Shown here in pieces: positions 1 to 50,830 of a DNA stretch of 50,830 nucleotides (within the stretch, counting starts at the first letter, position 1; every line of letters begins with the position of its first letter). A model generated the notes under the pieces. That model was not told the origin of the DNA and did not search any database. It worked only from the letters and a program-made list of their open reading frames with translations. The DNA comes from Gammaproteobacteria bacterium (GTDB lineage Bacteria; Gemmatimonadota; Gemmatimonadetes; Longimicrobiales; Gaopeijiaceae): assembly GCA_009840525.1 (NCBI GenBank), contig VXNP01000068.1, forward strand, positions 1 through 50,830, read 5' to 3'. The translations under genes were made by a program, and so were the position numbers.

Positions 1-2208
1 CATGATCTCCTTCACGCGCGACAGGTGGTTCCTGTATTCGGTGTTGCCAAGATTCGCGAGGTGGAGGGTCACGACGTGAAGCCGCCCGGCGAACGTGAGA
101 CGCACGCCGCCCGAGAGGCCGAAGACCGCGTATCCATCGGTTGGCTGCTCGAACTGCCCCGTCCGCTCCTGGTTCGAGGCCAATCGCGCCTCGGCCTCCA
201 CGAACCAGTCCACCGGCGAATAACCGATCGCAAGGCGACCCTGGAGCGGGGGCATGAACGGGAGGGGCTCGTTTGTGGCGCGGATCGTGCCGCGTATGTA
301 CGACGCGACGGCCTCCAGCTTGAGTCCGGCCGGCGTCGACCAACCGAGCAGGCTCTCGAACCCGGTCAGAACAGCGTCCTCGCCCACGTACTGGTAGATG
401 GGGAGCCGTATGCGGCTGAGTCTCCCCGTCGCCTGCGGAAAGATGTAGCCCTCGATCGTGTTTCGGAACCACGTCGCCTCCGCGCTCAGGCGTCGTCCCG
501 TGACACGCCCGAACACGTCGATTCCGAGTCCCGTTTCCGTCCCGAGCGAGGGATTGCCGACGTCGAATGAGTTGGCCGCGAGGTGCGGCCCCTCCGAGTA
601 GAGTTCGTTTACGTCGGGCGTGCGAAAGGCACGCGCCACGCTCGCTCCCAGGGTGAACTGCCCCGTCAATGGCAGAAGTGCGCCCAGAGAGCCGGACATC
701 GCGTCGAAGGAACGTGCGCGGATGTGCCCGATATCGGACAGCTCTTCCTCGTTCGGTTCCAGCTCGACCCGGTCGTAGCGGAGTCCGGCCTCGATCGACA
801 CCGGATCGAGCCGGATCTCCTCCATGACATACGCGGCCTGCGTCGTGCGCCGGGAATTCGGGGTGTACAGCGCGCCTCCGAATCCGAAGTACTCCCACGA
901 GACTCTCGCTCCCACGGCGCCCGATGCGAACGGCCCCCACGCGGCGTGCCGCGCCCGCGCCTCCCCGCTCGTGATCTGGCGCTCGAACAGCGTTCCCAGG
1001 ATGTCCGGGGGTTCCCACTCGTGGTGCCGGTACCACGTGTAGCCGGCATCGAGTTCAATCGCCTCCAGGCCTCCCCCAGGCCGGATGACGCTGCGAAATC
1101 GGCCGGCGGCCCGCTCCTGCTCCGTGCGCACCGCGTTCGTGTGGCCGCCGAGGAAGCCTCCGGGGATCCCGTAGTCGTTCGCGTAGAAGCGAAACGCACC
1201 GCCCGCATAGCCCCAGTCGTCCACCCACGATGTCCCGGCCGCCACGCCCCAGGTGTCGACCTGGGTTCCCTCCAGCCTCCCGATGGGCGTCCGCAGATCC
1301 CCTGCCTGATGCATCGATGCCTCGATGCGGAGCGGGATGTGCTCGGTGACTCCGACCGTCACCTGGCTGCTCCCTCCGATGCCGCGCGTGGCTCCCCGGC
1401 CGTTGAGCGAAGTGAAGCCGGTCGCCCGGTCAGGCGCCGCCCGGGGCACCTCGTCCCGAACCACGTTGATCACGCCGCCGAGGGCGTTGCTGCCGTAGAG
1501 GATCGCGCTCGGTCCGCGAATCACTTCGATCCGCCGAGCGGAGGAGGGGGGGGTCGCCGTGGCGTGGTCCGCGCCGCTGCTGAGGACGTCGCCCACCCGC
1601 TGGCCATCCTCGAGCACGAGGATCCTGTCTCCGCCCAGGCCGCGGATGACGGGCTGGGAGGTGCCCGGCCCCATGCTGGTCACGGCTACCCCCGGGACCG
1701 ATTCCACCGTCTGCGCGAGGGTGGCCGCCAGTTGCCGCTGCAGCTTCTCCCCCGCGAAGACGGCGGAAGGCCGGATCGTCTCGTTCGCGGCCGTGGGATT
1801 CAGGACCGCCGTGACGACAACGTCCGGCAAGGGGATGGCGGCTACCTCGAGGTCGACGGTGACCATCTCTCCCGGGCGGACATCGACGGCAACCGCCGCG
1901 TACCCGAGTCGATCGACCCGAAGCCGATACCGCTCGCCATCGGGCACGGCGATGCGGAACGACCCGTCGCCGTGCGTAACCGCGCTGCCGCCCGTGCTGA
2001 CAACCATCGCGGTCGCGCCCGCGAGAGGCATCCCGCCGTCTGCCGACCGGACAATTCCCACCAGGTGGTCGAGGGTGTCTGCGGCCTGCTGTTCGACAGG
2101 TGCAAAGGCCGCCGAGGGTGCCGGAACGCCTGCGAGGATCATCCCGAGGAGGAAAACGGGGACGGGAAAGCGTCTGTATATCGTTATGGAAATGCCGGGT
2201 GACGACAT
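1..2208 (-). CDS. TonB-dependent outer-membrane receptor, ZnuD-like (3' end cut by window edge)
   Basis: An outer-membrane gated channel, probably for a metal or metal chelate. The reading frame stays open from an ATG at 2208 to base 1 (736 codons); the last strands of the barrel lie outside. AGGAG sits 7 bases before the start. The protein has a signal peptide (about residues 1-36), a carboxypeptidase-like beta-sandwich (about 48-120) and a TonB plug containing VPGVAVTSMGPG, PVIRGLGGDRILVLEDG, SGADHA and IEVIRGPSAILYGSNALGGV. That plug wording, with its 'DHA' segment, is typical of the ZnuD zinc-receptor branch. A barrel follows. It lies 87 bases downstream of a small secreted protein and of a Fur/Zur-like palindrome at 2802-2823. 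Zinc as substrate is inferred from plug similarity and context; iron or copper remain possible. Confidence 0.88.
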   Translation of the reverse strand, partial: MSSPGISITIYRRFPVPVFLLGMILAGVPAPSAAFAPVEQQAADTLDHLVGIVRSADGGMPLAGATAMVVSTGGSAVTHGDGSFRIAVPDGERYRLRVDRLGYAAVAVDVRPGEMVTVDLEVAAIPLPDVVVTAVLNPTAANETIRPSAVFAGEKLQRQLAATLAQTVESVPGVAVTSMGPGTSQPVIRGLGGDRILVLEDGQRVGDVLSSGADHATATPPSSARRIEVIRGPSAILYGSNALGGVINVVRDEVPRAAPDRATGFTSLNGRGATRGIGGSSQVTVGVTEHIPLRIEASMHQAGDLRTPIGRLEGTQVDTWGVAAGTSWVDDWGYAGGAFRFYANDYGIPGGFLGGHTNAVRTEQERAAGRFRSVIRPGGGLEAIELDAGYTWYRHHEWEPPDILGTLFERQITSGEARARHAAWGPFASGAVGARVSWEYFGFGGALYTPNSRRTTQAAYVMEEIRLDPVSIEAGLRYDRVELEPNEEELSDIGHIRARSFDAMSGSLGALLPLTGQFTLGASVARAFRTPDVNELYSEGPHLAANSFDVGNPSLGTETGLGIDVFGRVTGRRLSAEATWFRNTIEGYIFPQATGRLSRIRLPIYQYVGEDAVLTGFESLLGWSTPAGLKLEAVASYIRGTIRATNEPLPFMPPLQGRLAIGYSPVDWFVEAEARLASNQERTGQFEQPTDGYAVFGLSGGVRLTFAGRLHVVTLHLANLGNTEYRNHLSRVKEIM

Positions 2209-2295
2209 GATTGTCTCCTGCTGGGTGCGCAGTCGGGGGCGCACCCCTGGAAAAGCCTTCGGCCGACCCCGGGGCCGGCCTGAGGGGACTTCTCG

Positions 2296-2613
2296 CTACA
2301 GAGAGACGGCGAGGGGCGGAGCGCGGCTTCGGTGGGGAGAGAAGTGGAGGGCCGCTGGGGCCGGGCCGGGTTCCGCGATCGTGGGAGTATGAAACAGGTT
2401 CGGGCCGGTGAAAGCAGGCGCATATGACTTGGTGGCATGACCGGGAGTCTGCGCCAGCTGGCACACGGAACACTCCGCAGCCGACTCGGCCTCGTCCTCA
2501 GGCGAGTGGAAGGCCTCTGCCACGGAGGCGACGAAGAGCGAGAGGACGACGGCGATTCCGGTGAGCGGGTGCACGCGCCCCCGGATCCGCGCTGGATCAA
2601 TTCCGTGGGCCAT
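2296..2613 (-). CDS. Small secreted Cys/His protein, DUF2946-like
   Basis: A 105-aa protein with a hydrophobic N-terminal segment (about residues 18-35, ending AEAFH), then an acidic stretch, a CSVCQLA motif and scattered histidines. Small exported proteins with a C-x-x-C and histidines (DUF2946 type) are often found just before TonB-receptor genes and are thought to handle metal; assignment to that family is from appearance only. GGGGGAG precedes the ATG by 4 bases. The gene leads the ZnuD-like receptor by 87 bases on the same strand, and the palindrome at 2802-2823 is about 190 bases upstream, so both may be one metal-regulated unit. Confidence 0.6.
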   Translation of the reverse strand: MAHGIDPARIRGRVHPLTGIAVVLSLFVASVAEAFHSPEDEAESAAECSVCQLAQTPGHATKSYAPAFTGPNLFHTPTIAEPGPAPAALHFSPHRSRAPPLAVSL

Positions 2614-2801
2614 CGGCTCCCCCGTGCCGCTTCGCGGGCCGCCGCGAGGCCCCGATGCGGGACCGACGGCTACGCGGACCAGGAATGTGTCCTTGCATCA
2701 TGTATGCGCCGGAACTCCGGCTTGCTTGCGCCCGCGGTTCTGAGCGCGGTCGGTGGTGGCACGCCTCCTGCCAGCAGAAAGAGGCGCGATTGCCTGGACC
2801 G

Positions 2802-2823
2802 TAATGATAAATGCTTATCATTA
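2802..2823. promoter_or_regulatory. Fur/Zur-family operator-like palindrome
   Basis: A perfect 9-4-9 inverted repeat, TAATGATAA-N4-TTATCATTA, in an AT-rich island within GC-rich DNA. The TGATAA/TTATCA half-sites resemble Fur-family boxes. It lies in the 237-base gap between the end of the ankyrin lipoprotein gene and the start of the small Cys/His protein gene, both on the minus strand. It is too AT-rich, and has no U-tract, to be a good terminator. It would control the small protein and the ZnuD-like receptor. I see nothing else clear in the rest of this gap (2614-2801), which would form a long 5' leader. Confidence 0.6.
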
Positions 2824-2850
2824 GCGATCAAGGGCTGGAGCGAATACCCT

Positions 2851-3942
2851 TCAGCGGCCCGCTTGGCGGAGCGTCGCAGCCGCCTCTGAATTGCCGTCGA
2901 GTTCTGCTGCTTCCAGAGGCGTCCGACCGTCGTAGTCACGGACCGACACATCAGCGCCAGCCGCGAGCAGGACGTTCAGAATGTCGGTGTTCTCCGCATT
3001 CGCCGCCGAATGCAAGGGTGTCGCACCCCTTGCGTTCCTGGCGTTCAAGTGGGCTCCGGCCTGGATAAGCGCCGCGGCGACCTCGGGGCCACGGCCGAAA
3101 GACGCCGCGCTGTGCAGGGGTGTTGCGGACGTTGCCAACTCCCGGGCGTGCACGTCCGCCCCTGCTTCGATGAGGGCAAGAGCCATTTCGGGGTTGTCGT
3201 TGTTGGACAGCGCCCTCAGAAGAGGCGTATCTCCGTGCCCGTTCTCGACGTTCACGTCGGATCCCCCGCTTACGAGAGCCAACGCTACTTCGGGGTTCTC
3301 GTTGTTTGCCGCCGCCTGGTGGAGCGGTGCCTCGTCGAGGTAGCCCGCGCGAGTGTCGAGATCGGCGCCGGCCCGCATGAGAGCGAGGACCATTTCGGGG
3401 TTTTCGTTGGACCGCGCCGCGAGGGAAAGGGCTGTCGGTCCTCCGGGGTTCGCGGCGTTCACGTCCACTCCGGCGCGGACGAAGGTCAAGGCTACCTCCG
3501 GGTTCTCGTTGAACGCTGCCGCGCCGAGCAGGTGTCGGGTCTCGGCGCGTGCGCCGGCTCTTAGAAGGACGAGAGCCACTTCGGGATTCCCGTTGTACCG
3601 CGCAGCCATGTCCAGGGGTGCCCGATGCATGGCGGTTGTGCCGAAGTAGTTGTCCAGGGCGTCGATGTCGGCCCCGGCGTCGATAACCGCTTCCACCACA
3701 CCTGGGTGCTCGCTCCAGGCCGCAGCGAGATGAAGGGGAGTCAGACCGGCTGAATCCGGGACCATCGCGTCCGCGCCCGCCTGCAGGCAGACCCTCGTAT
3801 CGCCGGGAGTTGCCGACCTGAAGAAGGCTTCGGTATTCCAGGTTGCGCAATCGGGGGGCGCGCAAGCGGCCAGCAGGAACGCTGTCAGAATCAAGCGCTG
3901 CCTCAACCAGGTCGAAGGCAGGTTCGCGGGGATCACCAACAA
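2851..3942 (-). CDS. Ankyrin-repeat lipoprotein
   Basis: A 363-aa protein with a lipoprotein signal (LLAAC, Cys27) followed by about nine ankyrin units that fill the rest of the chain. Ankyrin repeats bind protein partners; here they would sit outside the cytoplasm on a lipid anchor. The units are unusual: the usual 'GH.EVV' turn is replaced by NENPE or close variants (NENPEVALTFVRAGV, NENPEMVLALMRAGA, NDNPEMALALIEAGA). The start is uncertain: TTG at 3942, TTG at 3939 or GTG at 3936 are all in frame and none has a strong ribosome site. It begins 24 bases after queE and looks like the last gene of the methyltransferase-queE operon. Partner unknown. Confidence 0.82.
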   Translation of the reverse strand: MLVIPANLPSTWLRQRLILTAFLLAACAPPDCATWNTEAFFRSATPGDTRVCLQAGADAMVPDSAGLTPLHLAAAWSEHPGVVEAVIDAGADIDALDNYFGTTAMHRAPLDMAARYNGNPEVALVLLRAGARAETRHLLGAAAFNENPEVALTFVRAGVDVNAANPGGPTALSLAARSNENPEMVLALMRAGADLDTRAGYLDEAPLHQAAANNENPEVALALVSGGSDVNVENGHGDTPLLRALSNNDNPEMALALIEAGADVHARELATSATPLHSAASFGRGPEVAAALIQAGAHLNARNARGATPLHSAANAENTDILNVLLAAGADVSVRDYDGRTPLEAAELDGNSEAAATLRQAGR

Positions 3943-3966
3943 GCGGATCCGGACCAGGCTGCCACC

Positions 3967-4644
3967 TCAAACCCCCTTCGCGTCCGCGCCCCAGATGTGC
4001 TTGTGGAGCTGCGTCTGGAAACGAACCGGGAGGCCGTCTTCCAGAATCCAGCGGGCGAGTGCCTCGAGGTCGGTCGCTCCCCACACGGGCGACATCAGCA
4101 GCGCGTTCAGCGATCCGTGCCGAACGCGGTCCCCGAGGCCCCGCTCGGAGATGACGTCCCGAGCCCACTCGTAGTCGGCTCGATCCCCGACCACGAACTT
4201 CACTTCGTCGCCGGCGGTCAGGTGGTCGAGGTTCGACCACAGGTTGCGCGCGACCTCGCCCGATCCCGGGCACTTGAGGTCCATGATCTTGTGCGCGCGC
4301 GCATCGAGCTGCCCGACGTCGATGGCTCCGGACGTCTCCACCAGCACGGTGAACCCCGCTTCCAGCAGGCGGTCCACCAGGGTGTAGGCTCCCGCCTGGG
4401 CGAGCGGCTCCCCGCCGGTGAGCTCCACCAAGTCGCACCCGTGCGCGTCCACCGCGGCGAGGATCGCGTCGAACGACATGCGCTCCCCCCCGCTGAACGC
4501 ATAGGCCGTGTCGCACCAGACGCAGCGCAGCGGACAGCCGGTCAGGCGCACGAAGGTGCAGGGCATCCCCGCCCAGGTCGACTCCCCCTGGATCGAGTGG
4601 AAGATCTCGGTCACGCGGAGCGACTCTCGTCGGGAGGCGTTCAT
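3967..4644 (-). CDS. queE: 7-carboxy-7-deazaguanine synthase QueE (radical SAM)
   Basis: Converts 6-carboxy-tetrahydropterin to 7-carboxy-7-deazaguanine, a step to queuosine and other 7-deazaguanines. The 225-aa length suits the family. Residues 14-22 (IFHSIQGES) and the iron-sulfur cluster motif Cys37-x3-Cys41-x2-Cys44 are present, followed by the SAM-binding ELTGGEPL, VETSG and a C-terminal RFQTQLHKHIWG segment typical of QueE. The ATG overlaps the stop of the upstream 128-aa gene (ATGA), so translation is probably coupled. A second queuosine gene, queG, is at 9129-10355. queC, queD and queF are not in the window. Confidence 0.95.
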   Translation of the reverse strand: MNASRRESLRVTEIFHSIQGESTWAGMPCTFVRLTGCPLRCVWCDTAYAFSGGERMSFDAILAAVDAHGCDLVELTGGEPLAQAGAYTLVDRLLEAGFTVLVETSGAIDVGQLDARAHKIMDLKCPGSGEVARNLWSNLDHLTAGDEVKFVVGDRADYEWARDVISERGLGDRVRHGSLNALLMSPVWGATDLEALARWILEDGLPVRFQTQLHKHIWGADAKGV

Positions 4645-5027
4645 TCCGATCCGAACGAGTACGGGTCAGGCCTTGGCTCACCGTCCGCGTCCTCTCCCCG
4701 GCGCTCGATCCCGTCGTCGAGTAGCGACTTCACCTGGTCGAGCGACAGCTCGCGCAGATGGCCTTCGGCAGCGGTGCGTCCCTTTTCGCGGCAGAGCACC
4801 GGCGTCTGCACGTGTCCGATCACGCCGAGCCCGGTGGCCGCCCAGCGCGGAAACACCAGGTAGCCGACGTAGGGCGCGCGCAGGTCCGGCGTCTGTTCGA
4901 CCTCGAGCGATACCGTATACGGGTGGCCATCCGCGCCCTCGAAAGCGGGTGGCCGGTCGTGCGTATCCAGGTAGCCGCCCAGGGTCGCGTCGGGCACCCC
5001 GTGGATGTCGTCGGGCTCGTGGCTCAT
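4641..5027 (-). CDS. Conserved-looking protein of unknown function (128 aa)
   Basis: I do not recognise this protein. It is 128 aa, soluble, acidic and has no signal peptide or membrane segment. The middle contains YVGYLVFPRWAATGLGVIGH and a single Cys; the end carries an amphipathic helix (RELSLDQVKSLLDDGIERR). It overlaps by 4 bases both the methyltransferase gene upstream (5024-5027) and queE downstream (4641-4644). Such tight packing makes it a genuine gene and suggests a role shared with one of its neighbours. Confidence 0.8.
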   Translation of the reverse strand: MSHEPDDIHGVPDATLGGYLDTHDRPPAFEGADGHPYTVSLEVEQTPDLRAPYVGYLVFPRWAATGLGVIGHVQTPVLCREKGRTAAEGHLRELSLDQVKSLLDDGIERRGEDADGEPRPDPYSFGSE

Positions 5028-5977
5028 GGGACCCTGCCGGTCCGCAAGCTTCGCGCCGGTCCGGGAATGCCCGGATCAACCCCCTCCCACCGCACCTCCG
5101 GCACCTCCGCGAATCTCTTCGCCATCACCTCCATTGCCTCGGGGTTGTTGTCCACGAGGACGAACCTGCGTCCCAGCTCGTGCGCCGCCATCCCCGTGGT
5201 GCCGCTCCCCGCGAAGAAGTCGAGCACCAGGTCTCCCGGGCTGGAAGAGGCCATCACGATGCGGCGGAGGATGCCCAGCGGCTTCTGGGTGGGATACCCG
5301 GTCCGCTCGGCGCCGCTGGTGGGCACGATAGTGTGCCACCAGGTATCGGTGGGGAGCTTGCCGCGGGCGGCCTTCTCGGGTCCGACCAGTCCCGGCGCCA
5401 TGTACGGGATTCTCTCGATCGCGTCCACGTTGAAGACGTAGTCCGACAGGTTCTTGACGTAGAAGAGGATGTTGTCGTGCTTCGCCGGCCACCGCGTCTT
5501 CGGCCTCGCCCCGAAATCGTATGCCCAGATGATCTCGTTGAGGAGATTGTCCGGCCCGAACAGTTCGTCCAGCAGGAAGCGGCAGCGGTGCACTTCCCGG
5601 TAGTCGATGTGGAAATAGAGCGATCCGTGCTGGGCGAGGACGCGGTACGCCTCGACCAGCCTCGGCTCGAGGAATGCGAGGTAGTCGTCAAAGCTGTCGC
5701 GGAACCGCCTCGTGCCCAGGGACGCGGTCCGGTAGCGCTCGCCCTTGAAGCCCGTGCGATCACCGTTCGGGGACCGTGTCGTTCTGATGCGCGTGTGCCG
5801 CTGGACCCTGCCGGTATTGAAGGGCGGATCGACGTAGATGAGGTCCGCCAGCCCGTCCGGCAGGCCGCGGAGCACGTCGAGGTTGTCTCCGAAGACGATC
5901 CTGGAGGTTGGCGATGCCTCCCCTCCAGAAACGCATTCTCTTACCGGCTGATTCCCTTGGTTCCTCTTGCTTCCCAT
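5024..5977 (-). CDS. Site-specific DNA methyltransferase, beta class (N6-adenine or N4-cytosine)
   Basis: Transfers a methyl group from SAM to an exocyclic amino group of adenine or cytosine in DNA. In the 317-aa chain the catalytic DPPF (50-53) comes first and the SAM-binding FAGSG (255-259) near the end, the order that defines the beta class (N6_N4_Mtase fold). Between them is a region with the likely target-recognition part (about 55-95) and HDNILFYVK. No restriction endonuclease is adjacent, so it may be a solitary or regulatory methyltransferase. The start at 5977 is the only ATG that keeps motif I-type residues (IVFGDNLDVL), although no clear ribosome site precedes it. First gene of the operon that runs to 2851. 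Confidence 0.93.
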   Translation of the reverse strand: MGSKRNQGNQPVRECVSGGEASPTSRIVFGDNLDVLRGLPDGLADLIYVDPPFNTGRVQRHTRIRTTRSPNGDRTGFKGERYRTASLGTRRFRDSFDDYLAFLEPRLVEAYRVLAQHGSLYFHIDYREVHRCRFLLDELFGPDNLLNEIIWAYDFGARPKTRWPAKHDNILFYVKNLSDYVFNVDAIERIPYMAPGLVGPEKAARGKLPTDTWWHTIVPTSGAERTGYPTQKPLGILRRIVMASSSPGDLVLDFFAGSGTTGMAAHELGRRFVLVDNNPEAMEVMAKRFAEVPEVRWEGVDPGIPGPARSLRTGRVP

Positions 5978-6048
5978 GCGGCAAGCTAGAAACCGGCATA
6001 CCGGGATTCAAGGACGAGCCGGCCGTGACCGGTGCCGAGAACGGCTCG

Positions 6049-6143
6049 TTTGACGCTCACAGATGGCTGGCAACCTCCGTTGTCGATCATTCCCGCGCCG
6101 AGATGAGCGACAACGGGGTTTGACGCTCACGGATGATCGACAA
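6049..6143. repeat. Short direct and inverted repeats in a divergent intergenic region
   Basis: TTTGACGCTCACRGATG occurs twice, at 6049-6065 and 6119-6135, 70 bases apart. An 11-base inverted pair, TTGTCGATCAT (6080-6090) and ATGATCGACAA (6133-6143), is interleaved with it. The segment lies in the 225-base gap between the methyltransferase gene (leftward) and the dehydrogenase gene (rightward). It may hold operator sites for one or both promoters. No mobile-element gene is nearby. Confidence 0.55.
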
Positions 6144-6202
6144 AGCTCCTCTCCGGGCATATTCTCCTCTTCCCAGTCCCCCGAACCCAGAGAATCGAAC
6201 GA

Positions 6203-7228
6203 ATGAACGCCGCGCTGTTCCACGAGTACGGCGGTCCCGAGGTCGTGCGCATCGAGGAGGTGCCCGACCGGGCGCCCGGCCCCGGCGAGGTGCGGATCGC
6301 CGTGCGGGCGGCTGCGATGAACCATCTCGACCTGTGGGTCCGGCGCGGCCTGCCCATCGATATCGCGATGCCGCACATCGGTGGGTCGGATATCGCGGGC
6401 GTGGTGGAGGCGGTCGGTCCGGGCGCCGAGCACGTTCCGATCGGTGCGCGCGTGGTGGTGGACCCTTCGCTGGACTACGACTGGTACGACGGGGCCGCGC
6501 CCGGGCACAGCCTGCCGTCCCGTGAGCTCCGGATCATCGGTGAACACACGCCGGGCGGCTTCGCCGACTACGCGGTGGTCCCGGCTGCCAATCTGGTCGA
6601 GGTCCCGCCGGATGTACCATTCGAGGCCGCTGCCGCGGCCAGCCTGGTCGGCGTGACCGCGTGGCACGCGGTGGTGGTGCGCGGGCAGGTGTGCCCCGGG
6701 GAGCGGGTGCTGGTGACCGGCGCATCCGGCGGCGTGTCCACCATGGCCGTGCAGATCGCCCGCCACGCGGGCGCGGTCGTGTACGCGGTCACCAGCGGGG
6801 CCGAAAACGTCGCCCGCGTCCGCGAGCTGGGGGCCCACGTCGTCTACGACCGGCTGGAAGTCGACTACGGGCGCGCCCTCTGGAAGGACACCGGCGGGCA
6901 GGGCGTCGACCTGATCGTGGACTCGGTCGGCGCGGCCACCTGGAAATCGAATCTACGCGCCCTGCGCCAGAGCGGCCGTCTGGTCTGCTACGGAGCCACC
7001 ACCGGCCCTGTCGGCGAGACCAGCCTTCCCCTCCTCTTCTGGAAGAAGGCCTCGATTCTCGGGAGCACCATGGGCACGCCCGCCGACTACCGCAGGACAA
7101 TGCAGCTCGTCTTCGACGGCGTCATCCGGGCGCCCATCGACGAAGTCCTGCCGCTCGAGCGGGCGCGCGAAGCCCACGAGCGGCTCGAAGCGGGCAAGGT
7201 CTTCGGCAAGCTGGTGCTGCGGCCCTGA
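6203..7228 (+). CDS. Zinc-type alcohol dehydrogenase / quinone oxidoreductase family protein
   Basis: A 341-aa member of the medium-chain dehydrogenase/reductase superfamily. It has the N-terminal GroES-like domain (GGPEVVRIEEVP, MNHLDLWVRRG, HIGGSDIAGVVEAVG) and a Rossmann domain with VLVTGASGGVSTMAVQIA for NAD(P)H, then a C-terminal EVLPLERAREAHERLEAGKVFGKLVL. The structural-zinc cysteine cluster of classic alcohol dehydrogenases is not visible, so it probably belongs to the zinc-free quinone reductase branch. Substrate unknown. It stands alone, divergent from the methyltransferase operon. Confidence 0.9.
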   Translation: MNAALFHEYGGPEVVRIEEVPDRAPGPGEVRIAVRAAAMNHLDLWVRRGLPIDIAMPHIGGSDIAGVVEAVGPGAEHVPIGARVVVDPSLDYDWYDGAAPGHSLPSRELRIIGEHTPGGFADYAVVPAANLVEVPPDVPFEAAAAASLVGVTAWHAVVVRGQVCPGERVLVTGASGGVSTMAVQIARHAGAVVYAVTSGAENVARVRELGAHVVYDRLEVDYGRALWKDTGGQGVDLIVDSVGAATWKSNLRALRQSGRLVCYGATTGPVGETSLPLLFWKKASILGSTMGTPADYRRTMQLVFDGVIRAPIDEVLPLERAREAHERLEAGKVFGKLVLRP

Positions 7229-7305
7229 GGGTTGGCGTCAGGCTGTGGGCCCCTTCCTGGTCGCATGCGGGAACGCGTGCTTACTGTTCACTTCACTCCC
7301 TTGAT

Positions 7306-7340
7306 TTGTAACCATAAATCGTTACGTTATAGGTAACGAT
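7306..7340 (+). promoter_or_regulatory. Promoter and autoregulatory operator of the toxin-antitoxin pair
   Basis: An inverted repeat ATCGTTAC-N7-GTAACGAT (7318-7325 and 7333-7340) lies just before the toxin gene. A third GTAAC half-site is at 7308-7312, giving forward, reverse and forward half-sites. A plausible promoter, TTGTAA (7306-7311), 16 bases, then TATAGG (7328-7333), is covered by these sites. This is what is expected if the HTH antitoxin represses its own operon. AAGGAAG (7341-7347) follows as the ribosome site. Confidence 0.55.
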
Positions 7341-7354
7341 AAGGAAGCTCGTTC

Positions 7355-7690
7355 TTGGACATCGCCTTCAAGACCCGGAAGCTTGCGAAGATCTTCAACT
7401 CGGAAAAGGAACTCCAAAAAAAATACGGCGCTCCGATGATGCGGCGGATTGCGGCCCGTCTCGCCGTGTTGAAGAACGCCCGAACGCTCTCGATGGTGCC
7501 CAGTACTCCGCCCGAACGTCTGCATCCGCTCCGGGGCAAGCGGAAAGGGCAACACGCTGTGGACCTGGTTCACCCCTACAGGCTGATTCTCCAACCCAAT
7601 CACGATCCCCTTCCCCGCGGCAAGGACGGAAGCCTGGACACGGAGCAGGTGACAGCGATCACGATCATCGAAGTAACGGACTACCACTGA
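7355..7690 (+). CDS. higB: HigB/RelE-fold toxin
   Basis: A 111-aa basic protein with the order of elements seen in HigB-type ribosome-dependent mRNA nucleases: N-terminal FKTRKLAKIFNSEKEL helix, RIAARLAVLKNARTLSMV, PERLHPLRGKRKGQHAVDL, then the beta strand YRLILQPNH and a final AITIIEVTDYH. It starts with TTG at 7355, chosen because AAGGAAG lies 7 bases before it and no ATG fits. The HigA-like antitoxin gene begins 17 bases after its stop; toxin-first order is normal for higBA. The symbol reflects family resemblance; activity is inferred. Confidence 0.82.
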   Translation: MDIAFKTRKLAKIFNSEKELQKKYGAPMMRRIAARLAVLKNARTLSMVPSTPPERLHPLRGKRKGQHAVDLVHPYRLILQPNHDPLPRGKDGSLDTEQVTAITIIEVTDYH

Positions 7691-7707
7691 AGACCACGGG
7701 TTGGTAC

Positions 7708-8781
7708 ATGACCACGGCAGCAAACAAGTACTCGCCAGACTACGCGGTACCCCCCGGCTGGGTGATCGAAGAGCATCTGGCCACGCACGGTATCTCCCAG
7801 GCCGAGCTGGCCAGAAGATGCGGTCGGTCACCCAAGCTCATCAGCGAAATCATCGCTGGCAGGGCCCCGATCGAACCGGGCACGGCTCTGCAGTTCGAGA
7901 TGGTGCTGGGAGTCGACGCCAGTATTTGGCTCGGGATCGAGGCAGACTATCAGCTTTTTCGTGCGCGCGAGGCTGACGCAAGGAGGGCCCGTGATCTGGT
8001 AGCTTGGGCGAAGACGTTCCCTGCCCGGGACCTGGTGAAGCGAGGTGCCATGGATCCACCCTCGTCCGAAAGTGCAACGGTCCAGACGCTCCTGTCTTTC
8101 TTTGGCGTGGCGACAAAACATGCGTGGGACACGAAATACGGCGCAGCTCAAGCGGCTTACCGGCATTCACCGAGCTTCGAGAGCGATCAGCCGGCGCTGA
8201 AGACGTGGTTGAGGCTGGTTGAACTGGATGCGGAGAGGCAGAACTGTGGTAGCTATGACGAGCCGCGCTTCAGGTCCGCGTTGCGCCAGGTTCGTAGCCT
8301 GACCCGTGATCCGATGACGGCTGCCATCCGAAAAGCCAGAGAGTTGTGCGCCGAAACGGGCGTTGCTTTGGCGGTGGTGGATCCGTTGCCCAAGGTGCGC
8401 CTGAGCGGTGCCGCCTGGTGGTACAGGCCCGGAAAACCGGTGATTGCGCTTACAGGGCGTCACAAGTCCGATGATCATCTGTGGTTCAGCTTTTTTCACG
8501 AAGCGGCCCATCTCCTCCTTCACAGCAGGCGGGAGATCTTTATTGACGATCTCAGTCCAGGCGGGGATGACATCGAAGCCCAGGCGAACGTTTGGGCAGC
8601 GAACTTTCTTCTGCCTCGCCAGCACTGGCGGCAGTTCGTCGCGAATGGCGTTTTCGGTTCAGGCAACGTCCAGGAGTTCGCGCAGGAACAGGGAATAGCC
8701 CCGGGCATCGTAGTTGGGCGCTTGCAGCACGAGAAACTAGTCCCCTGGAACCAACTCAATCACCTCAAGAAAGCCGCGTAG
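7708..8781 (+). CDS. HigA-type HTH antitoxin fused to an ImmA/IrrE metallopeptidase domain
   Basis: A 357-aa fusion. The first 90 residues are a HigA-like XRE helix-turn-helix (VIEEHLATHGISQAELARR, PKLISEIIAGRAPI, TALQFEMVLGVDASIWL). The last 150 carry the ImmA/IrrE zinc peptidase signature His264-Glu-Ala-Ala-His268 (FFHEAAHLLLH) followed by DIEAQANVWAANFLLP, which supplies a third ligand. ImmA/IrrE domains cleave partner regulators. Here the peptidase is joined to the DNA-binding antitoxin, so it could act on itself or on a regulator elsewhere. It follows the HigB-like toxin by 17 bases and probably binds the operator at 7308-7340. The architecture is known in databases, but its mechanism is poorly studied. 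Confidence 0.9.
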   Translation: MTTAANKYSPDYAVPPGWVIEEHLATHGISQAELARRCGRSPKLISEIIAGRAPIEPGTALQFEMVLGVDASIWLGIEADYQLFRAREADARRARDLVAWAKTFPARDLVKRGAMDPPSSESATVQTLLSFFGVATKHAWDTKYGAAQAAYRHSPSFESDQPALKTWLRLVELDAERQNCGSYDEPRFRSALRQVRSLTRDPMTAAIRKARELCAETGVALAVVDPLPKVRLSGAAWWYRPGKPVIALTGRHKSDDHLWFSFFHEAAHLLLHSRREIFIDDLSPGGDDIEAQANVWAANFLLPRQHWRQFVANGVFGSGNVQEFAQEQGIAPGIVVGRLQHEKLVPWNQLNHLKKAA

Positions 8782-8805
8782 GTTCCAATTGCACTCCTGC
8801 GGAAG

Positions 8806-9132
8806 ATGGACCTGAAGGAAGCCCAGGCCCGGGTCGACGCCTGGATCTCGCGATTCGAGGAGGGCTACTGGCCTCCGCTCGTCAACCTCGCTCGCCTGGT
8901 CGAGGAGGTCGGTGAACTCTCGCGCGAGCTCAATCACCGCTTCGGTTCCAAGCTCAAACGGGCCGACGAGCCCGAGCAGGATCTGGCGCTCGAGATCGGC
9001 GACATCCTCTTCGTGCTGATCGCCCTCTCCAACGAGCGGAGAATCGATCTCGACGACGCCCTGGAGCGGGTTCTCGAGAAGTACGAGACGCGCGACAGCG
9101 ATCGCTGGACCCCGGCTATCCCGCAAGAGTGA
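8806..9132 (+). CDS. MazG-like nucleotide pyrophosphohydrolase
   Basis: A 108-aa single-domain MazG-type enzyme that hydrolyses nucleoside triphosphates to monophosphate and pyrophosphate. The Mg-binding residues are visible as EEVGEL (33-38) and LEIGDI (62-67), giving the EExxE...ExxD pattern of the all-alpha NTP-pyrophosphatase fold. Length fits the short YpjD-like branch. Its stop overlaps the GTG start of queG (GTGA at 9129-9132), so the two are cotranslated. The actual nucleotide substrate cannot be told from sequence. Confidence 0.9.
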   Translation: MDLKEAQARVDAWISRFEEGYWPPLVNLARLVEEVGELSRELNHRFGSKLKRADEPEQDLALEIGDILFVLIALSNERRIDLDDALERVLEKYETRDSDRWTPAIPQE

Positions 9133-10355
9133 AATCCGCCGCCGACCTTCGCGACCGCATCCGCGCCAGCGCCGGCGCCCTCGGCTTCGACCGGGTTCGC
9201 TTTACCACCCCGCACGCCAGCGGGCACATGGAGTTCTACCGGAGCTGGATCGAAGAGGGGGCCCACGGCGAGATGGGCTACCTTGCCCGCGAGGACTCCA
9301 TTGCGCGCAGGGGCGACCTCCGGCTCACCATGGCGGACGTGCGCTCGGTCGTGCTCGTGACCCACAACTACTACCAGCCCGATCCTCCCGGGCTCGCTAG
9401 GGACGGGCGGCGCGCGGTGATCGCCCGCTACGCGCGCGGGGACGACTACCACGATGTCATGAAGCGGCGCCTGGTGAAGCTGCTCGCGGAGATCGAGGGA
9501 GATGCCGGGCGCCGTGTCTCCGGGCGCGCCTATGTGGATACGGGCCCGATCCTGGAGCGCGAACTGGCGACGCGCGCGGGACTGGGATGGCTGGGGAAGA
9601 ACACGATGCTGATCGACCCGGGACGCGGCTCGTACTTCTTCCTGGGAGTCCTGCTCCTCGACCTCGAGCTGCCGGAGGACGAACCCTTCACCGAGGACCG
9701 GTGCGGGACCTGCCGGAGCTGCCTCGACGCGTGCCCCACCGGTGCCCTGCTGGGACGCGATGCGCAGGGGGCGCCGGTCATGGACGCCCGGCGCTGCATC
9801 TCCTATCTGACCATCGAGCACCGGGGGCCGATCCCGCGAGAGCTGAGGGCGCAGGTCGGCAACCGCATCTACGGCTGCGACATCTGCCAGGAAGTGTGTC
9901 CATGGAACGTGAAGTTCCAGACCCCGGCCACCGAGCCGGCGTACCGGGCGCGGCCCGAGTTGGACGGTCCCCTGCTGGTGGAGCTGGCCGAGCGTCTGCT
10001 CGCCATGGACGACGAAGCGTTCTCGCGCGCCTTCCGTGGCTCACCCGTCAAGCGGGCTCGGCGCAACGGCCTGCTGCGCAACGTCTGCGTGGGGCTCGGG
10101 AACCAGGGTGGTGAGGATGCGGTCGCCGTGCTGATCCGGGCGCTTCAGGACAAGGCCCCGCTGGTGCGGGGCCACGCGGCATGGGGGCTGGGGCGAATCC
10201 CGGAGTCGATCGAGGCGTCAGCCGCGCTGCGCGCGCGCATGAAAGTGGAGGATGACGCCTGGGTGCGCGAGGAAATCGCGCGGGCCCTGGAACAGGAGCT
10301 GCGGGCGGACCCTCAACCCGGAGCGCCGTCAGCTCAGCCGTTCGTCTCCGTGTAG
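9129..10355 (+). CDS. queG: Epoxyqueuosine reductase QueG
   Basis: Performs the last step of queuosine synthesis in tRNA, reducing epoxyqueuosine with a cobalamin and two 4Fe-4S clusters. The 408-aa chain has YVDTGPILERELA and GWLGKNTMLI in the cobalamin-binding domain, the first cluster motif Cys192-x2-Cys195-x2-Cys198-x3-Cys202 (followed by PTGAL) and the second set CDICQEVCPWN starting at Cys250, then a C-terminal HEAT-like stretch (about 315-395). It starts with GTG at 9129 overlapping the stop of the MazG-like gene. Its last 22 bases overlap the convergent gene at 10334-10849. Confidence 0.95.
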   Translation: MKSAADLRDRIRASAGALGFDRVRFTTPHASGHMEFYRSWIEEGAHGEMGYLAREDSIARRGDLRLTMADVRSVVLVTHNYYQPDPPGLARDGRRAVIARYARGDDYHDVMKRRLVKLLAEIEGDAGRRVSGRAYVDTGPILERELATRAGLGWLGKNTMLIDPGRGSYFFLGVLLLDLELPEDEPFTEDRCGTCRSCLDACPTGALLGRDAQGAPVMDARRCISYLTIEHRGPIPRELRAQVGNRIYGCDICQEVCPWNVKFQTPATEPAYRARPELDGPLLVELAERLLAMDDEAFSRAFRGSPVKRARRNGLLRNVCVGLGNQGGEDAVAVLIRALQDKAPLVRGHAAWGLGRIPESIEASAALRARMKVEDDAWVREEIARALEQELRADPQPGAPSAQPFVSV

Positions 10356-10849
10356 GCGGCGGCGAACTCCTCCACCTTGGCCGTGACCGCGGCTTCGAGA
10401 GCGGCCTGGGCATCGACGATCGCGGCGACCCCCAGCCCGGTGGCGAACCAGGTGACGGCCTCCGACAGCGTGATCTGGTTGTCGCGCGTCATCTGGGTCG
10501 ACTGGTGGACGCGCACCGCCACCGACCAGGCCAGCGCCCCCGTCACCGCCACGCCATCGCCGGGCGTGCACTCCAGGATGATGCGCAGCTCGGGAAGGCC
10601 GGGGTTGCGAAGCATCTCGCCCTGGGTCAGCAGCTCCACCTCTGCGGCCGCAAGGGTCGCCTCGGCCTGGACCCGCACCGATTCGTCGGTGATCCCGGCG
10701 CCCGCGCAGGCGGCCCCGGTCTGCGCGCTGACGAAGACGCCGCCCAGATCCTCCAGGGTATAGCGGTTCCACACCGTGTCCTGGGCGGCGCCTTCCACCG
10801 GGAGGCCGATCAGCCCGAGTACCATCGCGATCAACGCGTAACGCTTCAT
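10334..10849 (-). CDS. Secreted protein of unknown function (171 aa)
   Basis: Start set at the ATG at 10849, which has GGAG 7 bases upstream and gives a clean signal peptide (MKRYALIAMVLGLIGLPVEGAAQD). An upstream ATG at 10906 would bury the signal. The mature part has two cysteines (about residues 48 and 92), a repeated alpha/beta pattern and the segments TLEDLGGVFVSAQTGAAC, ELLTQGEMLRNPGLPELRI and ITLSEAVTWFATGLGV. I recognise the style as a recurrent small secreted family of this group but know no function. The 3' end overlaps queG by 22 bases, tail to tail. Confidence 0.78.
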   Translation of the reverse strand: MKRYALIAMVLGLIGLPVEGAAQDTVWNRYTLEDLGGVFVSAQTGAACAGAGITDESVRVQAEATLAAAEVELLTQGEMLRNPGLPELRIILECTPGDGVAVTGALAWSVAVRVHQSTQMTRDNQITLSEAVTWFATGLGVAAIVDAQAALEAAVTAKVEEFAAAYTETNG

Positions 10850-10905
10850 TCCGTGCTCCGTAAGCGGACGCTCGCCGACGTCCTCGGGTTCAGTTGGCCA
10901 AACCA

Positions 10906-10931
10906 AACCCCTCGCACAAGTACGAGGGGTT
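10906..10931 (-). terminator. Intrinsic terminator after the ankyrin gene
   Basis: A perfect 9-base-pair stem (AACCCCTCG and CGAGGGGTT, 10906-10914 and 10923-10931) with an 8-base loop starts 30 bases past the stop of the ankyrin gene at 10961. Read on the minus strand it is followed by TGGTTTGG, a weak T-rich tail. It would end the DUF1592-DUF1552-ankyrin operon and separate it from the small secreted gene that begins at 10849. Confidence 0.6.
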
Positions 10932-10960
10932 CGGCACCGGGCGGGAAGAGATCCCGTGCT

Positions 10961-12736
10961 TCAGCAGGATCTGCAGTTGTGGTTGTTCTTCGATCCCAGC
11001 TTCTCCAGCAGGGCGACGGTCGGAGGATGCGGCTGAGCCCGCTGCTCCGGGCTGTTGGCCATGTCGGCGACGGTATGGCCCCGCCGGCTGAGCAGCGTCA
11101 CGTCGGCGCCCCGCTCCACCAGGAACAGGATCGTCTCGTTGTCGCCCCGCGCGGCCGCGTGGTGGATGGGCGCGAACCCGTCCTTGTCGCGGATGTTGGG
11201 ATCGATGCCCACTTCGTCAACCAGGAAGCGCACCGCCGGCAGCCACCCATCGGGTACGTGCCGGTGCGTCTGCGCTACGCGTGAGGTGCCGAAGCCAACG
11301 CCCGAAGCGGCGTGCAGCGGATGGACCCCGAGTCCTCCGTGAGGCACGGGTTCAAGCCCGGACGGATCTTCTTCCGGTTCGCCGGGGCGCTGGAAGAAGA
11401 AGCGCCTGGGGTTGATCAGGTTGTACGTCCAGATGTTGGGGTCGGCCCCGTTGTCGAGCAGCAGCCTCATGGCTTGCACGTCGGCGGCGTAGGCGGCCCG
11501 CCAGAACGGGGTCGCGCCCGCGAAGTCCACGCCCATGCGGCCCGCGTTGTAGGCGGCGTACCAGATGTGGGTGGTGGTGCGCGCGTCAGGGTCGGCGCCC
11601 GCGTCGAGCAGCAACTGCATGAGCTCGAGGTAGTCGGTTTCCTGCTGGCGGAAGGCCTGTGGCTGGGGATACCAGGTGCGCAACGACCACTCGATGTTGA
11701 GCGCGGCGAACAGGGGGCCCGCGCCGTCGTCGCTCAGCAGGTTCGGGTCGGCCCCGGCCTCCAGCAGCGTCCTCGCCAGGTCGTAGTTTCCGTTGATGGT
11801 CGCGAGCAGCAGGGGCGACGACTGATCCGCGCTTGGCAGGTTGATGTCGGCACCGCCGTCAACCAGCACCCGCATGGCATCGGCGTGCCCGTTGCGGACC
11901 GCGTAGTGCAGCGGGGAGAACCCTCCCTGAATGCCGATCTGCTCGATGGACGAGAGTACCTTGGGGCCGTCTGGCGGGATCTCCGGTTCGTTCCCCTGAC
12001 CGGCACCGGCACCCGGAAAACCACCGCGTCCCTGGCCGGGCTGCTGGGCTCCCGGCTCCTCCTCGGGCTCCGGGTCCTTCTCCGCTTCGCGGATGCGCTG
12101 CCGGCGGGTCCGCTCTTCCCGGTCCGCAGCCTCGATCTCGGAGAAGTCGCGGGTGTCGCTGACCAGGTCGGGGTCGGCGCCGGCGTCGAGCAGCGCCTGC
12201 AGCGCCCCTGCGGAATTGCGCGCTGCGGCGAACATCGCGGGCGTGCGGCTGGAGTAGCCGTCGCGGACGTTCACGTCGGCACCGTGCCCGACCAGCGCAT
12301 TCACCACCTCGAGGGCGTCGGCCTCGGCGGCGAAGTGCAGGGACGCGGCGCCGGTTCCGGTCAGAATGTCCGGATTGGCGCCAGCGTCGAGAAGCGCCGC
12401 GACCACGTCGGCGTTGCCGGCCCGGCTCGCCAGGTGGAGGGGCGTGTAGCCGCCCACGCGGGTAGCCGGCTGCAGGGTGGCGCCCGCGAAGATGAGCGTC
12501 TCGACGATGTCGAGCTGGTCGTTCAGCGCCGACCAATGCAGCGCGGTCATTCCGTCGGGCTGCGCCGCGCTCGGATCCGCTCCCTGCCGGAGCAGATTGC
12601 GAATTTCCTCCGCCTCGCCCCGCTGCGCCGCATCAGCGACCGGGGACTCGTCGGGTGTGGCCGCGACCAGCACCAGGGCGCTGACCGCCAGCGTCCGCTT
12701 GAACCAGGGTGCGAAAGTTCGCTTTCCTGTCACCAT
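10961..12736 (-). CDS. Large secreted ankyrin-repeat protein (591 aa)
   Basis: Start at the ATG at 12736, with GAGGAG about 9 bases upstream. An N-terminal signal (KRTLAVSALVLVAATP) precedes ankyrin repeats of standard form (MTALHWSALNDQLDIVETLIFAGA, YTPLHLASRAGNADVVAALLDAGA) in two blocks. Between them, about residues 190-265, is a charged and then Pro/Gly/Gln-rich insert (REERTRRQRIREAEKDPEPE, QQPGQGRGGFPGAG). The chain ends in GSKNNHNCRSC. It probably binds a protein or scaffold in the periplasm or at the cell surface. It starts 22 bases after the DUF1552 gene and is the third gene of the DUF1592-DUF1552-ankyrin operon. Confidence 0.9.
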   Translation of the reverse strand: MVTGKRTFAPWFKRTLAVSALVLVAATPDESPVADAAQRGEAEEIRNLLRQGADPSAAQPDGMTALHWSALNDQLDIVETLIFAGATLQPATRVGGYTPLHLASRAGNADVVAALLDAGANPDILTGTGAASLHFAAEADALEVVNALVGHGADVNVRDGYSSRTPAMFAAARNSAGALQALLDAGADPDLVSDTRDFSEIEAADREERTRRQRIREAEKDPEPEEEPGAQQPGQGRGGFPGAGAGQGNEPEIPPDGPKVLSSIEQIGIQGGFSPLHYAVRNGHADAMRVLVDGGADINLPSADQSSPLLLATINGNYDLARTLLEAGADPNLLSDDGAGPLFAALNIEWSLRTWYPQPQAFRQQETDYLELMQLLLDAGADPDARTTTHIWYAAYNAGRMGVDFAGATPFWRAAYAADVQAMRLLLDNGADPNIWTYNLINPRRFFFQRPGEPEEDPSGLEPVPHGGLGVHPLHAASGVGFGTSRVAQTHRHVPDGWLPAVRFLVDEVGIDPNIRDKDGFAPIHHAAARGDNETILFLVERGADVTLLSRRGHTVADMANSPEQRAQPHPPTVALLEKLGSKNNHNCRSC

Positions 12737-12758
12737 TGTCCCACTCCTCGCAGCGTGC

Positions 12759-14147
12759 CTACACGGCAAAGGTGCCGGTGCTGTTGCCGAACGACTCGAG
12801 CTCGTTCAGGCCGAGCCGATGCAGCAGGTCGAGCATGACGTTCGCCATCGGGGTGCCCGGAGGCGCGACCACGTGCTGTTCGCCCTCCAGCAGTCCGTTC
12901 ATGCCGCCGACCATGAAGAGCGGGCAGCGGGCATGGTTGTGGATGTTGGGGTCGGCCATCGCCGATCCGTACATGATCATCGTCTTGTCGAGCAGGGTCG
13001 CGTCCCCGTCGTTGGTCGCCTGCAGCTTCTCGAGGAAGTACGGAAGCATGCCGACGTGATAGGTGTTGATCAGCGCGAAGTCGAGAATCCGCTCCTCACG
13101 TCCGCCGTGGTGGCTGCCCGCGTGGAAGGGCGTCGAGGAACCGCTCTCCGGAAAGATCCTCGGCGAAGCGTCCCGGCCCAGCTTGAACGAGAAGACCCGC
13201 GTGGTGTCGGAGGCGAAGGCGAGCAGCTGCAGGTCGAACATCACTTCCATGTGCTCGCGGAAATCATCCGGCACGCCCACGGGGGCCTCGGGGATCTCCC
13301 GCTCCTCTCCGCTCGTGTTCTGCATCTCGATGCGCGTGATGCGCTGTTCCAGGTCGCGGATGTTGTCGATGTAGCGGGAGACGCGCTGCTGGTCGGCCGG
13401 TCCCAGCTCACGCTTCAGGCTGGTGATCTCGTCCAGCATCCAGTCGAGGATGCTGCGGTCGGTGCGCAGGCGCTGGGCCCTCTGCTCCGGGGTTCCGCCG
13501 GCTCCGAAGAGCTGCTGGAAGACGGCGCGCGGATCGCGGATCATCGGCAGCGGCTCACTGGGAGACGCCCAGCTGACGGTATCGGTGTAGGCGCAGGCGT
13601 AGCCGTACGCGCAACCGCCCGCCTGGTCCACGTTCTCGATGGTGAGCTGGATCGACGGAATCGGGGTCTCCTGGCCGTAGCGCTGGACGAAGAGCTGGTC
13701 CATGGAGGTCCCGATATGCAGGTCGGAGCCCTGGGTCTGCTTCGGGTGCGCCTGGGTGAGGAACACCGCCGTGGTGCGGAAGTGGTCACCGCCGATTTCC
13801 TCGGGCGAGAACGCATCCGCCATGCGCGAGTCGGTGTTGGTCACGATCGTGAGATACTTCCGGAAGGGCTCGAGCGACCGCAGGCTGGTGGGGGAAAGGT
13901 CGAAATCCTTCCCCTCGGCGGCGGGGGCCCAGAGGTTCTGGGAGGCACCCCACTCGTTGCACCCGGCCGCGCCGTGCACCTGTTCGATGAAGACGAGCCG
14001 GGTGTCGTTGGCGGCCCGTCCCGCGGCGGTCGCCGACCACAATCTTCCCGCGGGAACCATGGCGTCGAGCAGCGGCAACCCGATGACGCCGCTCATGCTC
14101 CGCAACATCGTGCGCCTGGAGATGCTCTTTCCGGTGATGAAATTCAT
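12759..14147 (-). CDS. Tat-exported DUF1552 protein
   Basis: A 462-aa DUF1552 protein. The N-terminus has a twin-arginine signal (SRRTMLRSMSGVIGLPLLDAMVP). The body shows the family's marks: RLVFIEQVHGAAGCNEWG, GGDHFRTTAVFLTQAHPKQT, IGTSMDQLFVQRYG, PIPSIQLTIENVDQ, SILDWMLDEI, ITRIEMQN and HAGSHHGGREERI. DUF1552 has no established activity; the fold is related to sulfatase/phosphatase-like DUF1501 proteins. It lies 67 bases after the DUF1592-type gene and 22 bases before the ankyrin gene. DUF1552 and DUF1592 genes occur next to each other in many Planctomycetes, Acidobacteria and related genomes, so a shared periplasmic role is likely. Confidence 0.92.
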   Translation of the reverse strand: MNFITGKSISRRTMLRSMSGVIGLPLLDAMVPAGRLWSATAAGRAANDTRLVFIEQVHGAAGCNEWGASQNLWAPAAEGKDFDLSPTSLRSLEPFRKYLTIVTNTDSRMADAFSPEEIGGDHFRTTAVFLTQAHPKQTQGSDLHIGTSMDQLFVQRYGQETPIPSIQLTIENVDQAGGCAYGYACAYTDTVSWASPSEPLPMIRDPRAVFQQLFGAGGTPEQRAQRLRTDRSILDWMLDEITSLKRELGPADQQRVSRYIDNIRDLEQRITRIEMQNTSGEEREIPEAPVGVPDDFREHMEVMFDLQLLAFASDTTRVFSFKLGRDASPRIFPESGSSTPFHAGSHHGGREERILDFALINTYHVGMLPYFLEKLQATNDGDATLLDKTMIMYGSAMADPNIHNHARCPLFMVGGMNGLLEGEQHVVAPPGTPMANVMLDLLHRLGLNELESFGNSTGTFAV

Positions 14148-14214
14148 CGTTCAGACTCCGTTCGAAGTACAACTCTGCAAGGGCACCTGCTCATGCGGTG
14201 CTCGCGTAATCAAT

Positions 14215-16668
14215 TCAGTTTCCGGCCGGGGTGGCAATGGCTTCCGGCGCCACCAGCGACGAGCGGAAGGCCGGGCTCTCCACGACGCCCAGGACGAACG
14301 AGGAGAACCTGTAGTCGTTGTCCGCCGCCGCCGCCACGATCTTGCGCACGGTCGGCATGTCGTAGTACTCGACGCGCCGCCCGAGGCCGTACGCCATCAG
14401 GTTTTCGGTGAAGATGCGGTAGAACACCTCCGGGCGCTTCAGCAGCGCGTTGCGAAGGTCGGCCGGTCCCGTAAGCAGCGTACCGTCGTAAAGTTCTCCG
14501 GCCGGATCCACGGGATTCCCCTCGTCACGGATCCGCCAGGCGCCGGTCACGTCGAAGTTCTCGAGCGCCAGCCCGACGGGGTCGATGAGCTGGTGGCAGG
14601 ACATGCACACCGGGTTCGCGCGGTGGATTTCCATGCGCTCGCGCACGGTGAGGAAGCGGCCGTCGTCCGCGCCCTCGGTCTCCTCGAAGGCGGGCACGTC
14701 CGGGGGCGGCGGTGGCGGCGGGGTTCCCAGCAGGACCTCCAGCACCCACTTGCCGCGCAGCACCGGCGAGGTGCGGTCGGCGTGCGAGGTCATGGTCAGC
14801 ACGCTGCCGTGGCCGAGGATGCCGCGCCGGTTCTCGTCGGGGTACTGCACCCTGCGGAACTCCGGGCCCGTAACGCCGGGGATGCCGTAGTGACGCGCCA
14901 GCCGCTCGTTGACGAAGGTGTAGTCCGCGGTCAGCAGCTCGCGAACCGGCCGATCCTCGATGGCCATGTTCGCGAACAGCAGTTCGGTCTCGCGGTGCAT
15001 CGCGTCCGCGAGGGTCCCGTCGAAATACGGATACGAGAGCGCGTCCGGATCGATCTTCTCCAGATCCTGAAGCCTCAGCCACTGGGCGCCGAAGCGCCGG
15101 GCGAGCCCTTCCGCCGCGCGCCCGTCGGCGAGCATGCGTCGCGCGTGCCGCAGGAGCCCGTCGGGGTCGGACAACTCGCCCCTTTCCGCCGCGGCGATGA
15201 GCGGCTGGTCGGGGGGCGCTCCCCACAGGAAGAAGGAGAGCCGCGAGGCCAGGTCCGCGTCGGCGATGGAATACGGGGTTCCGGCGGTGGCGCCGGGGGC
15301 CCGCTCCATGCGGAAGAGGAAGTGCGGGCTGGCCAGAATCGCCTGCAGCGCAAGCTGCACACCGCCCTCGAATCCGCGCTCATCCGCGCCCTGGTCGTAG
15401 AAGGCCATCAGCCCTTCCACGTCGAATTCGTCGACCGGGCGCCGGTAGGCCTTGGTGGCGAGGCGGGAAACGATGTCACGCGCGCAGGGGCGGGCTTCCT
15501 CGGGCGAGGTTGGGCGGCACGAGAAGATGAGCTGCCGCGTGGGCGTGTCGGACACGCCGGTCACTTCGTAGGGGCCCAGGACCGAGAGCCGCTGCAGGTG
15601 CGGCATGGTGGTCACGCCGTAGCCGATGCCGATCTGGCCGTCCGCCAGGGTGTGGTCGATGGGGCGGATGAGGTCGTCCAGTTCGCCCTCGAACCGCTTC
15701 AGGAAGGCGGCGGTCACGCGGCGCGGACCTGCGCGCACGTAGATCGAGTCGGTGAGGACGTTCAGCCCGGTCGGCTCCGACTCCGACATCCAGCGGTCGA
15801 TGGTCACCAGCGCCACCCGCTGGCCGTCGAGCGACACCTCCATCTGCTCGTTGCCGAAGGTGCGCCCGAAGACCTCGCCCTCCACCGCAGGGTAGGGCTG
15901 GATGTGGAAGACGTACTTGCCGTCGGCCGGGAAGTTGTGAATCACTGATACGCCGCCCCGGGTGCCGAAGGGCGCACCCTCCACGCGGTCCTTCTGGGAG
16001 GTGGTGCGCGGCAGCCGGTAGCGGATCGAGTTCGGTTCCGCGTCGGGGTCGCCCACCGCCACCCGGCTGATGTAGTTGGCGGCCCTGAGGTAGCCCTCCA
16101 TCAGGGTGGCCGAGGGAGCCTGCACGTCCGCGATGTTGTCGAAGTTGGCGCTGCGGGTATCGAGCGGGAGGAACTCCCCGACATCGACCTGGAGACCAAG
16201 CAGGTCCTCGACGGCGCTGGCGAACTCGGCGCGGTTGAGTCGCTGGAAGGTGCGGAATCCGGGATTGGGGTTCTGCTCCCAGGCCGCGTCCACCCGGGTT
16301 TCGAGTTCCGCGGCCAGGGCCTGGAGGGTATCTCCGGCGGGCCTCGGGAATCCCTGCGGGGGCATCATGCCCGCGCGCAGCTTGCGGATCATCCGCTCCG
16401 CGATTTCCGCCATTTCCGGAGCCGACTCCACCTCGAACGCCTGGAACGAGATGTTGCCGGTCATGAGGGCGTCGTTGTGGCACACCTGGCAGTACATGCG
16501 GATGACGCCGGTAAGCGACGCGGCGTGCTCGGGATTGCCGACGGCCGTAGTCGCCGAAGCCGCAACGGACGCCGTCTCGATGGGTGCGGCCGGCACGGGC
16601 TCGACGGGTCGATCCGCAAGGACGAGAAGCAGTCCGAGCGTGGTGAGCGCGGCGGGAACAGGATTCAT
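14215..16668 (-). CDS. DUF1587/1595/1592/1588/1585 cytochrome-type protein
   Basis: An 817-aa secreted protein of the planctomycete-type multi-DUF family. Start at ATG 16668, with GAGG 6 bases upstream and a signal peptide (PAALTTLGLLLVLADRP). A heme c site, Cys60-x2-Cys63-His64 (MYCQVCHND), opens the protein. The usual chain of domains follows: DUF1587 (RLNRAEFASAVEDLLGL), DUF1595, DUF1592 (SRLSFFLWGAPPD), DUF1588 with a second C-x-x-C-H at 688-692 (VCMSCHQLIDPVGLALENFD) and DUF1585 (NLMAYGLGRRVEYYD). Function is not established; the heme sites imply electron transfer or oxidation of a substrate outside the cytoplasm. First gene of the operon ending at 10961. Confidence 0.93.
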   Translation of the reverse strand: MNPVPAALTTLGLLLVLADRPVEPVPAAPIETASVAASATTAVGNPEHAASLTGVIRMYCQVCHNDALMTGNISFQAFEVESAPEMAEIAERMIRKLRAGMMPPQGFPRPAGDTLQALAAELETRVDAAWEQNPNPGFRTFQRLNRAEFASAVEDLLGLQVDVGEFLPLDTRSANFDNIADVQAPSATLMEGYLRAANYISRVAVGDPDAEPNSIRYRLPRTTSQKDRVEGAPFGTRGGVSVIHNFPADGKYVFHIQPYPAVEGEVFGRTFGNEQMEVSLDGQRVALVTIDRWMSESEPTGLNVLTDSIYVRAGPRRVTAAFLKRFEGELDDLIRPIDHTLADGQIGIGYGVTTMPHLQRLSVLGPYEVTGVSDTPTRQLIFSCRPTSPEEARPCARDIVSRLATKAYRRPVDEFDVEGLMAFYDQGADERGFEGGVQLALQAILASPHFLFRMERAPGATAGTPYSIADADLASRLSFFLWGAPPDQPLIAAAERGELSDPDGLLRHARRMLADGRAAEGLARRFGAQWLRLQDLEKIDPDALSYPYFDGTLADAMHRETELLFANMAIEDRPVRELLTADYTFVNERLARHYGIPGVTGPEFRRVQYPDENRRGILGHGSVLTMTSHADRTSPVLRGKWVLEVLLGTPPPPPPPDVPAFEETEGADDGRFLTVRERMEIHRANPVCMSCHQLIDPVGLALENFDVTGAWRIRDEGNPVDPAGELYDGTLLTGPADLRNALLKRPEVFYRIFTENLMAYGLGRRVEYYDMPTVRKIVAAAADNDYRFSSFVLGVVESPAFRSSLVAPEAIATPAGN

Positions 16669-16760
16669 GCTGGCCTCACGCTGCTGTATACCGTGGGAGC
16701 GGCGGTGCGGGGGCCCCACAAGCCATTTGCTCGCCCCGGCTTTTGCCTCAAGCTCAAAGA

Positions 16761-16766
16761 ATCATA
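16761..16766 (-). promoter_or_regulatory. Possible -10 element for the DUF1592 operon
   Basis: In the 217-base gap between the divergent DUF1592 and DsbB-like genes, an AT-rich patch (about 16741-16785) contains TATGAT on the minus strand, 95 bases before the DUF1592 start. No convincing -35 hexamer is seen at the right distance, so this is only a candidate. Confidence 0.25.
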
Positions 16767-16885
16767 AGAATAGCTTTCGCTTATCGGACACGCCAGAGGC
16801 GTTGAGCGCTGAACCCAAGGGGTTCATGGGCCCGGAAGCCGGGCTCGAAACCCGGATCGTTCCCCGCAACCACTTCAGGGACCCG

Positions 16886-17446
16886 ATGACACTGTATCCT
16901 GCGATCGTGCAGATGCTCGGCGGAGCCTCCGTCGCCGGGGCGGCGGCCTCCCTGGCGCTCCTGGCGGGCCTTTTCATGCCGGGAAGCCGCGCCTGGCTGC
17001 GCGCCTCGCTCGATGGCTACGAACGCCATGTCGTCGGCTGGGCCTGGGGCATCGCCGCCATCGCGACGGCCGGCAGCCTCTACTTCTCCGAAATCGTCGG
17101 CTTCGTGCCGTGTCCGTTCTGCTGGTATCAGAGGTTTGCCATGTACCCGCTGGTGGTGGTGCTCGGGGTGGGGCTCCTGCGGCCCTCTGCGAGGATCTGG
17201 CGGTTCGCCATTCCACTCCCCGTGGCCGGTCTGGCCATCGCCGCCTACCACGTCGCGCTCCAGTTCCAGCCCACGCTCGATCTGGTTCCCTGCGAGGGCG
17301 GGGTGCCCTGCTCCGGGCGCTACGTTGCCGTCTTCGGGTACATCTCCATTCCCGCCATGGCGGGCGCGGCCTTTCTGATGATCACCGCGCTACTGCTGCT
17401 GCTTTGGCGGCTGGAGAGGGATTCCGGTCCGGACGAGGAGGTCTAA
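16886..17446 (+). CDS. DsbB/BdbC-type disulfide bond formation protein
   Basis: A 186-aa inner-membrane protein with four or five hydrophobic segments that would reoxidise a periplasmic thiol oxidase and pass electrons to quinone. The key motif Cys76-Pro-Phe-Cys79-Trp-Tyr-Gln-Arg (CPFCWYQR) is intact and a second pair, Cys136 and Cys142 (VPCEGGVPCSG), lies in the second periplasmic loop. The start is set at ATG 16886 (AGGGA 5 bases upstream); an ATG at 16826 is in frame but adds a hydrophilic tail. No DsbA-like partner is adjacent. It ends by overlapping the convergent epimerase gene by 4 bases. Confidence 0.88.
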   Translation: MTLYPAIVQMLGGASVAGAAASLALLAGLFMPGSRAWLRASLDGYERHVVGWAWGIAAIATAGSLYFSEIVGFVPCPFCWYQRFAMYPLVVVLGVGLLRPSARIWRFAIPLPVAGLAIAAYHVALQFQPTLDLVPCEGGVPCSGRYVAVFGYISIPAMAGAAFLMITALLLLLWRLERDSGPDEEV

Positions 17447-18600
17447 CCCCGCGCGCGCCCGCTTCGGTGCCAGGCCGCCAGCACCTCCGCTTCCTGTTCC
17501 GGGGTGGTGCCGGCGCGCAGGTTCGCCTGGCGCTCGGCCGGCCGGGAGAAGTGGTACTCCAGGGTATCGCGGGCCGTCTCGGCGAGAGGACGGAAGATGA
17601 GCCCGGCCTCCACCTCCGGCGTCAGGTCGAAGCGCGCGAAGCCCTCGAATCCGGGGACCGGCGGCCGCCACACGGGCATCTCGCGGTACGGGCGCATTCC
17701 CCTCTCGATGAGGAAGTCCGTGTCGACCCAGGTGAACGTCGTCTCCGCCGTGGTCACCGCCCGAATGCCGTACAGCAGCTCCGTCATGGGCCGCGGCGTG
17801 GCCGGCCCGATGCCGTTGTACTCACCGGTGTGGCCGGTCTCGGCCATGCGGATCATCCATTCGGTGAGGTCGCGCACGTCGATGATCTGGACGGTGTCGG
17901 AGCCGTCGCCCGGGGCCAGCACTTCGCCGCCCCGGTGGATGCGCACCGGCCAGTAGGTGAAGCGGTCGGTCTCGTCCTGCGGGCCGATGATGAGACCCGG
18001 GCGCACGATGTTGGCCCGACCTGCGAAAATCCGCTGCGCCTCCCGCTCCGAGAGCGCCTTGGCGAGACCGTAGGGAAGGTTCTCCGAGCCCGGTTCGATG
18101 CCCGCGGTCTCGTAGGTGAACGTCGGAGCATCGGAGGTCATCGGCACGCTGCTCAGATCCGAATACGCGGAGCGCGACGATACGTAGAAATACCTGTCCA
18201 CCGAGTCGCGCAGGAACTCGGCGGCGAGGCGCACCCAGTCGGGATTGGAGCGCGAGTTGTCGATGACCACGTCCCAGGTGTGGCCCCGGAGAGCGTCCAG
18301 CTGGCCGTTGCGGTCGCCGATCAGCGTCTCGACGTCGGGGAACATCCCCGGATTGGAGCGCCCGCGGTTGAAGAGCGTGACCGAGTGGCCGCGGGACAGG
18401 GCGTAGCGCACCTGGAAGGGCCCGATGAAGCCGGTGCCTCCGAGGATCAGGATGCGCAGCGCGCGCGGCGCCTCCTGTGGCGATGCGGGTCCGCGGGCCG
18501 GGCCCGGATGCGGCAGCCCGGCGCCGGGCACGGCGCCCAGCCCCAGCGCTGCTCCCGCCGCCGCGGACATCTTCAGGAACTCTCGTCGATCGGCAGGCAT
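17443..18600 (-). CDS. Tat-exported NAD-dependent epimerase/dehydratase family protein
   Basis: A 385-aa SDR-fold protein with a twin-arginine signal (DRREFLKMSAAAGAALG) at the N-terminus. The NAD-binding GGTGFIG is at 54-60 and a YxxxK active-site pattern is present (LPYGLAKALSE); FYVSSRSAYSD gives the catalytic Ser. Such exported epimerase-like proteins must receive their cofactor in the cytoplasm before export by Tat. Start at ATG 18600, preceded by GGAGGAG. Substrate unknown, probably a sugar or sugar nucleotide derivative. Convergent with the DsbB-like gene (4-base overlap) and divergent from the efflux pump gene. Confidence 0.88.
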   Translation of the reverse strand: MPADRREFLKMSAAAGAALGLGAVPGAGLPHPGPARGPASPQEAPRALRILILGGTGFIGPFQVRYALSRGHSVTLFNRGRSNPGMFPDVETLIGDRNGQLDALRGHTWDVVIDNSRSNPDWVRLAAEFLRDSVDRYFYVSSRSAYSDLSSVPMTSDAPTFTYETAGIEPGSENLPYGLAKALSEREAQRIFAGRANIVRPGLIIGPQDETDRFTYWPVRIHRGGEVLAPGDGSDTVQIIDVRDLTEWMIRMAETGHTGEYNGIGPATPRPMTELLYGIRAVTTAETTFTWVDTDFLIERGMRPYREMPVWRPPVPGFEGFARFDLTPEVEAGLIFRPLAETARDTLEYHFSRPAERQANLRAGTTPEQEAEVLAAWHRSGRARG

Positions 18601-18705
18601 GACTTGCTCCTCCATGCGGGATCGGCTCCACGGCGACGCCCCGCCGGGAACTGGCCGCTTGCACGTGGTGGCCTAACTTTGGTCGAGCCCCCGTACCCTA
18701 ACCAC

Positions 18706-18722
18706 CGCTTGTCACGCAAGCG
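18706..18722. promoter_or_regulatory. Short palindrome between the epimerase and the efflux pump genes
   Basis: CGCTTG-N5-CAAGCG lies in the 161-base gap between the divergent epimerase and DHA2 transporter genes, 40 bases before the transporter start. It could be an operator for a drug-responsive repressor, but no regulator gene is near. Only the symmetry supports it. Confidence 0.3.
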
Positions 18723-18761
18723 AGCACAGGCGCGCGCGATGTCCCTCCCGAATCAGGTTTC

Positions 18762-20522
18762 ATGACGGCGACCGCCCCGCCGGGGCTCGGGACGGGACCT
18801 CAGGAGGGCAGGATCTCGCATGCCGACAGGATGACGGTCTTCCTGGCCATCCTGCTCGCGCTGCTGCTCGCCGCCCTCGACCAGACCATCGTCGCCACCG
18901 CGCTCCCGAAGATCGTGGAGGATCTGGCCGGGGTGGAGCGCTACACCTGGGTGGCGACCATGTATCTGCTGGCCTCGACCTCGCTCGCGCTGGTCTACGG
19001 CAAGCTGGCCGACACCTACGCGCGGAAGACGGTGACGCTGGCCGCGGTCGGCCTCTTCCTGGGCGGCTCGGTGGCCTGCGGGCTGGCCGGAATCGCCGGG
19101 CCGCTGCCGTTGCTCGGCGACGGCATGAGCCAACTGGTGATCTCCCGGGGAATTCAGGGCATCGGGGCGGGCGGCATCTTCGCCATGACCTTCATCGTGA
19201 TCGCGGATCTCTTCACCCCCGCCGAGCGCGGCAAGTACCAGGGGTACGTGGGCGCGGTCTTCGGCGTCTCCTCCGTATTGGGACCCCTGCTGGGGGGGCT
19301 GCTCGCGGACCACGCGGGCGGCTGGATGCCCGGGATCTCCGGCTGGCGCTGGGTCTTTCTGGTCAACCTGCCCATCGGAGGGGTGGCCCTGTGGCATATC
19401 CTGCGCCGGATGCCGCTGCTGGAGGCGGCTCCGGGGGCGACGCGCCCGGACTTCGTCGGGGCGGGCCTTCTCATCGGCGGTCTGGCGCCGCTGGTCCTCG
19501 GGCTCCAGATCGACAAGCAGGCCAGCCCCTGGCTTCCCTGGCTGGCTTCGGCGTCCGCAGCGGCGGAAGGATCGGCTGCTGGCGGGGGATGGCAGTTGTG
19601 GGCGACGCCGGGGCTGCTGGCGCTGTCGGTGATTCTGCTGATGGCGTTCGTGCGCCGGTCGCGCACCGTGACGGGGCCGATCCTCGAGCCTCGGCTCTTC
19701 TCCGAACCCGTCTTTCGCCGGGCCACCCTGGCCACGTTCTTCTTCGGCGCCTCCTTCATCTCCGTCAACATCTTCGTCCCGCTCTTCCTCGTCTCGACCA
19801 GGGGGGTCTCCGCAACCGAAGCGGGCGTTGTGCTGATCCCGTTCTCGCTCGGGATCGTGATCTCGGCCACCCTTGCGGGACAGGTCGCCAGCCGCATCGG
19901 CTACCGGCGCCAGATCGTCGCCGGGACGGCGGTGTTCTTCCTGGGTGCCGCGCTGCTGGCGCGCATGGATGCCGACACGGCGTACGTTCAGGTCTATCTG
20001 TACATGACTCTCTGCGGTCTGGGCGCCGGGCCCGGCATGCCCCTCTTCACCCTGGCCATCCAGAACGCCACCGACCTACGCTTCGTCGGCCAGGCGACCA
20101 GCGCCTCCCAGTTCTTCCGCCAGACCGGAGCGACCATGGGGGCGGCGGCCATGGGCGCGGTGCTGACCTTCACGCTGGCGGCCACGTTCGGCGTGCTGGA
20201 CAATGAACTGCGAGACCGTACCGGGGGCAGGGTGACGGCGCAGGCCTACGCCTCGACCGGGGGCGTCGGGCTGTCGGAGGCGATCCTCGCGGCCTTCGAG
20301 GAGAGAGCCGCGGAGGCGGGCACGGCAGATCGGGCGGGCGCGCTGCGCGCCGAAGGCGTGAGGGTGGCCCGAGACTCGGCGGAGCGGGTGCGGCTGGCCT
20401 TCACCGGCGCTTCCCACCGCATCTACTGGATGGCCGCGTTCCTCACGCTCGTGGCCGGGCTGCTGGCGGCGCGCATCCCTGAGATTCCATTGCGGCGCAC
20501 CCACGACCGGGAACAGACGTGA
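18762..20522 (+). CDS. DHA2-family (EmrB/QacA) drug:H+ antiporter
   Basis: A 586-aa major facilitator with about 14 membrane segments, the number that marks the DHA2 branch. The N-terminal helix has LDQTIVATALPKI (motif D1 of this family) and the loop GKLADTYARKT matches MFS motif A; motif C appears as GAVFGVSSVLGPLLGG. It would expel hydrophobic compounds using the proton gradient. The C-terminus holds an extra soluble loop (RDRTGGRVTAQAYASTGG, about 485-540) before the last helix. The PD40-CehA gene starts 22 bases after its stop, so the two are cotranscribed. No adaptor (EmrA) gene is present. Confidence 0.93.
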   Translation: MTATAPPGLGTGPQEGRISHADRMTVFLAILLALLLAALDQTIVATALPKIVEDLAGVERYTWVATMYLLASTSLALVYGKLADTYARKTVTLAAVGLFLGGSVACGLAGIAGPLPLLGDGMSQLVISRGIQGIGAGGIFAMTFIVIADLFTPAERGKYQGYVGAVFGVSSVLGPLLGGLLADHAGGWMPGISGWRWVFLVNLPIGGVALWHILRRMPLLEAAPGATRPDFVGAGLLIGGLAPLVLGLQIDKQASPWLPWLASASAAAEGSAAGGGWQLWATPGLLALSVILLMAFVRRSRTVTGPILEPRLFSEPVFRRATLATFFFGASFISVNIFVPLFLVSTRGVSATEAGVVLIPFSLGIVISATLAGQVASRIGYRRQIVAGTAVFFLGAALLARMDADTAYVQVYLYMTLCGLGAGPGMPLFTLAIQNATDLRFVGQATSASQFFRQTGATMGAAAMGAVLTFTLAATFGVLDNELRDRTGGRVTAQAYASTGGVGLSEAILAAFEERAAEAGTADRAGALRAEGVRVARDSAERVRLAFTGASHRIYWMAAFLTLVAGLLAARIPEIPLRRTHDREQT

Positions 20523-20544
20523 CGACAGGAAAGGAGGCTGAAGC

Positions 20545-23070
20545 ATGAATGGAGGCACAACTCGGATTCGGGGCGTCGTTCGGGCAGCTGGCCGGCCGGC
20601 CGGGATCCTTCTGGCTCTTGCGCTGGCGCCGGCGCTGGTTTCCGCCCAGTGGACCAACCGCTACCCCAGGGTGGAAGGCTACGGCCACCAGATCTATCTG
20701 GAAGGCTACGAGATGCCCACACTCACCGGCGGTCCCATCGATCCCGCGGCTTCCCCGGACGGGACCCGCCTTGCCTTCGCGTCGCACGGCTGGATCTGGG
20801 TGATGGACCTGGTGGACGGCGGCGCGCGCCGGCTGACCTCGGGCGGGGCGATGGACGCGCGCCCGGCCTGGTCGCCGGACGGGGCCCGCATCGCGTTCGT
20901 GCGCGACGACACGCGCGACACCTGGATCGTGGTGGCGGATGCCGCGACGGGCGCGGAACTGCTGAGCGAGAACACGCCTGCGATCGAGCTCGATCCGGCT
21001 TTCTCGGCCGATGGCGCCCGGCTGTACTTCGCGTCCGCTTCGGCAGGCACCATCGATCTGTGGGCGCTCGAGCTCGGGACCGGGGAGAAAGTCCGGATCA
21101 CCGACGTCCGGGGGATCGAGCTGAAACCGCAGCCCGGCGCGGGTGCTTTGGTGTACCTGGCCAAGGGCGGCGGAGGTGGCGACCGGGTGCTGGTGCGGGA
21201 GCTGGACGCCGCCGGGTCGCCGGCGGGCCCCGGGCCGCGCACGCTGCTCGAAGGCAGCATCGCCTCGATGGCGCGCCCGGCGCTCAGTCCCGACGGGTCG
21301 ACGGTGGCGGTGAACTGGCCCACCCAGGCCGGGTGGGAGCTGCGGCTGGTGAATGTGGACAACCCGGCGGGATCGATCCTGCTGGTCGGGCCTCCGGACA
21401 CGGGCGGCGGGACCCCGCTCACCCCCGCGTGGAGCATGCCCGGCGGGGAGTGGGTGTACTTCTCGCGCGGGGACGGCAACCGGCCGATGCGGCTCTACCG
21501 GGTGCCCGCCGCGGGCGGGCCGGCCGAGGAGGTCGTGGTGCGCACCTGGGACTGGGGCGTCGAGACCGGCACGTTGCGGGTGCGCACCACCGTGGAGGCG
21601 GGAGGCCCGCCCGCGGCCGCCCGCCTGGACGTGGTGGACGCCACCGGCCACCCCGCCGTCCCGGCCGGCTCCCGGCCCTGGTTCGACGGCCAGAGCGGGC
21701 GGGTGTACGCCTACTCGACCGGGATCGCCGAGTACACGGTGCCGGCCGGGAGCGCCACCGTGGCGGCCGTGCAGGGGCTCGCGACCCCCGAGGTCGCCCG
21801 CACGGTCGAGGTGGCGGCCGGCCGAACCACCGAGGTGGAGGTGACGCTCACCCCCGTCTGGGACGCGCGCGCCGCGGGATGGGTGTCGGGGGAGCACCAC
21901 TTCCACCTGAACTACGGCGGCCCCTACGACCTGGCCCCGGCCGACTTGGTGCCGATGATGCGGGGTGAGGCGCTCGACGTCGCCACCCCGCTGCTGGCCA
22001 ACCTGCACAACCGCTTCGAGGACCAGGACCTGTGGGGCTGGGAGCGGGCGGGGGAGGGACCCCTCATCCGCTTCGGCCAGGAGGTGCGCTCGCACTTTCT
22101 CGGCCACGTGGGCCTGATCGGCATCGGCGACTTCTTCTGGCCGTGGGTGTGGGGCCCCGGCTACCAGGTGTACGGCACCGACGACCGCGAGAACGCGGAG
22201 GCGCTGGGCCACGCCCGCTCGCGGGGCGGCTTCGGGTACTACGTGCATCCGGTGAACGCGCGCGCCGCCGAGCGCGCAGAGCCGTGGTCGGAAGTGCCCT
22301 TCGAGGACCTTGCGGGCAGCGTGCCCGTCGAGCTGGTGGCGGACGCGGTGCTCGGCGACCTGGACGCGCTGGAGGTGGTGTGCCTGTGGAGCGACGAGAC
22401 CACCACCACCCAGGTGTGGCACCGTTTCCTCAACCTGGGCATTCCGGTGGCGCCCAGCGCCGGTACCGACGTGATGAACAACTTCTTCCGCACCATGGCG
22501 GTGGGGACCACCAGGGTATACGCGATGACGGGCGGCCAGCTCAACTGGCCGGCGTACATGGCCGCCCTCGGGGAGGGCCGCACCTTCGTCACCAACGGTC
22601 CCTTCCTGGACTTCAGCCTGGAAGGGGCGGGTCCGGGCGGGGTGGTGGCGTCCGGATCCGCCTCGTGGACGCTCGACCTGAGTTCCGCGGGTGCCGTCGA
22701 TCGCGTGGACGTGCTCGTCAACGGAGAAGTCGCGTGGCAATCCGAGGGTCTCGCCGGGGCCGGCGCACGCGGGTACGAGGGGACGCTCGATCTCCCCGAA
22801 GGAGGGTGGATCGCCGTGCGCGCGGTCGGCGGGGACACGGCATGGCCCTCCATGGCCAGCTACCCGTTCGCCCACACCGCGCCGATCTGGATCGGGGAAG
22901 CCGGGAGCACGGAGCCCGGCGCCAGAATGCGCGCCGCCCGCGAACTGGCGGAGGTGCTGCGCGTCGCGCGAAACCGCCTTGTCATCGGTTACGGAGACGC
23001 CGACATCCCGAACCTGCTGGGCCGCTTCGACCAGGCGAGGGCGCAACTGGAGGAGTGGGCGCGCCCCTAG
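20545..23070 (+). CDS. Secreted PD40 beta-propeller plus CehA/McbA-type metallohydrolase
   Basis: An 841-aa exported protein. After a signal peptide (ILLALALAPALVSAQ) come at least four TolB/PD40 propeller blades (PAASPDGTRLAF, PAWSPDGARIAF, PAFSADGARLYF, PALSPDGSTVAV; about 60-330), a small beta domain, then a CehA/McbA-type domain (about 440-760). The latter begins GEHHFHLNYGG with metal-binding His451, His452 and His454, and continues with YYVHPVN and GTDVMNNFFR. CehA is a carbaryl hydrolase; relatives cleave various esters and amides, so the substrate is open. AGGAGG precedes the start. It follows the DHA2 pump by 22 bases and precedes a TonB receptor by 150. Confidence 0.88.
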   Translation: MNGGTTRIRGVVRAAGRPAGILLALALAPALVSAQWTNRYPRVEGYGHQIYLEGYEMPTLTGGPIDPAASPDGTRLAFASHGWIWVMDLVDGGARRLTSGGAMDARPAWSPDGARIAFVRDDTRDTWIVVADAATGAELLSENTPAIELDPAFSADGARLYFASASAGTIDLWALELGTGEKVRITDVRGIELKPQPGAGALVYLAKGGGGGDRVLVRELDAAGSPAGPGPRTLLEGSIASMARPALSPDGSTVAVNWPTQAGWELRLVNVDNPAGSILLVGPPDTGGGTPLTPAWSMPGGEWVYFSRGDGNRPMRLYRVPAAGGPAEEVVVRTWDWGVETGTLRVRTTVEAGGPPAAARLDVVDATGHPAVPAGSRPWFDGQSGRVYAYSTGIAEYTVPAGSATVAAVQGLATPEVARTVEVAAGRTTEVEVTLTPVWDARAAGWVSGEHHFHLNYGGPYDLAPADLVPMMRGEALDVATPLLANLHNRFEDQDLWGWERAGEGPLIRFGQEVRSHFLGHVGLIGIGDFFWPWVWGPGYQVYGTDDRENAEALGHARSRGGFGYYVHPVNARAAERAEPWSEVPFEDLAGSVPVELVADAVLGDLDALEVVCLWSDETTTTQVWHRFLNLGIPVAPSAGTDVMNNFFRTMAVGTTRVYAMTGGQLNWPAYMAALGEGRTFVTNGPFLDFSLEGAGPGGVVASGSASWTLDLSSAGAVDRVDVLVNGEVAWQSEGLAGAGARGYEGTLDLPEGGWIAVRAVGGDTAWPSMASYPFAHTAPIWIGEAGSTEPGARMRAARELAEVLRVARNRLVIGYGDADIPNLLGRFDQARAQLEEWARP

Positions 23071-23117
23071 CAGCCCGGACAGGCGACAGGTTACCTTGGC
23101 CCCTTCAACCGGGCTCG

Positions 23118-23152
23118 ATTGTTGCGACGAATCACCACGATTAAGCGACAAT
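23118..23152. promoter_or_regulatory. Imperfect inverted repeat upstream of a TonB receptor
   Basis: ATTGTTGC (23118-23125) and GCGACAAT (23145-23152) match at 7 of 8 positions, separated by 19 bases, in the AT-richer part of the 150-base gap before the receptor gene at 23221. It may be an operator or part of the promoter. Nothing else is evident in this gap except the AGGAGG ribosome site just before the gene. Confidence 0.3.
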
Positions 23153-23220
23153 ATCGATGAAAGACGCGATAGCGCGTTTGTCGGGACGCCATTCGGCATC
23201 CGCATGAGGAGGAGGGTTCG

Positions 23221-25959
23221 ATGAAAGCGATCAGCACGAGGTTTCGGCGGTGTCTCCCCTGGATGTTCGTCGCACTGGGAGCTCTCTTCAGCGCCCCTCT
23301 CGCGGCGCAGCAGGGGACCCTCTCGGGCCGTGTGACGGACGCTGAGGCGGGGACGCCGGTCTCGGGCGCGACCATCGAGATCGTGGGGCAGATGCTGGGC
23401 GCAACCGGGGCCGAGGGCGACTTCTCCGCATCGGTTCCGGCCGGCACCCATTCGGTGATCGTGACCCTGATCGGCTACGAGACCACCCGCCTGGACGGGA
23501 TCGCGGTGGACGCGGGCGGGACCACCGACATCGAGATTCCCATTCGGTCGAGAGCCCTGATCCTGAACCCGGTCGTGGTTACCGCGTCGCGCCGCCAGGA
23601 GAAGGCGCTCGACGCTCCCGCGTCGGTTGCGACGGTTTCCGAGGCGGATGTCGCGAGGGTCGCGGCCGTCACCGTCGCCGAGCACGTCAAGACGCTTCCC
23701 GGGGTGGATGCGGTCCAGACGGGCATCGCCCAGGGGACCGTGGTGGCGCGCGGCTTCAACAACGTCTTCTCCGGAAGCCTGCTGACGATCATCGACAACC
23801 GCTACGCGCGCGTTCCGTCGCTCCGGTTCAACGCATACCAGATGTTTCCGACGACCGACCTGGACATCGACCGGATCGAAGTCTCGCTGGGCCCCGGGGC
23901 GGCGCTCTACGGACCCAACGCCTCGAACGGCGTGATGCACATCATCACGTCCTCGCCGATCGACCGGCAGGGCACCACGATCTCGCTGGCGGGCGGTGAG
24001 CGCTCGCTCTTCCACGGCCAGTTCCGGTCCGCCCACTCTCCGTCGGAGAGCTTCGGGCTGAAGATCTCCGGCCAGTACCAGCGCGGGAACGACTGGGAAT
24101 ACGACGATCCCGGCGAGGCACAGGCCCGCATGGGCGCATGCGGCATGATCTGCACCCGGGACTACGACTCGGAGCGATACTCCGCCAACGCCCGTCTCGA
24201 CTTCCGGTTCGCCGACGACGGGTCGTTCATCGTGAACGGCGGCACCAGCACCCTTGCCAAGGGTGTGGACATGACGGGCATCGGGGCCTTTCAGGTGAAG
24301 AACTGGACGTACAACTTCGCGCAGGCCCGCCTGTCGAAGGGCCGGCTCTTCGCGCAGGCCTTCCTCAACATGACCGATTCCGGGGGCGATCTCAACGCGC
24401 CGGTCCAGGACGGAACCTTCGGCCTCCGCACCGGCGCGGCGGTCGTGGACCAGTCGCGCACCATGGCGGCCCAGGTCCAGCACGGCTTCGACATCGGCTC
24501 CCGGCAGAGCTTCACCTACGGCGTCGACTTGCAGCGGACCGATCCGCGCACCGGCGGGACGATCTTCGGGCGGAACGAAGACGACGACATGATCTCCGAA
24601 GTCGGCACCTATCTGCACTCGGAGACATCGTTGAGCGACCGGATCGACCTCGTCACGGCGATCCGGCTGGACGATCACAACCGGCTTGCCGACGTGAACC
24701 TGTCCCCCCGCGCGGCGCTCGTGGTCCGGCCGGCCGACAACCAGAACTTCCGCTTCACCTACAACCGGGCGTTTGCGACCCCGACCACCACCAACCTCTT
24801 CCTGGACATCATCGCGGCGCAGATTCCACTCGATCCACTGCCCGTCACCTACAACATACGCGCGCTTGGGGTGCCTTCCGGCGGCTTCACCTTCGACGCC
24901 CAGTGCCCCGGCGGGCTCATGTCGTACTGCATGCGCTCGCCCTTCGCACCGGGGCAGGCCCTTCCGGCGAACGCCGCGGCGCTATGGCCAGGGCTCCTCG
25001 AGATGCTGCCCGCTCTCCTCAGCCCCGGTTTCCAGCCCTTCGCCGATATCCTGAAGAATCTCCTGCAGAATCCCGGCGCGCTGCCGGGTGATCCCGCGAT
25101 CGGCACCGTGCTCCGCCGGCTGAACCAGGCGGCCATCGATCCGGCGGACGCGTTCCCGCTCGACGGCTCGCCGGTTGAGACCATCACCGATCTCACCTCG
25201 ACCATCAACAACACCTACGAAATCGGATACAAGGGCCTGATCGACGACCGCGTACTGCTGGCCGCGGACGTGTACTTCAGCCGGGTGGAGAACTTCGTCG
25301 GCCCGCTCCGCGTCGTGACCCCGAACGTCTTCTTCGACCCCGAGAGCACCACGGCCTTCGTCATCCACCGCCTGACACCGCTCATCCAGTCCGGTCTGGT
25401 GTCCATGGAGCAGATCCGGCCGATCGTCGAGGGAGTGGCCCAGCTCCCACTCGGCACCGTGGTGCCCGACCAGGTTGGCAGCCCCGACCTCCTCGTCACC
25501 TATCGCAACTTCGGCGAGGTCGACTTCTGGGGAGCGGACCTGTCCGCGCAGGTGATCGCGTCGGACCGGGTGCGGATCAACGCGAGCTACTCCTTCCAGA
25601 GCGACGAGTGCTTCGACTTCAACAACGACGGCAACTGCACCAGTTCGGACGACATCGCGCTCAACGCTCCCAATCACAAGGGGTCGGCGGGGTTCACCTT
25701 CGACGACCGGGCCACCGGATTCTCGTTCGGGGGGCGGATGCGGATGACCACGGCGTTTCCGATGAACTCCGGCGTCTACATCGGCGACGTGGGCGGCTAC
25801 AGCGTTGTCGACGCCTCGATCGGCTACCGGCTCCCGTTCCAGCCCAGCACGCATGTCTCTCTGACCGCGAACAATATCCTGAACAACCTGCACCGGGAGT
25901 TCGTGGGTGCGCCGGAGATCGGGAGAATGCTGCTGGCGCGGGTGAGGTACGACTTCTGA
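23221..25959 (+). CDS. TonB-dependent receptor with carboxypeptidase-like N-terminal domain
   Basis: A complete 912-aa outer-membrane receptor. It has a signal peptide (ALGALFSAPLAAQQ), a carboxypeptidase regulatory-like domain (about 32-115: GRVTDAEAGTPVSGATIEI), a plug (about 118-245, with VVVTASRRQEKALDAPASV, VARGFNNVFSG, GPGAALYGPNASNG) and a 22-strand-type barrel that ends in the expected aromatic residue (VRYDF). An external loop near residues 798-812 has an acidic DFNNDGNCTSSDD that looks like a calcium site or disulfide loop. AGGAGG is 12 bases before the ATG. Substrate not known; the CehA-type hydrolase gene upstream suggests a shared substrate class. Confidence 0.94.
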   Translation: MKAISTRFRRCLPWMFVALGALFSAPLAAQQGTLSGRVTDAEAGTPVSGATIEIVGQMLGATGAEGDFSASVPAGTHSVIVTLIGYETTRLDGIAVDAGGTTDIEIPIRSRALILNPVVVTASRRQEKALDAPASVATVSEADVARVAAVTVAEHVKTLPGVDAVQTGIAQGTVVARGFNNVFSGSLLTIIDNRYARVPSLRFNAYQMFPTTDLDIDRIEVSLGPGAALYGPNASNGVMHIITSSPIDRQGTTISLAGGERSLFHGQFRSAHSPSESFGLKISGQYQRGNDWEYDDPGEAQARMGACGMICTRDYDSERYSANARLDFRFADDGSFIVNGGTSTLAKGVDMTGIGAFQVKNWTYNFAQARLSKGRLFAQAFLNMTDSGGDLNAPVQDGTFGLRTGAAVVDQSRTMAAQVQHGFDIGSRQSFTYGVDLQRTDPRTGGTIFGRNEDDDMISEVGTYLHSETSLSDRIDLVTAIRLDDHNRLADVNLSPRAALVVRPADNQNFRFTYNRAFATPTTTNLFLDIIAAQIPLDPLPVTYNIRALGVPSGGFTFDAQCPGGLMSYCMRSPFAPGQALPANAAALWPGLLEMLPALLSPGFQPFADILKNLLQNPGALPGDPAIGTVLRRLNQAAIDPADAFPLDGSPVETITDLTSTINNTYEIGYKGLIDDRVLLAADVYFSRVENFVGPLRVVTPNVFFDPESTTAFVIHRLTPLIQSGLVSMEQIRPIVEGVAQLPLGTVVPDQVGSPDLLVTYRNFGEVDFWGADLSAQVIASDRVRINASYSFQSDECFDFNNDGNCTSSDDIALNAPNHKGSAGFTFDDRATGFSFGGRMRMTTAFPMNSGVYIGDVGGYSVVDASIGYRLPFQPSTHVSLTANNILNNLHREFVGAPEIGRMLLARVRYDF

Positions 25960-26145
25960 GGACGCACCAGCCAGCGGACGCGGACCGCTGAGCGTGGGTC
26001 GCCCGCCGTTACCCGCGCTCCGATCTTGAGCAGCCGGAGGCGCAGCGTGCCGGCGGTGGCGGGGGCCTGCCGGGTGCGCCGGGGCGAGTGGCGATGCATC
26101 GTCACTCGAATGCCGGGGACAGTTCGTCCACGGGCTGCCGGGGGT

Positions 26146-26808
26146 TCAGGGCTCCAGCGGCGTCACCTCGAGCCGCGAGATGTGCAGGTTGAGCATGTGG
26201 TTCACGCGGAAGCCGTACATCCCGTCCATCGCGACTTCGGAGCGCGGCAGAGCGGCCACCTGGGCATCGTTGACGAAGAATCGAACCTCTCCCGCGTCCG
26301 CTTCGGCGGCGAGGATGTTCTTCGCCGTGGCCCCGTCGCCGCGGTCAGCCCAGCCCAGAATGGCTTCGTGGCCGGTCCAGGGGAGGATCGTGGGCGCGTC
26401 GGCGCCCTCGCGGCGCTTGACGATGAACTCGCCCCCGTCGCGGATGAGGAAGTAGGTGTATTCGATGTCGTCGCCGTCCAGGCTGCGCCCGCCGGCGAAG
26501 AATCCGAACGCCTCGCGCATCATCCCCTGGGGTTCGAAGAGAAAGACCTCCATCTCGATGCGATATTCTCCGGAAGCCTCCATCTCCGGGCCCCAGTAGA
26601 TCGCCGCGGGGCCCGAGGTCACATGCCACCCGGGCGGCATCGAAACGAACATCTCCAGTTGTTCCTCCGAGGCGCCGGGCTCGTCGAAGCGGACCTGCCA
26701 GTCGTCCGGACGCTCGAAGTCCTGGGCGGCGAGGGAAGGGGCGGCGAGGGATGCTGCGAGGAGGAGGGCGATCGAGAAGAGCGGGCGGGGGGAGGCGAGT
26801 CTGGTCAT
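26146..26808 (-). CDS. Secreted beta-sandwich-like protein of unknown function (220 aa)
   Basis: Start set at the ATG at 26808, which has GGAG close upstream and yields a signal peptide (LFSIALLLAASLAAPSLAAQ). The mature protein is rich in alternating polar and hydrophobic strands (GWHVTSGPAAIYWGP, YRIEMEVFLFEPQG, FGFFAGGRSLDGDDIEYTYFLIRDGGEFIVKRR) that resemble the concanavalin-like or DUF1080 type of glycan-binding or hydrolase fold. I cannot name the family with confidence. It is convergent with the TonB receptor; the 186-base gap 25960-26145 holds no convincing signal. Confidence 0.72.
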   Translation of the reverse strand: MTRLASPRPLFSIALLLAASLAAPSLAAQDFERPDDWQVRFDEPGASEEQLEMFVSMPPGWHVTSGPAAIYWGPEMEASGEYRIEMEVFLFEPQGMMREAFGFFAGGRSLDGDDIEYTYFLIRDGGEFIVKRREGADAPTILPWTGHEAILGWADRGDGATAKNILAAEADAGEVRFFVNDAQVAALPRSEVAMDGMYGFRVNHMLNLHISRLEVTPLEP

Positions 26809-27019
26809 GGTCTCCGGCGGGTGAACGGGGTCTGACGCGGCCCGGCAAGATCCGGGCGCAGGAAGATCTGCGAAAGTGTCCGTGAAGGTCAATCGTTGCC
26901 GCGCCCGCCGCCGCCGGTGACAATGTCGGGAATCCCGGACGTTTCACGAGGCGAGCGCCGGGCATATGTTGTCTCAAACCCCGCTCGCCGGGGCATGACC
27001 TTGCAACACGGAGGATGAG

Positions 27020-27490
27020 ATGCGACTTCGCAACGTATGGCTCTCGGGAACGGCGATTCTGGCGGCACTCGCATTCTCTTCGGGGGCCGAAGCCCAGGGC
27101 GAGGAGCGTTACGGCGCCTGGCTGATGGATTCGGACCGGCCCCCGCCGGCGTCCAACGTCATGACCTACGAGCCCTATGGCGATGGCGGCATGCGCATCA
27201 CGGTCGCGAACACGAACGTGAGCGGCGACACGTCCGAGTGGGGGTACGTGACGCTGTTCGACGGCGTGTTCCGCACGGTGGAGGGGCAGGAGAACGCCGA
27301 GACGGCGGTCGAGGTCGTGAACGACCGCTCTACGCGCATCCTGAACAGCCGCGGCGGCAGGGTCTACCAGGTCATCATCAACACCCTCTCCGAGGACGGC
27401 AACACGATTCAGAACGAGTACGTGCGCCTCGACGAGGAGGGGAAGATCACCGGGGTGAGCCGCGCAACCTACCGGCGCATCATGGACTAG
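27020..27490 (+). CDS. Secreted protein of unknown function (156 aa)
   Basis: A 156-aa protein with a signal peptide (LSGTAILAALAFSSGAEAQ) and a mature part of about 130 residues predicted to be mainly beta strand (MTYEPYGDGGMRITVANTN, VYQVIINTLSED). No cysteines in the mature part and no family I recognise. CGGAGG lies just before the ATG. It is divergent from the 26808 gene across a 211-base gap and stops 9 bases from the convergent RidA-like gene. Confidence 0.75.
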   Translation: MRLRNVWLSGTAILAALAFSSGAEAQGEERYGAWLMDSDRPPPASNVMTYEPYGDGGMRITVANTNVSGDTSEWGYVTLFDGVFRTVEGQENAETAVEVVNDRSTRILNSRGGRVYQVIINTLSEDGNTIQNEYVRLDEEGKITGVSRATYRRIMD

Positions 27491-27499
27491 CCGCGGGCG

Positions 27500-28066
27500 C
27501 TACCGGCTGCCCTGCGGGGCGGCGGCGATGCACTCCACCTCGACGCGCGCGTCGAAGGCCAGCCCGGCCGCGGCCAGGGCGGAGCGGGCCGGCGGGTCCG
27601 CGGGGAAGTACTCCAGGTAGACCTCGTTGAAGGTGGCGTAGTCGGCCATGTCGGCGAGGAAGACGGTGCACTTGACGACGTCTCCCCACCCCGCCCCGGC
27701 TGCCTCCAGCACGGCTGCGAGGTTGTCCATGGTCTGACGAGTCTCCGGGATGATCCCGCCCTCGGCCAGGGTGGGCGGGGACACGCCCGGGAGCGCCCCG
27801 ATCGCGCCCGAAAGGAAGATCAGGTCGCCGCTCCGCACCGCGGACGAGAAGACCGGCAGCCGGGCCACCCCCTCGGGCTGGATGATCTCCTTGCGGGGCG
27901 CGGGTTCCGCCGCGGCCTGGCCGCTTCCCGCGTCCGGCGCCCCGCCCGGCGCGCACCCGACCGCAAGCGCGCCCAGCATGCACGCGGCGCCCCGCCACGA
28001 CCGCCGCGTCCCGATCGCACGCGCCGCGCCCGCGACCTCGGCCCCGACCTCCGCCCGCATCCTCAT
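27500..28066 (-). CDS. RidA-family lipoprotein
   Basis: A 188-aa protein with a lipoprotein signal (LGALAVGC, Cys38) before a RidA/YjgF domain (about 70-185) that shows GDLIFLSGAIG, QTMDNLAAVLEAAG, VVKCTVFLADMADYATFNEVYLEYFP and VEVECIA, including the conserved FxSG-like and the final C-terminal arginine area (AARVEVE-type). RidA enzymes deaminate reactive enamine/imine intermediates in the cytoplasm; a membrane-anchored copy outside the cytoplasm is less usual. The ATG at 28066 overlaps the stop of the serine-hydrolase gene (ATGA), so the pair is coupled. Confidence 0.87.
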   Translation of the reverse strand: MRMRAEVGAEVAGAARAIGTRRSWRGAACMLGALAVGCAPGGAPDAGSGQAAAEPAPRKEIIQPEGVARLPVFSSAVRSGDLIFLSGAIGALPGVSPPTLAEGGIIPETRQTMDNLAAVLEAAGAGWGDVVKCTVFLADMADYATFNEVYLEYFPADPPARSALAAAGLAFDARVEVECIAAAPQGSR

Positions 28067-29184
28067 CCGCTCCACGGCCACTCCTCCATCTCGATTCCCT
28101 TTGCCGCGAAGAGCAGCTCCAGCGCCCGCTCCCAGGACTCCCAACTGGTGGTGCGGCCGTACACCGAGTTGGTCTTGTGGGCGACCACCAGGTCGAGGGC
28201 CGGGAACACCGTGATCCACTGCCCGACCGCCCCGCGCCCGGTGTACGCTCCCGCGAACGGGCCGGTGGCGCGCGGGCCGTCCCACACCCACCACATGTAG
28301 CCGTAGCCGAAGTAGCCGTCCCGGCGCCGCTCCGGGTTCATCTCCTCGAGCGGAGTTACGACGCTCACGATGCGCCGCGCCCACTCGCGCGAGATGATCT
28401 GCTCCCCGTCCCACGAGCCCTCGTTGAGCATCAGGTGCCCGATGCGCGCCATGTCGCGCGTCGACAGCCAGAAGTGGTACGCCGGATTGCGGGAGATGGA
28501 GAGATTGCCGGACTTGCGGTGCATGGAGCGGTCCCAGTCCTGGAACCGGAGCGGAATGGCCAGTTGCGCCTGGGCCTCGTCGTAGAGATCGCGGCCCGTG
28601 AGCTGCTCGAAGACGGCCCCCGCGGCGTTGAAGTCCCAGTTGCTGTAGAGCATGTAGGTCCCCGGCTCCTGCGACCCGCGCGGAGGCGCCTCGGAGAGGT
28701 TGTCGCCGCCGTTGGAGGCCGGGTGGTAGACGCCCGATCTCGCTGTGACGAGGTGATCGACCGTGGCGCCCAGCTCGATGGGGAGCAGCCCGCCGATGTC
28801 GTCCACGCCCAGATCGGCCATGGTGGCGTTCAGGTCGATGGCGCCGTTCTCGACCCAGTAGCCGTACAGCATCGCCAGGATGCTCTTGCGCACCGAGGCC
28901 AGATACGACAACTCCTCGATGTCGCCGTATTGGAAGACGATGCGGCCGCGGTCGGCCACCACGATGCCGGTGGAGTTGGCGCTGTCGCGCACGAATTCGC
29001 GCACCAGCCCGAGCGCGTCGGCGTCCCAGCCGAAGCCGGCCAGTCCGCCCCGGGGGACGATCTCCCACTCATCTCCCGGAAAGACGCAGGTGGGGCAATC
29101 GGTGCGCGACTCGAGCGCGAAGAGCAGTCCTGCGGGGGCCATCAGGACCCACGCAACGAAAAACGGTGCGAGGAAGCGTCTCAT
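28063..29184 (-). CDS. Secreted beta-lactamase-fold serine hydrolase
   Basis: A 373-aa exported serine hydrolase of the beta-lactamase/class C fold (esterase or D-amino-acid peptidase type). After a signal segment (FFVAWVLMAPAGLLFA) come the catalytic Ser97-x-x-Lys100 (LASVRKSI), Tyr180-Ser-Asn182 (LYSNWDF) and the KTG-like HKTNS near the end. The start at ATG 29184 shares the four bases CATG with the start of the divergent DUF167 gene, and has no good ribosome site. Its stop overlaps the RidA-like gene. Real substrate unknown; resistance to beta-lactams should not be assumed. Confidence 0.9.
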   Translation of the reverse strand: MRRFLAPFFVAWVLMAPAGLLFALESRTDCPTCVFPGDEWEIVPRGGLAGFGWDADALGLVREFVRDSANSTGIVVADRGRIVFQYGDIEELSYLASVRKSILAMLYGYWVENGAIDLNATMADLGVDDIGGLLPIELGATVDHLVTARSGVYHPASNGGDNLSEAPPRGSQEPGTYMLYSNWDFNAAGAVFEQLTGRDLYDEAQAQLAIPLRFQDWDRSMHRKSGNLSISRNPAYHFWLSTRDMARIGHLMLNEGSWDGEQIISREWARRIVSVVTPLEEMNPERRRDGYFGYGYMWWVWDGPRATGPFAGAYTGRGAVGQWITVFPALDLVVAHKTNSVYGRTTSWESWERALELLFAAKGIEMEEWPWSG

Positions 29185-29443
29185 GGCGGTTCTCACGGTG
29201 AAGGTGGCTCCCGGGGCCCGGAAGGACGAAATCACGGGCTGGATGGGGGATACGCTGAAGCTGCGCGTCGCGGCGCCGCCGGAAAAAGGCAGAGCCAACG
29301 CAGCCGTGGTGGCGTTGCTGGCCCGCACGCTTCCGACGGGCAGGGACCGGATCGTCATCGTGGCCGGGGCCGGGTCACGGCGCAAGCGGGTCCGGATCGA
29401 GGGCCTGTCGCCGGAAGAGGTGCGCGAGCGGCTTCCTATCTGA
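29183..29443 (+). CDS. DUF167 (YggU-family) protein
   Basis: A complete 86-aa protein of the DUF167/YggU family with the usual core: LTVKVAPGARKDEITGW, LKLRVAAPPEKGRANAAVVALLA and IVAGAGSRRKRVRIEGLS. The biochemical role of the family is not known. The ATG at 29183 lies inside the first codon region of the divergent hydrolase (shared CATG at 29182-29185); AGGAAG 6 bases upstream, inside that gene, is its ribosome site. Its stop overlaps the convergent formamidase gene by 8 bases. Confidence 0.88.
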   Translation: MAVLTVKVAPGARKDEITGWMGDTLKLRVAAPPEKGRANAAVVALLARTLPTGRDRIVIVAGAGSRRKRVRIEGLSPEEVRERLPI

Positions 29444-30686
29444 GGAAGATGTTCTTCGGGATGTACCCGGTGACCACCTGGGTCAGGTCGACCACCTCGC
29501 TGACGCGGAAGTCCACCGCGATGCTTGCGAGGGAGAGGGCGTCGGCGGGCGAGAGTCCCTTCTCCTCGCCCAGGAAGTTCACGACCTCCCAGGTGGCGTG
29601 GCGGGCGGCTCGGTCGAGATCCAGGTCGATGCCCATGATCATGTAGTACTCGTCGTCCTCGGCGCGCGGCGCGGCAATGGTGCGGTCCTTGTGCACGGCG
29701 AAGCGGAACACGCCGGAGAGCGACTGCTCGATCGCCGTCCCGCTCACCTCGCCGTCGCCCTGGGCGCCGTGGCCATCGCCCGTATAGAAGAGCGCGCCCT
29801 CGTGGAAGACGGGCAGGTACAGGGTGGTGCCGGCCTTGAGGTCCTTGACGTCCAGGTTGCCACCGAAGGCGCCGGGCGGCCGGGAGCCCTGAACCCCGGG
29901 CACGGTCACGCCCGGCTGGCCCACCACCGGATCGGGCGCGACCGCCATGATTCCCATGAAGGGCGCCAGCGGCACGTGGATGTCGTCGGCGACGAGGGCC
30001 ACCTCGCGGCCGTCCACCTCCCCGGTGCGGATGACGTGGCGGGTTCCGGGCGGGATGTCGAGAGCGGGGTCGTCCGGACGGGCGCCGGGATAGTTCATCG
30101 AGAACACGCCGCCCCGGGCGGAGGTGTTGTTGATGCCCCAGGACACCCGCGTCTCGACGGAGAGGATCTCGACCTCGAGCACGTCTCCCGGCTCGGCGCC
30201 CTCGACGTAGACGGGACCGGTGATGACGTGGCCACTCCGGCCTTCGCGCGGGCGCCCCTCGCGCGACGCCCAGAAGTCGAGCACGTCCTGAAGGATCTCG
30301 TCGCGCGGGAGGCCGAGGCCGGTGAGGTAGGCCACCGGTTCTTCGCTCTGGGTGGCGCCGGCGTGGGTGACGGTGTTGATGCGCACGGTCTCGCCCGGCT
30401 GGACCCGCAGCACCGGCTCCTTGTCGATGGGGAACCAGCCCCACGCAACGTTCCCGGGGGTGGAGGGCACGAAGTGGTCGGCCTCGCCCGCCGGCTCGGC
30501 GCTGCGCATTTCGGGCGTGGACGGGTTCGCCTGCGGGCTGCCGCTCTCACCATCCGGGGCGCCGCAGGCGGCCGCCAGGACGATGGCCAGCGCCGGGCCC
30601 AGGCGAGCTCCCGGCCACCGGCGGAGGGACAGTGCGGGTCCTCGATGGCTGTTCCGACTCCCGACGCGGTTTCCTTTGGCGCGCAT
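29436..30686 (-). CDS. Acetamidase/formamidase-family lipoprotein
   Basis: A 416-aa protein of the FmdA/AmdA amidase family, which hydrolyse short amides such as formamide to ammonia and acid. Marks: GETVRINTVTHAGATQ, SGHVITGPVYVEGAEPGDVLEVEI, PFMGIMAVAP, GAFGGNLDVKDL, LYLPVFHEGALFYTGDGHGAQGDGE. It carries a lipoprotein signal (LAAAC, Cys41), so unlike typical formamidases it acts outside the cytoplasm. Start at ATG 30686 with AGGAG upstream. It overlaps DUF167 tail to tail and is divergent from the TauE-like permease. Confidence 0.9.
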   Translation of the reverse strand: MRAKGNRVGSRNSHRGPALSLRRWPGARLGPALAIVLAAACGAPDGESGSPQANPSTPEMRSAEPAGEADHFVPSTPGNVAWGWFPIDKEPVLRVQPGETVRINTVTHAGATQSEEPVAYLTGLGLPRDEILQDVLDFWASREGRPREGRSGHVITGPVYVEGAEPGDVLEVEILSVETRVSWGINNTSARGGVFSMNYPGARPDDPALDIPPGTRHVIRTGEVDGREVALVADDIHVPLAPFMGIMAVAPDPVVGQPGVTVPGVQGSRPPGAFGGNLDVKDLKAGTTLYLPVFHEGALFYTGDGHGAQGDGEVSGTAIEQSLSGVFRFAVHKDRTIAAPRAEDDEYYMIMGIDLDLDRAARHATWEVVNFLGEEKGLSPADALSLASIAVDFRVSEVVDLTQVVTGYIPKNIFLR

Positions 30687-30840
30687 CTCCGACTCTCCTC
30701 TTTCTGGCACATGGCGAACTGCTCACGTACCGTTAGCGACCGATCGGCCTCGAATCAAACGAGTTGCCGCGCGGCGAGCGGACTTCCCCGGGATTTCCAC
30801 CGGCGCGCACAACCCTGGTTTCCCCCAGCGGAGAACGGAC

Positions 30841-31746
30841 GTGTTCGACACCAGCGACCCCCGCCTGTACCTGTTCACGGCCTTGGCCATCATTGCCCTG
30901 ATGTTCGTCTACCACTGGGTAAGCTCAGCGCGCGCGACGGCCGGCGATGGCTCGGGAAGGGGCGGAACCCGCGGCAAGCCCAACCTGTTCGAGCTGGCGG
31001 TGGGCTTCGGCACCAACTTCTTCGACACCCTGGGGATCGGCTCCTTCGCGCCCACCACATCGCTGTACAAGCTGGCGAAGACCGTCCCCGACGACGAAAT
31101 CCCGGGCACCATGATGACCGGCCACACCCCGCCCGTCATCATACAGGCCTTCATCTTCATGACCATCATCCTGGTGGAGCCGCTCACCCTGTTCACGCTG
31201 ATCGCGGCGGCGGTGCTGGGGGCCTGGCTGGGTGCGGGGGTCGTGACCCGCCTTCCGCGCCACTGGATTCAGATCGGCATGGGGGTCGCGCTGCTGATCG
31301 CGGCCGCGACCTTTCTGCGGTCCATCTTCGGCACCGACCCGGTGGGCGGCGAGGCAACCGGGGTGGCCGGCGCCGACCTTGTGATCTCCGCCGTCTGCCT
31401 GTTCGTGCTGGGCGCGCTCATGACCATCGGCATCGGCATGTACGCGCCCACCATGATCGTGGTCAGCGCCATAGGCATGACGCCCGCGGTGGCTTTCCCG
31501 ATCATGATGGGGTCCGCGGCGTTCCTGATGGCGGTCGCGGGCATCCGCTTCGCGCGGGCTGGCCGCTACGGGCTGAAGGCGGCACTGGGGCTGACCATCG
31601 GGGGCATCCCCGCCGTGCTTGCCGCGGCATTCATCGTCCGGTCGCTGCCGCTCGACGTGATGCGCTGGCTGGTCGTGGTGGTCGTGCTCTACGCCGCCGT
31701 GGCCATGCTCCGGTCGGCCGCGCAGGAACTGCGCAAGGGGAGCTGA
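30841..31746 (+). CDS. TauE/SafE (TSUP) family membrane permease
   Basis: A 301-aa membrane protein with about eight hydrophobic segments, of the sulfite exporter TauE/SafE family, which moves sulfur-containing or organic anions. The GFGTNFFDTLGIGSFAPTTS and the GIGMYAPTMIVVSAIGMTP segments are the two family half-motifs. It starts with GTG at 30841, with GGAG 7 bases upstream; longer in-frame extensions run through unlikely Arg-rich sequence. It ends one base from the convergent DUF3179 gene. Confidence 0.88.
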   Translation: MFDTSDPRLYLFTALAIIALMFVYHWVSSARATAGDGSGRGGTRGKPNLFELAVGFGTNFFDTLGIGSFAPTTSLYKLAKTVPDDEIPGTMMTGHTPPVIIQAFIFMTIILVEPLTLFTLIAAAVLGAWLGAGVVTRLPRHWIQIGMGVALLIAAATFLRSIFGTDPVGGEATGVAGADLVISAVCLFVLGALMTIGIGMYAPTMIVVSAIGMTPAVAFPIMMGSAAFLMAVAGIRFARAGRYGLKAALGLTIGGIPAVLAAAFIVRSLPLDVMRWLVVVVVLYAAVAMLRSAAQELRKGS

Positions 31747-31747
31747 C

Positions 31748-32845
31748 TCAGCCCGCCTCCCACAGTTCGGTGTCGGGCTGGAAGGCCTTCCACGCGAACC
31801 AGAAGGCGATGTAGGCGCCCTCGACCGGCTCCAGGCGGGTGCCTTCCATGGGCCCTTCGAAAGCCAAACCGTCCACCCGCCAGCTCGATCCCGTCGCGGC
31901 GTCCACGATGTCGCCTGCGGTGAACTCGAATGTGAGGGTCTGCCCGTCCACCACGGGGTTGAGCGCGAACGCCGCCTCCCCGTCATTGTCCCACACCACC
32001 AGGACCGGCTTCCCGCCCACCATGTCGTTTACCACGGTCACGGGCGACCCGTCCCCGCGGAGTTCACCGAACGGGTACGCCTTGCCGCCGGCCGCATCGT
32101 CGAGAATCCCGAGCACGCGCTCCTTGACCGGGCGGCGGGTGTCGGTGACGGTTTGGGGATAGAAGAGGTTGGTGTTGTCCAGGCTCTCGTAGTCCCCGTA
32201 GGGATAGCGGTCGTACTGCGTGCTCACGCCGCCGCCGGGGCGCACCACCACCAGGCCGTCCTGATTGAGCGCGCGCCAGCGCTCCCAGGTGACCTCCGAG
32301 GAGGCGATCAGCGGCAGCGGCTGCCCCTGTTTGGGCCCGCAGCCGGCTTGGCGCAGCATCTGGGGCCAGAGCGAGCGGTCGCCGTCCGTGCGGTCGTACA
32401 TGATCAGGTTGTTCTGGAAGAGAAGCCCGGATACTCCGAACTCGTCGCCCGCGACCTCGCTGCGGTCGAACACGATGCTCGACCCGGTCAGGGGACAATA
32501 GGTGACGGCAACGCGATAGGGGCCCAGCGTGAGGTTCACGATCTCGTGCCACCAGAGGATGCGATGGGGCACCGCGATCGCCTGCCCGTCCAGCTCGAAG
32601 CTGATCACGCGGTCGCTTTCCCACAGAAAGCCGGTCTGCTGGTCAAAGATCCCTGTCACGGGCGGATTGGTGAGGGCGGGGATGCCGTCCACCCCCACGC
32701 CACCGTCGAAGACCAGGTCGGTGTCGATCGAGCAGTTGGGACCGAGGTCGACGGACGTCGTGGGTTCAGGGCCCGTGGGGGCGTCGGAACAGGAGAGCAG
32801 CAGCGACACCGCGGCGGCGGCGAGCAACGGGGGCCGGGGGTGCAT
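31748..32845 (-). CDS. DUF3179 lipoprotein
   Basis: A 365-aa DUF3179 protein with a lipoprotein signal (LLLSC, Cys19). The family signature is clear: VAVTYCPLTGSSIVFDR, with FGVSGLLFQNNLIMYDR, LWPQM and IAFWFAWKAFQPDTELW at the end. The role of DUF3179 is unknown. The window gives no functional hint except tail-to-tail packing against the TauE-like permease. Confidence 0.9.
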   Translation of the reverse strand: MHPRPPLLAAAAVSLLLSCSDAPTGPEPTTSVDLGPNCSIDTDLVFDGGVGVDGIPALTNPPVTGIFDQQTGFLWESDRVISFELDGQAIAVPHRILWWHEIVNLTLGPYRVAVTYCPLTGSSIVFDRSEVAGDEFGVSGLLFQNNLIMYDRTDGDRSLWPQMLRQAGCGPKQGQPLPLIASSEVTWERWRALNQDGLVVVRPGGGVSTQYDRYPYGDYESLDNTNLFYPQTVTDTRRPVKERVLGILDDAAGGKAYPFGELRGDGSPVTVVNDMVGGKPVLVVWDNDGEAAFALNPVVDGQTLTFEFTAGDIVDAATGSSWRVDGLAFEGPMEGTRLEPVEGAYIAFWFAWKAFQPDTELWEAG

Positions 32846-32910
32846 GGCGTGGGTCGGCCTTGTCGGCGAGGGACGGCCCCGGAACCGTGCCGGGCCGGGG
32901 CATGACTGCT

Positions 32911-32916
32911 ATCATA
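32911..32916 (-). promoter_or_regulatory. Possible -10 element for the DUF3179 gene
   Basis: TATGAT on the minus strand, 66 bases before the DUF3179 start, in the 145-base gap between divergent genes. The same hexamer sits before the DUF1592 operon. No good -35 hexamer is visible, so it is only a candidate. Confidence 0.25.
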
Positions 32917-32990
32917 ACCCCGCGCGCCAGTAAGGTGTCCGCCGGCCCTCCGAGCCTCCATCCAGCCACCAGCTCCGGGGAAACGACCGC

Positions 32991-34031
32991 TTGCTCAACT
33001 ACATCTGGGCGGCTCTGCTGATCTCGGCCTTCGTCTTCGCGGGGGTTTCCGACATCGGCGATCTCAGCCGGGACACCTACCGCAACGGCCAGCCGCTCCC
33101 TGTGGTGCTGGAGTTTCCCCAGGGCACCGCCGCCATCGATGGGCGCACGCAGGTGCGGATTCGCATCAACGCCGGGGTCTACCAGGACTTCTACGGCACG
33201 GACGAGAGCCCCGCGGCAAGCTACGACGGCGTCCTGCTGCGCACCGGCGAGGGAATGGTGCTGCGCTTCGATGCGGGAGCCGCGCTGCCCGAGCCGCTGG
33301 AGACGATCCGGGGCGTGTCGCGCTCGAACGACGACGAGCTTCAGGGGACCGTCGAAGGTTTCCTGACGCCCGTGCTGGGCCTGGGCGACGACCCCACGGC
33401 CGCTGAGGCGACCGTGCAGTTCGAGCCCGTCCGCTTCGTGAAGATGACCGCCATCGGCGCCGCTGCGCTCGACTTCGCGGAGACCGCCGCGGGGATCGCG
33501 ATCGGGCTGATCGGGGTGCTCGCGCTCTTCCTCGGGGTCATGAAGATCGCCGAGGAGGCGGGCATCATCTACGCCATCGTGCGCGTGGTGCGCCCGGTGC
33601 TGCGGCCGCTCTTCCCCGACGTGCCGGACGACCATCCCGCCCTCGGCATGATCGCGCTCAACCTCACCGCCAATGTGTTCGGGCTGGGCAACGCGGCCAC
33701 GCCCTTCGGCATCAAGGCCATGGAGGAGCTGCAGAAGCTCAACCCGAGCGAGGACACCGCCACCAACCCCATGGTGATGCTCCTCGCGGTCAACACGGCG
33801 AGCGTCCAACTGGTGCCCCCGGTGTTGCTGCTCGCGCTCCTCGGCCTCCAGATCAACCGGCTCATCTTCGCCATCATCATCACCACCGGGCTGTCGCTGC
33901 TCGTGGCGATCATCGCCGCCCGCCTCTATGGGAAGCTGCCGGGCTCGCGCGCGTCGGATCCCAACCGGAAGCGCCCGTTCGGGGAACAGCCGCGGGAGGC
34001 CGGCCGGGATTCCCGGCGCGGGGAGGGTTGA
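32991..34031 (+). CDS. SpmA-like nucleoside-recognition (Gate) membrane protein
   Basis: A 346-aa membrane protein related to Bacillus SpmA. It begins MLNYIWAALLISAFVFAG (first helix), then has a soluble segment of about 130 residues (20-150) that SpmA of Bacillus lacks, then the Gate-domain core (AAGIAIGLIGVLALFLGVMKIAEEAGI, FPDVPDDHPALGMIALNLTANVFGLGNAATPFGIKAMEEL). Start is TTG at 32991; the ribosome site is weak. In sporeformers SpmA/B affect spore-core dehydration; here there is no sign of sporulation, so the role is probably transport. SpmB follows after one base. Confidence 0.85.
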   Translation: MLNYIWAALLISAFVFAGVSDIGDLSRDTYRNGQPLPVVLEFPQGTAAIDGRTQVRIRINAGVYQDFYGTDESPAASYDGVLLRTGEGMVLRFDAGAALPEPLETIRGVSRSNDDELQGTVEGFLTPVLGLGDDPTAAEATVQFEPVRFVKMTAIGAAALDFAETAAGIAIGLIGVLALFLGVMKIAEEAGIIYAIVRVVRPVLRPLFPDVPDDHPALGMIALNLTANVFGLGNAATPFGIKAMEELQKLNPSEDTATNPMVMLLAVNTASVQLVPPVLLLALLGLQINRLIFAIIITTGLSLLVAIIAARLYGKLPGSRASDPNRKRPFGEQPREAGRDSRRGEG

Positions 34032-34032
34032 G

Positions 34033-34575
34033 ATGGAACTCGCGCGCGAGCTGATCGGGCTCTTCTCCGCCTTCGTCATCCCCGTCATCCTGGTCGGCTT
34101 CCCCCTGTACGGGCTGTACAAGCGGGTGCCGGTCTACGAGACCTTCGTGGAGGGGGCGAAGGAAGGGTTCGGGGTGGCGGTGCGCATCATCCCCTACCTC
34201 GTGGCCATCCTGTTCGCCATCGGCATGTTCCGCGCCAGCGGGGCGATGGATGCGCTCATCGCGCTGTTGAACCCGGTGCTGGAGCCGATCGGCTTCCCGG
34301 CCGAGGTCCTGCCCATGGCGATCATCCGCCCGCTCACCGGTTCGGGCTCGGCGGGGCTGGTCGCGGACATGGTCGCCCGGTACGGCGAGGACTCCCTGTT
34401 CGTCAAGATGGCCGCGGTGATGTTCGGCTCCACCGAGACGACCTTCTACGTCGTGGCCGTGTACTTCGGCGCCGTCAACATCAAGCGCACCCGGCACGCC
34501 ATTCCCGCCGGGCTGACGGCCGACATCGCCGCCATGCTGTTCGCGGTGTGGGTCGTGCGGCTGCTGTTCGGTTAG
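34033..34575 (+). CDS. SpmB-like nucleoside-recognition (Gate) membrane protein
   Basis: A 180-aa membrane protein of the SpmB type: LFSAFVIPVILVGFPLYGLYKRVPVYETFVEGAKEGF, IRPLTGSGSAGLVADMVARYGEDS and MFGSTETTFYVVAVYFG are the family core. Start at the ATG at 34033, one base after the SpmA stop, with GGGAGG upstream. It forms a pair with SpmA, and the CPBP protease gene begins 28 bases later. Confidence 0.88.
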   Translation: MELARELIGLFSAFVIPVILVGFPLYGLYKRVPVYETFVEGAKEGFGVAVRIIPYLVAILFAIGMFRASGAMDALIALLNPVLEPIGFPAEVLPMAIIRPLTGSGSAGLVADMVARYGEDSLFVKMAAVMFGSTETTFYVVAVYFGAVNIKRTRHAIPAGLTADIAAMLFAVWVVRLLFG

Positions 34576-34603
34576 GCGCCGCCACACTTGCCGGGAGGGT
34601 GAC

Positions 34604-37600
34604 ATGATGCGTCGACCGGGCCCCTGGGTCCTCTTCGGCCTCCTCGGCGTCGCCGGCGTCGCCGTCGCGATCCGGTTCTTTCCGACCGCCTTCCCTATCG
34701 TCACGCTGGATCTGGCCATGGACCGCGCGGCCGCCGTCGCCCGCGCGGACACTCTGGCGCGGCAGTACGGATGGGACCCGGCGGACGCTCGGACGGCTGC
34801 CACGTTCGGCCAGGCCGACCCCGAGGTGCAGTCGTACGTCGAACTCGAGGCGGGAGGCAGGGACGCGTTCGCAGGGCTCGCCGCGAGCGGCATCCATGAG
34901 CCGTACGTGTGGACGGTGCGACGCTTCCAGGAGGGGGCGGTCGAGGAAAGTCAGGTTCGCTTTACGCCCGCCGACGAACCGTACGGGTTCCGCCTGCGCC
35001 TCTCCGAAGATGATCCGGGGAGCGGCAACCTCGCCGAGGCGGAGGCTCGGGGCGTCGCCGAAGGCACGGCGGCGGAGTGGGGGGTGGATCTTTCTCCGTT
35101 CGAGCTCCTCGAATCGTCCCAGGAGACGCAGCCCGGCGGGCGCGTGGATCACACGTTCGTGTTCGAGCGGACGGACGCCACGGTGGAGGACGGCCGCTTC
35201 CGGCTGCGCATCCGGGTAGCAGGGGAGCGTGCCTCCGAGCTTGCGCGCTTCGTCTTCGTGCCGGAGGCCTTCTCCCAGCGCTACCGGGACATGCGGTCGA
35301 GGAACGATGCGATCGCGTTCGCATCGCAGTCGGTCTTCGTCGTCCTCTTCCTGCTTGTGGGCGGCGTAGGCGGCACGGCCTTCCTCATGAGGAAGCGTCT
35401 GATCGTCTGGCGTCCGGCCCTCGTCTGGGGCACCGTCACCGCCGTGCTGCTCGGCCTCGGGATCGTGAACGCCCTCCCGCTGAGCTGGATGGGCTACGAC
35501 CCCGCCGTCTCGGTCCAGACGTTCCTGGCCCAGCAACTGGTTCTGGCGGGGGCGACTGCCGCGCTCGGCGCTCCGCTTCTGGCGTTCATCTACCTCGCCG
35601 GGGAATCGCTCGGCCGGCGAGCGTTCCCCGGTCACCTCCAGCAGTGGCGCTTCTGGTCGCCCCAGGTCGCAGCGTCCATGCCCGCGCTCGGCCGAACCGC
35701 GGGGGCGTACCTGCTCCTGGGAACGCAACTCGGCTACGTGGTGCTCTTTTACCTGGCCACGTCCCGGCTCGAGGGCTGGTGGTCTCCCGCCGAGGCAGTC
35801 GTCCAGCCGGACCTGCTGGCGACCGCGCAGCCCTGGCTGGTGGCGGTCTCGACCTCGCTCTTCGCCGCCTTCTGGGAGGAGAGCGCGTTCCGCGCCATTC
35901 CCATCGCGTGCGCGGCTCTGCTGGGGGCGCGCTACGGACGAAAGAGCCTCTGGGTGTGGGGGACGGTGGTGCTGCAGGCCGTCGTCTTCGCCGCCGGTCA
36001 CGCCAACTACCCTCAGCAGCCGGCCTACGCCCGCGTGGTGGAGCTCACAGTCCCCGCGCTGCTCTGGGGCGTGATCTACCTGTATTACGGTCTCGTTCCG
36101 ACCATCCTCTCCCACTTCACCTACAACCTCTCGCTGCTCTCGATTCCACTGTTTGCGTCATCCGCGCCCGGCATTCTCGTGGACAGGGTAGTCGTGGTGG
36201 CGGCCGGGCTGGCTCCGCTCCTGGTCGTGGTCGGCGCACGGCTGAAGGTCGGTGCCCGCGCGAAGGCGCCGGAATGGGCGTACAACCGCGCGTGGAAACC
36301 GCCCGCCGTGGAGGAACCGGACGCCGTGGCGGAACCGGGCGCGGAGGCCGGTGCCGAGTCGCCCCCTTCGGAGGTATCGTCGGCCGCCCGGTGGTTCCTC
36401 TCGCGGCGCAAGCTGGTGTACGCGCTGGGTGTGATCGGTGTCTCCGCCTGGGGTGCCGGCGCGTTCAGCGGCGCCGGCGGCGCGCCACGACTGACCGCGA
36501 CCAGAGGCGAGGCGATCGCCGTCGCCCTGGACACGCTGGAGCGGCGCGGGCACGCCGTGGAGTCGTGGACAGCACTGGCCCAGGTGGTGTCCGGTCGGGG
36601 AGACGCCGACCAGTACGTCTTTGACGAAGCCGGCGCGGAGGTGTACGAAAGCCTCCTCGGGACCTATCTGTCCGGACTCCGCTGGATCGTCCGGTTCGTG
36701 GACTTCAGTGCCGACCCCGAACAGCGCGTCGAGGAACTGCACGTCCACCTCGACGCGGCGGGCGAACCTCTGCGGCTCCGCCACATTCTCCCCGAGGCAC
36801 GTCCGGGCGCGCATCCGGATGAGGCGGCGGCGCGGGCGGCCGCGGTCGCCGCCATCCAGACCAGATTCGGGATCGGCCCGGAGTCCATCGAGGAGGTCGG
36901 CGCCGTCCAGACGGCTCGTCCCGGGCGCACGGACTGGAGATTCACCTTCGAGGACCGGGCGGTACTCGCGGAGATCGCCGGGGAAGCGCGGCTGACGGTG
37001 TCGCTCGCCGGCGACGAAGTCGTGGACGCGACTCGCTTCGTGAACGTCCCCGAGGAGTGGGAACTCGCCCGGAGGGACGGCGAGGCGCTCCGCAACCTGG
37101 TGAACCTGTCCGCCGCACTGGTGCTCGTGCTCGGTTTCGCCGGGGCATGCGTCCTGTCGGTGGTCACGTGGGCGAGGCACGGGCTGGATGCGCGGCTGTT
37201 CGTCCGGGCCACCCTGCTCGCCGCGGTGGTGTTGGGTCTCGGACAAGCCAACTCCTGGCCGGCAACCGAGGCGATCTTCTCGCCGGCGCAGCCGTGGGGC
37301 CTTCAGGCGGGAATCGCGGCCTTCGGGAGCTTTCTCGTGCTCCTCTTCGGAGCGGGCGCGATCGGTCTGGGCGCCGCGCTCGCGCACAGATGGCTCGGAG
37401 AGGGGCGGGACGGGCAGGCCGAGGGGCCGGCATCGCCCTCGCTCGCCCTGGCGCTGGGTGCTGCCCTGCTGGGTGTCGTGACGCTCGCAGAGTGGATCGC
37501 CGGGGGGCTTCCCGCGTGGCCCGACGTCACGGGGGCCAACTCCTTCATCCCGATCCTGGCCGGGCCGCTCGGGGCGACCAACTGGCTTCTCCTTGGAACG

Positions 37601-37993
37601 ACGGGATTGCTCCTCATGAGCGGACTGGCGCTGAGGTCGGGCGCCGGCCTCCGCTGGCGCATCGCGCTGTGGGTCCTGGTGCTGGCGGCCGGGATCCTCT
37701 CCGTGCCGGGGCCACTTGAGGAATCGGTTCTCACCTGGGTGTCCGCCGCACTCCTGAGTGGCGCCGTCTTCTTCGCGCTGGCCCGTCTCGGGGCGGCGGC
37801 GCCGGCGTTGGTACCCGGCTTCGTCGGGACCTTGATCTGCGCCGACTTCCTCGTCCAGGTCGCAACCGAACCCTATCCGGGGGCGAGGCTGGGCGGTGTG
37901 CTGGGGGTCATGGCAGTGGGCACGCTCGTCGTCGGATGGATGCGCGAGATGCAGGGTACGCCACCGGTATCGCGACAGCGCCAGGCAAGGTGA
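34604..37993 (+). CDS. Internally duplicated CPBP intramembrane protease (1129 aa)
   Basis: A very large member of the CPBP (Abi) family of intramembrane glutamic/metal proteases. First half: a membrane anchor, a soluble PepSY-like region (about 40-235) and a membrane bundle with intact active-site motifs Glu425-Glu426-x-x-Phe-Arg430, His466 (AAGHANYPQ) and His504/Asn508 (HFTYN). Second half (about 600-1120): another anchor, a similar soluble region and a similar membrane bundle, but with no full EExxFR or HxxxN set. The two halves align in wording (FVFVPEAFSQRYRDMRSRND versus FVNVPEEWELARRDGEALRN). GGGAGGG precedes the ATG. CPBP proteins process prenylated or membrane substrates; most family members have 200-350 aa. 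Substrate unknown. Confidence 0.9.
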   Translation: MMRRPGPWVLFGLLGVAGVAVAIRFFPTAFPIVTLDLAMDRAAAVARADTLARQYGWDPADARTAATFGQADPEVQSYVELEAGGRDAFAGLAASGIHEPYVWTVRRFQEGAVEESQVRFTPADEPYGFRLRLSEDDPGSGNLAEAEARGVAEGTAAEWGVDLSPFELLESSQETQPGGRVDHTFVFERTDATVEDGRFRLRIRVAGERASELARFVFVPEAFSQRYRDMRSRNDAIAFASQSVFVVLFLLVGGVGGTAFLMRKRLIVWRPALVWGTVTAVLLGLGIVNALPLSWMGYDPAVSVQTFLAQQLVLAGATAALGAPLLAFIYLAGESLGRRAFPGHLQQWRFWSPQVAASMPALGRTAGAYLLLGTQLGYVVLFYLATSRLEGWWSPAEAVVQPDLLATAQPWLVAVSTSLFAAFWEESAFRAIPIACAALLGARYGRKSLWVWGTVVLQAVVFAAGHANYPQQPAYARVVELTVPALLWGVIYLYYGLVPTILSHFTYNLSLLSIPLFASSAPGILVDRVVVVAAGLAPLLVVVGARLKVGARAKAPEWAYNRAWKPPAVEEPDAVAEPGAEAGAESPPSEVSSAARWFLSRRKLVYALGVIGVSAWGAGAFSGAGGAPRLTATRGEAIAVALDTLERRGHAVESWTALAQVVSGRGDADQYVFDEAGAEVYESLLGTYLSGLRWIVRFVDFSADPEQRVEELHVHLDAAGEPLRLRHILPEARPGAHPDEAAARAAAVAAIQTRFGIGPESIEEVGAVQTARPGRTDWRFTFEDRAVLAEIAGEARLTVSLAGDEVVDATRFVNVPEEWELARRDGEALRNLVNLSAALVLVLGFAGACVLSVVTWARHGLDARLFVRATLLAAVVLGLGQANSWPATEAIFSPAQPWGLQAGIAAFGSFLVLLFGAGAIGLGAALAHRWLGEGRDGQAEGPASPSLALALGAALLGVVTLAEWIAGGLPAWPDVTGANSFIPILAGPLGATNWLLLGTTGLLLMSGLALRSGAGLRWRIALWVLVLAAGILSVPGPLEESVLTWVSAALLSGAVFFALARLGAAAPALVPGFVGTLICADFLVQVATEPYPGARLGGVLGVMAVGTLVVGWMREMQGTPPVSRQRQAR

Positions 37994-38030
37994 TGCGACA
38001 CGGGACACACCCAGGTGTCGCGGGAGCGTC

Positions 38031-39551
38031 ATGCACTATCACCTGATCGGGATCGCGGGCACCGCGATGGCCTCGCTCGCCGGGCTCCTGCGCGCGAGAG
38101 GCGACCGGGTGACCGGATCCGACCAGGGCGTCTACCCCCCCATGTCGCTGATGCTCGACGATCTGGGCATCGAATACGCGGACCGGTACGACCCCGCCAA
38201 CCTGGCCGGCGATCCGGACTTGGTCGTGGTGGGCAACGCGATCGGCCGGGGCAACCCGGAGCTCGAGGAGGTGCTGGACCGGCGGCTGCGCTACACCTCG
38301 GCGGCCGCCGTGATCAAGGAGCGGTTTCTGGCCGGCCGCCATGTGGTCGCGGTGGCAGGAACGCACGGCAAGACCACCACCGCAAGCCTGGTGGCATGGC
38401 TGCTGGAGGCGGCGGGACTCGATCCTTCGTTTCTCATCGGAGGCATCCCGGAGAACTTCGGCATCTCGTTCCGGCTCACGGACTCCGAGTTCTTCGTCAT
38501 CGAGGCGGACGAGTACGACACCGCGTATTTCGACAAGGGCCCCAAGATGTGGCACTACCTGCCGTGGACGGCGGTGGTGAACAACGTCGAGTTCGACCAC
38601 GCAGACATCTTCCGCGACAACGTCGCCTACCGGTTCGCCTTCGAGCGCTTCATCAACCTGGTGCCTCGGGCGGGGACGCTGGTTGCGGGCTGGGATTCGG
38701 CGGCGCTGCGCGCGATGTGCGGTGTGTCGCGCGCGCCCGTGCAGTCCTTCGGCATCGGTGTCGGTGTGCCCGACACCGGGACGGCGACTGCGGAAGGGGT
38801 CCGCTCGCATCCCCGATGGCGGGCCGAGCGAATACGCGGCGGGGAGGCGGGCACCCGCTTCGCGGTGCGGCGGGACGGGACGATGCTGGGGGAGGTGGAG
38901 ATGCGGCTCGCGGGCGACTTCAACGTCCTGAACGCCCTGGCGGCGATGGCGGCCGCGGCTGCGGCGGGCGCGCCCTGGGACGCGATCCGCGAGGGTCTCG
39001 GCACCTTCCGGGGCGTCCGCCGCCGCATGGAGGTTCGCGGGGAGGCGGGGGGCGTCACAGTGGTCGACGACTTCGCGCACCACCCCACCGCGGTCGCGGC
39101 CACCCTGAAAGCGGCGCGGCAGCGATTCCGCGGCCGGCGGCTGATCGCCGTCTTCGAGCCCCGCAGCTACACCGCTCAGCGGCGGGAATACCAGGAGGCC
39201 TACGGGGAGGCGCTCGCCGAGGCCGACCACGCCGTCGTGGCCGGGCTCTTCCGACCCGAGCGCTACGATGACGCGACCCGCCTCGACCCGCTGCAGTTGA
39301 TCGCGTCGCTGCTCGCGCAGGGCGTCGAAGCCGACTACGAACCGGCAGTCGACGGCATCGTGAAGCGCATCGTCCGCGGGGCGCGCCCCGGCGACGTGGT
39401 GCTGATCATGTCCAACGGGGGATTCGGGGGCATCCACGAGCGGCTGCTGGCCGGGCTGGCTGCGGGCGACGTCGAAGGTGCTCCAGGCGCCACTGGGAGC
39501 GCGCGCGGCTACGGCGGCACGCCACCGGGCGGGAGACGGACGGGCGGATGA
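38031..39551 (+). CDS. mpl: UDP-N-acetylmuramate:tripeptide ligase Mpl
   Basis: Joins recycled L-Ala-gamma-D-Glu-meso-diaminopimelate to UDP-MurNAc in cell-wall recycling. A 506-aa protein with the Mur-ligase order: N-terminal YHLIGIAGTAMASLAGLLRA and VYPPMS (typical of Mpl rather than MurC), the ATP loop GTHGKTTT (110-117), the central IEADEYDTAYFDKGPKMWHY and the C-terminal VVDDFAHHPTAVAATLKA. GGGAG is 5 bases before the ATG. The last 25 residues are low-complexity and may be unstructured. It overlaps the LD-carboxypeptidase gene by 4 bases. Confidence 0.95.
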   Translation: MHYHLIGIAGTAMASLAGLLRARGDRVTGSDQGVYPPMSLMLDDLGIEYADRYDPANLAGDPDLVVVGNAIGRGNPELEEVLDRRLRYTSAAAVIKERFLAGRHVVAVAGTHGKTTTASLVAWLLEAAGLDPSFLIGGIPENFGISFRLTDSEFFVIEADEYDTAYFDKGPKMWHYLPWTAVVNNVEFDHADIFRDNVAYRFAFERFINLVPRAGTLVAGWDSAALRAMCGVSRAPVQSFGIGVGVPDTGTATAEGVRSHPRWRAERIRGGEAGTRFAVRRDGTMLGEVEMRLAGDFNVLNALAAMAAAAAAGAPWDAIREGLGTFRGVRRRMEVRGEAGGVTVVDDFAHHPTAVAATLKAARQRFRGRRLIAVFEPRSYTAQRREYQEAYGEALAEADHAVVAGLFRPERYDDATRLDPLQLIASLLAQGVEADYEPAVDGIVKRIVRGARPGDVVLIMSNGGFGGIHERLLAGLAAGDVEGAPGATGSARGYGGTPPGGRRTGG

Positions 39552-40486
39552 CCGCTATGGACCCCGACACCCCACCGCTCCGGCCGCGAGCGCTTCGTCC
39601 CGGCGCCCGCGTGGCGCTGGTTGCCCCGGCGGGGCCGCTCGGGGCCGGTGTGCTCGACAAGGCCGTCGATCGTTGCCGGAGGCTCGAACTGGAACCGGTC
39701 ACGTACCCGGGGGCGACCCGCAGGCGGGGCTATCTGGCCGGCAGCGACGAGGAGCGGCTCGCGGACCTGCAGGCCGCCTTCGACGACCCGGCGACCGACG
39801 GGGTATGGGCGCTCCGGGGCGGCTACGGGACCCTGCGCATCCTCGATGGCCTGGATCTCGCTCGCCAGCGCCGCGACCCCATTCCCTTCATCGGCTTCAG
39901 CGACAACACCAACCTCCACGCCCTCCACGCGCGAGAAGGCATGGTCTCGTTCCACGGACCGCACCCCGGCGCCGACTTCCCTCCGGAAACCGAGGCGTCG
40001 TTCCGCGCGGCGCTCTTCTCCGGCGAAGCCCAGGGACCGCTGTCGTCCCGGCCCGGAGATCCTGCTCCGCACGCGCTGCGGGGAGGGAGTGCGGAGGGAA
40101 GGCTCATCGGCGGAAATCTCGCGATCCTGGCGTCTCTTTGCGGCTCGCGGGATGCCATCTCCACGCGCGGCCGCATCCTGCTCCTGGAAGACGTGGGCGA
40201 GCCCGCCTACAGGGTGGACCGGATGCTGCACCAGCTACTGCGCGCCGGCGTCCTGGATGGCGTCGCGGGACTCGCCTTCGGACGGTTCACCGGAGTGAGC
40301 GAAGGGCTGAGCGACATCCTGGCCGTGCTCGGCGAGTTCGCCGTTCGGTTCGGGGTGCCCGCGGTCGCCGACCTGCCCTTCGGCCACGTCGAACACAACT
40401 GCACCGTCCCGCTGCTCGCTAACGCGCGCTTGGACGCGGATGCGGCCACCCTCCTGGTGACGGAGCGCGCCACTCGGCCAACGTGA
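39548..40486 (+). CDS. LD-carboxypeptidase (S66 family)
   Basis: Removes the terminal D-alanine from murein tetrapeptide to give the tripeptide that Mpl uses. A 312-aa S66 peptidase with the nucleophile in GFSDNTNL (Ser118), Glu214 (LLLEDVGEPAYRVDRML) and His280 (GHVEHN); YGTLRILDGLD is also conserved. The ATG lies in the ATGA overlap with mpl, so the two consecutive steps of peptide recycling are translated together. An LdcA-type enzyme by family. Confidence 0.93.
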   Translation: MTAMDPDTPPLRPRALRPGARVALVAPAGPLGAGVLDKAVDRCRRLELEPVTYPGATRRRGYLAGSDEERLADLQAAFDDPATDGVWALRGGYGTLRILDGLDLARQRRDPIPFIGFSDNTNLHALHAREGMVSFHGPHPGADFPPETEASFRAALFSGEAQGPLSSRPGDPAPHALRGGSAEGRLIGGNLAILASLCGSRDAISTRGRILLLEDVGEPAYRVDRMLHQLLRAGVLDGVAGLAFGRFTGVSEGLSDILAVLGEFAVRFGVPAVADLPFGHVEHNCTVPLLANARLDADAATLLVTERATRPT

Positions 40487-40601
40487 GCCCGGCTGGCGCC
40501 ACTCTCTGCCGTAGACCCGCGCGCCGGGGCGCGAAGATGTGCGAATGGTGTACCTTGTGGGAGGACGCGGGAGACGTAATACACACGGAGACGGAAGACG
40601 C

Positions 40602-40652
40602 ATGGCCTCTTCACTGAGCGCCGAGCGCGTCGACATCGGAGACCATAAATGA
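40602..40652 (+). CDS. Possible 16-aa leader peptide
   Basis: An ATG at 40602 opens a 16-codon frame (MASSLSAERVDIGDHK) whose TGA at 40650-40652 overlaps the ATG of the M30-like gene (ATGA). GGAAG lies 5 bases and GGAG 13 bases before it. It could be a translated leader coupled to the gene downstream, or a coincidence; the M30 gene has its own GGAG 9 bases ahead. Confidence 0.3.
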   Translation: MASSLSAERVDIGDHK

Positions 40653-43246
40653 GACTGCGAGGATTGCCCGCGGGGGTGCTGGCCGGGCTGTTCGCCGCCA
40701 GTTGCGGCGGAGAGGGCGGCACCGTCGATCCGGCCCCGCCGCCGCCTGCCCCGACGGGCACGGTCATTGGCCAGGTTACGGTCGAAGGCGCGCCGCTGCC
40801 GGGCGTGCTGGTGTCGCTGACCGGCCCCGCCGCCCAGTCCACCGCGACGGGCGCCGACGGTGGGTTCCAGTTCGTCTCGGTGCCGGCGGGATCGCACACC
40901 GTGACGCTCGCGAGCGGGATCCCCAACGACGTGACCTTCTCGCGGACTACCGCATCAGTCACCATCACTTCCGCCGGGCAGCAGGTACGCGCGGACTTCC
41001 CCGGCGAGTATCTGCGCACCTCCTCCATCAGGGGCAGGGTGCTCGCGGTGACGCACGGCAGTCAGCCCGAGCCGGTGGAGGGTATTGCGCTGGGCATGAC
41101 CGGCCTGCAGGACGCGTCAGACACCACGGACGCCAGCGGTCGCTATGAGTTTGTGGCGCTGCGTCCGGGCGAGTACACGATATCCCTGCTGACGACCGCC
41201 GGTTTCGCCTTCGACGCAACCAGCTTCACCCGGACCCTGACGACGGGACAGAACCTCGAGCACGACTTCGTCGGCGCCGCGGACCTGTTCATCGCTACCG
41301 ACTCACTGGACGTTGGCCGCGTCGCCATCCCCTACGCTCAGCAATTGATCGCGCGCGGCGGCACGACCGAAGGTCTCGTGTGGAGCCTCGAAGGGGGAAC
41401 GCGCCTTCCCGCCGGGCTCGCCTTTACGAGCAACGGGCTGATCGCCGGGACTCCGACGGCCACAGGCTTCACGGAGTTCCACGTCAGTGTGACCAACGCC
41501 CAGGGACGGCGGGCGAGCGCGGCGCTCTCGCTGCGCGTGTGCGAGGGCGCGCTGGGCCTGGATGAGGGAGACTATCAGGTTTTCCGCGCGGGCGAGCGCG
41601 GGGAGTGCGGATTCTTCGTACGGGCTCCGCGGGCGGGCGCCTATTATCGCGTCACCATGGTGGGAACCGAGACGCCGGAGAATCCGCGGGTCTACGATGT
41701 CGGACTCAGCGTTGCCGGAAGCTTCACGGCGGCTGCCGCGCCCATGGTGGCGAGTTCGGAACGGGCGGGCGGCGGCACGCGCCAGGAGGCGACCTCCATC
41801 GGGGGCCCCTGGCTGGACGAACTGCTCGAACGGGAACGCGCCTACGCCCGGAGCCACGCGCGCCTGCGCGCCGCCGAGGCGGAGCTGGTGGAGCGCCTGT
41901 CGGCCGAGGGACCGCTCCCGATTCTTCCGGATCTCTCACATCAGGTAGCGCAGTCGGCTGCCGGCGGGACCGGGGCGCGCACGGCGCCCGAGGAACTGGC
42001 CATCCGTCTCAGCGACGCGTTCGCCGGCAGCTGCACCGTCGACACCACGGTCACCGCCAGGCTGGTCGCCGAAAACCGGCATCTGGCCTTCTACGAATAC
42101 CAGACAACCTCTTCGCCCGATAATGTCCGGCAGATCCTCGACTACTATGCCGATTACGGGGACGATGTGATCCGGCGCTATTTCGGCGGCGTGAGCGACG
42201 TGAACGGGGACGGCATCGTGAACGTTCTCATCCGTCCCGACCTTCCTGGCGCCACCCTGGCCTACGTGTGGTCCGCCGACATGACCTTGTCGCGGACCAG
42301 TTGTCCGGCGTCGAACGAAATGGAGCTGATCCATTTCGACGCCGAGTCCATCGACGACATCAGCGGCAACGACTTCTGGGCACTGGGCACGATCGTGCAC
42401 GAGATGAAGCACGTGAGTTCGCTGTACAAGGGATTTCGCAGAAGAAGTGCCAGCCGGTTCCATCCCTTCTGGATCGAGGAAGGGACCGCCGACATCGCCA
42501 AGGAAGTGTCCTCGCGCTTGGCGTGGCAGCGCGCGGGCGGGCCCGCCATGAGGGATCGCGTTACGGGAGAGGACCTGCGTGACGCGTTCCGGTCCAGCGG
42601 TGGCAACGCCCGGGCCGAGGCCTACGGCACCTTTACCGCGATGGCTCGCACCGTCTTTGCGATCTCCCCGGATTCGAGCGCGCTGAGCTTCCAGTACGGT
42701 GACGGAGAGGTCGGCGACGTATACGGGTCGGGCTGGCATTTCCACCGTTTCCTGCGGGACTGGGTCGTCGGCACGGGGTCGGCTGCGGCGGATGAGCGCT
42801 TCATGCGCGTGCTGAACGACTCGCTCACCGCGGGCGGAGTCGCGGGCATCGAAGCCGTTACCGGCAAGCCGATCGAGGAGCTGCTGGTCGACCACGCCAT
42901 CGCCATGACCTTCGCCGGGAGCGAGAGCGCGGCGGGCGCCGATGTGCCGCACTTCACCACCTACGATTTCCCTACAGCTACGGAGGTCTTCAGCAGCCCT
43001 GACCCGCCCGGCTTCTACCCATGGCCGGTGACCACCGTCGGAGAAGACACCGACGACAGCTTTGCGCCGGTCGCCGTGCCCCTGGCCACCTCGGGAACAC
43101 GCACCTTCGACGGCCGGCTGGCCGCGAGCGGGGTCCGCATCCACGACTTCCGCGCGCGCGGCGCCGGAAACGGGGCCGCGTTCTACTACGACATTCCGAG
43201 TTCCGCCCGGGTGATCGTGGCGCGCATTTCCGAGCCGGATCCGTAG
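40649..43246 (+). CDS. Lipoprotein metallopeptidase, M30-like
   Basis: An 865-aa lipoprotein (FAASC, Cys19). After the anchor come two carboxypeptidase/Cna-like beta repeats (TVIGQVTVEGAPLPGVLVSLTG and a second near 130-210) and a putative Ig domain (YAQQLIARGGTTEGLVWSLEGG, LPAGLAFTSNGLIAGTP). The C-terminal half is a zinc peptidase with His584-Glu585-Met-Lys-His588 and, about 22 residues on, WIEEGTADIA giving Glu611. This pattern fits the hyicolysin-like M30 group. Expected to degrade proteins at the cell surface or periplasm. A run of low-complexity residues (about 380-430) joins the two halves. Confidence 0.83.
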   Translation: MRLRGLPAGVLAGLFAASCGGEGGTVDPAPPPPAPTGTVIGQVTVEGAPLPGVLVSLTGPAAQSTATGADGGFQFVSVPAGSHTVTLASGIPNDVTFSRTTASVTITSAGQQVRADFPGEYLRTSSIRGRVLAVTHGSQPEPVEGIALGMTGLQDASDTTDASGRYEFVALRPGEYTISLLTTAGFAFDATSFTRTLTTGQNLEHDFVGAADLFIATDSLDVGRVAIPYAQQLIARGGTTEGLVWSLEGGTRLPAGLAFTSNGLIAGTPTATGFTEFHVSVTNAQGRRASAALSLRVCEGALGLDEGDYQVFRAGERGECGFFVRAPRAGAYYRVTMVGTETPENPRVYDVGLSVAGSFTAAAAPMVASSERAGGGTRQEATSIGGPWLDELLERERAYARSHARLRAAEAELVERLSAEGPLPILPDLSHQVAQSAAGGTGARTAPEELAIRLSDAFAGSCTVDTTVTARLVAENRHLAFYEYQTTSSPDNVRQILDYYADYGDDVIRRYFGGVSDVNGDGIVNVLIRPDLPGATLAYVWSADMTLSRTSCPASNEMELIHFDAESIDDISGNDFWALGTIVHEMKHVSSLYKGFRRRSASRFHPFWIEEGTADIAKEVSSRLAWQRAGGPAMRDRVTGEDLRDAFRSSGGNARAEAYGTFTAMARTVFAISPDSSALSFQYGDGEVGDVYGSGWHFHRFLRDWVVGTGSAAADERFMRVLNDSLTAGGVAGIEAVTGKPIEELLVDHAIAMTFAGSESAAGADVPHFTTYDFPTATEVFSSPDPPGFYPWPVTTVGEDTDDSFAPVAVPLATSGTRTFDGRLAASGVRIHDFRARGAGNGAAFYYDIPSSARVIVARISEPDP

Positions 43247-43356
43247 CAGCCCGCGGACGAACTGCCCCGGCATTCGAGCGGCGCTTGCGAGCGAGTCGCT
43301 GCCTCGGGTGCTAACTTGGCTGGCATCCGTGATCCGGCTGGCCAAGGGAGGCACCG

Positions 43357-44736
43357 ATGCATGAAGGGTACATAACAGGGCACAAACCGACGCGCGTCAT
43401 TCAGTCAGCGCGCTACGCAATCCCCGCCGTTCTCCTTCTGGCCCTGACCGCGTGCGGCGACGCCGACGCCCCTTCAGCGGAAGCCGATGCGGAGCTGATG
43501 GAGCGCGCCCGCGGCATCCACGAGCGGGTCATTACGCTCGACACCCACGCCGACATCAACCCGGCCAACTTCACCGCCGAGTTGAACTACACCATGGATC
43601 TGCCTACCCAGGTGAACCTGCCCAAGATGGAGGCGGGCGGGCTGGACGTGGCCTGGTTCATCGTGTACGTGGGGCAGGGCGACCTGACCGCGGAGGGGTA
43701 CGCGGAAGCCTACGGCCAGGCCATCGCCAAGTTCGACGCCATCCATCGCCTGACCGAAGAGATCGCCCCCGAGCGCATCGGACTGGCCCTCACCTCGGAC
43801 GACGTGCGCCGCATCGCGGGGGAGGGACGCAGCGTGGCCATGATCGGGGTCGAGAACGGATACCCGGTCGGGGAGGATATCGGGCGCATCCAGGAGTTCC
43901 AGGAGCGGGGCGCGCGCTACCTGTCGCTCGCCCACAACGGCCACAGCCAGCTCGCCGACTCCAATACCGGGGAGGCACTTGACGACTGGCTGCACGACGG
44001 GCTCAGCGAACTGGGGCGGCAGGCCGTGGCCGAGCTCAACCGGGTTGGCATCATGATCGACATCTCGCATCCCTCGAAGCCCGCCAACATGGAGGTGTTC
44101 GAGCTGAGCCGGGCGCCGGTGATGGCCTCGCATTCCTCGGCGCGGGCGCTCGACGACCACAGCCGCAACCTCGACGACGAGCAGCTGATGGCGCTCCGGG
44201 AGAACGGGGGCGTGGTCCAGACCGTGGCCTTCCGCGGATACGTCGACGGGCCGAAGCACCAGGCCTGGCAGCAGGCCTCGCAGATGGTCATCGCCGAAGT
44301 GGCCGAGGAGATGGACTTCGAGATCATCGGCGGCGGCCGCGGGCGCGCCTTCTTCATGGCGCTGCAGGCAATGAGCCCGGAGGAGCGCGAAGAGTACCAG
44401 ACGGGCCTGCGCATGGTCCAGGAGGCAGCGGCGGAGCGCATCGCGATGGAGGTGGCGCCGGTCACCCCGCCGGTCGATGTCGCCGACTTCGTGGACCATA
44501 TCGACTACATGGTCGAGCTGATCGGCCTCGAGCACGTGGGAATCAGTTCCGACTTCGACGGGGGCGGAGGCGTAACGGGATGGGACGACGCCTCGGAGAC
44601 CTTCAACGTCACCCTGGAGCTGGTTCGGCGCGGCTACAGCGAGGAGGAGATCGGCCTGCTCTGGAGCGGAAACCTCCTGCGCGTGCTGGACGACGTGCAG
44701 GAGGTCGCGGCCGAGATTCAGGCGGAGAGCAACTGA
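43357..44736 (+). CDS. Membrane dipeptidase (M19) lipoprotein
   Basis: A 459-aa M19 renal-dipeptidase-type enzyme anchored as a lipoprotein (LTAC, Cys33). The binuclear zinc ligands are visible: THADIN (H-x-D), GVENGYP (Glu), ISHPSK and SHSSAR (His), and SSDFDGGGG (Asp). It hydrolyses dipeptides, often with D-residues at the second position. AAGGGAGG precedes the ATG. Surrounded by other secreted peptidases (M30-like, M20). Confidence 0.93.
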   Translation: MHEGYITGHKPTRVIQSARYAIPAVLLLALTACGDADAPSAEADAELMERARGIHERVITLDTHADINPANFTAELNYTMDLPTQVNLPKMEAGGLDVAWFIVYVGQGDLTAEGYAEAYGQAIAKFDAIHRLTEEIAPERIGLALTSDDVRRIAGEGRSVAMIGVENGYPVGEDIGRIQEFQERGARYLSLAHNGHSQLADSNTGEALDDWLHDGLSELGRQAVAELNRVGIMIDISHPSKPANMEVFELSRAPVMASHSSARALDDHSRNLDDEQLMALRENGGVVQTVAFRGYVDGPKHQAWQQASQMVIAEVAEEMDFEIIGGGRGRAFFMALQAMSPEEREEYQTGLRMVQEAAAERIAMEVAPVTPPVDVADFVDHIDYMVELIGLEHVGISSDFDGGGGVTGWDDASETFNVTLELVRRGYSEEEIGLLWSGNLLRVLDDVQEVAAEIQAESN

Positions 44737-44831
44737 GCGCGTTTCGGAGCGCGGATCGCACTTTTGATCGTCGCGCCGGGCAAGGTTAGCTTTGCTGCCC
44801 GTCCCCGCGCAGTTCCTCCCCGGGAGGTGAG

Positions 44832-45395
44832 ATGGTCCCGATTCTCGCGCTCTGGCTGCCGATTCTGATCGCCGCCGTGCTCGTCTTCGTTTCCAGTTCG
44901 ATCATCCACATGGTGTTGGGCTACCACAGGAACGACTTCCGCGGGATCGAGGATGAGGACGCCGTGATGGATGCCCTGCGGCCCGCCAATCTGGCGCCCG
45001 GCGACTATTTCTTCCCCCACGCGGCCAGCCCCGAGGTCATGAGATCCGAGGCCTTCCAGGCGAAGTTGGCGAAGGGGCCCATAGCGTTCTTCACCGTCGG
45101 GGATCCGGGCGCGTTCACGAGCATGGCCAGGAACCTGGCGCAGTGGTTCGTCTACTGTGTCGTGGTGGGGGTGATCGTGGCCTACGTCGCCGGACGCACG
45201 CTGGCGCCGGGGGCGGAGTATCTGACGGTCTTCCGCCTGGCGGGCACGGTGGCCTTCTGCTGTTACGCCCTCGCCTTGCCGCTCAACTCGATCTGGTACC
45301 ATCGGCAGTGGTCGACGACGCTCAAGTCGATGTTCGACGGGCTGATCTACGGAATACTGACCGCGGGCACGTTCGGCTGGCTGTGGCCCGAGTGA
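44832..45395 (+). CDS. Membrane protein of unknown function (187 aa)
   Basis: A 187-aa protein with about four hydrophobic helices: near 4-25, 105-125, 136-156 and 167-184. A soluble stretch (about 30-95) contains YHRNDFRGIEDEDAVMDALR and PGDYFFPHAASPEVM. I do not recognise a named family. GGGAGGTG precedes the ATG. It is the first of three consecutive membrane-protein genes (44832-46829), the next starting 7 bases after its stop. Confidence 0.8.
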   Translation: MVPILALWLPILIAAVLVFVSSSIIHMVLGYHRNDFRGIEDEDAVMDALRPANLAPGDYFFPHAASPEVMRSEAFQAKLAKGPIAFFTVGDPGAFTSMARNLAQWFVYCVVVGVIVAYVAGRTLAPGAEYLTVFRLAGTVAFCCYALALPLNSIWYHRQWSTTLKSMFDGLIYGILTAGTFGWLWPE

Positions 45396-45402
45396 GGTGG
45401 TG

Positions 45403-46311
45403 ATGGACAAGACACGACATTCACGCTGGCGCGGCGCCCTTCTCTGGGTCGGCGCGGTCCTGATCATGGCCGGGGCGGCGATCTACCAGCGCCGGACCGG
45501 TCCCACCTATCCGCTGCGCGGCGAGGTCGCCGTCGGCGCCGACGCGTTCCGCTACGAGCTGGTGCGCAGCCAGGAGACCATCGAGCGGGCGCGGGTCGCG
45601 CTGCCCAGGCCGGGCGCGGACGCCAGCGGCACCATGACCTACCGGCGCTATCCCACCGGCGACGACTTCACCACGGTGGAGATGGCGGTTGAGGAAGGGG
45701 AGGAGGGCCCGGAGCTGGCGGCCTACCTGCCCGTCCAGCCGGCCGCCGGCAAAATGGAGTACTACCTGGAACTGGAGACCGCGGGCGGCGGGGTGCGCAT
45801 CCCCGCCGAGCAGGGCGACGACGCCAACATCATCCTGCGCTACAAGGACCCGGTGCCGGCCCCGCTCCTGGTCTCGCATGTCATCGCGATGTTCTTCACG
45901 GTGCTGATCGGGATGCGGACCGGCCTGGGCGCGCTCTTCGGTCCGGGCAACATGCGCACGCTCGTCTGGGTGACCCTCATCGGGATGACGGTGGGCGGCC
46001 TGGTGCTCGGCCCCTTCGTCCAGAAGTACGCGTTCGGCGAGTACTGGACCGGCTTCCCCTGGGGCTATGACCTGACCGACAACAAGCTGCTGATCATGTG
46101 GGTGGTGTGGGTCGCAGCCGCGTTCGCGCTGGGGATGAAGCCCAAGCGGAAGGCCGGACCGGGCCGGATGACGGTGGGCGTTGCGGCGCTGGTCATGACC
46201 GTGGTGTACCTCATTCCGCACAGCATGCGCGGGAGCGAACTGGATTTCGCGGCGGTGGACGCGGGCGTGCCTGCCGCCGAGGCCGTCGGGACCGGCCGCA
46301 ACCAGGAATAG
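45403..46311 (+). CDS. Membrane protein of unknown function (302 aa)
   Basis: A 302-aa protein: one N-terminal helix (LLWVGAVLIMAGAAIY), a beta-rich domain of about 110 residues outside the membrane (YPLRGEVAVGADAFRYELVR to VRIPAEQGDDANIILRYKD), then four helices with GTGLGALFGPGNM- and YWTGFPWGYDLTDNKLLIMW-like segments between them. The start is placed at ATG 45403 (GAGG 5 bases upstream); two in-frame GTG codons at 45397 and 45400 are alternatives. Family unknown to me. Middle gene of the three-gene membrane cluster. Confidence 0.8.
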   Translation: MDKTRHSRWRGALLWVGAVLIMAGAAIYQRRTGPTYPLRGEVAVGADAFRYELVRSQETIERARVALPRPGADASGTMTYRRYPTGDDFTTVEMAVEEGEEGPELAAYLPVQPAAGKMEYYLELETAGGGVRIPAEQGDDANIILRYKDPVPAPLLVSHVIAMFFTVLIGMRTGLGALFGPGNMRTLVWVTLIGMTVGGLVLGPFVQKYAFGEYWTGFPWGYDLTDNKLLIMWVVWVAAAFALGMKPKRKAGPGRMTVGVAALVMTVVYLIPHSMRGSELDFAAVDAGVPAAEAVGTGRNQE

Positions 46312-46361
46312 GTGCGCGACGGAACCCTGCGAACCTCGCTCCGGCGCGTCCGGATGCCATC

Positions 46362-46829
46362 GTGAGCGCCGCGCACCTCCACCTGGTCACCGTGCACCTG
46401 CCGGTCATCCTGTGCCCGCTCGCCCTGGTTCTCTTCGTCTGCGCGCGCCTGCGTCACGACACCCCCGCGGCCCGCATCGGCCGCTGGCTGCTGGTCGCCT
46501 CCGCGGTCGTGGGCGTGCCCGCATACTTCTCCGGGCCGACCGCGTTCGAGGCGATGGAGAGCGAGCTGGCCCCGATGCGCGACCTGGTCGAACTGCACGC
46601 GGTGCTGGGCAGGGCGGCCTTCTTCGGTCTTGTACTCCTCGCGCTGACCGCGCTCCAGACGACGCTCCGGGAGATGCAGGAGGAGCCCGTGCCCCGCTGG
46701 CTGCACGGAATCGTGGTGGTTGGCACCCTGCTGCTCAGCTACGTTCTGGCCTGGACCGGCCACCTCGGGGGCGCGATCCGGCATCCCGAGATCGGAGACG
46801 CGCTTTCCTGGCTGTTTCCCCGCTGGTGA
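46362..46829 (+). CDS. Membrane protein, DUF2231-like
   Basis: A 155-aa protein with four helices. It opens with AHLHLVTVHLPVILCPLALVLF, which has the 'H..VHLP' pattern of DUF2231-type membrane proteins that may hold a redox cofactor between helices. Other histidines fall in LVELHAVLGRAAFF, WLHGIVVVG and WTGHLGGAIRHPE. Starts with GTG at 46362, chosen to begin at the conserved N-terminus; the ribosome site is weak. Last gene of the membrane cluster, 50 bases after the previous one. Confidence 0.7.
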   Translation: MSAAHLHLVTVHLPVILCPLALVLFVCARLRHDTPAARIGRWLLVASAVVGVPAYFSGPTAFEAMESELAPMRDLVELHAVLGRAAFFGLVLLALTALQTTLREMQEEPVPRWLHGIVVVGTLLLSYVLAWTGHLGGAIRHPEIGDALSWLFPRW

Positions 46830-46835
46830 GAGCGT

Positions 46836-46869
46836 TTACGCATTTTACACAAATTACGCATTTTGTGTA
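46836..46869. repeat. AT-rich repeat element between membrane and peptidase genes
   Basis: An AT-rich island with two direct copies of TTACGCATTTT (46836-46846 and 46854-46864, 18 bases apart) and an inverted repeat TACACAAA-N8-TTTGTGTA (46846-46853 and 46862-46869). It sits 7 bases after the DUF2231-like gene and 55 bases before the M20 peptidase start. It could be an operator or promoter for the peptidase, or a weak terminator. Confidence 0.5.
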
Positions 46870-46923
46870 TTTCGGGGCGTCGGCCGCCTGACGCCTCGCA
46901 CACGAACCGCTACCGAGAGATCC

Positions 46924-48297
46924 ATGAGCCGTCCCGCTGTCAGATCTGCCACGTTCCGGCTGGCCCGGCCCTTGCCGTCGGCCCCACCGTCGCCGCTCGT
47001 CGCCTCGTTGCCCGGTACCGTCCTCGTCGCGGCCGCCCTCCTCTTTGGCGTGCCGCCTACCGCGTCCGCGCAGGCGCCGGGGTTCGACGCCGAAGCCGAG
47101 GTGCGCGCCCTGATGGCACATCCCTCCGTCCAGGAGGCGTTCCGCCACATCGAGGAGAACGACCCCTGGACCATCGCCACGCTGCGCGAGCTGACCCAGA
47201 TCCCCGCGCCTCCGTTCATGGAAGAGGTGCGCGGACAAAGGTTCGTGGAGCTGCTCCAGGAGTCGGGGGTCGATTCCGTCTGGGTCGACGAGGAGGGCAA
47301 CGTCATCGGTCTGCGCCGCGGCAACGGCTCCGGAACGATGATCTTCTCCGGGCACCTGGACACGGTATTCCCCGAGGGAACCGACGTGACCATCCGCGAG
47401 AACGGCGACACGCTGTTCGCGCCCGGCATCGCCGACGACACCCGCGGCCTGGTGACCGTGCTCGCGGTGCTGCGCGCCATGAACGCCGCCGACATCCAGA
47501 CCGACCAGGACATCTGGTTCGTGGGCACGGTGGGCGAGGAAGGCACCGGCGACCTGCGCGGGGTCAAGCACCTCTTCCGCGAGGGCTCGCCGGACTTCAG
47601 CGCGTTCATCTCAATTGACGGGCTGGGGCACAGCGGGGTGACCAATGCCGGCCTGGGGTCGCACCGCTACCGGGTCGCCTTCAAGGGTCCGGGCGGCCAT
47701 TCCTGGGGAGCGTTCGGGCTCGGCAACCCAATCCACGCCCTGGGGCGCGCGGTGTCGGCCTTCGACGCCGAAGCCAAGCGCTACACGGACAACGCAGCCC
47801 AGCGCACCAGCTACAACGTCGGCACGGTGGGCGGCGGCACCTCTGTGAACTCGATTCCCTTCGAGGCCTGGATGGAGATCGACATGCGCTCGGAGAGTCC
47901 CGAGGCGCTGCTCGAGATCGACGCGGTGTTCCAGACGGCGATGCGGCGCGGGCTCGAGGAGGCCAACGCCGTGCGTGCCCGGGGCGAGGAGCTGACCCTG
48001 GAGATCACGATGATCGGCAACCGGCCCAGCGGGGAGGTCCCGGAGGATCACCCCTTCATCCAGCGGGCGCTGGCGGCCACGGAGCTCATGGGCGGCATCA
48101 CCTCGCTGCGGCGCTCCTCGACCGACTCCAACACGCCGATTTCGCTCGGCATCCCCTCGGTCACCATCGGCGGCGGCGGCGCGGGGGGAGGCGCGCATTC
48201 CCTCGCCGAGTTCTTCATGAACCATGAAGGCCCGCGGGGCATCCAGCGCGCCCTGCTGATCCTGGTGTCGCAGGCGGGGATGGTGCCGGTGATGTAG
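46924..48297 (+). CDS. Secreted M20 family metallopeptidase
   Basis: A 457-aa exported zinc aminopeptidase/carboxypeptidase of the M20 family. The signal peptide ends near AASAQAPGF-type sequence (TVLVAAALLFGVPPTASAQ, residues 32-50). Metal ligands appear in order: His in FSGHLDTVFPEG, Asp in GIADDTRG, the Glu pair in TVGEEGTGD, Asp in SIDGLGHS and His in GGAHSLAEFF. A dimerisation lid lies between GSHRYRVAFKGPGGHSWGAFG and TVGGGTSVNSIP. It most likely trims peptides outside the cytoplasm. GAGAG precedes the start. Confidence 0.93.
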   Translation: MSRPAVRSATFRLARPLPSAPPSPLVASLPGTVLVAAALLFGVPPTASAQAPGFDAEAEVRALMAHPSVQEAFRHIEENDPWTIATLRELTQIPAPPFMEEVRGQRFVELLQESGVDSVWVDEEGNVIGLRRGNGSGTMIFSGHLDTVFPEGTDVTIRENGDTLFAPGIADDTRGLVTVLAVLRAMNAADIQTDQDIWFVGTVGEEGTGDLRGVKHLFREGSPDFSAFISIDGLGHSGVTNAGLGSHRYRVAFKGPGGHSWGAFGLGNPIHALGRAVSAFDAEAKRYTDNAAQRTSYNVGTVGGGTSVNSIPFEAWMEIDMRSESPEALLEIDAVFQTAMRRGLEEANAVRARGEELTLEITMIGNRPSGEVPEDHPFIQRALAATELMGGITSLRRSSTDSNTPISLGIPSVTIGGGGAGGGAHSLAEFFMNHEGPRGIQRALLILVSQAGMVPVM

Positions 48298-48305
48298 GGC
48301 TTCGT

Positions 48306-48896
48306 GTGCCTTCCCTCTTCTCTTCCAACCGCGAACGCCGCCTGTGGATGTGGACGGCGGTCGTCGTTGCGGCGATCTACTCCACCCTTGGGCTCGCACG
48401 TACGCTCGTCGACTACCTGGGCAGCGACTTCTTCTCTGTCTGGCTCTTCCTGGCCGGGTGCCTTCTCGTCCTGCTGACCGTCGTCACGCAGGGGCTCAGG
48501 GTCCGCCCCGGAGGCGCCGAGATCGCGGTCGCCCTGGGGGTCGCAGCCGCCTACCTGCTGATCATCGTGCGCATGTCGGTCCCGACGGAGCGCTCCCACC
48601 TGGTGGAGTACGGCGTGGTCGCGGTCTTCATCCATGAAGCGCTCACGGAACGCGCCAGCCGGGGGCGCCGGGTTCCCGCACCCGCGCTGCTCGCGATCGT
48701 GGCGGCTTCCCTGGTCGGCCTGATCGACGAGGGGATCCAGAGGCTCATTCCCAACCGCGTCTTCGACCCCGTCGACATCCTGTTCAACGCGGTGGCCGCC
48801 GTGATGGCCGTCACCGCAAGCGTGGCGCTACGTTGGGCCCGGCGTTGGAGTTCATCCGTGGTCATGCGCGCCATGGGGGAACCTGGCCCCGACTAA
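48306..48896 (+). CDS. VanZ-like membrane protein
   Basis: A 196-aa protein with about five hydrophobic helices. The C-terminal half has the VanZ pattern: SHLVEYGVVAVFIHEAL followed by LIDEGIQRLIPNRVFDPVDILFNAVAAV. VanZ of enterococci gives low-level teicoplanin resistance, but most homologues have no known role. Starts with GTG at 48306, 8 bases after the peptidase stop. Confidence 0.82.
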   Translation: MPSLFSSNRERRLWMWTAVVVAAIYSTLGLARTLVDYLGSDFFSVWLFLAGCLLVLLTVVTQGLRVRPGGAEIAVALGVAAAYLLIIVRMSVPTERSHLVEYGVVAVFIHEALTERASRGRRVPAPALLAIVAASLVGLIDEGIQRLIPNRVFDPVDILFNAVAAVMAVTASVALRWARRWSSSVVMRAMGEPGPD

Positions 48897-48975
48897 CGCA
48901 GGTACCAGCGCGGGTCCGTCCACATCGGTGGACAACGGTCACGTCACCCCGGATGACCGGGGAGGAGCTGTTCTC

Positions 48976-50286
48976 ATGCACAGACGCATCGTCCTGTTCG
49001 GTTCGACGCTTGCCATGGTTCTCGCCTTCGCGGGATGCCGCGATGCGACGGAGCCGCCGGTTGAGCCGCCGGTCGAACCGCCCGTTGAGCCGCCGGTCGA
49101 ACCGCCTTTTGTATTCGAGCCCGGGCCGCTGGGCGCGGTCACGCTGGAGGCGGGCGAGGCCGTGCGGCTGCGCATGCTGCTCTCGGTGACGGTCGCGCCG
49201 ACGCTGGGCGCCGTTTCCCGGCAGGCGGCAGAGATCGCCGTCGGCGACTTCGGTCCCGTCCACGGCCGCGATGTCGACCTCGGCGACCCGGTTGACACGA
49301 GCTGTTCGCCGGAGGGCGGCCGCGCGGGTGCGTCCGGAATCGTCGGCGACCCGCAAGTGGTGGGAATCATCGGGACGAACTGCTCCGCCGCAGCCGTGGC
49401 AGCGTCGCCCATCGCCAGCCACGCGGGCCTGGTCATGATCTCGCCCAGCAACACCTCGCCGCGCCTTACGTCGGACCTGGCCGGCAACGCGGACGCCGAC
49501 CATCACGCCGGATACTACCGCGTGTCGTCCAACGACCTGCACCAGGCGCGCGCCCTGTCGGACTTCGTGTACAACCAGCTCGAGCTCCAGAGCGTGGCCA
49601 CCCTTCACGACGGCGACCCGTACACGTCCGCCCTCGTGGCGGCGTTCGCAGACGCGTTCTCGGCCCTCGGGGGCGAGGTGCCGGTCCAGGCCGAAGTCGA
49701 GAAGGGCGAAACCGACATGACGGACGTTCTCGCGGAGTTCGCCGCCGCCGGCCCGGACGCCATCTTCTTCCCGCTGTTCGTCACGGAGGGATCGGCCTTC
49801 GCCGCGCAGGCCCGCGCCTTCGACGGGCTTGAAGAAACGACCCTGATTTCCGCGGGCGCGCTGCTGGTTTCCGCATTCCTGGCAACCCCCCAGTCGGAGG
49901 GGATCTATTTCGCCGGACCGGAATCGGACTTCGGTTCGAACGTGAACGAGCGGACCGGAAGGAGCGGACAGCAGATTCTCGCTGCATTCGACGCCAGGCA
50001 CGGCGGGTTTCCCGGATCACCCTATTGGGCGCACACCTACGACGCGACCACCATCCTCCTTTCGGCCATCGAGTCCGTTGCCGTAGAGGATGGCGACAAG
50101 CTCTACATCGACCGTGCGGCCGTGCGCGAGCAGGTGGGAGCCACCGCGATGAGCGGCATCGTCGGCTCGATATCCTGTGACGCGTTCGGTGACTGCGGAA
50201 CCGGCCGGATGAACATCTACCACCACACCGACAACAGCGTCACCGACGTCGCCCAGTTGCCGGTCGTCTATGTGTACAGCCCGTGA
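48976..50286 (+). CDS. Periplasmic binding lipoprotein, branched-chain amino acid type
   Basis: A 436-aa ligand-binding lipoprotein of the type-I periplasmic-binding fold (LivJ-like). Lipoprotein signal FAGC (Cys21) is followed by a Pro-rich linker of repeated PVEP units. The mature domain shows VVGIIGTNCSAAAVAASPIA, LVMISPSNTSPRLT, YYRVSSNDLHQARALSDFV and YDATTILLSAIESVA, typical of amide- and amino-acid binders. Start at ATG 48976 with GGAGGAG upstream. No permease or ATPase gene follows inside the window, so it is an orphan binding protein. Confidence 0.88.
   Translation: MHRRIVLFGSTLAMVLAFAGCRDATEPPVEPPVEPPVEPPVEPPFVFEPGPLGAVTLEAGEAVRLRMLLSVTVAPTLGAVSRQAAEIAVGDFGPVHGRDVDLGDPVDTSCSPEGGRAGASGIVGDPQVVGIIGTNCSAAAVAASPIASHAGLVMISPSNTSPRLTSDLAGNADADHHAGYYRVSSNDLHQARALSDFVYNQLELQSVATLHDGDPYTSALVAAFADAFSALGGEVPVQAEVEKGETDMTDVLAEFAAAGPDAIFFPLFVTEGSAFAAQARAFDGLEETTLISAGALLVSAFLATPQSEGIYFAGPESDFGSNVNERTGRSGQQILAAFDARHGGFPGSPYWAHTYDATTILLSAIESVAVEDGDKLYIDRAAVREQVGATAMSGIVGSISCDAFGDCGTGRMNIYHHTDNSVTDVAQLPVVYVYSP
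49051..49107 (+). repeat. 12-base tandem repeat inside the binding-protein gene
   Basis: About 4.75 copies of a 12-base unit (GAGCCGCCGGTY/GAACCGCCNGTT) encode the linker of repeated E-P-P-V units just after the lipid-anchor cysteine. The number of copies could vary by slippage and would change the length of the tether without shifting frame. Confidence 0.8.
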
Positions 50287-50364
50287 CCAGGCTATTTGTA
50301 CCGCCCTGACTCGGCTCTCGCGCGGGTCCACGCGATCACCGCGTCGTCAGCAGTCACCGCGTCA

Positions 50365-50830
50365 TCATTCCAGAGATTCCTCCACGGCTTCCCGAGCAGC
50401 GGCCTCGATCTCCCAAGGGATCTCCGAATCGCGATAGAGGGCGGCGCCGTTCGAGAGCGTGAGGCCATCGCCTGTCCCCAGGGCGGCGGGATGCACCGAT
50501 GGGACCGGGGCCAAATCCCTCCAGACTTGTCTCGGCGCATCGGCCAGCATCTTCCCGCTGCGCGTGAAGAACACCACCGTTCCGTCGGTTGCCACCGATG
50601 CCTTCACCCGCCCCTCGTGAACCGCGCGATGATGCCGCCGGCATAGCAACACTGTGTTCCCGAGGCTCGTTTCGCCCCCGTCGGCCCAGTGCTTCACGTG
50701 ATGCGCCTCGGTGAACCGGCAGCCACATCCGGGGAACCGGCATCCCCGGTCGCGCTCCTCCAGCGCCCGCCGGATGTGCGGTGGAATCGTGCGCGTCCTT
50801 CGGCCCACGCTCAGCATCGAGCCGTCCTTC
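50365..50830 (-). CDS. HNH endonuclease of the DUF222 type (5' end cut by window edge)
   Basis: The C-terminal 155 residues of an HNH nuclease. The frame has no stop up to base 50830, so the protein very likely continues beyond the window, as in DUF222-HNH proteins. Motifs: SVGRRTRTIPPHIRRALEER, zinc ligands CRFPGC and HHVKHWADGG, then LLCRRHHRAVHEG. These nucleases are common in several copies per genome in actinobacteria and Gemmatimonadota; their biology is uncertain. It is convergent with the binding-protein gene, with 78 bases between. Confidence 0.9.
   Translation of the reverse strand, partial: KDGSMLSVGRRTRTIPPHIRRALEERDRGCRFPGCGCRFTEAHHVKHWADGGETSLGNTVLLCRRHHRAVHEGRVKASVATDGTVVFFTRSGKMLADAPRQVWRDLAPVPSVHPAALGTGDGLTLSNGAALYRDSEIPWEIEAAAREAVEESLE

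Follow-up and report, generated by a model that had tools for sequence, protein, structure and literature searches.

The window, by which we mean the whole 50,830-nucleotide stretch analysed (contig VXNP01000068.1), contains three packed genes on one strand (Table 1) that encode an exported di-haem cytochrome (CYT), a DUF1552 protein (HX) and a secreted ankyrin-repeat protein (ANK). The open reading frames are confirmed, with gaps of 67 nt (CYT–HX) and 22 nt (HX–ANK), in keeping with the operon-like unit of the original prediction, and Pfam agrees with its assignment of the three genes to a haem DUF1592 protein, a DUF1552 protein and an ankyrin protein. A longer start for CYT is possible at a GTG at position 16719; read from the ATG start, the n-region of the window protein carries no positive charge. 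The cassette was also expected to be closed by a hairpin terminator. The hairpin itself is strong (folding z = -3.4), and a terminator at this position is plausible rather than canonical because a scan requiring a T-run found no site. The export signals behind the proposed periplasmic location (signal peptides and a Tat motif) are present, and the location itself is predicted from these signals. Comparison of the window with two near relatives gave dN/dS values of 0.05–0.13 for CYT, HX and ANK, all of which are under purifying selection.

Table 1. Features of the cassette in the window (nucleotide positions unless stated otherwise).
Feature	Position	Strand	Basis
CYT, exported di-haem cytochrome, 817 aa	14215–16668	(-)	ORF, Pfam, invariant haem residues, AlphaFold model and VIA-align
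CYT parts, in order: haem 1; PSD3; beta-sandwich; PSD5; PSD4; PSCyt3 with haem 2; PSD2	Residues: haem 1, CQVCH 60–64; beta-sandwich, about 210–370; haem 2, CMSCH 688–692		
HX, Tat-exported DUF1552 (HXXSHH) protein, 462 aa	12759–14147	(-)	Pfam, alignments, model and fold search
ANK, secreted ankyrin-repeat protein, 591 aa	10961–12736	(-)	Pfam, family alignment, tail motif
Strong hairpin, 15 pairs, 3' of ANK; transcription probably ends here, though no clean U-run is present	10902–10935	(-)	

CYT matches the Pfam families DUF1587, 1595, 1592, 1588 and 1585, with the domains in the order PSD3-PSD5-PSD4-PSCyt3-PSD2. All five domains, together with a CxxCH site in PSCyt3, are found in one exported protein in 28 of 28 members. 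The two CxxCH sites noted at the outset are both invariant across the 28 homologues, and none of 5000 shuffles of the CYT protein yields two. This invariance and the presence of cytochrome c assembly genes in the host genome make CYT a putative c-type cytochrome with covalently bound haem. The invariant Met 102, within a GMMPP motif, is a candidate axial ligand of haem 1. His 682, which is conserved in 21 of 23 distant relatives, is a candidate second ligand of haem 2, near which there is no invariant Met. The pair Cys 384/Cys 395 is also invariant. Haem 2 is kept in all 23 distant relatives and haem 1 in 18; short relatives have lost both haem 1 and the beta-sandwich.

The beta-sandwich was recognized in the AlphaFold model of CYT (pLDDT 79). 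Its best VIA-align matches are to carbohydrate-binding modules of families CBM36, CBM35 and CBM6 (Z of 9.3–8.0, the best being 9.3 over 106 residues), values that barely exceed the level of common beta-sandwiches, and a sequence search matched no CBM family. The domain is thus predicted to be a beta-sandwich most like CBM6/35/36. A Foldseek search with the whole model returned nothing significant, leaving the helical DUF1595-1592-1588-1585 part so far without a structural counterpart; sequence searches found no solved structure for CYT or HX.

The combination of DUF1587 with a CBM-like domain raises the question of whether CYT donates electrons to a lytic polysaccharide monooxygenase (LPMO), as the CjX183 domain of Cbp2D does in Cellvibrio japonicus. 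According to the accessible text of PMC8981238, Cbp2D is likewise an exported multidomain protein with two CxxCH domains, DUF1587 and carbohydrate binding, and its X183 cytochrome serves as a reductant of LPMOs in vitro. However, Cbp2D has a different cytochrome module, without sequence match to CYT (a CYT profile search did not recover CjX183), and contains a YceI-like domain; that text describes neither a DUF1552 gene nor an ankyrin gene with it. The host genome gave no match to LPMO_10 (AA10), the one LPMO family searched, and a donor role of this kind would leave DUF1552 and the ankyrin protein without a function. We therefore regard it as very unlikely.

HX is a clear member of DUF1552 (273 bits). 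Its N-terminus carries a twin-arginine motif, SRRTMLR, followed by a hydrophobic stretch; R11 and R12 are invariant in 48 homologues, the TAT_signal profile matches 27 of these 48 weakly and a TatC gene is present in the host genome, all of which bears out the proposed export by the Tat route. The conserved residues comprise H342-xx-S345-H346-H347, H403, D150 and H122. The model of HX is of middling confidence (pLDDT 71, pTM 0.79) and is weakest around H122, D142, C179 and C185. Foldseek relates it to the alkaline-phosphatase/NPP/sulfatase superfamily with E values down to 3.9e-5, and the best VIA-align match has a Z of 15.7 (246 residues aligned, rmsd 3.6). There were 475 chains at Z >= 8 and, among the matches listed, all belong to the alkaline-phosphatase superfamily. 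HX is accordingly predicted to have an alkaline-phosphatase/sulfatase-type fold. It resembles the superfamily in this predicted fold (Z 14–15.7) and in a His/Asp-rich site, and differs from it in its low identity (about 10%), its Tat export, its tie to a cytochrome, its lack of a formylglycine motif and in offering candidate catalytic residues only. The model revealed neither a complete alkaline-phosphatase metal set nor a nucleophile; it is weak at several candidate positions and did not permit superposition.

On balance we favour a catalytic role for HX. By its active-site motif HX does not group with the formylglycine (S1) sulfatases: [CS]-x-P-x-R is absent from the window protein and is scattered and unconserved in 48 relatives. 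An ordinary ester-removing sulfatase or phosphoesterase, with the cytochrome serving as a carrier or redox sensor and taking no direct catalytic part, would be consistent with the predicted fold and the conserved His/Asp set. Besides the unconserved formylglycine motif, this explanation has to contend with the finding that, among the 150 genomes, every one with HX also has the cytochrome, and we consider it rather unlikely.

ANK is an ankyrin solenoid, as judged by its Pfam repeats and by profile matches to solved ankyrin chains. Its C-terminal tail carries the motif NN[HND]xCxxC in 86 of 86 complete relatives from named genomes, and the cysteine-pair tail is a clear marker. In the window protein the tail reads NNHNCRSC and holds the only two cysteines; exactly two cysteines are present in 69 of 87 relatives. 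The motif is missing from two paralogues of the same genome (L058 and L059), whose tails still have a cysteine pair at a wider spacing.

The host genome (3.99 Mb, 98% complete, Gemmatimonadota) contains 12 PSD2 domains, 12 DUF1552 genes and 12 full-length ANK relatives, and these are distributed over twelve cassettes, each with one CYT, one HX and one ANK. The usual order is CYT-HX-ANK; one cassette (L060) is arranged HX-ANK-CYT, and in another (L059) CYT and HX are separated by a SusC/SusD pair. The paralogue distances correlate between the three genes (CYT–HX, r = 0.69; HX–ANK, r = 0.77; CYT–ANK, r = 0.47), from which it appears that the cassettes moved for the most part as intact units. With the two most divergent ones excluded, the CYT–ANK correlation falls to r = 0.23, which is indistinguishable from chance, while that of HX–ANK stays at 0.54. 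This difference hints that HX is the closer partner of ANK.

The same association is seen across the phylum. A lack of conservation of the ankyrin gene with the other two had been named beforehand as a result that would refute the original prediction, which withstood this test. In addition to its presence in all twelve host cassettes, ANK occurs in 55 of 150 Gemmatimonadota genomes, exactly the 55 that have DUF1552 and PSD2, and all three families are absent from the other 95; their joint absence is seen even inside genera (g25 and g46). We also examined the 79 nearest DUF1552 loci in named genomes, which are mostly labelled Gemmatimonadota, many of them from sponges, and which hold 101 DUF1552 genes, 100 of them testable. 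Gene neighbours and order are conserved among these loci. ANK lies directly downstream of DUF1552 in 98 of the 100 genes, and of the two exceptions one (L096) is an artefact of start calling. CYT lies directly upstream in 94; the other six show the order HX-ANK-other-CYT or a contig end. CYT, HX and ANK are thus inherited, lost and multiplied together, and the observations support ANK as an obligate partner within Gemmatimonadota cassettes. Four of the records (L064, L065, L068 and L111) have MAG titles, Gammaproteobacteria or Euryarchaeota, that clash with near-identical or closely related Gemmatimonadota cassettes and are probably mislabelled.

The nearest genomes to the host, a bacterium of sponge-symbiont type, are sponge MAGs. 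The trio is also found in records from groundwater and in Bacterium HR33, which we take to be a hot-spring bin. This distribution bears on the suggestion that ANK is a eukaryote-like repeat protein used by a sponge symbiont for host interaction, its place beside a cytochrome being incidental. Ankyrin genes show enrichment in sponge-associated Gemmatimonadota and have been interpreted in this way in sponge and coral studies (PMC8163846), one of which takes ankyrin genes above 0.2% of genes to indicate an animal-associated lifestyle (PMC9868349). However, the host genome shows 16 ankyrin genes, of which 12 are full-length members of the cassette family, the trio extends to the non-sponge records above and ANK agrees in presence or absence with both other genes in all 150 genomes. 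We consider host interaction exceedingly unlikely as the role of ANK. With an inherited unit carried twelve times, most ankyrin genes of the host genome would be parts of a periplasmic redox system, with no necessary role in host manipulation. Ankyrin content as a marker of lifestyle is confounded in Gemmatimonadota, since cassette members make up three quarters of those seen in the host genome and non-sponge relatives have them too; ankyrin gene counts in the phylum are to that extent inflated.

Outside the phylum the set is looser. In a sample of 119 genomes from the phylum to which L141 (record title Vicinamibacterales) belongs, 18 had DUF1552. Among 20 longer stretches from outside Gemmatimonadota, 11 have an ankyrin gene adjoining the CYT–HX pair; its position varies and the cysteine tail is lacking. 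A Novosphingobium plasmid carries all three genes and a Planctomyces plasmid carries the CYT–HX pair without ankyrin. On Sphingobium plasmids a short one-haem cytochrome and DUF1552 run with cytochrome c' and cytochrome b561, with a TonB receptor nearby. Since no ankyrin gene adjoins the pair at some Acidobacteriota, Planctomyces and Sphingobium loci, ANK is not required everywhere, and because haem 1, the beta-sandwich and the ankyrin protein are each missing from some members, the core appears to be the haem-2 module plus DUF1552. No relative was found in phage genomes.

SusC/SusD genes adjoin five of the twelve host cassettes, in one case (C21) as a single-strand run SusC-SusD-HX-ANK-CYT. 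The window cassette has none beside it, only 10 of the 79 related loci have them nearby, and the association, judged from adjacency counts, is suggestive only. Other neighbours recur. A WD40-like/amidohydrolase fusion lies between ANK and CYT in cassettes of the order HX-ANK-CYT (L117, 11390–14764 (-), and relatives), and a Sortilin/VPS10-like beta-propeller protein is a recurrent neighbour at seven loci (for example L053, 1380–4718 (-), and L116, 3923–7111 (+)).

Taken together, these observations make it almost certain that CYT, HX and ANK work together, and it is likely that they form a physical complex. The best reading, to which we assign a probability of roughly 0.5, is a periplasmic electron-transfer and catabolic complex that acts on imported carbohydrate-like substrates; that the trio breaks down a carbohydrate, or a similar polymer or oligomer, by redox catabolism is put forward tentatively, at slightly less than even odds. 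In such a complex, ANK would hold HX and, less tightly, CYT. A carbohydrate-like ligand, entering for part of the cassettes through the neighbouring SusC/SusD importer, would be captured by the CBM6/35/36-like domain of CYT. HX, folded before its export by Tat, would be a metal-dependent enzyme of the alkaline-phosphatase/sulfatase fold that acts on the captured ligand by hydrolysis or by new redox chemistry. Electrons from the breakdown might then pass from haem 2, which is universal, by way of haem 1, a putative electron-transfer haem with Met/His ligation, into the respiratory chain. The Cys-x-x-Cys at the C-terminus of ANK could bind metal or exchange disulfides with a partner, and the many paralogous cassettes may correspond to many substrates. 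A further-reaching proposal is that DUF1552 is the first example of a branch of the alkaline-phosphatase/sulfatase fold that is coupled to redox chemistry, being a metalloenzyme dependent on a dedicated di-haem, glycan-binding cytochrome and held by an ankyrin protein whose terminal Cys-x-x-Cys gives a metal or thiol function; it would represent a new oxidative polymer breakdown in Gemmatimonadota, Acidobacteriota and some Proteobacteria. We regard this as speculative and unlikely.

A different function for a periplasmic ankyrin protein encoded beside a haem enzyme is known from Pseudomonas aeruginosa, in which AnkB is needed for full activity of the catalase KatB (as cited in the accessible portions of PMC2830190 and PMC3091734). 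By analogy, the cassette could be a peroxide-detoxifying set in which the ankyrin protein stabilizes or activates the haem enzyme, and haem 2, with no invariant Met nearby, might be an open, reactive haem. KatB, however, is a catalase and not a c-type cytochrome, and those portions describe no DUF1552 partner; no catalase or peroxidase family was matched in the cassette, and nutrient use is a better fit to the diverged copies (up to 12), the CBM-like domain and the SusC/SusD neighbours. Detoxification of peroxide consequently has a low probability in our judgement. CjX183 and AnkB–KatB are offered as functional parallels, with no kinship implied.

The closest precedent for the carbohydrate-directed complex comes from Verrucomicrobia, in which, as far as the consulted part of PMC5615132 (2017) goes, PSCyt3/PSD2-5 genes with the same domain set likewise adjoin one uncharacterized family of no known function. 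Some of these genes include carbohydrate-binding modules, and a role in carbohydrate metabolism was suggested; planctomycete-specific cytochrome genes were found to correlate inversely with glycoside hydrolases. That part of the account names no ankyrin partner and no fold for the neighbour, whereas here the genes form a three-gene cassette in 12 copies. The description of the set as undescribed therefore has to be narrowed: the pairing of PSCyt3 with a neighbour was already reported, and the ankyrin member, the cysteine tail, the strict co-occurrence and the DUF1552 fold assignment found no report in the limited open-access literature searched. In the same literature no function was recorded for any of the families, as originally stated; DUF1592 and DUF1552 were never named together, and mentions of one alone gave no function. 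New here are the predicted DUF1552 fold, the predicted CYT beta-sandwich, the universality of haem 2, the ANK tail and the SusC/SusD adjacency of some cassettes. Three uncharacterized gene families become one testable unit, in which DUF1552 gains a predicted fold and a candidate site, and its cytochrome a predicted ligand-binding domain.

Several other genes in the window are recorded here. A DsbB-family disulfide-formation gene (16781–17446 (+)) is divergent from the cassette and lies just upstream of it, and conserved cysteine pairs occur in proteins of the cassette; the gene is treated as incidental because it is absent among the recurrent neighbours of the cassettes. It is followed by a gene for a twin-arginine-exported NAD-dependent epimerase-like protein (17443–18615 (-)), a location that is unusual for the family. 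A second ankyrin gene of another type (2851–3942 (-); 363 aa) stands outside any cassette. Directly 3' of the hairpin, a gene at 10334–10906 (-) encodes a secreted 190-aa protein that has no family match and is conserved in nine loci.
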